Of a stretch of DNA of 42,117 nucleotides, positions 1 to 42,117 are shown piece by piece. Position numbers and translations under genes: made by a program. The stretch is taken from the NCBI GenBank assembly GCA_022865275.1, contig JALIDQ010000003.1, positions 1 to 42,117 of the forward strand, read 5' to 3'. Source of the DNA: Candidatus Nanohalarchaeota archaeon QJJ-9. GTDB taxonomy: Archaea; Nanohalarchaeota; Nanosalinia; Nanosalinales; Nanoanaerosalinaceae. The notes under the pieces were generated by a model. That model saw only the letters and a program-made list of their open reading frames with translations. It did not search any database and was not told where the DNA came from. Each line of letters opens with the position of its first letter. Within the stretch, counting starts at the first letter, position 1.

Positions 1-408
1 GGTCTGAAGGAGCATATAGTCGAGCTTGTCAATAAAATGGATGCGGACCGTGTGGTGATTGACTCCATCTCTGTGATGGGAATGTATACCCAGGGAGCTG
101 CTGAGGTAAGGAGAAGGCTCTACGAGCTGATTAAACACCTCAGGCGTGAAGAAGTTACTACTGTAATAACTTCTGAGGCTCCTAAAGGAAACGAAGATTC
201 TATTTCGCGTTTTGGAGTTGAGGAGTTTGTCTCTGATACTGTTGTAACTCTTCATTACATGGGAATCGGTGGAGGAATTTTTAGGAACATTGAGGTTCCT
301 AAGATAAGGAAGACTGATCAGGAGAAGGGGAGTTTTCCGATGGAGATAAGCGATGCAGGGATGAAGGTCTATATGAGTGAGGAGGAATATGCGGAGGCTC
401 AGGACTGA
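1..408 (+). CDS. KaiC/RadA-superfamily ATPase, C-terminal part (5' end outside window)
   Basis: Frame is open from base 1 (GLKEHIVELVNKM...). Walker B-like DADRVVIDSISVMGMY and ISRFGVEEFVSDTVVTL are shared in pattern with the KaiC-like protein at 10765..11502 (AERVVIDSLTALNLYV ... ISRYGVEEFIADGVIKL). Confidence 0.85.
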   Translation, partial: GLKEHIVELVNKMDADRVVIDSISVMGMYTQGAAEVRRRLYELIKHLRREEVTTVITSEAPKGNEDSISRFGVEEFVSDTVVTLHYMGIGGGIFRNIEVPKIRKTDQEKGSFPMEISDAGMKVYMSEEEYAEAQD

Positions 409-890
409 ATTTTGAACCTGCAGAGATCGTCGCCTTCAAGGATACAGCCTTTTTCTGTAACTTTGAATTCTTTTTCGTAGTTCTGGCTGAATATCCCGGA
501 GACTATACCTGCTATTATCTGGCAGCCAGCGTTTTCTTTTTCTTCTGATTTTCTGGAGGGCAGTGAGTTTTTGACTCTGACCTCTCCTTTTTTCTCTTTG
601 ATATCGAAGTCGTGGAGTTCGAAGTCTCCTAGTCCCATCATGGTGAGAAGGTCCATCATGAACTCTATCATCTTTGTTCCGGAGATACCTGTCTTTCTTA
701 TGTTGGAGGCGAGGCTTTTCCCGACTGATTCTCCTATCTTATACGCGCCTTCTTTGCCTGTATTCTCTGCGATTTTGGAGAACATAGAGGCGTCCATAAG
801 GAATACCTGGTCGTCTAGTAGTTCGGCGTTACCGTTCTCACCGAAGTCTAGCTTTCTAGCCATCATGAACTTTTTTGCAAGAGAGTGCAT
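399..890 (-). CDS. V4R (4-vinyl reductase-like) domain protein, putative small-ligand sensor
   Basis: 163 aa. EGAYKIGESVGKSLA and C-terminal CILEGDDLCRFKI resemble the V4R consensus. Confidence 0.75.
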   Translation of the reverse strand: MHSLAKKFMMARKLDFGENGNAELLDDQVFLMDASMFSKIAENTGKEGAYKIGESVGKSLASNIRKTGISGTKMIEFMMDLLTMMGLGDFELHDFDIKEKKGEVRVKNSLPSRKSEEKENAGCQIIAGIVSGIFSQNYEKEFKVTEKGCILEGDDLCRFKIQS

Positions 891-893
891 GCT

Positions 894-1352
894 TTAACCG
901 GTTATACTGCTCCTTACGTTGTTGAGTTTTGACCATTTCTCGTAGGAAAGGCTTCCTTCCTCTTCTTTGTTGACTTCTACATCGCTTGCTAGGAGTTCTA
1001 CTTCTTTTTCCTCCCCGCATTTCTCTTTTATAACTTTTCTAAGTTCTTCTGCAAATTCTTGAGCTCTTTCCTTCCTTGAGAAGTGCGCAACTATCGCAGA
1101 AGGAGCTTTCTGCATCAGTTCTAAGAAACCTCCGCCGTTGAAAAGGAATCTCTGGTAGAATTTTCCTTCTACATTGTCCTGGCCTATGTAGTGTATAGTA
1201 TCGAAACCTTCAAGAGCTTCTACAAAGTTAAATACTTCTTTACCGCTTTCTTCCTGTGCATCAGTCTTGTTCTCGATTTCTTCTTCTGTAAGTGAGAAAG
1301 GAAGAACTTCTGGTAAGTCTATCAGGTTGACGTAATAGTGTTTGAGCTTCAT
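894..1352 (-). CDS. hypothetical protein, 152 aa
   Basis: Intact ORF co-directional with and tightly packed against the V4R and LuxC-like genes. No family recognised. Confidence 0.7.
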   Translation of the reverse strand: MKLKHYYVNLIDLPEVLPFSLTEEEIENKTDAQEESGKEVFNFVEALEGFDTIHYIGQDNVEGKFYQRFLFNGGGFLELMQKAPSAIVAHFSRKERAQEFAEELRKVIKEKCGEEKEVELLASDVEVNKEEEGSLSYEKWSKLNNVRSSITG

Positions 1353-1402
1353 GTTCTAGCACCGCTAGTCAAAGGTTGGGTGGTAAGGATATAAACTTGT
1401 TA

Positions 1403-2860
1403 TCATAGCGCTCTTTTGATCATGAACCTGACTTTGTCTGTAAACCCTATCTTTCCATTCCTCTCGTCTGTAACCCATTTAACCATCTCGTTGAGAGGAT
1501 GCTTTCCGTCCCAGGTGATGGGTGCGGAAGGAGCAGCTCCTCCTGGACTTGCTATACGGTTGGCTTTGGTGTATGCGATTTTATCTCTCAGTTCCTCTGC
1601 CTTTCTGTCAGAGGTAGCGAGTATAAACTCCTGAAGGTTTTCACTCGAGCCAAGAACGTCTATAGCTTCGCTAAGATCTTCTACCTTGTGTCCTTCGACG
1701 AACCTGAAGCTGTGGAATTCATTTACATCGTCCTTATCCAGGTCGTCCTCCATTACAACGACTGTATCGTTTTCGAAGTCGGAGACGAGCTGGTCGTAGT
1801 CCCTTGCCATTCTTTTGGCTCTTGTCTTTTTCATCTTCTCGTTGTCAGGTATTTTACCCATCTCGTATTCTTCTTTGTATTCTTCTAAGACGTCTGCGAG
1901 ATCTTCCATGAATTTTTCTGTATTTTCACTTTCTTCTACTGCCATCATAAGCGGTGAGAAGCAGAGTAGCTGGTCTCCCCAGGAGAAATCTTCTGCTATT
2001 TTGTACAGGTCGTCTATATTATAATTTTCCTGGAACTCTTCGTCGACTAGATAGCTTCCGAACTCGAAGTGGAACGGTATGAATCGGGTTGTAGGGGCTA
2101 CTTCTTCTTTTATCGCCTCGATAGTTGAATCGCTTCCCCAAGCCATTACGTAGTCCTCTGAGAAAAGGTTTTTCTCGAGTTCCTCGCTTCCACCCGGCCA
2201 GTATCCTGTTTTAAAGGAGTCTGCTAGGGGACCGTCCATTTCCTGATATACCTCGTCCATAATACGCATGGTTACCTGGTCGTCCCCGGGCATTTTATGG
2301 AGTACGGAGTTTTTACTAAGCGCTCTCCATACTTCCGGGATTACTACTGCAGCCATATTATGGCCTGGATTGATGTTAACTCCTTTTCCGAGAGGTACGG
2401 CTTTCTCGTCGTAGCCTAGGGCGGGGTTCCAGTCGTCCATGTATTTTTCTAGGTTAGTGTCTCCCATCTGCATAAGTCCTTTGTAGTAGTTCTTGTCGGC
2501 CATTTTTTCGACTAGTTCTAGGTCGTCTAGAATCATGTCCTTGGACTCTCCTGTCTCTTCCATTATCTCTTCGAGATATTCTTCCTGCCTTGCTTTTTCT
2601 GTGAAGGAACTGAGCGCGTTTTCTAGCTCCTTGTATATCTGTTCCATAGAGGTATTCCGTAGTTCCTGGTTGGATGGAATCGCTTCTTTAGGATTTTCAG
2701 GAAATCCTACTTCTTCACCGTCTTCAAGAAGGTAGGCTGAGTCAGGGATGTTGTCAGGGATAAACACTTCACTACCGTAGGAATCAGCTCCGCATCCCCC
2801 TCTGTAGCCTGCTTTTATGTCTTCTGTATCTCCAACTCTGACCTCTTCGATTTCCATCAC
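1403..2860 (-). CDS. LuxC-like acyl-CoA/fatty-acyl reductase
   Basis: LuxC-family pattern: HKMPGDDQVTMRIMDEVYQ...PLADSFKTGYWPGG, VMAWGSDSTIEAIKE, and SWGDQLLCFSPLMMAVEE in the position of the catalytic-Cys motif (W/F-DQQ-C-SPQ) of LuxC reductases. Confidence 0.8.
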   Translation of the reverse strand: MMEIEEVRVGDTEDIKAGYRGGCGADSYGSEVFIPDNIPDSAYLLEDGEEVGFPENPKEAIPSNQELRNTSMEQIYKELENALSSFTEKARQEEYLEEIMEETGESKDMILDDLELVEKMADKNYYKGLMQMGDTNLEKYMDDWNPALGYDEKAVPLGKGVNINPGHNMAAVVIPEVWRALSKNSVLHKMPGDDQVTMRIMDEVYQEMDGPLADSFKTGYWPGGSEELEKNLFSEDYVMAWGSDSTIEAIKEEVAPTTRFIPFHFEFGSYLVDEEFQENYNIDDLYKIAEDFSWGDQLLCFSPLMMAVEESENTEKFMEDLADVLEEYKEEYEMGKIPDNEKMKKTRAKRMARDYDQLVSDFENDTVVVMEDDLDKDDVNEFHSFRFVEGHKVEDLSEAIDVLGSSENLQEFILATSDRKAEELRDKIAYTKANRIASPGGAAPSAPITWDGKHPLNEMVKWVTDERNGKIGFTDKVRFMIKRAL

Positions 2861-2862
2861 CT

Positions 2863-3918
2863 CTACATAGAAGACCTTCCTAGGTGTTCGATTCTCACGT
2901 CTTCACCGTACTCTCCCCCTGTCTTCTTCACTATATCATCAGTAAGAATAGCTCCAGGATGGTCTACGGTGAGAGTATCTAGAATAATAGCTAATCCTTC
3001 ACCTGTTCCTTTAGGCTCTATTTCCCCAGTTTTTGCTAGTTTATCTTCATCTGCTACATATATGAGGCCTTGTGAAGGAACTCTTTTCTTATCAGGGTTC
3101 TCGTCGCCATATTTGTTTCCAGCAGGTATCATAGACTCTGTACACCCATAGAAGTCTACATGAGCTTCTCTTGGGATATCAAACGTATCTGCAATTCTCT
3201 GTCTAAATTCCTCGTTACCTTTGCCTTCTAATCCTTTCCATCCTCCAGCTGTTACAGCTGCGCCTTTTTTACCGAGGTCGATTTCTAGGCCAGTTTGCTT
3301 GATGTAATCCATAAACTTGTCTAAGTGAGGAGGAAGTCCAAATATTCCTAAATTACCGTCTCTCTTTTGTAATTCTTCTGCCATTCCTCCAAAGTCAGGT
3401 TTAGGTTCTCCTGTAGACATATCTAGGAAATATTCTGATTTATATGGTTGTCCAAATCCCCAATGCATGTAGTTAAAAGTACCTTTGTTACTTACGTTAG
3501 GATCTTGAACCTTCTCTAGAAACTCTTCTGATGGCCCTAAAATCGCCATGTAATCTAAATCAGGAAGCATAGCTTCTCCTATTCCGTTGAAATAATTTCT
3601 ATGCCTTTCTAGGCCTTTTTTGCCTCTAGGTACACGACTTCTCTCTCCCGTTGACGTTCCACTGCTTACTAGCTCCTTATAATAGTCTCCGATAGTAATT
3701 TTCTCTGGATTCTCTTTAAATTCTCTCATATCTATGGTAGGGGCGGCATAAAAATCTTTTATCGATTTAGAAGGATGTTCGAAATCACTTCTCTCTAATC
3801 TTGCTTTGTAGTTCTTGTTATCGCTCCAGTTTGCAATAGCTTCATTTGCAGCTTCTATGAAGAGTTCTTCATCATAATCAAAAGGATTTTGTTTGAGTAG
3901 GTTTTCTACGGCACCCAT
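2863..3918 (-). CDS. LuxE-like acyl-protein synthetase (ANL adenylation-type)
   Basis: SSGTSTGERSRVPR (AMP-binding P-loop-like), AAVTAGGWKGLEGKGNEEFRQRI, DFYGCTES, AILTDDIVKKTGGEYGEDVRIEHLGR. Two-nucleotide gap to the LuxC-like gene. Confidence 0.85.
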   Translation of the reverse strand: MGAVENLLKQNPFDYDEELFIEAANEAIANWSDNKNYKARLERSDFEHPSKSIKDFYAAPTIDMREFKENPEKITIGDYYKELVSSGTSTGERSRVPRGKKGLERHRNYFNGIGEAMLPDLDYMAILGPSEEFLEKVQDPNVSNKGTFNYMHWGFGQPYKSEYFLDMSTGEPKPDFGGMAEELQKRDGNLGIFGLPPHLDKFMDYIKQTGLEIDLGKKGAAVTAGGWKGLEGKGNEEFRQRIADTFDIPREAHVDFYGCTESMIPAGNKYGDENPDKKRVPSQGLIYVADEDKLAKTGEIEPKGTGEGLAIILDTLTVDHPGAILTDDIVKKTGGEYGEDVRIEHLGRSSM

Positions 3919-3950
3919 TGTAACTCACCTGTGATAATAATTAGTTGTTA

Positions 3951-3960
3951 CTTTTAAATA
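3951..3960 (-). promoter_or_regulatory. candidate TATA element upstream of the LuxE-like gene
   Basis: Minus strand reads TATTTAAAAG about 33-42 nt upstream of the LuxE-like ATG, at the 3' end of the FIST gene. Confidence 0.4.
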
Positions 3961-3961
3961 A

Positions 3962-5338
3962 TTAATCCTCTTCTTTGAAGACTTTATCACTAACACCCAT
4001 ACTGGTAAGAGTGATAGTTTGTCCTCCTGAAACCCCTTCACTAGAAGTACCAATCTCTCCATATGTAGCAAAACCTAGCGGTATACAGTTTCCTCCTACA
4101 GTATACTCGTCGCTAAGGTCTCTAACTTCTTCTTCAAATAAGTTTAGCCTTTGGAAGCACTCAAAAGCGAATATTAGTCCTGAATGAGATATATCTGACT
4201 TTATTTTTTCTATTGTACTTTTTGAGGTTTCGTATACTTCGTCGCTTCCGTATGAGAGCAGCTGTAGAGCCGAATTTTCTGGAACTTCGTTTAAGAATTT
4301 CAGTTTCTTACCTTCCAGTATATCGGCGGGAGTTTTTATCCAGATGTTTCCAGATTCGTCGGAAAATCCCAAAGGATGCCTTACTGCTTGTTCTGCGAGT
4401 GGATGTTCTTCGAATATGTTTTTACCCCTCTTCTGCATTAGTTTCAAGACTCCCTTTTCTAGCTTTAGTTTGCGTAAAACTTTCAAGGACTTAGGTAAAA
4501 GATCGTTTAGGTCCTTGTCCAACATATTGGCGTATTCTTCAGCCGCTGGAGAATTATTAAGCTTTCCAACAACGTTTACGTCTACATCAGTGGCTAGAGC
4601 TATTTCTCCCTGGCTTTTATACCCATGTGCCATTTTAAATCCAGTATCAAGTGTGGTAACTAAAGAAACTGCTATGATGCCGTTCGAAAGTATTTGACCA
4701 TTATATATCTGGTAGTTCCGTAGTAATCTCTCATCATCGCCTGCAAGTCCGCCTACTACTGGATTTGCCTTTATAACGTCTTTTATTCCTTTCAGAAGCC
4801 TCACATGCTGACCAAACCCTCCAGCCTCTGTTCCAGGCCCTTGAGCAAGCACGATCATATTATATGAGTCAGCCGACATCATCTCTGAAGTATCTGCATT
4901 TTTCAGGAACTGGTACTGGGAGTAGGAGTGGACTGTCTTGTCTATATCAAGGTTATCCAAAGCGCCTTGTGCAGCTTTTTTCCCGCTTTCCTCAGGATTT
5001 TCTTCATCTATCTCTTCTACGTTTATACCCCAGTACATCATCTCGGAGCTGATAACCGTGGCTACAGCGGTCCCCTGGGTAAATCCTTCCTTGGAAATCT
5101 CGCCTGCAGAAGTAGCTCCAACCCATTCGATATCTCCAAACTCTTCGTTCACGCCTTCGACGAATTTTTCTATGGTTTCGTCGTTTTTTCCGTATTTTGA
5201 TCCCGAGCAGAAAACAAATCCTATATCTGGTTTTTCTTCTCCGTCGTAGTTTTCCATAGCTTCTTTTGCGGCTTGTTTTCCAGCTTTGTAAGGGTCTTCC
5301 GCGTCTGAAATTCCTTGCCCGGTATCTATGTTCTCCAT
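3962..5338 (-). CDS. FIST N/FIST C domain sensory protein
   Basis: IEWVGATSAGEISKEGF (FIST N) and NPVVGGLAGDD...YNGQILSNGIIAVSL plus YTVGGNCIPLGFATYGEIG (FIST N/C pattern). Confidence 0.85.
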   Translation of the reverse strand: MENIDTGQGISDAEDPYKAGKQAAKEAMENYDGEEKPDIGFVFCSGSKYGKNDETIEKFVEGVNEEFGDIEWVGATSAGEISKEGFTQGTAVATVISSEMMYWGINVEEIDEENPEESGKKAAQGALDNLDIDKTVHSYSQYQFLKNADTSEMMSADSYNMIVLAQGPGTEAGGFGQHVRLLKGIKDVIKANPVVGGLAGDDERLLRNYQIYNGQILSNGIIAVSLVTTLDTGFKMAHGYKSQGEIALATDVDVNVVGKLNNSPAAEEYANMLDKDLNDLLPKSLKVLRKLKLEKGVLKLMQKRGKNIFEEHPLAEQAVRHPLGFSDESGNIWIKTPADILEGKKLKFLNEVPENSALQLLSYGSDEVYETSKSTIEKIKSDISHSGLIFAFECFQRLNLFEEEVRDLSDEYTVGGNCIPLGFATYGEIGTSSEGVSGGQTITLTSMGVSDKVFKEED

Positions 5339-5548
5339 TTTTTCACCATGGTGTAAAACTTTGCTAATCTTTACCTAATACGGTTTTATCCGCCGAGTAA
5401 CTACGTTTATACTATTATGTGGGGGCTTGGTATAAGTATCTAAGGGAACTATAGTGTAAAACCATGGTAGAAAGCCTGAGAACGAGCATTACCTGGATTA
5501 GGCTCAACTCTTAAAAACCCTTGAGGAAGAAAGGCTCAGAGAAATAAG

Positions 5549-5821
5549 CTAGGTCTCGAGGAAATCGTGGATGGTCCGATACTTCTCAACCTCGTGAGGC
5601 CAGGCAACCAAAGCCCTATCGATCTTCTTCACATGGATCTGGTCTTTCCTTGCTAGCTGGTCGAAATGGTATTTTACCTTAGAAATCACAGACTTGTCCC
5701 CATCCCCATCCTCAGGAAACAGATCCAGCTCTCTTGCAACTTCAGAGACATGGATAGGCCACTTTTTCCTAATCAGGTGAAGAATCTCCTCCCGAAGCTC
5801 GTTGCCTTCGAGGTCAGCCAT
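5549..5821 (-). CDS. small winged-helix/HTH protein, 90 aa
   Basis: IHVSEVARELDLF...SVISKVKYHFDQLARKDQIHVKK reads as an HTH recognition region plus wing. Confidence 0.6.
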   Translation of the reverse strand: MADLEGNELREEILHLIRKKWPIHVSEVARELDLFPEDGDGDKSVISKVKYHFDQLARKDQIHVKKIDRALVAWPHEVEKYRTIHDFLET

Positions 5822-5877
5822 ATAATTTTATTACAACTCTCTAGTTAAATTATTTTTCCCATGGTAAAAGAAAAAAG

Positions 5878-6432
5878 TTATTCAGATTTCAGAACCACAT
5901 CCCTGTAAGGCTTCTCTACGACTGGATTTCCTCCCAATCCAAGTTTTTTGACTAGCTCCTGGTTTTCTTCTACTGCTTCCTCGACTTTTTCTTCTTCGAC
6001 TTCTGACTCGACTTCGAGGAACCATCCTACAGAATTTACTTTGTCTAAAGTTATTTCTTTACCCTCCAGCTCGAACTTCTGCCTATGCTTTACTACATCT
6101 ACAAGCTCCTTACATCCTATCGAGACTAGAAGGCTTCTCACCTTTTCTACATCCTCTATGGGTATATCTAGCTCAGACTTCCAGAACTGATCTTTCTCTT
6201 TCATCGCTTCGTTACTCTTTCCTTTGTAGGTCAGTTCCTTATAGTCAGGCCTCCTCCTGATTCTTAAACACTCATTGGTCTCCATAAAGTCTCTCACCGG
6301 TGAAGTGAAGTATAAATCCTTCTCAACTATTTCCTCGATCTTTTCTCCTCCTAGCTCTTTTATCTTCTTCTTTGTTTCCTCTACTTCCTCTTCGTCTACC
6401 TGAACCTTTACCTCGACTTCTTTCCTGGGCAT
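5878..6432 (-). CDS. CYTH domain protein (CyaB/class IV adenylyl cyclase-like or triphosphatase)
   Basis: N-terminal EVEVKVQV, DLYFTSP, CLRIRRR, ELTYKGK, ITLDKVNSVGWFLEVE are characteristic of the CYTH fold. Confidence 0.85.
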   Translation of the reverse strand: MPRKEVEVKVQVDEEEVEETKKKIKELGGEKIEEIVEKDLYFTSPVRDFMETNECLRIRRRPDYKELTYKGKSNEAMKEKDQFWKSELDIPIEDVEKVRSLLVSIGCKELVDVVKHRQKFELEGKEITLDKVNSVGWFLEVESEVEEEKVEEAVEENQELVKKLGLGGNPVVEKPYRDVVLKSE

Positions 6433-6538
6433 CTTCCTAGCTTTCTATTAAACTTCCTCGCTTTTATCGGCTCTGGGCGAGGACCGTGTTTATCCCCTAC
6501 CCAACCTATTTAACTAGCAATCCACAACTTCTGGATGT

Positions 6539-9500
6539 ATGGTCTTTGAATCTCTCAAAGAGAAGCTTGAGAATATAACCGGTTCTGAGGAAGAGGGAAC
6601 TGCGGAGACTCTCTTCAACCTAAAGAGCGGATCACAGAACGTAGTTGCTCTCCCCGAGGACGAAGATATAAGAGAAGTAGATACGCGTTATTCTCTTATA
6701 GAACCGTTTGCAGACGCCCACATCAAATGGGATGAAGATGAAGAAAGCCTTGTATACTATGTAGACGAGCCTTCGCTTAACGAAAGAGAACAGGAGATAT
6801 TTGACCGTATAAAGGATGCTTTAGAGGAAAAGATAGACATATCACTCGAAAAGCTGGATTCTACAGAAAAAATAATCAACTACCTCGACGAGAAAATAGA
6901 CGAGGTAACAGCAGAGCTAGGCATAAGGCTAAGCGAGGAGGAGAAGAACAAGATAATGTACTTTGTCTACAGGAACTTCGCAGGCCTGAACGAAATCGAA
7001 CCACTGATGCACGACCCTTATATAGAGGATATAGGCTGTTCGGGTATAGGTATTCCTGTATATATAGTACATTCCAAGTTCGGATCGATAAAGACAGATC
7101 TAAAATACAACTCGGAAGAAGAGCTCAAAAACCTAGTCGTAAAGCTTGCAGAAAGGTGTGGAAAATATATTTCATACGCAGAACCGCTTCTAGACGGGGC
7201 TTTACCCGATGGTTCCCGAGTAAACGCTTCACTGACACAGGACGTAACCACGAAAGGACCGACTTTCTCGATACGAAAGTTCCAGGAGACACCTTACTCT
7301 GCCGCGGACATTATAGAGCTAGGAACCGCTAACTACGACATAATGGCCTACCTATGGCTAGCCTTAGAGTACAGAAAGTCCATACTGATTTCAGGAGGCA
7401 CAGCTACAGGAAAGTGTGTAGCACCTGACGATAAGATACATCTTGGGAACGGAAATATCGTAGAAGCAGAAGCTCTCCATGAAGAAGTGAAGGAAGAAAG
7501 AACTCCTAAGGAACTAGTAACGATGAAGAAAGACCTTGAACTCGAGAACAAACAGGTCAACAAGTTCTACAGACTAGAGAACAACAACCCTGTCTATCGT
7601 ATCGAAACTCAGAGAGGAGCAGAGGTAACCGTTACACCTGAGCATCCTTTTATCACAAACCAGAAAGGCGATATAGAGAAAATAGATGCAGAGAACCTGG
7701 AAGAAGGTGCTTTTATCGCGTCTCCAAGAAAGCTGGATCCTAATACAGAAGTTCAGACCTTAAAACCGCTTGCCCATGATATAGAAGCCTACGCATCAGG
7801 AGCCCAGCACCTTGTCAGAGATCTTTTAGAAGAGAGGGAGGAAAACGTTACAGAACTGGCAGAAGAGCTAGACGAGCATCCCAAGACAGTCTCCTGCTGG
7901 AAAGAAAACAATTCTATCCCCTGGCAGACCCTTGAAAAGCTTGTAGAGGAGGGAAGCATTTCTCAAGAGGAGGCTATGGAGGAGATAGAAGGGATGGCGG
8001 GGATGCACTCTTCAATAGCGGTCGATGTACCTGAGAAAGTTACACCGGAGCTGGCAAAGGTTGTAGGATACATTCTTGCGGACGGGAACCTTGATAGTAA
8101 CTATGTACACTTCCACAACACCGACTCGGACCTGAGAGAAGACTTCCAGGAAAGCCTCAGGAAATCGTTCGGAGTGGAAGGAAGGCTACGTGACTATGAT
8201 AGGATTCCGAGGATCACAGTAAGCTCCAAGCCTGTGAACCAGATGCTACAGCATTTCTTCGACATTCCCGCAGACAAGCCCAAGGCAAGACATGCGGAGA
8301 CTCCTGACCAGATCCTAAAGTCTCCTCCAGAAATCACATCCAGCTACCTTCAGGCATTGTTCGACTGCGAGGCAGATGTGTCGAATAAACAGACAGAGAT
8401 AACCTTTAACACCTCTTCAGAAGCACTCGCACACGAAGTGACAAACCTCCTGCATAGACACGGGATAGTAGCTAGAAAGCGGGTGAAGGAAGTAGGAGGA
8501 GAGAAATACTACAGAATAGTTATCTCAGGAAAGTCGCAGAACCAGAGATTCCTTGAAGAGATAGGATTCGTATCTAAAGATAAGGAGAGAAAAGCTAGAG
8601 AGAACATCAGGGAAGCAGATAAGGACCATACCAATACCGATCTGGTGCCTGCGAGCTCACTTCTAAAGGATATAAAACAGAAGGAAGGCCTTACAAACAA
8701 AGAGATAGCTGACAAAGCAGGAGTTTCAAGGAGGATGATTGGAAGGGTTCTTAACGAAGAAAGGAGGCCTTCAAAATCCACTATAGAGAAACTCGCGGAT
8801 AACTTGGAGGTCGAGACTGCAGACAGAAGCTTGGAGAAGCTGAAGGAGTTGGCAAAGGATGAGGTCTTCTGGGATCGTGTGGATAGTATAGAAAAAATAC
8901 CTGCTGAAGAATCTCCGGACTACGTATACGACGTCACAGTTGATAGTTCCCATAACTTCGCGGCAGGGAGTTTACCTCTCTTTATACACAATACAACCTT
9001 CCTTAACTCAGTAGTCACATTCATACCTCCAGAACAGAAGATTGTGTCTATAGAAGATACAAGAGAGCTTCAATTACCTCACGAGAACTGGATACCTTCG
9101 GTTGCGCGTTCAGGGTTTGGTATCCAGGGCCAGGAGGAGGGAGAGGTTACGATGTACAAGCTACTGAAAGAATCCTTCCGACAGAACCCAGACTATGTTG
9201 TAGTAGGAGAGGTCCGTGGAAAAGAGGCCTCAGTCCTCTTCCAGGGAATGTCGTCAGGACATCCTTCTCTAGGTACTATGCACGCTTCTTCACCAGGTGA
9301 CGTGGTTAAGCGACTAACTACCCCTCCTATCAACCTTTCCCCAAGCCTTGTAGATACTCTAGACATTATTGTGATCATGTCACACGCAAGGGAGCAGGGA
9401 GAGAACGCTCGTAGAGTCGAAGCGATCTACGAGGTAGAGACCATAACTCCGGAAGGCTCACCAAGAACCAACGAATACTTCTCATGGACTCCTGTGGACG

Positions 9501-9958
9501 ATACATTTGCTGTCAAATCAGATTCAACACTACTCGAAGAGATAAGGCAGCAGTACGGCCTTAGCCAGAAGGAGATGGAGGAAGAGGTAGAGAACCGTAA
9601 GAGGGTTCTTAAGTGGATGAAGGAGCAGGGGCATTCCAGCTTTTCAGAGGTAGCAAGGATAGTCTCGGAATACTACAAGAACCCTGAATCAGTCATTAAA
9701 GCGGTCGAGGAAGATACAAAGTCAAGTTTAGGGGACCTGATCGAAGAATCAGAAAGCGAGCTCAAACCTGTAGAAAAGAAGCTTCCAGCCGACATCCAGA
9801 AAGCGGAAGAAGAGCTCAGGAAGGGATCAAAAGAGTCTGAGGCCGCTAAAAAGGTAGAAAAGCAGAGGGAAACCAGTTCTTCTGAAGAGAAAGATTTAAG
9901 CGATGAAGACATGTTTGAGGCTGAAGAAATTGAAGAAAATCCTTTCAAGGAAGACTAG
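6539..9958 (+). CDS. type II/IV secretion (VirB11/ArlI/TadA-like) pilus ATPase containing an in-frame intein
   Basis: [24 protein letters not shown], Walker A [9 protein letters not shown]/TT split by the intein, [61 protein letters not shown]. Confidence 0.93.
   Translation: [1139 protein letters not shown]
7415..8992 (+). mobile_element. intein with LAGLIDADG (DOD) endonuclease domain, 526 aa, inserted in the Walker A motif
   Basis: N-terminal Cys ([13 protein letters not shown]), block B [14 protein letters not shown], DOD motifs [11 protein letters not shown] and [13 protein letters not shown], block F [16 protein letters not shown], C-terminal LPLFIHN followed by extein Thr. Removing it restores GGTATGKTTFLN. 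Confidence 0.94.
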
Positions 9959-10668
9959 TCCATAAGCTCTATACCATTATCCTTTATCTCGAAACGGTGC
10001 CATTCTCGTTCAGGTGAGGTCTTGGACATCCTGGAAATTTTTATATACCTCTTGTCGTCCTCAATCTTCAGATTGATCACACCGTCCGCCACGTAGTTAA
10101 GCTTTGAGACAGCTTCCTTGTCCTGAACTCCTTCTTCAAGGGTTAGGAGCAGGACTCCGTCCGATGCTTTAGATTTGGCGCTTACAACTTGGAGAAACTT
10201 TACAGCAGAGTTAACATCGGTGTATAGTACCATAGTAGAGATAGAATCCGCAACTATTCGCTTTTCACCCTCACCTATTCCTCTCAACGCGTCAGTCAGG
10301 GTCATGTTGAAAGCATTTAGGTCGGATGGGCCCTGTATAGCGTATTCAGAGTCTACTTCCTTACCCAGCTTCCAAGAATAAGCGTCCAGGAATGCGAAAT
10401 TATCTTTGTGTTCTTCGAAATCCCATCCGAAATTGTTTGCACTTTCCATAACCTCCTCTGGAGCGTTGTCAAAAGTTATGTAGAGACCTCGTTCACTGTT
10501 AGAAAGGCCTTCCTCCATGAACTGATTGATAAACGTGGATTTTCCGGTTCCTGGCTCTCCTATAAGGAAGACTGTAGAACCTTTGGGTAGTCCCCCGTCA
10601 AGAAGGCTGTCTAACTTTTCGATACCGGTCTCTTCCCGTTTAACCATAACACTTAACAGGAACTCCAT
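9955..10668 (-). CDS. KaiC-like (RadA superfamily) ATPase
   Basis: ETGIEKLDSLLDGGLPKGSTVFLIGEPGTGKSTFINQF; Walker B GEKRIVADSISTMVLY. Confidence 0.88.
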   Translation of the reverse strand: MEFLLSVMVKREETGIEKLDSLLDGGLPKGSTVFLIGEPGTGKSTFINQFMEEGLSNSERGLYITFDNAPEEVMESANNFGWDFEEHKDNFAFLDAYSWKLGKEVDSEYAIQGPSDLNAFNMTLTDALRGIGEGEKRIVADSISTMVLYTDVNSAVKFLQVVSAKSKASDGVLLLTLEEGVQDKEAVSKLNYVADGVINLKIEDDKRYIKISRMSKTSPEREWHRFEIKDNGIELMD

Positions 10669-10764
10669 ACTATTTTAATTTTGGGTGGCCCTTCCTTACT
10701 AAAACCCGAAAACCGGAAAAATTATTTATTAGGACATCGAAAAGACAGTTAGGGTTACGAGTGG

Positions 10765-11502
10765 ATGACTATGGGAGATATAGAAAAAACAAAGACAGGT
10801 ATAGAAGGCCTCGATGAACTGCTCCAAGGAGGCATACCGGAAAATCATTCTATATACGTAGCGGGACCGGCTGGTTCAGGTAAGACAACCTTTGGTATAG
10901 AGTTTCTGTACCATGGGGCAAAGGAAATGAACCAGAACGGATTATACATCTCTTTCGAGGAAGGAAAAGAACAGATAATAGATAATCTTCCTTTTAACTG
11001 GGATCTCGAAAGTCTTATAGGCGAGGGCAAGATACAGATAGTCAAGTATGACCCATACCAGTACGAAAACATAATCGACCTTATAAGGAGCTCTGTGAAG
11101 GAAAACAACGCGGAAAGAGTGGTTATAGATTCCTTAACCGCCCTAAACCTTTACGTGGACGATACAAAGGATGTAAGAAAAATGATACTGGATATGAACG
11201 AGCAGCTCAGGAAACTCAGCTGTACAACGCTTTACACAGGCGAGATAAAGACAGGTCACCCGGAGGAGATCTCCCGCTACGGAGTTGAGGAGTTCATAGC
11301 TGACGGTGTTATAAAGCTTGCATTAAGCAAGCAGGGTTCGGAACTATCCAACCAACTTCTTGTTCGAAAGATGCGTGGAACAGATCATGATAAGAAAATT
11401 CATCCGTTCAAGTTCGAGAACGATGGCTTGAAAGTTTATGCAAAGGAAAAAGCGTTTGAATCCTCGGGCGACTCGCTCGGATCGGGCGACGAACCGTTCT
11501 AA
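10765..11502 (+). CDS. KaiC-like ATPase, candidate ArlH/FlaH-type regulator of the pilus ATPase
   Basis: KTGIEGLDELLQGGIPENHSIYVAGPAGSGKTTFGIEFLYHG; Walker B AERVVIDSLTALNLYV. Lies between the VirB11-like ATPase and the platform proteins. Confidence 0.88.
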   Translation: MTMGDIEKTKTGIEGLDELLQGGIPENHSIYVAGPAGSGKTTFGIEFLYHGAKEMNQNGLYISFEEGKEQIIDNLPFNWDLESLIGEGKIQIVKYDPYQYENIIDLIRSSVKENNAERVVIDSLTALNLYVDDTKDVRKMILDMNEQLRKLSCTTLYTGEIKTGHPEEISRYGVEEFIADGVIKLALSKQGSELSNQLLVRKMRGTDHDKKIHPFKFENDGLKVYAKEKAFESSGDSLGSGDEPF

Positions 11503-11520
11503 ATACCTTCTAGGGAAAAT

Positions 11521-12462
11521 ATGAGTAATGAAAAAGAAAACCCGTTTAAGGAGAACAGAAGATCAAAGTTTAGGAGAGCCCTAGGAGCGGAATCGTACTC
11601 TGCCCTGGCCAATACTTTGTTTGGAGAGTTAGTAGACAGCTATATGGACTATTTCTCAGACCTCAGAGGAGATCTGGAAAAGGCAAATATCAACGTTCTT
11701 TTTAGGACCTATGTTTCTGAAGTGTTCCTCAATACTGTTCTAGCATCCCTGACATCGTTTTTAATGTTAATCACACTTATAATGATTCTAAGACCTTCCA
11801 CTTTGATTTTTCAGATCTTAATGGTTGTGAACATACCTATAATAGTGGGAATAGTAGTTTTTATGTTTTCTTACTACTATCCACAACATAAAGCTAGCTC
11901 TAGGGCAGGGAACATAGAAAACAACCTTCCATTTGCGCTTAACCAGATTGCGGCTGTGGCATCATCAGGTATACCTCCTTCAAGGATGTTTAAACTTCTT
12001 ACAGACTTCGAAGAATACGAAGAAATCTCTGAAGAAGCTCAGAAGGTGGTTAAAAAAGTAGACGTATTTGGAGAGGATATAACAACAGCTTTACGTGAAT
12101 TGGCTTCTGAAACACCTTCTGAAGACTTTAAAGAAGTCCTTTACGGTATGATTTCTACTATAGAGACTGGAGGAAATCTGAATCAGTTCCTCCAAGAACA
12201 GTCTGAGTCAGCTCTTGATGACTATCGGATGAGGAGAAGGAAGGAAATCGAAAAACTTTCTACTTTTGCCAGCTTCTATACTGCTATCCTTGTTGCAGCG
12301 CCTTTATTCCTCATTGCAATACTGTCTGTACTTAATATGGTGGGAGGAGGGCTTATGGGCTACGATATAGGTACTTTGATGAAGGTTGGTGTTTATGCTT
12401 TTATCCCTGTTATAAACTTTTTGTTTATAGCTGTACTACAGATTGTCCAGGGGGAGATATAG
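11521..12462 (+). CDS. type II secretion F/TadB-like pilus platform membrane protein
   Basis: Multiple TM segments; NNLPFALNQIAAVASSGIPPSRMFKLL and GGNLNQFLQEQ are typical of the T2SSF domain. Confidence 0.82.
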   Translation: MSNEKENPFKENRRSKFRRALGAESYSALANTLFGELVDSYMDYFSDLRGDLEKANINVLFRTYVSEVFLNTVLASLTSFLMLITLIMILRPSTLIFQILMVVNIPIIVGIVVFMFSYYYPQHKASSRAGNIENNLPFALNQIAAVASSGIPPSRMFKLLTDFEEYEEISEEAQKVVKKVDVFGEDITTALRELASETPSEDFKEVLYGMISTIETGGNLNQFLQEQSESALDDYRMRRRKEIEKLSTFASFYTAILVAAPLFLIAILSVLNMVGGGLMGYDIGTLMKVGVYAFIPVINFLFIAVLQIVQGEI

Positions 12463-13680
12463 ATGTCACTGGTAACCAGATTAAGGTTGTATTACTACAG
12501 GAACAGGAGAGAAATACTGATCTTCCTGATCACAGCTTCTATAGGGGTAGCAATTGCAGGAATCAACTCCTGGAACTATAACCAGTCCACTAACATCTAT
12601 AAAATAGGTTCGGACGATATTTCACAGGAATTCAAGACTATGAGACGCGATAAGGCGTTTGAGGTATCTATGCCTATAAGGGACCCTGAAAGCCTTAGCT
12701 ATGTAACTATAAAGGTGGGCTTTGGGAATGTGTCCCGCACTGCTACCCTGGATATCTTCCTTAACGGAGATACTATAGATAGCGAGGTTACAAATCTTTT
12801 GCCCGGCTCAGTCCAGACCTTTACTCCTGATACAGAAATTCTCCAGCGGAGGAACAGGCTTAAGATTTCGGGCGAGTTTCCCTCAACCGGAAGCGCTACT
12901 GTAAATTCTGTAGAAGTCACAGGTTACGGAAAGATGCAGAGATATCTGTTCTTCATACTGAACCTCCTCGCTATCATCATAACTCTTGGACCGACCCTGA
13001 TAATAAAATATTTCCAGTACAGGGAAAAGTCAGAGATTGAGGACAGATTTCCAGACTTTTTACGTGACGTGGTAGAAGGTACTAGATCAGGGATGACTCT
13101 TCCTCAGTCGATAGAAAACGCCCAGGACAACGACTACGGGAAGCTGAATCCCTACGTGAGCCAGATGAACGCAAAGCTTGACTGGGGAATTCCGTTTCAG
13201 AAAGTTTTGAAGAGCTTTGGGAACAAGACTAATTCCAAGATTATAATGCGTGCCTCGAATACTATTATACAGACCTATCAGTCTGGTGGTAATGTTACAG
13301 AAGTCCTAGAAACCGTTAGTAATAATATCAAAGAGATAAAGGATTTGAGAAGGGAGAGGGAGTCCAGCCTGTATGGAGAGATGGTTACGGGTTATATAGT
13401 CTACTTTATTTTCCTAGCGGTGATAGTGATGCTTATAAAGTATCTGGTGCCGTCCCTAGGCTTTACAGGAGATATAGGACCTCTGTCTGCCGGTTCAGGA
13501 CAGAGCGCAAAAGAGATGGTTAACCAGTACCGCCCTATTTTTAGGCACCTAGTGATAATTCAGTCAATTTTTTCCGGACTTGTCATAGGAAAGCTGAGCG
13601 CGGGAGAGCTTAAAGCTGGAGCGAAACATGTTGGCATCCTTCTTCTTGTCGGATATACAGTTACCGCAGTATTTATCTGA
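12463..13680 (+). CDS. T2SSF/TadC-like platform protein with an N-terminal extracytoplasmic domain
   Basis: EDRFPDFLRDVVEGTRSGMTLPQSIENA and YQSGGNVTEVLETVSNNIKEIKDLRRER. About 115 aa of predicted beta-rich sequence lies between TM1 and TM2. Confidence 0.85.
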   Translation: MSLVTRLRLYYYRNRREILIFLITASIGVAIAGINSWNYNQSTNIYKIGSDDISQEFKTMRRDKAFEVSMPIRDPESLSYVTIKVGFGNVSRTATLDIFLNGDTIDSEVTNLLPGSVQTFTPDTEILQRRNRLKISGEFPSTGSATVNSVEVTGYGKMQRYLFFILNLLAIIITLGPTLIIKYFQYREKSEIEDRFPDFLRDVVEGTRSGMTLPQSIENAQDNDYGKLNPYVSQMNAKLDWGIPFQKVLKSFGNKTNSKIIMRASNTIIQTYQSGGNVTEVLETVSNNIKEIKDLRRERESSLYGEMVTGYIVYFIFLAVIVMLIKYLVPSLGFTGDIGPLSAGSGQSAKEMVNQYRPIFRHLVIIQSIFSGLVIGKLSAGELKAGAKHVGILLLVGYTVTAVFI

Positions 13681-13727
13681 TAAAAAGAAGGTAACCAGCT
13701 GGAAAAGAGGGGTTATCGATAGAAAAT

Positions 13728-13735
13728 TTTATATA
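13728..13735 (+). promoter_or_regulatory. candidate TATA box of the pilin gene
   Basis: TTTATATA about 47-54 nt upstream of the likely pilin ATG (13782), which itself follows AAAGGAGG. Confidence 0.65.
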
Positions 13736-13781
13736 AGGCTGTAGACAAGTTTTTCTTGTGACATCTAAAGGAGGAAAAACT

Positions 13782-14207
13782 ATGAAAAGAAAAGGTATTT
13801 CGCCGTTGATTGCTGCAGTGCTTTTGATCGCATTCACTATGGCGGTAGCAGCAATTCTTACAGCATGGGTAACACAGTTCACACAGGACACCACAGGAGC
13901 AGTAGGAAACGAGTCAGAGAGGGTAATCCAGTGTTCTTACGCAGGATTATCGATCTACGACGCAGTTAACGACAGTGGAAACCTTACTGTGTCAGTAGCT
14001 AATACCGGGACGCAGGACATGAGTAATGTCTCCATAACAGCTTTTATGGAGGACGGATCTCTTACCAACACTTACATGGGCGCACTGCCCACAGGAGGTG
14101 TTCAGGAGATAACCTTGACAGATCTCTCGGGTACTTTGTCAAGCGTGAGAGCTACGTCTACTGACTGTCCTGGTGTAACGGACGAGCAGACTGAGATCAC
14201 CCAGTAG
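13782..14207 (+). CDS. archaeal type IV pilin/archaellin-like protein with class III signal peptide
   Basis: MKRKGISPLIAAVLLIAFTMAVAAILTAWVTQF (KRKG/ISPLIAAVLLIAFT). ATG at 13782 is preferred over the ORF-track start 13758 because of the RBS GGAGG. Confidence 0.9.
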   Translation: MKRKGISPLIAAVLLIAFTMAVAAILTAWVTQFTQDTTGAVGNESERVIQCSYAGLSIYDAVNDSGNLTVSVANTGTQDMSNVSITAFMEDGSLTNTYMGALPTGGVQEITLTDLSGTLSSVRATSTDCPGVTDEQTEITQ

Positions 14208-14229
14208 CTGTAGAAATAGAACCCGCCAC

Positions 14230-14246
14230 TTTTTCTTTCTTTTTAT
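14230..14246 (+). terminator. candidate T-rich archaeal terminator after the pilin gene
   Basis: TTTTTCTTTCTTTTTA run about 22 nt after the stop codon. Confidence 0.4.
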
Positions 14247-14308
14247 TCCCTAATCTCCCCAGTCTCTGTACGGTAGTTTCTTAAACTTCAGAGAAGAATT
14301 TTCTCGCA

Positions 14309-15634
14309 ATGTATTCAGATGAGGTACAGGAAATTCTGGACGAGAAAAGCCTAACTCATGGGGACCGTGTAAGCATAGAAACCCGGGAAAACACGGAAAA
14401 GGGAGTTTTGATGCCGAGAGCGGAACAGGGAAATAATGATTGCCTTGTTATAAAGCTGGAAAGCGGCTACAACATAGGTATAAATATACATAACATAGAG
14501 AAAATTCAGAAACTGGAAAAAAAGAGCAAGGAACCGGCAAAGGAGATGCAAAAAGAAAAACTGAGATACGATGAGGACAAGCCTGACATACTTATTCTCC
14601 ATACAGGCGGAACCATCGCATCGAGGGTCAGCTACGAGGAAGGAGGAGTGACTCCCGCTTTCGAGCCCGAAGACCTACTGGATATGTATCCAGAGCTCTT
14701 TGAAGAAGCGAATATTGAATCAGAAGTCGTTGCACAAATGTTTTCCGAGGACATAGAGGTTGAGCACTGGCAGGAGATCGCGGAAAAAGTAGCGGAAAAC
14801 CGTGATAAGGACGGTATAATAATAAGCCACGGCACGGATACGATGCATTTTTCTGCAGCAGCTCTAAGCTTCATGCTTCAAGGTATAGATATTCCTATCG
14901 TCCTCGTAGGCTCCCAGAGATCAAGCGACAGGCCTAGCTCAGACGCGGCGATGAACCTGATTTCTGCGGCGGAATTTGTGAAGGAAGGAGTTCCAGGGGT
15001 ATTCATCTGCATGCACGCCAACTCAAGCGATGACAGAGCTGCGGTACATCTAGGAACAAGAGCCAGGAAGATGCATACCTCAAGAAGAGACGCGTTCAAG
15101 TCCATAGGAAGAAAGCCTGTCGCTGAGGTTGACTATGAGAAAGGAGAAGTAGAGATAGTCGAGCCTCCTTCCTACGAGAGAAAAGAGGAGTTCGAGCTTG
15201 AGGAAAGGATGGAAAAAGATGTGGATTATATGAAAGTTGTTCCCGGGATGGAGAAGCTGGATTTAGAACGTTATAAAAGCTCTGAAGGCCTTCTTATCGA
15301 AGGAACAGGGCTAGGTCACATGCCTGTAAACAGCTTCGACGAGCCTACCGAGAAACACAAGGAGGTTCTTGAGGAGCTTGAAGAAGTTGCTGAGGACTCT
15401 CTGGTAGCTATCTCAAGCCAGTGTATTCATGGAAGAATAAACATGAACGTCTACGATACAGGTATAAAGTTGAAGGATGCTGGAGTAGTTTCTTCTGAAA
15501 ACATGGTGCCTGGAGTAGCTTATGTAAAGCTTATGTGGAGTATTGGTCAGGCTGAAACAGAACAAGAAGCTGAAAAACTCTTTAAAGAAAATATTGCCGG
15601 GGAAATACAGTCCCGCGAGACGGTTAAGGATTAA
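14309..15634 (+). CDS. gatD: Glu-tRNA(Gln) amidotransferase subunit D
   Basis: ILHTGGTIASRVSYEEGGVTP, DGIIISHGTDTMHFSAAALSFML, VGSQRSSDRPSSDAAMNL match GatD/asparaginase motifs. Confidence 0.95.
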   Translation: MYSDEVQEILDEKSLTHGDRVSIETRENTEKGVLMPRAEQGNNDCLVIKLESGYNIGINIHNIEKIQKLEKKSKEPAKEMQKEKLRYDEDKPDILILHTGGTIASRVSYEEGGVTPAFEPEDLLDMYPELFEEANIESEVVAQMFSEDIEVEHWQEIAEKVAENRDKDGIIISHGTDTMHFSAAALSFMLQGIDIPIVLVGSQRSSDRPSSDAAMNLISAAEFVKEGVPGVFICMHANSSDDRAAVHLGTRARKMHTSRRDAFKSIGRKPVAEVDYEKGEVEIVEPPSYERKEEFELEERMEKDVDYMKVVPGMEKLDLERYKSSEGLLIEGTGLGHMPVNSFDEPTEKHKEVLEELEEVAEDSLVAISSQCIHGRINMNVYDTGIKLKDAGVVSSENMVPGVAYVKLMWSIGQAETEQEAEKLFKENIAGEIQSRETVKD

Positions 15635-15650
15635 AAGGAGGTTTAAACAG

Positions 15651-16193
15651 ATGGTTAAAGTATACGGAGTAACTGGGATGCCTCTCGCAGGTAAGACTAC
15701 CGTCGCCGATATTCTAGAGGATAAAGGATACCAGAAAGTGGATATGGGAGATGTGGTAAGAGAGGAGATGGAGCAGAAAAACCTTCCTCCAGAAAAGACT
15801 GGAGAGTTCGTAAACAAGCAGAGAGATAAGCACGGTATGGATGCTATAGCCCGTTTAACCGTCCCTTACGCCCAGGATTGTTTTGAAGAAGAACAAGACG
15901 TCGTTATCACCGGTATGAGGAGCTTGGATGAGAAGGAAAAGTTTGAGGAAGAGTTCGATTACGGCATAGATGTTATAGCAATATGGGCTCCGGATAAAGT
16001 CAGAAAGAAAAGGAGGAAAGCTAGAGGAAGGCCTGAGGACGAGAAAGGTCAGAGCTTCACGGAAAGAGACTACAGAGAGCTTAAGAACGGTGTGGGAGAT
16101 CTTGTGGCGAAGAGCGACTATCTGATAAAGAACTACAGCATAGACAAACAAAAACTTAAGGAAAAGGTTGAGGAGATACTTGAGGATGATTGA
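15651..16193 (+). CDS. UPF0200-like P-loop nucleotide kinase (dephospho-CoA kinase-like)
   Basis: VYGVTGMPLAGKTTVADILEDKGYQKVDMGDVVREEM. Start moved to ATG 15651 with upstream AAAGGAGG. Confidence 0.85.
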   Translation: MVKVYGVTGMPLAGKTTVADILEDKGYQKVDMGDVVREEMEQKNLPPEKTGEFVNKQRDKHGMDAIARLTVPYAQDCFEEEQDVVITGMRSLDEKEKFEEEFDYGIDVIAIWAPDKVRKKRRKARGRPEDEKGQSFTERDYRELKNGVGDLVAKSDYLIKNYSIDKQKLKEKVEEILEDD

Positions 16194-18075
16194 TATGGTA
16201 GATTATGAGGAATTAGGTTTTAAATGCGGTATAGAGATACATCAGCAGCTTGGTACCGATACAAAGCTTTTCTGTAACTGTGGGACTGATTTAGAAAACG
16301 TAAACCCAGATTCAAAGGTTTCACGGTCCCTCAGACCGGTTGCCGGGGAAGAAGGCGAGGTTGATCGGGCGGCGAAGTTCGAGTTTCTTAGGGACAAAGA
16401 GTTCGTCTACCACAGCTTCAAAGACCATAACTGCCTCGTAGAGCTGGACGAGGAGCCCCCACACCCTATAGATAGAGAAGCGATGGATATCGCAGTAACT
16501 TCCGCGGAGATGCTTAGCTGTAACGTTCCTGACGAGATACATGTGATGCGTAAAACAGTTATAGACGGTTCAAACACCTCCGGATTCCAGAGAACTGCTG
16601 TAGTAGGTAGGAAAGGAGATATAAACTTGGATAAAGGGAATGTAGGAATCGAGAGCATAGCTTTAGAGGAGGAATCAGCAGGTATAAACCAGAAAGGAGA
16701 TAAGCGTTCGGTATTTGACCTCGACCGTCTAGGCATACCTCTTATAGAGATAGGAACCTCTCCTGATATCAACGACCCAGAGCACGCTAAGCAGGCGGCT
16801 TTAAAACTAGGGATGATTCTTAGGTCTACAGGAAAGGTCAAGCGTGGTTTAGGAACTATAAGACAGGACGTCAACGTTTCTATAGATGAAGGAGCTAGAG
16901 TCGAGATAAAAGGCTTTCAGGAGGTCAAGCAGATAGATAAGCTTGTTGAAAACGAGGTAAAGCGCCAGAAGAGCCTCTTGGAGATAAAAGAAGAGCTTGA
17001 GGAGAGAGGGATAGAATCGATAGAGGAGGAGGTTAAGGATGTTACTGAGGTTTTTGAGGGTACGGAGAACCAGATAATCGCTTCTATCTTGGAAGATAAC
17101 GGTTCTGTCTTCGCGGTAAAGATTTCTTTTGAAGGACTCATGAACAAGGAGTTATGTGGTGGGAAGACTCTAGGAAGAGAGTTCGCTGATTATGCGAAAG
17201 CCTACGGTCTGAAAGGGATAATGCATACTGACGAGGAAACAGGAAAATACGACCTTGAAAAAGAGTTTGATAAGGTTAGGACTGGGATGGGCAAAGAAGA
17301 GGGTGAAACAGTTGTTATAGCTGCAGGTGAAGGAGAAAAACCTAAAAAAGCTATAGAAGCGGTTAAAGAAAGAGCTGAAAAAGCGTTGAACGGAGTTCCT
17401 GAGGAGACTAGAACCGCTAACAACGACTTTACTACTTCTTATGCTCGACCTCTTCCCGGTTCTTCTAGGATGTATCCTGAGACTGATATTCCACCTTTTG
17501 TTGTGGACGAGGATTATTTAACCAGTATAAGAGAAAACCTTCCCGACACTTTAGAAGAAAGAAAGGAGAAAGCGGAAGAGGAGGCTGGAAGACAGCTCGC
17601 CGAGCAGCTCCACAACGCTTCGAAGTTGAGACTTTACGAGAATGTGAAGGATAAGGTAGATATGGATGAAAGAGAGGTAGCTAATTTTCTGGTAAACAAA
17701 CTAGAGGATATCAGCTCTAGGTATGAAGTAGATACAGATCAGTTGGGAGAAAAGGACCTGGTTGCAACCCTTAATCTTATTGAGGGAGGAGAAATCACCT
17801 CTGATGCAGTACCTGATGTGGTCGAAAAGGTGGTAGAGGAGAGTAAATCCCCTCAAGAGGTTGTCGATGAGTTAGGACTGGGTACACTTGGTGAAGAAGA
17901 GGTCCGAAAAGCTGTGAAGGAAGTTTTAGAGGATAAGAAGGAGCTTGTAGAGTCACAGGGCGAGCACGCTAAAGGAGCTTTGATGGGGCTTGTCATGGAG
18001 GAGGTCAAGGGCGAGGCAGAAGGTTCTCTGGTAAGCAGGATTCTTGACGAGGAGCTGGGTAAAAGGCTGGACTAG
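16186..18075 (+). CDS. gatE: Glu-tRNA(Gln) amidotransferase subunit E
   Basis: KCGIEIHQQLGTDTKLFCNC, DGSNTSGFQRTAVVG, GLGTIRQDVNVSI, TTSYARPLPGSSRMYPETDIPP. Confidence 0.95.
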   Translation: MIDMVDYEELGFKCGIEIHQQLGTDTKLFCNCGTDLENVNPDSKVSRSLRPVAGEEGEVDRAAKFEFLRDKEFVYHSFKDHNCLVELDEEPPHPIDREAMDIAVTSAEMLSCNVPDEIHVMRKTVIDGSNTSGFQRTAVVGRKGDINLDKGNVGIESIALEEESAGINQKGDKRSVFDLDRLGIPLIEIGTSPDINDPEHAKQAALKLGMILRSTGKVKRGLGTIRQDVNVSIDEGARVEIKGFQEVKQIDKLVENEVKRQKSLLEIKEELEERGIESIEEEVKDVTEVFEGTENQIIASILEDNGSVFAVKISFEGLMNKELCGGKTLGREFADYAKAYGLKGIMHTDEETGKYDLEKEFDKVRTGMGKEEGETVVIAAGEGEKPKKAIEAVKERAEKALNGVPEETRTANNDFTTSYARPLPGSSRMYPETDIPPFVVDEDYLTSIRENLPDTLEERKEKAEEEAGRQLAEQLHNASKLRLYENVKDKVDMDEREVANFLVNKLEDISSRYEVDTDQLGEKDLVATLNLIEGGEITSDAVPDVVEKVVEESKSPQEVVDELGLGTLGEEEVRKAVKEVLEDKKELVESQGEHAKGALMGLVMEEVKGEAEGSLVSRILDEELGKRLD

Positions 18076-18084
18076 AGGCTCCCT

Positions 18085-18098
18085 ACCTTTATAAAGGT
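18085..18098. promoter_or_regulatory. perfect 14-bp palindrome ACCTTTATAAAGGT containing a TATA core, upstream of TBP
   Basis: Direct reading; 10 nt after the gatE stop and about 70 nt before the TBP ATG. Confidence 0.6.
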
Positions 18099-18165
18099 TA
18101 TTTAAAAAGGATTTTGTGCTGGTTGTTGAGAACGCCTTATTAGCGGTAAGGCGAGGTGATTTATA

Positions 18166-18714
18166 ATGGATGAGATAAAAATCGAGAACGTTGTTGCTTC
18201 TACAGATTTTAAACGGAGGATGCCCTTGGACAAGATAGCTATCAACCTGAAGAACACAGAGTATGAGCCTGAGCAGTTTCCGGGTCTAGTATACCGGTTG
18301 GACGAGCCTAAGTCTGCTGCGCTAATCTTTGGATCCGGAAAAGTCGTGTGTACGGGAACTAAAAGTCCGGAAAAGGCGAAGATAGCGGTGAAAAAGATAA
18401 TAGAGGAGCTCAAGGAGACTGAAGTAGTTGTAGAAGAAGAACCGGAGATTACGGTACAGAATATGGTTGCTTCAAGTCACTTAAACCACGAGCTCAACCT
18501 TAACAGGATAGCTTTTGATCTTGTAGGTACAGAGTATGAGCCTGAGCAGTTTCCAGGTCTAGTATACCGGTTAGACGAGCCTAAAGTAGCTTTTCTACTG
18601 TTTTCTTCCGGTAAAATAGTCTGCACAGGTGGAAACAATATAGGGGAAGTTGAAGAAGGCATAAAGAAGCTTCAAGGGAAGCTTAATGAAGTAGGTGCTC
18701 TTCCAGAAAGCTAG
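18166..18714 (+). CDS. tbp: TATA-box binding protein
   Basis: Two tandem halves: IENVVASTDFKRRMPLDKIAINLKNTEYEPEQFPGLVYRLDEPK and VQNMVASSHLNHELNLNRIAFDLVGTEYEPEQFPGLVYRLDEPK. Confidence 0.97.
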   Translation: MDEIKIENVVASTDFKRRMPLDKIAINLKNTEYEPEQFPGLVYRLDEPKSAALIFGSGKVVCTGTKSPEKAKIAVKKIIEELKETEVVVEEEPEITVQNMVASSHLNHELNLNRIAFDLVGTEYEPEQFPGLVYRLDEPKVAFLLFSSGKIVCTGGNNIGEVEEGIKKLQGKLNEVGALPES

Positions 18715-18838
18715 GCAAGGTTTACTACTTCCTTTCTCTTTTTTTATCTTAACATCAAGAAACCATTTAAGATTTTATCTCTCTATTCTTGGGTAGGCCC
18801 TAAAAACCCTATCATATTTTTCCAGAAGGTATCCTAAA

Positions 18839-20836
18839 GTGGAATACAGCGACAAGACCTCGGCATTTGAACAGTTCTTCAGAGAAGCTATGAAAGAGGA
18901 GCTTGGGCGGATTGTTTCCGAAGGAGAAAAGGCAGCGGTAATCGATTTCAACGAACTTGAGAAACAACAGCCAGAGCTTGCTGAAAGCTTTTTAGATGAG
19001 CCGGAAGAGACGCTGGACGCAGCGGAGGATTCCCTAGAAAAGCTTAGTTTTGTAGACAAAGATCTCAATCCACGTATAACCGATCTGCCAGAGTCCGAAC
19101 ACGTTGCGATAAGAAACCTGAGGAGCGATCATTTAGGAAGGATGATTGGTATAAGAGGCATAGTAAAGCGCGCCTCAGAGGTTAGACCAGAAGTAGTATC
19201 CGCTACTTTTGAATGTACAAACTGTGGCGATATGTACGAAAAAGAGCAGGATTCAGCAAAGCTTAAATCCCCTTACAAATGCGACTGCGGGAACAGAAAC
19301 TTTGAAGCGGTAGACAAGACTATGGAAGACGTCCAGGCTGTAACCATAGAAGAGGACCCCCAGCAGATAAAGGGTTCAGAACAGCCGAGAAAGATAGGAG
19401 TATATCTAAGGAAAGACCTGGTAGATCCTGACTTCCAGTCGAGGATAATGCCTGGAAATAAGGTAATACTATCAGGAATACTCCGCGAAAAACCTAAAAG
19501 CAAGAGTTCTAAGCGTTATGATCTTTATATGGAGGGTAACTACCTCGAACCTATTCAGAGAGAGTTTGAGCAGATAAAGATAAAACCTGAGGACAAGGAA
19601 GAGATACAGGACCTGAGCGATGAGGAAGATATCTTCGACAGGATAGTTGACTCTATCGCTCCTTCGATCTACGGTCACAGAGAACTAAAGAAGGCTATTG
19701 CACTCCAGATGTTTTCGGGCGTGCAGAAATCCAGGCCTGACGGTACAGAAACACGCGGAGACATCCACGTTCTCCTTATAGGAGAACCAGGTACCGGCAA
19801 ATCTCAGTTGCTTAAGTTTGCTGGCGATCTAGCTCCTAAAGGCAAGTATGTTGCAGGTAAAGGCGCTACCGCTGCAGGAATAACTGCTACAGTAGTAAAA
19901 GACGAGATAACCGGCGATTATGCGTTAGAAGCAGGAGCGTTGGTTCTTGCTAACAAAGGACTAGCTACAGTAGATGAGATAGATAAGATGGAAGCAGAGG
20001 ACCGTTCCTCGATGCATGAGGCGATGGAGCAGGGTACTATAACCGTTTCAAAGGCTAATATACAGGCTACACTCCAGTGTAGGACAAGTATACTTGCGGC
20101 GGGAAACCCTAAGTTCGGACGTTTCGACCCTTACCAACCCGTAAGCGAACAGATAAACCTTTCAGATACGCTACTTTCCAGGTTCGATCTTTTATTCCCT
20201 GTAAAAGATGAGCCTTCCAAGTCCAAGGATGAAAAGCTTTCAGATCACATAATGAGCATGCACACCGATCCGGAAGACCATTCAGGTTCGATAGAGACTG
20301 AGAAGCTTAGGAAATATATAGCCTACGCGAAGAAGAATGTAAGACCCGACCTTACCGAGGAGGCGCAGAAGAAGATAAAAGATTTCTATGTCGATACAAG
20401 GATGCAGGGTAGCTCTGATGGAGAACAGTCCAAAGTCCCTATTACTGCCCGCCAGCTTGAAGCGTTGATAAGGCTTTCCGAAGCGTCGGCAAGGCTGAGG
20501 CTTAGTGATAAAGTGGAGGAAAAAGATGCACAGAGAGCTATAGACCTTTTAACTCATTCGTTAAAGGAGATAGGGGTTGTTGACGAATCCGGTGAGTTCG
20601 ATATAGACAAGCTCGAGACCGGAATGTCCTCAGAGAGTAGGAACAATATACAGGTGATCATGAACCTTGTAAAAGAGCTCAGCGGTGGTTCGGGCGAAGC
20701 CGTGCCGATAGAAGACGTCTATGCGCAGGCGGAGGAGGAAGGTATAGGTGAGGAAAAAGCAGAGGAAATTATAGACAAGCTCAAACGTGAAGGAGAGATA
20801 TACGAGCCTAAAAACGGCCATATAGGAACTATATGA
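18839..20836 (+). CDS. mcm: MCM replicative helicase
   Basis: ECTNCGDMYE...CDCGNRNF zinc motif, LLIGEPGTGKSQLLKF, ATVDEIDKMEAEDRSSMHEAMEQGTI, LSRFDLLF, C-terminal winged helix. Confidence 0.97.
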   Translation: MEYSDKTSAFEQFFREAMKEELGRIVSEGEKAAVIDFNELEKQQPELAESFLDEPEETLDAAEDSLEKLSFVDKDLNPRITDLPESEHVAIRNLRSDHLGRMIGIRGIVKRASEVRPEVVSATFECTNCGDMYEKEQDSAKLKSPYKCDCGNRNFEAVDKTMEDVQAVTIEEDPQQIKGSEQPRKIGVYLRKDLVDPDFQSRIMPGNKVILSGILREKPKSKSSKRYDLYMEGNYLEPIQREFEQIKIKPEDKEEIQDLSDEEDIFDRIVDSIAPSIYGHRELKKAIALQMFSGVQKSRPDGTETRGDIHVLLIGEPGTGKSQLLKFAGDLAPKGKYVAGKGATAAGITATVVKDEITGDYALEAGALVLANKGLATVDEIDKMEAEDRSSMHEAMEQGTITVSKANIQATLQCRTSILAAGNPKFGRFDPYQPVSEQINLSDTLLSRFDLLFPVKDEPSKSKDEKLSDHIMSMHTDPEDHSGSIETEKLRKYIAYAKKNVRPDLTEEAQKKIKDFYVDTRMQGSSDGEQSKVPITARQLEALIRLSEASARLRLSDKVEEKDAQRAIDLLTHSLKEIGVVDESGEFDIDKLETGMSSESRNNIQVIMNLVKELSGGSGEAVPIEDVYAQAEEEGIGEEKAEEIIDKLKREGEIYEPKNGHIGTI

Positions 20837-20846
20837 GGTAAAAAAT

Positions 20847-21668
20847 ATGCCAGGAAACCGACAAAGGATGACTGCTAGAAGAGTTCAGCTGGAAGCTATA
20901 GAGAAGGGAAACTACCACAAAAAAGAGGGATACGAACCTAACTACGTTATAACCCCGATAGGGGTAGCTGTGTCCAGAGCATGCGTGGTAGCTACTGTAG
21001 TTGATACTTTTCAGAACGATGAGGAAACCTATGGAGCTATAACTCTGGACGATAGTAGCTCGACTTTAAGAGCGAAGTTTTTTCAGGACCTAAGCGATAT
21101 GGATGATATAGAGGAAGGCCAGCTCCTTGAAGTCATTGGAAAAGTCAAAGAATACGATGGAGAGAGGTACATACAGCCCGAACTGATGAAGGAAAGAAGT
21201 ATAAAATACGAGCTACTGCATAACCTCGAGATGGAACAGACCCGTAGGAGGTTTAAGAAACTAGTTGAGAAAGCTCAGAAATTTGAAAAGGAAGACAGGT
21301 CTGATGAGGATATAAAAGAAGAGCTTAAAGGGGAGGGACTGAACGAAAAAGAGGCTAATGCGGTAATAGAGTACTTGAACCCTGAAGAACAGTTTGAAAA
21401 GGCTGAAGAAGTCGAAAGCAAGGGAAAACAAGAGGATAAAACACCTGAAGAGCATGATGGACCGGAAGACGAAGAAGAGGAAGTAGGGAAGGTTGAGAAG
21501 GCGGTGCTTGAGAGGATAGAGGAGCTTGATGAGGGAGAGGGAGCGGACTACTCCGAGATAATCGAAGCGGCAGACTATAACGAGGACGAGATAGAGTCCG
21601 CGATAAACAATCTTTTAAGTGACGGTACGTGTTATGAACCTAAGCCAGGGAAGATAAAGAAACTTTAG
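20847..21668 (+). CDS. RPA-like OB-fold single-strand DNA-binding protein with C-terminal winged-helix-like domain
   Basis: GVAVSRACVVATVVDTFQNDEETYGAITLDDSSSTLRAKFF is OB-fold/RPA32-like. C-terminus SAINNLLSDGTCYEPKPGKIKKL. Confidence 0.78.
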   Translation: MPGNRQRMTARRVQLEAIEKGNYHKKEGYEPNYVITPIGVAVSRACVVATVVDTFQNDEETYGAITLDDSSSTLRAKFFQDLSDMDDIEEGQLLEVIGKVKEYDGERYIQPELMKERSIKYELLHNLEMEQTRRRFKKLVEKAQKFEKEDRSDEDIKEELKGEGLNEKEANAVIEYLNPEEQFEKAEEVESKGKQEDKTPEEHDGPEDEEEEVGKVEKAVLERIEELDEGEGADYSEIIEAADYNEDEIESAINNLLSDGTCYEPKPGKIKKL

Positions 21669-21677
21669 GTGATACCG

Positions 21678-22085
21678 ATGGAAGAAGATTACGAAAAGAT
21701 GCTTGAAGACGCGAGAGAAGACCTGCCCGAAGAGGTATTCGAGTCGGCAAGGTTTACTATACCTGAGGCGGATACTCAAAAAAGCGGGAACAAGACTGTC
21801 ATAAACAACTTTGGAGATATCGCGGACAATCTAGGTAGGGACAAAAAACATCTTACAAAATATCTTCTGAAAGAGCTTGGAACCGCAGGCCATAGAGAAG
21901 GAAAAGAGTTAATCCTCCAAGGAAAGTTCAGGAGAGGGAAGATAAATGGTAAGATCGAGGACTACTGTGAGGAATACGTTATATGCGACGAGTGCAGCAG
22001 GCCTGATACAAGGCTGGTGAAAGAGAAAGGAGTTACGATTCTCAAATGCGAAGCCTGTGGAGCCAGGAAGAGCGTAGAGGAGTAA
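21678..22085 (+). CDS. translation initiation factor aIF2 subunit beta
   Basis: NKTVINNFGDIADNLGRDKKHLTKYLLKELGTAG, LQGKFRRGKINGKIEDYCEEYVICDECSRPDTRL...CEACGARKSV. Confidence 0.95.
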   Translation: MEEDYEKMLEDAREDLPEEVFESARFTIPEADTQKSGNKTVINNFGDIADNLGRDKKHLTKYLLKELGTAGHREGKELILQGKFRRGKINGKIEDYCEEYVICDECSRPDTRLVKEKGVTILKCEACGARKSVEE

Positions 22086-22086
22086 A

Positions 22087-22386
22087 ATGTCTTTTCACCT
22101 AAAAATTCACGATACAGAGGACGGGAAAGTAGTTGCAGCCTGTGACAAGGATATCCTCGGAGAAGCTTACCAGGAAGGAGACACAAAGCTTGCCCTCGAG
22201 GAAGATTTCTACGGGAAGGAGGAAGGCGGTTTTTTGGAGCTTTTGGAAGCGCTTAAAGAATGCGTGACCGCAAACATAGCTGGTGAAGAACTCGTATCCG
22301 AGCTTCTGGATGAAGGACTGGTAAAAGAAAAAGAGGTCAAAACCGTGGAAGGAGTACCGCACGTACAGCTCTTCTTTGTGAGGTAG
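22087..22386 (+). CDS. DUF424 family protein
   Basis: VVAACDKDILGEAYQEGDTKLALEEDFYG, located next to aIF2-beta as is common in archaea. Confidence 0.75.
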   Translation: MSFHLKIHDTEDGKVVAACDKDILGEAYQEGDTKLALEEDFYGKEEGGFLELLEALKECVTANIAGEELVSELLDEGLVKEKEVKTVEGVPHVQLFFVR

Positions 22387-22389
22387 ACT

Positions 22390-23085
22390 ATGCAAAAGTT
22401 CTGTCCAAGATGTGGAGAGGAAGTAGAGAAGGTTTACGGGAATAAAGGGCTATGTAAAGACTGCTTTATTGATAAAGAGGAGTTTGTAGAGATTCCTGAT
22501 GAGATAGAGTTCAGGCAGTGTTCTGTATGTAAGGACTATAAACTAGGTAATGTATGGAAGGAATACAAAACCGACCAGAACCTAGTCTATGACCTGATAA
22601 GCCAGTACGAGAAAGATAATGTTGATATGTCCGCCTCATATAGAAAGAAGGGAGAAAAATACGTTGTTAATGTTATGATGGTCAAGGAGGTAGACGAGAA
22701 AGAACTAAAGCAGACTAAGGAAGTCGTTCTCAAGCCAGAGAAGACGCAATGTGATAAGTGTTCAAAGTTTCGTGGCGGTTACTACAACGCTTTACTGCAG
22801 TTAAGGGGGAACATAACCGAGGATTCGCTTGGAGAGCTCATGGACCGCGCTTCAGATCTGACAAACGAAGATAGGAATGATTTTGTAGCGGATGTGGTGG
22901 AAAAACATGGCGGATACGATATCTATACTAGTACAAGGTCTATGGCAGAGAATCTTGTAAATATTCTAAAAGAAAAGTTTGAGATGGAAGTAAAACGTTC
23001 CAAGAAGCTGGTAGGAAAAGAGGACGGACAGAAGGTTTACAAGTCCACTATTTCTGCCCGGATAGAAGGGTATAAAAAGAGTTAA
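22390..23085 (+). CDS. NMD3-like 60S/50S export-family protein
   Basis: CPRCGEEVEKVYGNKGLCKDCFI, CSVCKDYKLGNVWKE, CDKCSKFRGGYYNALLQLRG. Confidence 0.85.
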   Translation: MQKFCPRCGEEVEKVYGNKGLCKDCFIDKEEFVEIPDEIEFRQCSVCKDYKLGNVWKEYKTDQNLVYDLISQYEKDNVDMSASYRKKGEKYVVNVMMVKEVDEKELKQTKEVVLKPEKTQCDKCSKFRGGYYNALLQLRGNITEDSLGELMDRASDLTNEDRNDFVADVVEKHGGYDIYTSTRSMAENLVNILKEKFEMEVKRSKKLVGKEDGQKVYKSTISARIEGYKKS

Positions 23086-23111
23086 AAGTATAGGCATAGT
23101 TAGGTAAGAAT

Positions 23112-23423
23112 ATGGCTGAAGAAGAGAAAGAGGAGATAGGAAGGGTAAGAACACCTGACGATGACGAGGTTTTAGGAGTAGTACTTACCAAGCTTGGCTA
23201 CGGAAGGTTTAAAGTATACTGTAGCGACGGGAATGAACGAACTGCGAGGATTCCAGGTAGCAAGAGACGTTCTATGTGGGTAAAAGCTGATGACGTAGTC
23301 TTGATTGAGCCCTGGGACATTCAGGGCGATGAGAAAGGTGAGATAGTTTTTCATTACTCTAACGCACAAAAAGACTGGCTGGAAAACAAAGGTTTCCTTG
23401 ACGAGCTAAAAGAGTTTCTCTAG
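23112..23423 (+). CDS. translation initiation factor aIF1A
   Basis: EVLGVVLTKLGYGRFKVYCSDGNERTARIPGSKRRSMWVKADDVVLIEPWDIQGDEKGEIVFHY. Confidence 0.95.
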   Translation: MAEEEKEEIGRVRTPDDDEVLGVVLTKLGYGRFKVYCSDGNERTARIPGSKRRSMWVKADDVVLIEPWDIQGDEKGEIVFHYSNAQKDWLENKGFLDELKEFL

Positions 23424-23782
23424 AACTTTTCGAATTCTTCGTATACCAGCTTTATACCGGGAATGATTAGTAATGCTCCCCATATACCCTGCGGATCCTT
23501 TAGCGCATAGGCGAGAGAGCCTAGGCTTAACACGGTTATTCCCGCACCTAACAGTATCCTAGATTTTTTTGGCTTTTTTTCGCGAATTTTTACTGCTGAG
23601 TCCTCTGGTTCAAGGCTTTCCTGGTATTCTCCCAGTCTTTCTTTCTCCACCTCTGGAAAAAGCTTCCCCTCATAGCCGCATTCCTGGCATTCGTAACGGT
23701 AGTCCAGCCCTACCGCTGAGATAAGGCTTGAGTTGTTCTGTATGTTCTCCGAACCGCAGTTGGGGCAGACTTTTTTCCTCAT
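23420..23782 (-). CDS. zinc-ribbon membrane protein
   Basis: Shorter start MRKKVCPNCGSENI...YECQECGYEG (CxxC...CxxC) followed by C-terminal TM segments. Confidence 0.65.
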   Translation of the reverse strand: MRKKVCPNCGSENIQNNSSLISAVGLDYRYECQECGYEGKLFPEVEKERLGEYQESLEPEDSAVKIREKKPKKSRILLGAGITVLSLGSLAYALKDPQGIWGALLIIPGIKLVYEEFEKF

Positions 23783-23816
23783 TCCTATTTTAAGTGTTGA
23801 ACGCCAAGACGTAAAT

Positions 23817-24542
23817 ATGTCCGAGTTTTGGTCAGATCCAGAGCTAAAGAAAAACTTCGAAAACGTTTTTAACAAGACTACACTGAAGTCTCTCTACGAT
23901 CTTTCGGATAAAGGGTTCTTTGACGTGTTGCATGGTGCGGTAAAGGATGGAAAAGAGTCTAAGATATTTGTTGCAGAGGATTCGGATGGCGAAAAACTTG
24001 CGGTTAAGATATATACCATAGAAGCGAGCAACTACGACGAGATGACCAAATACTTGTTCAACGACCCGCGTTTCGAAGGGATAAGCGATAAGAAAAGGGA
24101 TATAATCTTTGCATGGTGCAAGAAAGAGTTCAAGAACCTCAAAAAAGCAAATAGGATTGGTTTAAACGCTCCTAATCCCGTTGCATTCAATCGAAACGTT
24201 CTTATGATGGATTTTATAGGCGAAGGGTTTAAACCCGCTCCCAAGCTCAACGAAGTCAGGCTGGAGGAGCCTGAAAGAGAATTTAAATTTCTTATAGATC
24301 AGTTAAAGAAACTATACGCTGAAGAAAATTTGGTACATGGGGATATGAGTCCTTACAATATTTTATGGCACAGAAAACCATATCTCATCGACTTTAGCCA
24401 GGCAGTATTATCGTCCCACCCCCTTGCAGATGACCTGCTTGAAAGAGATTTAAAAAACCTTGTGGAACATTTTAACAAAGAATATAGTCTTAGCAAGGAT
24501 TTAAAAGAAGTTATAAGCTTTGTAAGGTCTGAGAAGGACTAA
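23817..24542 (+). CDS. RIO1-family serine protein kinase
   Basis: GAVKDGKESKIFVAEDSDGEKLAVKIYTIEASNY, NRNVLMMDFIGEG, NLVHGDMSPYNILWHRKPYLIDFSQAV. Start moved to ATG 23817. Confidence 0.93.
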   Translation: MSEFWSDPELKKNFENVFNKTTLKSLYDLSDKGFFDVLHGAVKDGKESKIFVAEDSDGEKLAVKIYTIEASNYDEMTKYLFNDPRFEGISDKKRDIIFAWCKKEFKNLKKANRIGLNAPNPVAFNRNVLMMDFIGEGFKPAPKLNEVRLEEPEREFKFLIDQLKKLYAEENLVHGDMSPYNILWHRKPYLIDFSQAVLSSHPLADDLLERDLKNLVEHFNKEYSLSKDLKEVISFVRSEKD

Positions 24543-24607
24543 AACCTCCGTTTAAAAACCTTTTTTAAGCCATAAAACATTTAAATGTTGGAAAGGTGTT
24601 TTAATCC

Positions 24608-25111
24608 GTGAGAGTAGAAAGAATTCCGGACGAGAGAGTTGGTGTTCTGATAGGTGAGGACGGTGAAACTGTCGAAGAACTGAAGGAGCTCACCAATACA
24701 GAGATAGAGGTAGATGAAGGAGAGATAAATGTAGAAGGAGAAGATCCCATGGAGGAAATACGGGCTCAGAGGATAGTAAAGGCTATAGGAAGAGGTTTTT
24801 CGCCTGAAAAAGCTTTTAGGCTTTTGGAAGACAACTCGGATATTGCTATAATCGATGTCACCGACTACGAGGAGACAAAGAACGGAAAAGAGCGCATAAA
24901 AGGCCGGGTTATAGGAAGGGACGGCGAAGCAAAGGAACACATAGAGAACGAGACGGATACGGAGATATCTGTCTATGGGAAGACTGTGTCTATACTTGGA
25001 GAAGTCAAAAACGTCCATATAGCTAAGAAAGCGGTTGAGAAGCTTTTGGAAGGAAGGTCTCACGGTACGGCTTATCAAGTCATCGATAAGAACAGACAAA
25101 AACTTATTTAG
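24608..25111 (+). CDS. KH-domain protein (Dim2/Pno1/Krr1-like)
   Basis: VGVLIGEDGETVEELKELTNTEI, GRGFSPEKAFRLLEDN, GRVIGRDGEAKEHIENETDTEISVYGKTV. Confidence 0.9.
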   Translation: MRVERIPDERVGVLIGEDGETVEELKELTNTEIEVDEGEINVEGEDPMEEIRAQRIVKAIGRGFSPEKAFRLLEDNSDIAIIDVTDYEETKNGKERIKGRVIGRDGEAKEHIENETDTEISVYGKTVSILGEVKNVHIAKKAVEKLLEGRSHGTAYQVIDKNRQKLI

Positions 25112-25121
25112 AGGTGTAAAA

Positions 25122-26687
25122 ATGGCGGATCACAGAGAGATATCAGTTGCGGAGTTTTTCGAGAAAAACAGACATCTTTTAGGGTTCAACAACCCTCAGA
25201 AAGCGATTATAACATGTGTAAAAGAGGCGGTAGACAATTCTCTTGACGCCTGTGAGGAGGAGAAGATACTTCCTGAGATCCATGTGAACGTAGAAGAGAC
25301 AGGAGATGAAAGACTAAGGCTTCAGGTAAAGGATAACGCTGTAGGAATAGACCGCTCGAAGATTCCGAAGATTTTTGGAAAGCTTCTCTACGGTTCAAAG
25401 TTCCACAAACTCCAGCAGACCCGAGGCCAGCAGGGTATAGGTATTTCCGCTTCAGGCCTTTACGCACAGCTTACTACTGGAAAGCCGGTAAAGATCTATT
25501 CGAAGAAGAAGGGTAACGAAGACACACACATGTTCAAAGTTCATATAGATACGCAGGAAAACGAGCCGGAGATCGTGGAGGATAGGATAGTCGATGACTA
25601 TGACTTTGATCATGGTACAAGCATTGATATGGAGATAGAGGGTAAGTACACGCATGGTCACCACTCGGTACCTACTTACCTGAAACATACTGCTATAATG
25701 AATCCTTATGCGAAGCTTGTGCTCAACGAGCCGGATGGTAACAAGATAGAGTATCCACGCGTGTCTAAGGACTTGCCTCCAAGGCCTAAGGAAATCAAGC
25801 CCCATCCACACGGTGTCGAGCTCGGAATTCTTATGCGTATGGTTGAAAATACGAACGCTAGAACTGTTTCAAGCTTCCTCAAGTCAGAATTTACCCGGGT
25901 AGGAAGGACTTCTGCCGAAAACATTCTCGAGAAAGCAGGGATAAACAAGAAAAAGAGACCTCCAACCCTTGAAAAAGCCGATATGGAGGACTTGCTGGAC
26001 GCTATGCAGAATGTAAACCTCCAAAACCCACCTACCAACTGTCTTTCCCCTATAGGAGAACGGCTGATCGATGAAGGTTTGGAGAAGGAGCTTAACCCAG
26101 AGTTTGTTGCATCAGTTACCCGTAGTCCGTCGGTTTATAGAGGAAACCCTTACCAGATAGAGGCTGCTATTGCCTTTGGCGGCGATATAAAATCTAAGGG
26201 CACCTACAAAATGCTAAGATACGCGAATAAAGTCCCTCTTCTGTACAAGAAATCAAGCTGCGCTACGACTAAGGCGGTAAGAGAGACCGACTGGTCGCGC
26301 TACGGTCTCAAGCAGAAGGGAGAGAGGCCTAAAGGTCCGGTATATATACTTGTCCATATGGCCTCTGTGTGGGTGCCTTTCACATCTGAGGGTAAGGAGG
26401 CTGTGGCTAACTACCCTGAAATCGTTAAGGAGATGAAACTTGCTCTCCAGGAGGTAGGAAGAAAGACCAAAACTTATCTGAGCAAGAAAAGAAAGGCTAA
26501 GGCTAGGAAAAAGAAGAAAAAACAGCTTACAGCCTATGGAAAGGTTGTATCCCCTTCAATAGCTGATTTAGCGGGCGCGGAGGATGAAAGGGTAAAGGAG
26601 CAGCTTATGGAGATACTAAACGACAGATACGGTGAAACTTCCCAAGAAAAGGTGGAGAGCCAGGTGATAAAGAATGACAGAACTTGA
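25122..26687 (+). CDS. top6B: DNA topoisomerase VI subunit B
   Basis: FFEKNRHLLGFNNPQKAIITCVKEAVDNSLDACEE, VKDNAVGIDRSKIPKIFGKLLYGSKFH, GQQGIGISASGLYAQL. Start moved to ATG 25122. Confidence 0.96.
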   Translation: MADHREISVAEFFEKNRHLLGFNNPQKAIITCVKEAVDNSLDACEEEKILPEIHVNVEETGDERLRLQVKDNAVGIDRSKIPKIFGKLLYGSKFHKLQQTRGQQGIGISASGLYAQLTTGKPVKIYSKKKGNEDTHMFKVHIDTQENEPEIVEDRIVDDYDFDHGTSIDMEIEGKYTHGHHSVPTYLKHTAIMNPYAKLVLNEPDGNKIEYPRVSKDLPPRPKEIKPHPHGVELGILMRMVENTNARTVSSFLKSEFTRVGRTSAENILEKAGINKKKRPPTLEKADMEDLLDAMQNVNLQNPPTNCLSPIGERLIDEGLEKELNPEFVASVTRSPSVYRGNPYQIEAAIAFGGDIKSKGTYKMLRYANKVPLLYKKSSCATTKAVRETDWSRYGLKQKGERPKGPVYILVHMASVWVPFTSEGKEAVANYPEIVKEMKLALQEVGRKTKTYLSKKRKAKARKKKKKQLTAYGKVVSPSIADLAGAEDERVKEQLMEILNDRYGETSQEKVESQVIKNDRT

Positions 26688-27795
26688 GAGGGATGAGGTA
26701 ACTAAGGAGAAACTCCAGAAACTGGGGCATAGGATACTGAAACAGATAGAGGAAGGTGAGAATCCGGAGTTTGAGAAACCTGTGAGGTCCCGCTCGAATG
26801 TGGAATACGATGAAGAGGAGAAAGTTCTCACACTCGGCGATAAAAAATCCAGTAGGGAGTTCATGAATATAGGGCATGCGAGAAAGTTCATGCAGACGAT
26901 GATGATAGCTTCAAAGTGTAAAGAGCTTATAGAAGAGGGTAGAACCGCTTCTGTACGAGAACTGTACTACCAACTGAAGCATACTATCCCCGGGCTGGAT
27001 GAGAACACTTTAGAGGATCAGGAAGAGTCTGACCCAGTTATTGTAGACCTTGAAACAGCTCTTGACGCGATAAGAGAGCAGATGCATCTTATAGCTGACC
27101 CAAGAGGAACTTTGTTCGGCCCTATAAAGATCGAGCAGCAGGGCGATGTTATGGACGCGATGAAGATGGGTCGTTCAGGAATCGCTATCCCATCGATTGT
27201 GGATGACTACAACTTCGTAGAGCACGATGCAGACTATGTGTTAGTTGTTGAGACAGCTGCGATGGTTAACAGGCTTGTGGAGGAAAACTTTCATGAGGAA
27301 AACAACGCGATTCTTATATCCACGCAGGGACAGCCTTCAAGAGGAGCCAGGCGTTTGACTAATATGTTTGCCAACCAGTTAGACCTTCCTATCTACGTGT
27401 TTACTGACGGGGATCCATGGGGTTACTATATCTATTCTGTGCTGAGGGCGGGCTCTATGAACCTTGCTTTCGAGTCAGATAGGCTTGCGACTCCTGAGGC
27501 TAACTTGGTAGGTATGACTATGAGCGATGTACAGGAGTACGGGCTGGAAAACGTTACTGAGAACCTTAAAGGGAAGCCTAAAGATAAGAAAGGCGGCCCT
27601 ACAAAGGACTACAAGCGAGCCCGAGATCTTATGGACTACGAATGGTTCCAGCAGGATGAATGGCAGGATCAGCTCCAGACTATGCTTGATAAGGGTATAC
27701 GTGTAGAGCAGCAGGCTCTCGCCTCGAATAACCTCCAGTTCGTTTCTGAGACCTACTTGCCTGAGAAAATCGAGCGTGGAGATTTCCTTCCATAG
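26674..27795 (+). CDS. top6A: DNA topoisomerase VI subunit A (Spo11-like)
   Basis: TASVRELYYQLKHTIPG, LVVETAAMVNRLVEENF, LISTQGQPSRGARRLTNMFANQLDLPIYVFTDGDPWGYYI. Confidence 0.97.
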   Translation: MTELERDEVTKEKLQKLGHRILKQIEEGENPEFEKPVRSRSNVEYDEEEKVLTLGDKKSSREFMNIGHARKFMQTMMIASKCKELIEEGRTASVRELYYQLKHTIPGLDENTLEDQEESDPVIVDLETALDAIREQMHLIADPRGTLFGPIKIEQQGDVMDAMKMGRSGIAIPSIVDDYNFVEHDADYVLVVETAAMVNRLVEENFHEENNAILISTQGQPSRGARRLTNMFANQLDLPIYVFTDGDPWGYYIYSVLRAGSMNLAFESDRLATPEANLVGMTMSDVQEYGLENVTENLKGKPKDKKGGPTKDYKRARDLMDYEWFQQDEWQDQLQTMLDKGIRVEQQALASNNLQFVSETYLPEKIERGDFLP

Positions 27796-27805
27796 GTGAA
27801 TAGCT

Positions 27806-28057
27806 TTGAAAACAGCAAATAACCTCAATATAGAAAAGAAAGGTGAGGTAGAAGCAGAAAAGAAGGGTTTAGAGGAAACTAAGAAACTTGAATGGGGAAG
27901 GGTAGACGATGAAGAGGCTGGAAGTTACCAGAACACTTTAGGAGTGAAAGACGGGGAGTACAAGGATAGAGGAGAGGACGATAAAGGAAGTTTCTTCCTC
28001 TATGAGGTTGAAGGTGAGGAGTACAAGGTTTACAAGGACGATATCAACCCGGACTAA
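27806..28057 (+). CDS. hypothetical acidic small protein, 83 aa
   Basis: ORF directly downstream of topo VI A, same strand; alternative start codon. Confidence 0.5.
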   Translation: MKTANNLNIEKKGEVEAEKKGLEETKKLEWGRVDDEEAGSYQNTLGVKDGEYKDRGEDDKGSFFLYEVEGEEYKVYKDDINPD

Positions 28058-28061
28058 AAAC

Positions 28062-28069
28062 TTATATAA
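28062..28069 (+). promoter_or_regulatory. candidate TATA element of tRNA-Phe
   Basis: TTATATAA about 34-41 nt upstream of the tRNA. Confidence 0.5.
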
Positions 28070-28102
28070 GTGCTTCCTGAAACAATCTTTACCCGGTTAC
28101 TC

Positions 28103-28176
28103 GGGAACGTAGCTCAGCCTGGGAGAGCGCGAGACTGAAGATCTCGTTGTCCCCGGTTCAAATCCGGGCGTTCCCA
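28103..28176 (+). tRNA. tRNA-Phe (GAA)
   Basis: Acceptor GGGAACG/CGTTCCC, anticodon stem-loop CGAGA-CTGAAGA-TCTCG, T arm CCCGG-TTCAAAT-CCGGG. Confidence 0.96.
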
Positions 28177-28200
28177 TATCAAAGATATGCTCTAGCCCTG

Positions 28201-28240
28201 ATTTGAACAAGCAGAAAATCTCTGATTTTCAAGTTCAAAT
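28201..28240 (+). repeat. long imperfect hairpin overlapping a duplicated tRNA-Phe T-arm sequence
   Basis: ATTTGAAC ... GAAAATC tct GATTTTC ... GTTCAAAT: outer 8-bp and inner 7-bp perfect stems. Confidence 0.8.
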
Positions 28241-28253
28241 CCCGGCGTTCCCA
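28233..28253 (+). repeat. decayed copy of the tRNA-Phe 3' end (20/21 identical)
   Basis: GTTCAAATCCCGGCGTTCCCA versus tRNA 28156..28176 GTTCAAATCCGGGCGTTCCCA. Confidence 0.9.
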
Positions 28254-28339
28254 TTTTTGGTTTCCATTGTCTTCTTGGACTCGAGCCATAGGCGAGAGTG
28301 GAACCTTTTCAAGCTTCTTAGGGTAGGACTCCCCTAATA

Positions 28340-28355
28340 GTTCCGGGCGTTCCCA
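28340..28355 (+). repeat. second partial copy of the tRNA-Phe 3' end
   Basis: GTTCCGGGCGTTCCCA; TCCGGGCGTTCCCA (14 nt) is identical to the tRNA 3' terminus. Confidence 0.85.
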
Positions 28356-28360
28356 CTGGT

Positions 28361-29200
28361 CTATTTTTCTCTGAGCTCTCTGCATTTTTCTATGTTCCAC
28401 TGGTAGCCTTTCCCTGAATCAGGAGTCTCTAGAACCATTGGCTTGTCTTTAAGCTTTTTATGGCTCAACAAAAGCTTGAAAGATTTCTCCCCTATGTATC
28501 CTTTTCCGATATCTGCGTGCTCGTCTTTTTCAGATTCAAGAGGATTCTTTGAATCGTTGAGATGGAGCACATGAAGGTTTTTCAGCCCTATCTCTGAATC
28601 AAACTTATCTACAAGAGATTCGAGCTCTTTTTCTGTTGAGAAATCGTAGCCTGCTGCGTACATGTGGCAGGTATCCAAGCATATACCTAGCTTGTCGTAA
28701 CCATAGCTTGACTTCTGCACCATCCTGTCCAACGATTCGAAAGTTTTTCCGATGGTTGTTCCCTTGCCTGCAGTGTTTTCAAGTAGTACAGTTACGTTTT
28801 CCGGAATATCGAGCTTTGATAGGCGGGAGGCGACGTTTTCTATTCCTTCTTCTATTCCCGCGCCTGTATGCGCGCCTGGGTGAAATACGTAATATTCTAT
28901 CCCCAGCTTCGCCGCGGCGTTGATCTCTTCCTGAACCGCTTTAACCGACTTCTTAGCCAAATCATCCTTTGGCGTTGCCAGGTTTATCAGATAAGTTGCG
29001 TGGACTACCCAGGGCTTGATATTATTCTCCTTGCAGGCGTTCTTAAACTCTTCCGCTTCTTTCTTGCTCGGCTTGCTTACCTTCCAACCTCTAGGAGAGC
29101 CTGGAAAGATCTGTCCACAGTTTCCACCTATTTTTCCTTGTCTATTCACAGCTTCCGGATATCCTCCACTTATCGATACATGACCGCCTATTCTGAACAT
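28361..29200 (-). CDS. nfo: endonuclease IV (AP endonuclease)
   Basis: RIGGHVSISGG, EYYVFHPGAHTG, VLLENTAGKGTTIG, LGICLDTCHMYAAGYDF, LHLNDSKNPLESEKDEHADIGKGYIG. Confidence 0.96.
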   Translation of the reverse strand: MFRIGGHVSISGGYPEAVNRQGKIGGNCGQIFPGSPRGWKVSKPSKKEAEEFKNACKENNIKPWVVHATYLINLATPKDDLAKKSVKAVQEEINAAAKLGIEYYVFHPGAHTGAGIEEGIENVASRLSKLDIPENVTVLLENTAGKGTTIGKTFESLDRMVQKSSYGYDKLGICLDTCHMYAAGYDFSTEKELESLVDKFDSEIGLKNLHVLHLNDSKNPLESEKDEHADIGKGYIGEKSFKLLLSHKKLKDKPMVLETPDSGKGYQWNIEKCRELREK

Positions 29201-29293
29201 AAGGAGGTTTTTCTTCCCGAAGTTGAAGTAAGTTTCGCAGCAAGTAGAAACTATTTTAAAGATGGTTTCAGTTGTATCTTTATGCTACGCGTT

Positions 29294-29368
29294 GCCGAGG
29301 TAGCTTAGTTGGCCTAAAGCGCGTGGCTGTTAACCACGAGATCGCCGGTTCGAACCCGGCCCTCGGCG
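29294..29368 (+). tRNA. tRNA-Asn (GTT)
   Basis: Acceptor GCCGAGG/CCTCGGC, anticodon stem-loop CGTGG-CTGTTAA-CCACG, T arm GCCGG-TTCGAAC-CCGGC. Confidence 0.96.
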
Positions 29369-29378
29369 CTTCTTAGGT

Positions 29379-29573
29379 TTAATCTGGTGATTGGAAGATA
29401 TCTTCTATCTTCGATTCAAAGAAATCTGCTATCTTGAAAGCGAGTTCCAGTGAAGGATCGTATTTTCCAGTCTCTATCGCGTTGATGGTCTGGCGTGAAA
29501 CGCTTAACTTTTCGGCAAGGTCTTCCTGCGTCAAGTCTTTCTTAGCACGGTAAACTTTCAGATCGTTCTCCAT
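29379..29573 (-). CDS. XRE-family HTH regulator, 64 aa
   Basis: LTQEDLAEKLSVSRQTINAIETGKYDPSLELAFKIADFF. Confidence 0.9.
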   Translation of the reverse strand: MENDLKVYRAKKDLTQEDLAEKLSVSRQTINAIETGKYDPSLELAFKIADFFESKIEDIFQSPD

Positions 29574-29574
29574 A

Positions 29575-29994
29575 CTAAATCTTCCTCCTATAATAGAAGA
29601 ACGCTACCGCGTAGGTTACGCCTGTAAAACCGAACAGTAACGATAGGATAGGCTCGGCTTCAGGGCTAAACTTGGTTATAGAGACTCCAGCGAACAAGAA
29701 TCCTAGGATGGGAAAAAACAGCTGGAAAGTTCTGTAAGCAGATTTCTCAGCTATTCTATACGATCTCTCGTCTTCTATGTTTCCAGGCTTCTTTTTCTGA
29801 TATTTTTTGAGTGCTGTTATCAGAAGCGCGGCTATACCCGCTCCCATAAAGGCGGCCCAAGCAGTATTCGCATTTAAAACCCAGGAAGGCTTTTGTAGAT
29901 TCACATATATCCCAGTCAGTATAAGCAAAGCTCCCAGAGAGACCATAAGGGTTTCTCGAGTTTCTCGAGTTCTAAACTTTTCCATCTTAACCAC
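29575..29994 (-). CDS. DUF2178-like membrane protein
   Basis: Four predicted TM segments with DERSYRIAEKSAYRTFQ between TM pairs. Paired with the XRE regulator. Confidence 0.7.
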   Translation of the reverse strand: MVKMEKFRTRETRETLMVSLGALLILTGIYVNLQKPSWVLNANTAWAAFMGAGIAALLITALKKYQKKKPGNIEDERSYRIAEKSAYRTFQLFFPILGFLFAGVSITKFSPEAEPILSLLFGFTGVTYAVAFFYYRRKI

Positions 29995-30091
29995 TAGTAA
30001 AGTATAGTCTACCTAATGTATATAAACCTTTACATAAAATTCTCCTTAAGAGCTCAAACAACTTAAATATCGTATCATAAACTGAAACTAG

Positions 30092-30778
30092 ATGTCCCAG
30101 ATAAAGCTTGATAATGTTGAGAAACACTACCAGCTCGGAGAGAACGTTGTAAGAGCTCTGAGAGGTGCAGGCCTATCTATTCAAGAAGGAGAGTTCGTAG
30201 CGGTCATGGGGCCTTCAGGTTCCGGCAAGTCAACGTTACTGAACATGCTAGGCGCACTGGACAAGCCTACCTCTGGAAAAGTCACCATAGAGGAAGAAGA
30301 CATCTCTAAATTTTCCCGTTCAGGCCTTGCATCCTTTAGAAGCGAGAAAGTGGGTTTTGTATTCCAGATGTTTAATCTTATTTCAAGCATGACCGCGAAG
30401 GAGAACGTTGAGCTTCCTATGATATTTAGAGGAAAATCTAAGAAGGAGAGGGTAGAAAGGGCTGAAGAACTGCTTGAAAGGGTTGAACTAAGTGATAGGC
30501 TTGATTTCAGACCTCCGAAGCTTTCAGGAGGCCAGAGGCAAAGAGTTTCAATAGCTCGCGCGTTAGCAAACGATCCGGATATAATCCTTGCAGACGAGCC
30601 TACAGGAGATCTTGATACCGAGACAGGCGATAAGATAATGGACTACCTCACCGAGCTGAACGACGAAGGTAAGACTATAATACTCGTCACGCACGATCCG
30701 CACGACGCAGAGTACGCGGACCGCGTAATAGATATTAAGGATGGAGTTACTGAACGAAGAGAAGGTGATCAATCATGA
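30092..30778 (+). CDS. ABC transporter ATP-binding protein (LolD/MacB type)
   Basis: [57 protein letters not shown]. Confidence 0.95.
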
Positions 30779-31962
30779 AAAAGAAAGCAATCCTATTCGT
30801 ATCGTTTATAATGTTGGTAAGCCTTGTACAGGCTGCTGGCCCGACTGTAAACTTTGAGATAAAAAAGAGAAAAACAGAGCCTGCACCTTTACGGACTTCA
30901 GAGTATGCGGATGTATGGCTAAAAGTTGTTAATCAGGGAAGCATGGAGGCAGAGAACGCTAATGTAACCTTTATACCCTCCTATCCCTTTGAGACCGATC
31001 CAGGAGAAAAGACTTCCTGGGATTTGGGTACTATGTACCCTGGAGAGGAGTATAGGATACATATGCAGGTAAAAGTGGACGAGAACGCAGTGCACGGCAC
31101 CAATTACCTAAATTTTAAGTCCTATCTACCTAGTAGCGGCGTGGAGGTTGAGGAAAAGGTACCTGTGGAGATAAGGACTGATGATGCGGCCCTAGTAGTC
31201 TCTAATATAGACTTCCCAGAAAAGGTAGGTCCTGGGACCTCTAACTCTATGGGGCTTTCCATCAAAAACCTTGCAGACTCGCAGCTCAAAAATATAGACG
31301 TCTCTTTAGGACTGGCTTCAGAGGAGCTACCCTTTGCGACCCGTGGAACGAGCATGAACCGCATTGAGAAGATAGAGCCTGGAGAATCGGCTGAGACTTC
31401 CTTCGATATAAGTGCTGACCAGGACGCTGAGAACGGTCTTTATAAGATTCCTATAACCTTGGAATACGAAGATGAGGCAGGCAACCAGCACACCACCGAG
31501 CCTATAACAGGACTGGTTGTAGGAGGAAGTTCGGACCTTGAGGTAGGTGTAAACCAGAAAGATGACCTTTTCCCAGGTTCTAAAGGCTCCGTAACCCTGC
31601 GGATAACAAACCAGGGCGACGGAAGAGCAAGGTTTGTATCGCTTAAAGTTCCTGAGGGAGAAGGTTATGAGGTACTTTCTACCAGTGAAATCTACCTCGG
31701 AAACATGGACTCGGACGACTACCAGACAGCAGAGTTTGATCTATACGTCGAGAACGGCTCAGACATTTCCTTGCCTGCAGAGCTGCATTACAGAGATGAT
31801 ACAGGTGAAAAAATAGAGGATACCCGGCATGTAGATCTTCAGGTATATGGTCAGGATGAGATTTCCAAATACAACCTTCAGGAAGGTAGGAGCTTTCTTT
31901 TGATAGCAGGAATTATCGCTCTAGCCCTCATAGGAGGGATATTTTACTGGAAGAAGAGGTAG
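30775..31962 (+). CDS. secreted/membrane-anchored protein with COG1361/NEW3-like beta-sandwich domains
   Basis: Signal peptide [22 protein letters not shown], repeated VxNxGSMEAENANVTFIP and TNQGDGRARFVSL patterns, C-terminal TM plus KKR. Confidence 0.75.
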   Translation: MKKKAILFVSFIMLVSLVQAAGPTVNFEIKKRKTEPAPLRTSEYADVWLKVVNQGSMEAENANVTFIPSYPFETDPGEKTSWDLGTMYPGEEYRIHMQVKVDENAVHGTNYLNFKSYLPSSGVEVEEKVPVEIRTDDAALVVSNIDFPEKVGPGTSNSMGLSIKNLADSQLKNIDVSLGLASEELPFATRGTSMNRIEKIEPGESAETSFDISADQDAENGLYKIPITLEYEDEAGNQHTTEPITGLVVGGSSDLEVGVNQKDDLFPGSKGSVTLRITNQGDGRARFVSLKVPEGEGYEVLSTSEIYLGNMDSDDYQTAEFDLYVENGSDISLPAELHYRDDTGEKIEDTRHVDLQVYGQDEISKYNLQEGRSFLLIAGIIALALIGGIFYWKKR

Positions 31963-31971
31963 AAATGTCTT

Positions 31972-33189
31972 ATGTTTTTAGATTTTTTACGCCTCGCGCT
32001 GAAGAACATAACTCACAGGAAGAGACGTTCATGGCTTACAATCATAGGAATACTCATTGGAATAGCTGCGGTAGTCTCCCTTGTATCCCTGGGTCAAGGA
32101 CTTAACCGTTCTATCTCTGAAGAGTTCGAAAGCCTGGGAGCTGATAAGTTATTTATTACCCCTGGAGGCGAACTAGTCTCTACCGGCTCACAGTTCGCTC
32201 AGTCCGCCAGTAAACTTGGTGGAGACGATCTTGACGTTATAAAGCGCTCAAGAGGTATCGAAAAAGCAGCAGGGATGTTTGCAAGAACTTCTCGCGTTGA
32301 GTATAAGGGAGAATCACATTTTTTAACTGTTATAGGCATACCTACAGGAGCAAGGGATGAGCTTATAAAGAACTCATGGTCGCTTGAGGTTGAAGACGGC
32401 CGATTTCTTCGTAGAACAGACCGATCCAATGTTTTGATAGGTAGCAACATAGCCAGCGGAATATTCGATAATGATATAGGTGTAAGAAGCAAAATAAACT
32501 TCGAAAAACGCGGATTCCGCGTGGTCGGAACCCTGAGATCGGTAGGAGACCCTGGGATAGACAACTCAATCTTCTTACCCCTAGAACACGCTGAGGATCT
32601 TTTCGGTGTCGAAGACAACTACCAATACATTACCGCGCAGGTAAGGCCGGGATTTACTCCTGAAGAAGCTAGAGATATTCTGGAAAGAGATCTAAGGCAG
32701 CACCGCGGATTAGATGAGGGAGAAGAAGACTTTACAGTCTCTACAGCCCAGGACGTTCTTGACTCGTTCAGGAATATTTTGAACATTGTTCAGTATTTCG
32801 TAGTCGGCCTTGCTTCTATATCGTTGTTGGTGGGGGGTGTAGGGATAATGAACACTATGTACACATCTGTAACAGAGAGAACTAGAGAAATTGGAGTTAT
32901 GAAGGCTGTAGGAGCAAGGGACAAGCATATACTGACCCTGTTCATCCTCGAATCCGGTATGATAGGGCTTGTCGGAGGAGCTATTGGAGCTGGGATAGGA
33001 GGCACGATAAGCTACGGGGCTGCTTACGCGATAAGGCAGTACACATCTATACCCTTCTCCGCCTATGTATCCCCGATGCTAGTCGCTGGTTCATTGGGCT
33101 TTGCTTTCCTTGTAGGAGTTCTCTCAGGAGTCTTCCCGGCAAGAAGTGCAGCAAAGCTTGACCCTGCGGATGCTCTAAGGTACGAATAA
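31972..33189 (+). CDS. MacB-type ABC transporter permease
   Basis: LALKNITHRKRRSWLTIIGILIGIAAVVSLVSLGQGL, GGVGIMNTMYTSVTERTREIGVMKAVGA, VGVLSGVFPARSAAKLDPADALRYE. Confidence 0.94.
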   Translation: MFLDFLRLALKNITHRKRRSWLTIIGILIGIAAVVSLVSLGQGLNRSISEEFESLGADKLFITPGGELVSTGSQFAQSASKLGGDDLDVIKRSRGIEKAAGMFARTSRVEYKGESHFLTVIGIPTGARDELIKNSWSLEVEDGRFLRRTDRSNVLIGSNIASGIFDNDIGVRSKINFEKRGFRVVGTLRSVGDPGIDNSIFLPLEHAEDLFGVEDNYQYITAQVRPGFTPEEARDILERDLRQHRGLDEGEEDFTVSTAQDVLDSFRNILNIVQYFVVGLASISLLVGGVGIMNTMYTSVTERTREIGVMKAVGARDKHILTLFILESGMIGLVGGAIGAGIGGTISYGAAYAIRQYTSIPFSAYVSPMLVAGSLGFAFLVGVLSGVFPARSAAKLDPADALRYE

Positions 33190-33197
33190 TAGAAAAA

Positions 33198-33698
33198 CTA
33201 TCTGACGTGTTTAACGTCAGAACGGTTATAGTCGTGGATCTCTTCCTCATCGAACCAGATAGATATCTCTTCCTCAGCTTCCTCCGGATCTCCAGAAGCG
33301 TGGATTATATTCCTCACCGCTTTATCCTTACTATCTGCGTGTTCGTATGATACGTGGGCGAAATCTCCTCTGATAGTTCCAGGCGAAGCTTCTTTTGGTG
33401 AAGTCTCTCCTACAAGCTTTCTGACGTTTTCTACCGCATTTACTCCTTCCCATACCATCGCTACTACAGGACCTTCCTTCATAAAGTTTACAAGATTCTT
33501 GTAGAAATCCTTGCCCACATGCTCAGAATAATGGTCTTCCAGAAGATCGTCATCAGCCTGCACCATCTTTGTGGCGGCAAGCCTCATGCCAGACCGTTCA
33601 AGCCTGTGGATTATTTGGCCGGTTATTCCTCTCTGAACTGCATCAGGTTTAAGCGCTACGAACGTTCTCTCCAACTGTTGATTTCCTTCCATCTCCAT
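33198..33698 (-). CDS. ndk: nucleoside diphosphate kinase
   Basis: ERTFVALKPDAVQRGITGQIIHRLERSGMRL, GPVVAMVWEGVNAVENVRKLVG, and NIIHASGDPEEAEEEI in place of the usual N-V/I-H-GSD active site. Confidence 0.95.
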   Translation of the reverse strand: MEMEGNQQLERTFVALKPDAVQRGITGQIIHRLERSGMRLAATKMVQADDDLLEDHYSEHVGKDFYKNLVNFMKEGPVVAMVWEGVNAVENVRKLVGETSPKEASPGTIRGDFAHVSYEHADSKDKAVRNIIHASGDPEEAEEEISIWFDEEEIHDYNRSDVKHVR

Positions 33699-33702
33699 AC
33701 AC

Positions 33703-34125
33703 CTACTTTATCTTCTTCCAGTATCTTACAGGAGGCATCGTCTGGTTACAGCCTATCAAATCGACTTTAGCCTCTTCCTTACTCCACTGTTCGCATGTTT
33801 TGTTCATATAACTGGCCTCAGAAGCCCATTCCGTACCTTTGTAAGCCTGGCTATCGTTCGAATAGCAGTAGTTCTGCGCCAACAGACCGCACTCCGCTTC
33901 CACCCTGCGGTAATCCGTGGCGTTTCCAGGCTCGTAGCACTCGGTTTCAAACTTTTCAATACCTATACAAGCGTTTCCAACGTTGAAACCCTGGCAGGTA
34001 AGGCTAGTGTCACAGTAGCCGAAGTTAATAGCGTCTGACTCACTAGTAGTAACATTGTGGGCTGCTCCAACAACCAGAACGATTCCCAGAGTTATTAGCA
34101 AATATTTTAAGTCTTCGTCCATCAC
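33703..34125 (-). CDS. secreted/anchored Cys-rich hypothetical protein
   Basis: N-terminal TM segment (YLLITLGIVLVVGAA) followed by 8 cysteines. Confidence 0.65.
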   Translation of the reverse strand: MMDEDLKYLLITLGIVLVVGAAHNVTTSESDAINFGYCDTSLTCQGFNVGNACIGIEKFETECYEPGNATDYRRVEAECGLLAQNYCYSNDSQAYKGTEWASEASYMNKTCEQWSKEEAKVDLIGCNQTMPPVRYWKKIK

Positions 34126-34221
34126 CTATAACTGGAGGATAAAAGGTTAAAAAACCTTGCAGGTACTCCTCCCGTAAGCTTAACTTTAAGAAAACGAAGT
34201 TCTAGAACAGGAGGAACATGA

Positions 34222-36408
34222 ATGGCTAGAATAGGAACGGTAGAAGGCGCTGTAAACACAGAAAAATTCAAATTTGAAGCTCACAAAGAGATAGAGAAGT
34301 TTGACTTCGTTACAGTCAAAGCCAATACTGACGAGGCAGAATGGCTGTTAGCACAGGTAGACGAGGTTGAGAAAAAGCCTATAAAGGACTCTGAAAAAGT
34401 TGATAAAGCGTACAAGACCATAGCCTCCGCCAACATCATAGGATACCGGGTCAACGGTCTCCTCAAAAAACCCCGCTCCGTAATCGAGCCTGACTCGATA
34501 GTCTACAAGGCGGATCAGGAAACCATAAGCAAGACTCTGGGACTAGACGATCAGGGGCTTTATGTAGGTAATCTAGTAACCAATCCAGGAATAAACATCT
34601 GCTTGGATCCTGAAGAGCTTTATAAACATATAGCAGTCCTTGCAAAGACGGGCGCCGGAAAATCTTACGCTACCGGAGTCATGATAGAGGAGCTGCTCGA
34701 GAAGGATTACCCTGTAGTTGTTATAGATCCTCACGGAGAATATCACTCGTTAAAAGAGCCAAACTCTCTCGATAAGGAGGAAAAAGAATGTTATGGGATA
34801 CAGGAGAAAGGATATCCCACAAAAGAATACTCCCCCAACACCGATCTGAACGAAGAAGCGGAGGAGTTAAGCTTTTCTTCCAGGAACATGGACGCGAAGG
34901 AGCTGCAGCAGGTTATACCTACAAGCCTGACCAACTCCCAGCTAGGTGTTCTATACACCGCTCTAAAAGACCTTAGGGAACGGGAAGAGTATTCGTTGGA
35001 CGATGTGATAGATACCTGCATGGACCAGGACTCAAAGGCTAAATGGAACCTGATAAATCTTCTGGAGACGGTAAGGGATTCAGGAATTTTTTCCGAAAAG
35101 CCTACCCCTAAGGAAGAGCTTTTAGAGAAAGGAAGAGCTTCGATAGTCAATTTGAGAGGAGTCGACCCTGAGAAACAGGAAACCGTTGTATACCAGCTTA
35201 GCAAGGAGCTTTTCGAAGCAAGGAAGAAAGGAGAACTTGAGCCGTTTATCATGATTATAGAGGAAGCACATAATTTCGTACCAGAGAAAGGCATGGGTAA
35301 AGCAGTCTGCAGCGATATTCTTAGAAAAATAGCTTCAGAAGGGAGGAAGTTCGGCCTAGGAATAGGAGTAATAAGCCAGAGACCAGCAAACGTCGCGAAA
35401 AACATCCTTTCACAGTGTAACACCCAGCTTATCATGCGTGTAACCAACCCTAACGACCTTTCAGCTATATCAAGAAGCTTTGAAGGAGTCACAAGCGAGG
35501 TAGAGGACTCTATAACCAGCCTTCCGCCAGGAACTGGCCTAGTCCTCGGAAAAGAGTATCCTATCATGACGGATATAAGGACTAGAAAGAGCAAACACGG
35601 CGGAGAGACAAAAGAAGTCTCTGAGGAACAAGGACTGGAAAAGCGCGAGGATACCAAAAAAGTCGCGGAAAGCCTTACAGATAAAGCAGAAGAGGAGGAA
35701 GTGGATCTGAGTATGGAAGAAGTAGAGGAAGATGATGAAAGCCTGCCGGAGGAAGAGGAGTATACGGATAAGAAAGCTCCCGAGCCCGAAGTAGGGGATA
35801 TGGAGGTAGAAAAAGAGCGGGAAGAAACCGGTTCGATCGATATGCGGGACTATGAGGAGAAAGAAAGCAGCCAGGCTTCTTTGAGCTGCTTTAGGCCGGA
35901 AATGGAGTTTTCGGAGATAGATGAGAAGTTGGATAACCCTGTAAAAGCCTTCTACCCCATATACCTGGTAGAAACCGAGGTAGGAAGCCTTGCTATAGAC
36001 GGAACTGATGGAGAGGTAAAAAGCAGGGATTTAAGCCTTACAAAAGAGGCTGAAGAGGTTATAAGTAGCATTAAGGAAAAAAGAAGGACCTCTACCTCCG
36101 TAGCAGAAGAGCTGGGCTTTTCCAAGGAAAAGGTGGAGGATATCCTTGAAAGGCTTGTAGAGCTAGGGCTCGCGGATGAAAGAGATAAAAAGTTCGTCTA
36201 TACAGATATAGACCTTTTTGATAGACAAGTAATTGATACAGAGGTAGGTGAAGGAACTATAATAGATACAGAGATAAGCGAGGACAGGGCAGAAGAAGTG
36301 GCTGAAGAAATCCTTGACGAAGAAGCTAAAGAGGTTGATACAGTATACTACCCCTACTATACCTCAGGCAAGAGAGTATTCGACGCAGTCCTTGGTAAGG
36401 AGGTATGA
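34222..36408 (+). CDS. HerA/DUF87-like ATPase with long acidic C-terminal extension and winged helix
   Basis: HIAVLAKTGAGKSYATGVMIEELLEKDYPVVVIDPHGEY, FIMIIEEAHNFVPEKG, RKIASEGRKFGLGIGVISQRPANVAKNILSQCNTQLIMRVTNPND. Confidence 0.92.
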   Translation: MARIGTVEGAVNTEKFKFEAHKEIEKFDFVTVKANTDEAEWLLAQVDEVEKKPIKDSEKVDKAYKTIASANIIGYRVNGLLKKPRSVIEPDSIVYKADQETISKTLGLDDQGLYVGNLVTNPGINICLDPEELYKHIAVLAKTGAGKSYATGVMIEELLEKDYPVVVIDPHGEYHSLKEPNSLDKEEKECYGIQEKGYPTKEYSPNTDLNEEAEELSFSSRNMDAKELQQVIPTSLTNSQLGVLYTALKDLREREEYSLDDVIDTCMDQDSKAKWNLINLLETVRDSGIFSEKPTPKEELLEKGRASIVNLRGVDPEKQETVVYQLSKELFEARKKGELEPFIMIIEEAHNFVPEKGMGKAVCSDILRKIASEGRKFGLGIGVISQRPANVAKNILSQCNTQLIMRVTNPNDLSAISRSFEGVTSEVEDSITSLPPGTGLVLGKEYPIMTDIRTRKSKHGGETKEVSEEQGLEKREDTKKVAESLTDKAEEEEVDLSMEEVEEDDESLPEEEEYTDKKAPEPEVGDMEVEKEREETGSIDMRDYEEKESSQASLSCFRPEMEFSEIDEKLDNPVKAFYPIYLVETEVGSLAIDGTDGEVKSRDLSLTKEAEEVISSIKEKRRTSTSVAEELGFSKEKVEDILERLVELGLADERDKKFVYTDIDLFDRQVIDTEVGEGTIIDTEISEDRAEEVAEEILDEEAKEVDTVYYPYYTSGKRVFDAVLGKEV

Positions 36409-36448
36409 AAGATTTTTAACTCTGCAGGAGGTATCTACAGATATCCAG

Positions 36449-36522
36449 GGGTCGTTGGTCTAGTTGGTTAGGACGTCGCCTTGACGTGGCGAAGATCGGA
36501 GGTTCGAATCCTCCACGACCCA
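36449..36522 (+). tRNA. tRNA-Val (GAC)
   Basis: Acceptor GGGTCGT/ACGACCC, anticodon loop TTGACGT on stem GTCGCC/GGCGAA region, T arm GGAGG-TTCGAAT-CCTCC. Confidence 0.94.
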
Positions 36523-36605
36523 CTTAGAGGCGAGCCCTTCCCTCTAAGTCACTACGGTTCCACTCCAGCGAAGCTGGAGTCTAGTGAGGGGACCGCCTTG
36601 TGGTC
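36523..36605 (+). ncRNA. candidate structured non-coding RNA or hairpin element downstream of tRNA-Val
   Basis: Consecutive perfect stems: CTTAGAGG/CCTCTAAG (36523-36530/36541-36548), TCACTA/TAGTGA (36549-36554/36582-36587), ACTCCAGC/GCTGGAGT (36562-36569/36573-36580). Confidence 0.45.
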
Positions 36606-36816
36606 TGGTTTCGGACCTCGGAGAAAAATCTTTAATTTTTCCTATAACTCTAAACTTTTTCTTTACCGGAAGGACTTAACATATGAAAACCTATTTAAGA
36701 ATGGCGAACCAATTTCTAAACCCGGCCTGCAGAAAGTTATTTAATGAACGGGAAGAGAGCTTTTACACGGATTTCCCAAATTTTTTATTAAAAACTTACG
36801 AAACTTGGTGTTGGCG

Positions 36817-37161
36817 ATGGAATACAAACAGGCAGTAGTATTGAGAACAGATATAGAAATGAGCAGAGGCAAGGATGTTGCACAAGCCTGCCACGCATCA
36901 TTAGGTGCGTATAGACGTGCTGAAGAGAGTATGGTAGAAGAATGGATAAGCCAGGGGCAGAAAAAAGTGGTGCTAGAAGTGGAAGGCCTAGAAAAACTTA
37001 TGGATCTCTATAAAAGAGCTCAGAGAGAAGGTTTCCCATCATTTATAGTAAAGGACGCAGGCGAGACCGAACTGGAGCCAGGAACCAAGACCTGTATAGG
37101 GATAGGTCCTGCACCAGATTCAAACTTAGATAAGATAACCGGAGAACTTTCACCAGTGTGA
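36817..37161 (+). CDS. pth2: peptidyl-tRNA hydrolase, Pth2 family
   Basis: KQAVVLRTDIEMSRGKDVAQACHASLGAYRRA, FIVKDAGETELEPGTKTCIGIGPAPDSNLDKITGEL. Confidence 0.96.
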   Translation: MEYKQAVVLRTDIEMSRGKDVAQACHASLGAYRRAEESMVEEWISQGQKKVVLEVEGLEKLMDLYKRAQREGFPSFIVKDAGETELEPGTKTCIGIGPAPDSNLDKITGELSPV

Positions 37162-37165
37162 TACA

Positions 37166-38320
37166 ATGGAAGAAAAAATACCAGAATGGTCTTACTACTC
37201 CGACACACGAGGCCTAGGAGGTAAGATCAAAGAGCAGATAGAAGACTTCAAAGTAGAAGAGATAGCAGAACACGAAACAGATGGAGGCAACCACGTGATC
37301 TGCAGAATCAAGAAACACAACATGACTACAATGGAAACAATCAAAAAACTTTCAAACGTCCTCCATATATCAAGAGAAAGGTTTGGATACGCTGGAAATA
37401 AGGATAAACGGGCTGTAACGACTCAATATATATCAGTTGAGGGAATGGACGAAGAAGACCTTCAGCAAGTATTTATACCCAATCTCGAGCTGGAAGTGCT
37501 TGGAAAAGACGACCGCATAGGACTGGGTAACCTTGAAGGAAACCGTTTCGAAGTAGTTGTAAGAAATATAAACCTACCTGAAGAAGTTGTAGGAGACAGA
37601 ATAGATGGTATAACAGATGAACTAGACGGTTATATACCTAACTATTTCGGAAACCAGAGATTTGGGTCTGTAAGACCGATAACCCATCTTGTGGGGAAGC
37701 TAATTCTACAAGGAAAGTTCGAAGAGGCGGTATGGACCTATATAGCCAAGCCATACGACGAAGAGCATGACAAGGTAAGGAAGGTAAGAGAAGATTTATG
37801 GGAGACCCGCGACCCGGAGAGAGGAGCGGAAAAGTTCCCCAAGCGGTACAGGTATGAGAAGATGTTACTTTATCATCTCGTAAAGACTGGCGATGACTAC
37901 ACAGGAGCGATAAAGAGATTGCCCGAAGGACTACAGAATCTTTTCATACACGCTTTCCAGTCCTATATATTTAACAAAGCACTTAGTTCCTTGATAGAGG
38001 ACGGATACAATGATACAGATGGAGAACTTCCTTTGGTAGGCTATAAGACAGCTTTAAGAGATAGTAAAGGCGACCAGAAGATAAAACAGGTACTGGAAGA
38101 GGAAGAGATAGAGCTCGACGACTTTAAGCTCAGAGATATATCCCATCTATCCACAGAAGGGGAGTACAGAGAATGTTTTGTACCAATAAAATCGTTAAGC
38201 CTTGAAGAAGTGTTCGAAGACGACCTAAACATAAACAAAAACGCAGCAGACCTTGAGTTCAACCTCGGCAAGGGCTGTTACGCTACAGTATTCCTCAGAG
38301 AACTCATGAAAGGTGGCTAA
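37166..38320 (+). CDS. truD: tRNA pseudouridine(13) synthase TruD
   Basis: GGKIKEQIEDFKVEEI, FGYAGNKDKRAVTTQYISVEG, PNYFGNQRFGSVRPITHLVGKLIL, FIHAFQSYIFNKALS. Confidence 0.95.
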   Translation: MEEKIPEWSYYSDTRGLGGKIKEQIEDFKVEEIAEHETDGGNHVICRIKKHNMTTMETIKKLSNVLHISRERFGYAGNKDKRAVTTQYISVEGMDEEDLQQVFIPNLELEVLGKDDRIGLGNLEGNRFEVVVRNINLPEEVVGDRIDGITDELDGYIPNYFGNQRFGSVRPITHLVGKLILQGKFEEAVWTYIAKPYDEEHDKVRKVREDLWETRDPERGAEKFPKRYRYEKMLLYHLVKTGDDYTGAIKRLPEGLQNLFIHAFQSYIFNKALSSLIEDGYNDTDGELPLVGYKTALRDSKGDQKIKQVLEEEEIELDDFKLRDISHLSTEGEYRECFVPIKSLSLEEVFEDDLNINKNAADLEFNLGKGCYATVFLRELMKGG

Positions 38321-38322
38321 TC

Positions 38323-38679
38323 ATGGATATAGAAAGATCTGATATAGTCGCTTTCGGTCTAATAGCTATCCTGGTAGCGTTAGCAGTCGGTATATCACTA
38401 GAAAGCCAGCCCGATAAACCTGGTTACTGTAAAGAGTGGGCTAAAGGCGTGGAATCCAATCTCAGCCAGCAGTATGAATCAGTAAAATGTACTTGCAAGC
38501 CTGCTACCGACTATAAAGACAGAATAGACGCTCCGGAACAGGTCAAGAACGTTTCCAACCTCTTCCTACTTGACTGTGAGATAGACGACCAGCAGATAAT
38601 CTTTCCGATCTGGCAGGTTAATGATACAAGAATGAATATGACTGGTAACGAGACAGCTAGGATTAATCAGACAGGTTAG
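38323..38679 (+). CDS. membrane-anchored hypothetical protein, 118 aa
   Basis: N-terminal TM (IVAFGLIAILVALAVGISL) and four Cys in the exported part. Two nt downstream of truD. Confidence 0.6.
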   Translation: MDIERSDIVAFGLIAILVALAVGISLESQPDKPGYCKEWAKGVESNLSQQYESVKCTCKPATDYKDRIDAPEQVKNVSNLFLLDCEIDDQQIIFPIWQVNDTRMNMTGNETARINQTG

Positions 38680-39631
38680 AAACGTCCAGGTCCCCTATCT
38701 CTCTTCCAAGAGTTATGTAGTTCTTCCTACCTCTTTTCTCCTTTTTGATAAGTCCTCTCTCCTCTAGATCCTTTACAAGCCTTGAAACCTTAGCCTTAGA
38801 GTATTCAAGATCCTCCACAAGGTCTTTCTGATACATACCTCCCTCTTCTCCCTTGATTATTAGCTCAAGAGTTTCTCTTTCATCGTCCTTCAGTACAGGA
38901 AGGATTGAAGCGATGGTTTTCCTATCCCTATTCTTCCAGAGAAACACGACAAATAGGCTCAGTACCAGCACACCCAGTATAGCTAACAAGGTTATCTGAT
39001 CCTTTACAAGACTGTAAGGACCGAGATCCTGGTATCTTACAGTATAGCTCAACCTATCTCCCAGAGAAGGATCTTTCTCAGTCCAGTCCACATAAATCTC
39101 CCTTCCCTTGCTCCCTGTGGTGCCATCAGGTGGTTCAATGCTTGTCTTGTTAAGTTCCGCCAGACCGTATCCTTCAGGAAGAACCACCTCAAATTCATAA
39201 TAGTCGGTAGGGATTAGAACGCTTTTAGAATGCTCGAACAAAAAATATTCTCCTTTATTTTCCATCAGACCCGAGGTTTGATAGGTTATGTTTACGGAGA
39301 AGTTTCCCTCTAGTTCTCCAGGATCACATACAACCGCTTCATCAACCTCGTCGTATCTACAGGGCAACCTTCCTCCAGGTCCGTAGCCTTTAACCTTCCG
39401 AGGTTGATGTGTATTAGGTACTACAACAATAATATTCCTTGAAGTAAACTCGCCGTACTCCAAATGCATAGAAACATTCGAAGGATTACCTAAAACTATT
39501 TTTTCGCTTTTAGAAGTTATCTGGGTGGATGAAACCACGGTAGAAATCAGCAAAATAGAGAATAAAGCTACAAATATCTTAGAGAAACTAAAAATATGCC
39601 GGGAACTTGTACGGTCTCTGATAAAAGTCAT
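38663..39631 (-). CDS. membrane protein with exported domain and cytoplasmic C-terminal winged-helix DNA-binding domain
   Basis: N-terminal signal/TM, internal TM ITLLAILGVLVLSLFVVFLW, then ERETLELIIKGEEGGMYQKDLVEDLEYSKAKVSRLVKDLEERGLIKKEKRGRKNYITL. Confidence 0.75.
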   Translation of the reverse strand: MTFIRDRTSSRHIFSFSKIFVALFSILLISTVVSSTQITSKSEKIVLGNPSNVSMHLEYGEFTSRNIIVVVPNTHQPRKVKGYGPGGRLPCRYDEVDEAVVCDPGELEGNFSVNITYQTSGLMENKGEYFLFEHSKSVLIPTDYYEFEVVLPEGYGLAELNKTSIEPPDGTTGSKGREIYVDWTEKDPSLGDRLSYTVRYQDLGPYSLVKDQITLLAILGVLVLSLFVVFLWKNRDRKTIASILPVLKDDERETLELIIKGEEGGMYQKDLVEDLEYSKAKVSRLVKDLEERGLIKKEKRGRKNYITLGREIGDLDVSNLSD

Positions 39632-39673
39632 TGTTCCAAGATTAGGTAGGGAGGAATATAAACCTTAACAGTT

Positions 39674-40093
39674 TCACTGCTGCTTCTTGTCCGGTCCTGC
39701 AACCATCATACCGCCTATCCCCGCGTTCATAAACTTCTGCATCATCTCTGCAACAAGATTAGCAGCCTCCTGTGTCTCGGAGAGATCCAGCTCCAGCTTG
39801 TCCGGACCTTCAACCTCTATCATCGTAGGCCCGTAGTTCATAACTATCTCTATAAGACTTGGAAAGCTGTCAATAGAGCACCTGACCTCACAGACCTGTG
39901 AAAAACCTTTTTCGATAGAAGGATGAGGGTTTTCCACTTCCTTAACCTCGTCAAAATCTTTATCATCTATCTCAACAGATTCAAGCGCTCCAAGGCCCTC
40001 AACATGGCTTTCAAGAGAATCTGAAGCCGCTTCTTCTTCCTTCGCAAGAACCTCAAACACCATCCATGTATCTATCCCGTTTTCAAAACTCAT
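39674..40093 (-). CDS. hypothetical protein, about 139 aa
   Basis: Likely start MSFENGIDTWMVFEVLAKEEEAASDSLESHVEGL; the upstream hydrophobic 24 aa of the ORF track look like non-coding sequence. Confidence 0.6.
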   Translation of the reverse strand: MSFENGIDTWMVFEVLAKEEEAASDSLESHVEGLGALESVEIDDKDFDEVKEVENPHPSIEKGFSQVCEVRCSIDSFPSLIEIVMNYGPTMIEVEGPDKLELDLSETQEAANLVAEMMQKFMNAGIGGMMVAGPDKKQQ

Positions 40094-40206
40094 CCTATCC
40101 AAGAAAAAGTTTCGAATCCTTAAAAACCTTTCCAGGATAGAAAAAAGAAAAAAGAGGAGAACCACTCCTCCGGAAGATCCTATTCAGATGCGGTCTCGTC
40201 TATCTC

Positions 40207-41739
40207 TTAGTCCCGCGTCCATCGCGGGCCTCTTTCCTCTATTGTTTCCTCTGCGTCATCCAACCTTTCTTTGATCGTACCTTCACCGATCGGTGCAGTT
40301 TTCGAAATTATATCCTTGACATGCTTTCTCCTCTTGTCCCTGAACCGGTCAATCACACTTAAGCGCTCCTCGACAGTCATATTGTTTCTCATCTCTTCCG
40401 CAAACTCTCTGTTCATCTCCCGTATCTCATTTATCTTTTCATCAATTCCAGCTGCTTCACCTCTTACTCTACGCCTTACCCTGGTGCGGTTAGTTTCTAT
40501 CTCCCGCCATTCATTCTCCTGGTGTTCGCTCAGAGCTTCTTGGGCCTCTTCCCTAGCTTTTTCGTAATCGCTCTCGTTGAAAAGCCTTTCCGCTTCTTCC
40601 AAAGCTTCTTTAGCTTCTTCAGAAGCGTTTTCGTCTATCATATCCCTTGCCTTATCTAGCGAGCGGTTGACCCGGTTTCTAACGTATTCCTGTCTCTGTC
40701 CCATCGCCTGCTGCATCCTACGCATAGCTTCATTGTTCCGCCTAGATAATACTTGCCTTTCTTCACTGGAGAAATTCGCAGCAAACTCAGGAACCCTTCC
40801 TGCCTGGATTCCTCTGGTAACTACCTCTGCATCAGTCTGCTCCCTTACTTCCGAAGCGATTACTCCCGACAGATCTGGTTCTCCTACCACTCTTATCGTT
40901 CCGATCCCCTCTTCCTGTATGATTTCTACAAGCTGGTCTATCTCCTCTTCAGAACCGACTAGATAGTTGTTAGGGGAAACAGAGTTTACTGAGGCAAACG
41001 TATAGTTGAAATTCGGTGCTGCAACAACTTTGAGAGGCTTTGTACTGTTTATGCGCTTTCTAGTCTTGTTTCTGATCCTTTCCGCGATTTCTGTATCGTT
41101 TTCTCCAGTCACTTCTTCTTCAACATCAATTTGGAGTTCTTCAAGCTGCTCTGAAGCGTTTTCAGACAGTCCTGAGCCTATGTAGGTTACTTCGTCTACC
41201 TCAAGCTCTTGAAGCTTGTTCAGAGTCGAGGCAGGAATGCTTTCTTTCGGTGTGAGGAAGATAGGAAGGCCTTCATCCCTAGCAACTTCCTTTCCCGCTG
41301 CGAGAACCTTACCGTTTCTATCAGTAAACGTGTTCTCTATTATCAGTGCTTTCTCGCTCCCTGTAGGCCAGAAATAGTCAGCTACCTCGTTCGCAGTACC
41401 GTATCTCGTAGCGCCCCAGAGCCTTGTTACATTGTATCCCTCCGAAGAGAGCTTCTGCTCCACTTCTTCAGAGATTACCTCCGGTCCACCGACCATAACG
41501 ACTTCTTCAGGGCTGAAATCCTCAATGGATCCCAGCGTATCCTCAGGAACCTCGTTCTTGTTAGTAAGAAGGATAGGCATCCCGAGCTTTCCCGCTGGAG
41601 CCGAAGAGACTAGAGCATCAGGATAGTTCGCAGTCGAGGCGAGGACTACTTTGTCCACTGATTCGTTCGTTTCCGCTGCAGAGACCGCTAAAGAGCCTAT
41701 AAGAGCCGCGAACACTATCGCGACGATTAACTTTTTCAT
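40207..41739 (-). CDS. CWB2 (cell wall binding repeat 2) surface protein with coiled-coil C-terminus
   Basis: Signal peptide MKKLIVAIVFAALIGSLAVSAAE; VVLASTANYPDALVSSAPAGKLGMPILLTNKNEVPEDTLGSI and VVMVGGPEVISEEVEQKL...LWGATRYGTANEVADYF are CWB2 hallmarks. Confidence 0.88.
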   Translation of the reverse strand: MKKLIVAIVFAALIGSLAVSAAETNESVDKVVLASTANYPDALVSSAPAGKLGMPILLTNKNEVPEDTLGSIEDFSPEEVVMVGGPEVISEEVEQKLSSEGYNVTRLWGATRYGTANEVADYFWPTGSEKALIIENTFTDRNGKVLAAGKEVARDEGLPIFLTPKESIPASTLNKLQELEVDEVTYIGSGLSENASEQLEELQIDVEEEVTGENDTEIAERIRNKTRKRINSTKPLKVVAAPNFNYTFASVNSVSPNNYLVGSEEEIDQLVEIIQEEGIGTIRVVGEPDLSGVIASEVREQTDAEVVTRGIQAGRVPEFAANFSSEERQVLSRRNNEAMRRMQQAMGQRQEYVRNRVNRSLDKARDMIDENASEEAKEALEEAERLFNESDYEKAREEAQEALSEHQENEWREIETNRTRVRRRVRGEAAGIDEKINEIREMNREFAEEMRNNMTVEERLSVIDRFRDKRRKHVKDIISKTAPIGEGTIKERLDDAEETIEERGPRWTRD

Positions 41740-41826
41740 AGATACCACTGTAGAACCATTCCTATCCAGACTTTTTATAACTAACTTCAGGTTGGTTTTT
41801 TCAAGTTTTACCGCGAAAACTCTCCC

Positions 41827-42117
41827 ATGGGATACCGCGAAGAAGTCAGGAAACTCTTCGAGCACCAGAAGTTCGAAGTTGAAAAAGGAGACAGCTGCGA
41901 CCTTTTAGCGGAAAAAGGAGAGGAAAAGCTCGCCATCTTTATCGAAAAAGGTAAAGGAACGCACGAGCTGGAGGAAAGAGTTAAAGAGATAGGCAAAAAG
42001 GAAATAGAAGGAAAGAAACTAGTTTTTACCGATTTAGAGCCTAGCGAAGAAGAAAAAAAGGAGATGGATGACCTAGCAGAGGATGAAGGAGTGGAGGTAT
42101 CATACTTCACGCGGGAG
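41827..42117 (+). CDS. hypothetical protein, N-terminal part (3' end outside window)
   Basis: ATG at 41827 opens a frame that stays open to the window end: MGYREEVRKLFEHQKFEVEKGDSCDLLAEKGEEKLAIFIEKGKG... Missing from the ORF track, probably because no stop falls inside the window. Confidence 0.6.
   Translation, partial: MGYREEVRKLFEHQKFEVEKGDSCDLLAEKGEEKLAIFIEKGKGTHELEERVKEIGKKEIEGKKLVFTDLEPSEEEKKEMDDLAEDEGVEVSYFTRE

Follow-up and report, generated by a model that had tools for sequence, protein, structure and literature searches.

The locus analysed here raises the question of what a pair of genes resembling luxC and luxE is doing in an archaeon, in the company of putative ligand sensors and a KaiC-like ATPase. 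KaiC-like ATPases have been proposed as signalling hubs in archaea, and their inputs are mostly unknown. We propose that the cluster represents a conserved archaeal sensory module organised around a carboxylic-acid reductase and read out by KaiC, a reading about which we are evenly divided between acceptance and doubt.

Organisation of the locus

The window, that is the whole stretch of DNA analysed (42,117 nucleotides), is an entire contig (C28) of a 625-kb genome that is 88% complete. The initial annotation described positions 1-5338 as a minus-strand series of FIST, LuxE-like, LuxC-like, a 152-aa orphan and V4R, tightly packed and converging with a KaiC-like ATPase. The recomputed coordinates and strands agree with this order (Table 1), with gaps of 2 nt between LuxE and LuxC and of 3 nt between the orphan and V4R, and with an overlap of 10 nt between the stops of V4R and KaiC. 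The family of the ATPase is likewise upheld (Pfam KaiC, 5.5e-29, 101.6 bits against a cut-off of 26.6, for the C-terminal part), but only the last 135 residues of the gene are present and, position 1 being the end of the contig, its Walker A motif lies out of view. The orthologue in genome G008 (genomes are designated here by such codes) is full-length, with 231 aa, and convergent with V4R; it carries the Walker A motif GGAGTGKT, for which the matching region of the window lies beyond the contig end. The reported absence of luciferase was borne out at the scale of the cluster, no luxAB being present among its Pfam-scanned genes. A role in anti-phage defence was rejected on the basis of zero PADLOC matches among the five minus-strand proteins. 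The genome contig collection, searched with single proteins, gave no matches.

Table 1. Genes of the cluster in the window and basis of their assignment
Feature	Position	Strand	Length	Remarks
FIST protein, FIST_N + FIST_C	3962..5338	-	458 aa	Opens the acid-reductase block; Pfam
LuxE-like acyl-adenylating enzyme	2863..3918	-	351 aa	Pfam LuxE, PDB 7xc6, motifs
LuxC-like acyl-thioester reductase (predicted)	1403..2860	-	485 aa	GTG start; Pfam LuxC, PDB 7xc6
Orphan family protein	894..1352	-	152 aa	Alignment of archaeal relatives
V4R-domain small-ligand sensor	399..890	-	163 aa	Pfam V4R
KaiC-like ATPase	1..408	+	C-terminal 135 aa	Pfam KaiC; convergent with V4R

The LuxE-like and LuxC-like enzymes

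Both Lux assignments of the initial annotation, which a failure of the HMMs would have refuted, were recovered by Pfam. For the LuxE-like protein the score is modest (PF04443, 1.8e-9, 37.4 bits against a cut-off of 24.9, with only residues 187-330 aligned), and homology is backed by the match to the LuxE of PDB 7xc6 (1.4e-7) and by 38% identity over the full length to a protein of a Halostella plasmid. The adenylation motifs SSGT, YGCTE and TDD are all present. The C-terminal acyl-acceptor cysteine of the family is absent from this protein, which ends in ...GRSSM, and for this reason we class it as LuxE-like and not as a full acyl-protein synthetase. In the alignment, this cysteine is kept in every adenylase of the module except the halophile type, and the tail of the module LuxE aligns with KGCSL of the 7xc6 LuxE. 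The LuxC-like protein is more strongly assigned (PF05893, 2.9e-32, 112.5 bits against a cut-off of 21; 7xc6 LuxC, 2.1e-10), and its Cys300 aligns with the nucleophilic cysteine of the family and with DQQACFST of the 7xc6 LuxC. By family score and nucleophile it is a predicted acyl-thioester reductase. All aligned reductases of the module retain the nucleophile, the sole gapped row of the table being a KASIII-like gene of G492 that is not a reductase.

The closest relatives of both enzymes are encoded by the LuxE-LuxE-LuxC genes of a Halostella pelagica plasmid (CP040680), with 50.6% identity for LuxC and a support of 100/100 for the grouping of the two LuxC proteins in the tree. The LuxE tail is missing there too, and the plasmid LuxC shares an N-terminal YRGGC motif with that of the window; judged from the sequences, the window pair is a halophile-type variant common to a haloarchaeal plasmid. 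Besides Cys300, the window LuxC has a single cysteine, Cys23, which lies within this motif in an N-terminal extension. The acyl-carrying cysteine appears to have moved from the C-terminus of LuxE to the N-terminus of LuxC. Cys23 is the candidate, based on a pair of sequences in which the motif scores weakly (an equally good score arose in 1 of 2000 shuffles for the window and in 71 of 2000 for Halostella). A catalytic swinging arm may thereby have passed from one gene to its neighbour.

The cysteine arm also bears on the possibility that LuxE and LuxC serve protein acylation or thioester signalling: the acylated-cysteine state that they form would itself be the signal, FIST, the orphan or KaiC would read it, and net reduction would be slight. 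The retention of this arm in nearly all members, despite the divergence of the families, would be expected from such a role. However, the reductase nucleophile is conserved as well, suggesting that reduction matters, and we regard this explanation as improbable.

The sensors and the orphan family

The FIST protein is assigned by both of its domains (FIST, 5.7e-28, 98.5 bits against a cut-off of 23.2; FIST_C, 4.4e-17, 62.9 bits against a cut-off of 28.5), and is 33-37% identical to the FIST proteins of G008 and G081. The V4R protein, with cysteines at positions 123, 149 and 157, lies just above its Pfam cut-off (4.6e-8, 33.5 bits against 31) and also matches MetOD1 (2.7e-5); in the PDB, the alignment of its family (A9) recovers MJ1460 (1.9e-9) and MopR, a sensor of phenol (1e-4).

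The orphan belongs to a conserved family found, as far as tested, only in archaea (alignment A8), within which the window protein groups with that of G008 (support 94/94). It has no match in Pfam, NCBIfam or the PDB, Pfam and NCBIfam giving only weak hits below threshold, and profile comparison revealed no kinship to KaiC or V4R. A resemblance of motifs to class III cyclases or GGDEF-like domains was likewise unsupported by profile comparison. The single-sequence AlphaFold model (mean pLDDT 46) was too poor for use. Spread of the orphan by viruses or plasmids was rejected, as no match was obtained in plasmids, phages or IMG/VR; no LuxC was found in phages or IMG/VR either.

Recurrence of the module across archaea

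In a sample of about 630 archaeal genomes, 19 possess the orphan family, and 11 loci contain all six components within about 12 kb (G000, G008, G039, G066, G334, G369, G421, G461, G507, G524 and G616), separated by gaps mostly below 100 nt or overlapping; the KaiC and V4R genes are convergent and overlapping in G000, G008, G039, G066 and G616. FIST homologues occur in 15 orphan-bearing loci among those fetched. Within a set of 249 genomes, FIST is present in all seven that carry the orphan and in 37 of the 242 others (Fisher, 3.5e-6), the two genes being neighbours in every orphan-positive genome of this set except G240; other archaeal FIST genes lie mostly outside the module. The initial annotation would have been undermined by genes that never co-occur in related genomes, and the survey found them together repeatedly in unrelated archaeal families. 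That the six genes, KaiC and the orphan included, constitute one functional unit is strongly supported.

The set is not strictly obligate, since the surroundings of the orphan yielded no KaiC in G081 and no FIST in G501 and G536. The LuxE-LuxC pair can serve elsewhere, as G174 has it with FIST but lacks the orphan beside it, and in G037 and on the Halostella plasmid it is not accompanied by FIST. Many weak archaeal matches to LuxE are PaaK-like enzymes with no adjoining LuxC, and these were excluded. The emphasis of the initial annotation on Lux genes holds for the window, but LuxC and LuxE are dispensable to the module: in many archaea both slots are retained and occupied by AMP-binding-like and aldehyde-dehydrogenase-family (Aldedh) proteins, which moves the emphasis to acid-reductase chemistry. 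The order FIST-adenylase-reductase is kept even where this replacement has occurred; therefore, the chemistry has been kept and the families swapped, making the module a case of exchanged enzyme families with retained chemistry and partners.

It could be argued that these genes have no function in common and are neighbours by chance or passengers on a mobile element. The haloarchaeal plasmid pair closest to the window enzymes lies near an integrase, and it follows that the LuxE/LuxC pair has been transferred. However, the gene set and its order recur in many unrelated families with genes that overlap, the sequences are too strongly diverged to be copies introduced by contamination, and in G008 a 27-aa orphan start persists next to LuxC, alongside an inserted gene. 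We consider this explanation largely refuted and its probability very small.

Proposed model and meaning

The substrate, the product, the direction of flow and the signalling to KaiC that we infer are as follows. The LuxE-type enzyme would convert a carboxylic acid into acyl-AMP and load it on the cysteine arm, from which the LuxC- or aldehyde-dehydrogenase-type reductase would take the acyl group onto its own cysteine and reduce it to an aldehyde. FIST, whose gene immediately precedes that of the adenylating enzyme, may bind and present the acid or the product, or sense it, and V4R would be a second small-ligand sensor, both reporting to the KaiC-type ATPase. The orphan, as a constant partner, probably couples the complex of enzymes and sensors to KaiC or to the membrane. 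The earlier suggestion that the cluster makes or senses an acyl or aldehyde ligand and reports to KaiC fits the conserved catalytic residues and the sensor and switch partners; the host-derived substrate also suggested there would be a speculative extension.

A metabolic operon is a possible but less probable alternative: the reductase would produce an aldehyde or alcohol, for example of isoprenoid or polyketide-like nature, that goes into a cell component. FIST would then carry the substrate or form part of the enzyme, and V4R, KaiC and the orphan would only regulate according to the product level. This view is favoured by the FIST-LuxE-LuxC set that stands alone in G174, by the LuxE-LuxC pairs accompanied by an epimerase-like gene (G037), a P450 (Halostella plasmid) or, in one bacterial case, transport and ketoreductase genes, and by a polytopic membrane protein within the operon of G616, a polyprenyl synthase near the orphan in G240, a thiolase/KASIII-receiver fusion in G492 and a phosphatidylserine-decarboxylase homologue in G466. 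However, no biosynthetic partner is common to the loci, and the constant partners are the sensors, the orphan and KaiC. Two further observations point to signalling: in G466, a gene close to the orphan joins V4R to the ATPase domain of a histidine kinase, and in G492, KaiC adjoins a CBS protein.

The sensory module would provide a concrete and recurrent input for KaiC, comprising an acid-reductase pair, two proteins that bind ligands and one that is uncharacterised, and sensing by the archaeal KaiC hub would become testable with few purified proteins. It may further be speculated, although we think it rather unlikely, that this is a new archaeal signalling system with a dedicated acid reductase. 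The enzyme would either produce or remove a diffusible signal, an acid or an aldehyde, to be perceived by FIST and V4R and passed on by KaiC. Such a circuit, for chemical communication or for reporting lipid status, would possess an orphan partner family of its own and extend over several archaeal phyla, archaea with small genomes among them.

Comparison with known systems

The bacterial LuxC-LuxE fatty acid reductase complex (PDB 7xc6) has a homologous reductase and synthetase, an aligned nucleophilic cysteine and adjacent genes. In contrast, the archaeal cluster has no LuxD or luciferase and includes FIST, the window LuxE lacks the C-terminal cysteine, and the scores are far below the NCBIfam bioluminescence equivalog cut-offs (LuxC, 55.7 against 750; LuxE, 27.8 against 550). 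The Halostella plasmid differs from the window in having two LuxE genes, and FIST, V4R, the orphan and KaiC are absent from the 25 kb fetched. The V4R domain is shared, by profile, with the phenol sensors MopR/DmpR and with MsvR, whereas that of the window stands alone, without a DNA-binding or AAA+ domain, and scores 50 against the MsvR cut-off of 220. The juxtaposition of KaiC with small-ligand sensors such as V4R resembles the archaeal hubs of Makarova, Galperin and Koonin (2017, mBio e01959-17), as cited in PMC5847659 and PMC6393860. Neither FIST nor LuxE occurs in PMC6393860, and in a literature search that covered texts other than mBio e01959-17, no paper joined FIST with KaiC or LuxE, and none described the module. 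Bacterial FIST sensory proteins (NosP and others) share the FIST_N and FIST_C domains and a position next to signalling genes, whereas the archaeal FIST gene immediately precedes those of the adenylating enzyme and the reductase, and the window protein scores 82 against the NosP cut-off of 450. On bacterial plasmids, the neighbours of the FIST gene are a cyclase, an MCP and a GGDEF gene.

A recurring archaeal neighbourhood defined by the orphan family

The orphan protein, for which neither Pfam nor NCBIfam holds a family, defines a system of FIST, an adenylase (LuxE slot), a reductase (LuxC slot), the orphan, V4R and KaiC. In the window, which is the entire contig C28 of a 625-kb genome (88% complete), the genes from FIST through LuxE, LuxC and the orphan to V4R are separated along the minus strand by 43, 2, 50 and 3 nt. 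The proteins are acidic, which, together with the small genomes of relatives, suggests that the source is probably a halophilic, nanohaloarchaeon-like archaeon with a small genome.

Coding features of the cluster and of a secretion locus also in the window
Feature	Position	Strand	Support or remark
FIST	3962-5338	-	Pfam FIST and FIST_C, over curated cut-offs
LuxE-like	2863-3918	-	Pfam LuxE, over curated cut-off
LuxC-like	1403-2860	-	Pfam LuxC, over curated cut-off
Orphan, 152 aa	894-1352	-	
V4R	399-890	-	Pfam V4R, over curated cut-off
KaiC ATPase		convergent with V4R	Pfam KaiC, over curated cut-off; last 135 residues, start off the contig
PilB3-like type II/IV secretion ATPase	6539-9958	+	Intein (splicing domain, LAGLIDADG_3, HTH)
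KaiC	9955-10668	-	Downstream of the PilB3-like gene
KaiC	10765-11502	+	Downstream of the PilB3-like gene

A first orphan profile matched 9 of 397 archaeal genomes, and a larger one matched 2 of 29, 2 of 34, 9 of 159 and 3 of 93 genomes in the phyla of G039, G081, G334 and G369, respectively; in total, 19 distinct genomes among the ~630 sampled are orphan-positive. Annotation of the orphan loci with purpose-built HMMs placed all six components inside ~12 kb in 11 genomes (G000, G008, G039, G066, G334, G369, G421, G461, G507, G524 and G616). The G081 locus holds five, without KaiC; in G061, G240, G466 and G492 the set is incomplete or a contig end truncates the locus; the orphan loci of G501 and G536 include V4R and lack FIST; and the G398 contig ends too early to show the full locus. 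FIST, adenylating enzyme and reductase follow one another directly, G466 not being counted, except in G369 (opposite-strand gene between the two enzymes), G616 (membrane protein in the same position) and G492 (no recognised adenylase), and many neighbouring genes overlap by a few nucleotides. Of 249 genomes, 44 have FIST, among them 7 of the 7 that are orphan-positive (Fisher 3.5e-6), and in these it adjoins the orphan except in G240, where it lies on another contig. Two orphan-family copies are adjacent in L100 (G536 contig C1, 9877-12557); one of them is the C-terminal domain of a Cys-rich protein of 760 aa that is anchored in the membrane (topology read by eye), a hint that the orphan may be able to act there.

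Among the 28 genomes compared from the window's phylum, G008, from a different family, is the only other one with a LuxE. Its locus runs FIST, LuxE, LuxC, a 469-aa ATPase-like gene on the opposite strand, an orphan homologue and then V4R, on which a KaiC gene converges. A 27-residue remnant of the orphan start lies directly 3' of LuxC, so the ATPase-like gene was apparently inserted between these two genes; before that, the order would have been that of the window.

Variable enzymes and conserved catalytic residues

In G039, G066, G369, G616 and G334 the slot of LuxC is filled by an Aldedh-family protein and that of LuxE by an AMP-binding-like or LuxE-like protein; the G461 reductase is intermediate (Aldedh 2.3e-41, LuxC 3.7e-12), and divergent, mutually homologous proteins fall into the two slots in G421 and G507. 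An alignment of all module reductases shows the reductase cysteine in every one. The C-terminal LuxE cysteine, which we take from knowledge of bacterial LuxE to be the acyl acceptor, is found in every module adenylase, divergent ones included, and is missing only in the window LuxE and the two Halostella LuxE proteins. In the LuxE tail, KGCSL of the bacterial LuxC-LuxE complex (PDB 7xc6) is aligned to RGCSL of G008. Across the loci the enzymes vary; the chemistry appears to stay constant.

The nearest relatives of the window LuxC and LuxE (50.6% and 38% identity) are a pair encoded on a Halostella pelagica plasmid (CP040680). The plasmid locus holds LuxE in two copies, has genes for a P450, an antiporter and an integrase close by, and shows none of FIST, V4R, orphan or KaiC in the 25 kb analysed. 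The LuxC tree groups the window with Halostella (support 100/100) whereas the orphan tree groups it with G008 (94/94), and this disagreement implies that the two enzymes and the other cluster genes have separate histories; the simplest reading is that the pair was replaced within a pre-existing cluster. The LuxC proteins of the window and of Halostella are both extended at the N-terminus by a stretch that includes YRGGC. Cys23 of this motif and Cys300, the nucleophile, are the only cysteines of the window LuxC. The stretch is similar to the tail of LuxE; its score was reached by 1 of 2000 shuffles for the window and by 71 of 2000 for Halostella. We propose, from these two sequences, that the acyl arm may have been relocated from LuxE to LuxC.

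The LuxE-LuxC pair also occurs outside the full set. L021 (G174 contig C231, 7795-13787) has FIST-LuxE-LuxC without the orphan, and genes for gelsolin-repeat and Roadblock/LC7-like proteins come before it; the locus has 27% GC, and the genome, 3.4 Mb in size, has an Asgard-like look. In L024 (G037 contig C1, 8152-11908), which lacks both FIST and the orphan, an epimerase-like gene comes after LuxE-LuxC. The protein between the G616 enzymes (L101, contig C23, 12778-13740) is a polytopic membrane protein of 320 aa that matches no Pfam family, and its stretch NLIGDIRDTQFDK recalls, by eye, UbiA prenyltransferases.

Proposed working and sensor partners

We hypothesise that an acid would be activated, transferred as an acyl group via a cysteine and reduced to an aldehyde, such acid-reductase chemistry standing under, or feeding, FIST/V4R/KaiC signalling. 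This acid-to-aldehyde reading is favoured because the residues are conserved and the enzyme slots kept. The product could be the signal, the acid could be a signal that is cleared, or a metabolic pathway could merely be regulated. As archaeal membrane lipids are isoprenoid, the substrate need not be a fatty acid and could also be an isoprenoid, aromatic or short acid. Lipid-type genes occur in individual loci, none being common to them: a polyprenyl synthase in G240, a phosphatidylserine-decarboxylase homologue in G466, and a thiolase/KASIII-receiver fusion in G492 (L095, contig C1, 13279-14724), where the response-regulator receiver domain protein comes after FIST and the reductase.

Compared with the PDB, the profile of the V4R family hits MJ1460 and MopR, a phenol sensor. 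On bacterial plasmids FIST is encoded next to cyclase, MCP and GGDEF genes, as would suit a sensory role. The G466 orphan locus (L099, contig C8, 9814-14717) encodes a fusion of V4R with a histidine-kinase ATPase domain (HATPase_c), and there the orphan also stands beside a GH3/LuxE-like adenylase. No description joining FIST with KaiC or LuxE was found in the literature compared; since the main archaeal KaiC-hub paper lay outside that comparison and bacteria were covered through plasmids only, we call the system a KaiC-type signalling neighbourhood with a LuxCE-type reductase, both of known kinds, rather than categorically new.

KaiC is adjoined by a CBS protein in G492, and a ~115-aa protein with sub-threshold DUF2304 similarity lies directly upstream of it in three loci of the module, L093 (2670-3038), L094 (4083-4442) and L098 (4162-4497). 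Outside the module, FIST is often beside KaiC too (L132, L133 in G035 and G209, L135, L137, L140), so the pairing may extend beyond the module; non-module FIST lies near an Aldedh-like gene in G035, G191 and G212. In the window, the intein of the PilB3-like ATPase sits at the P-loop (SGGTATGK|C...HN|TT), and a T2SSF gene accompanies the two KaiC genes downstream.
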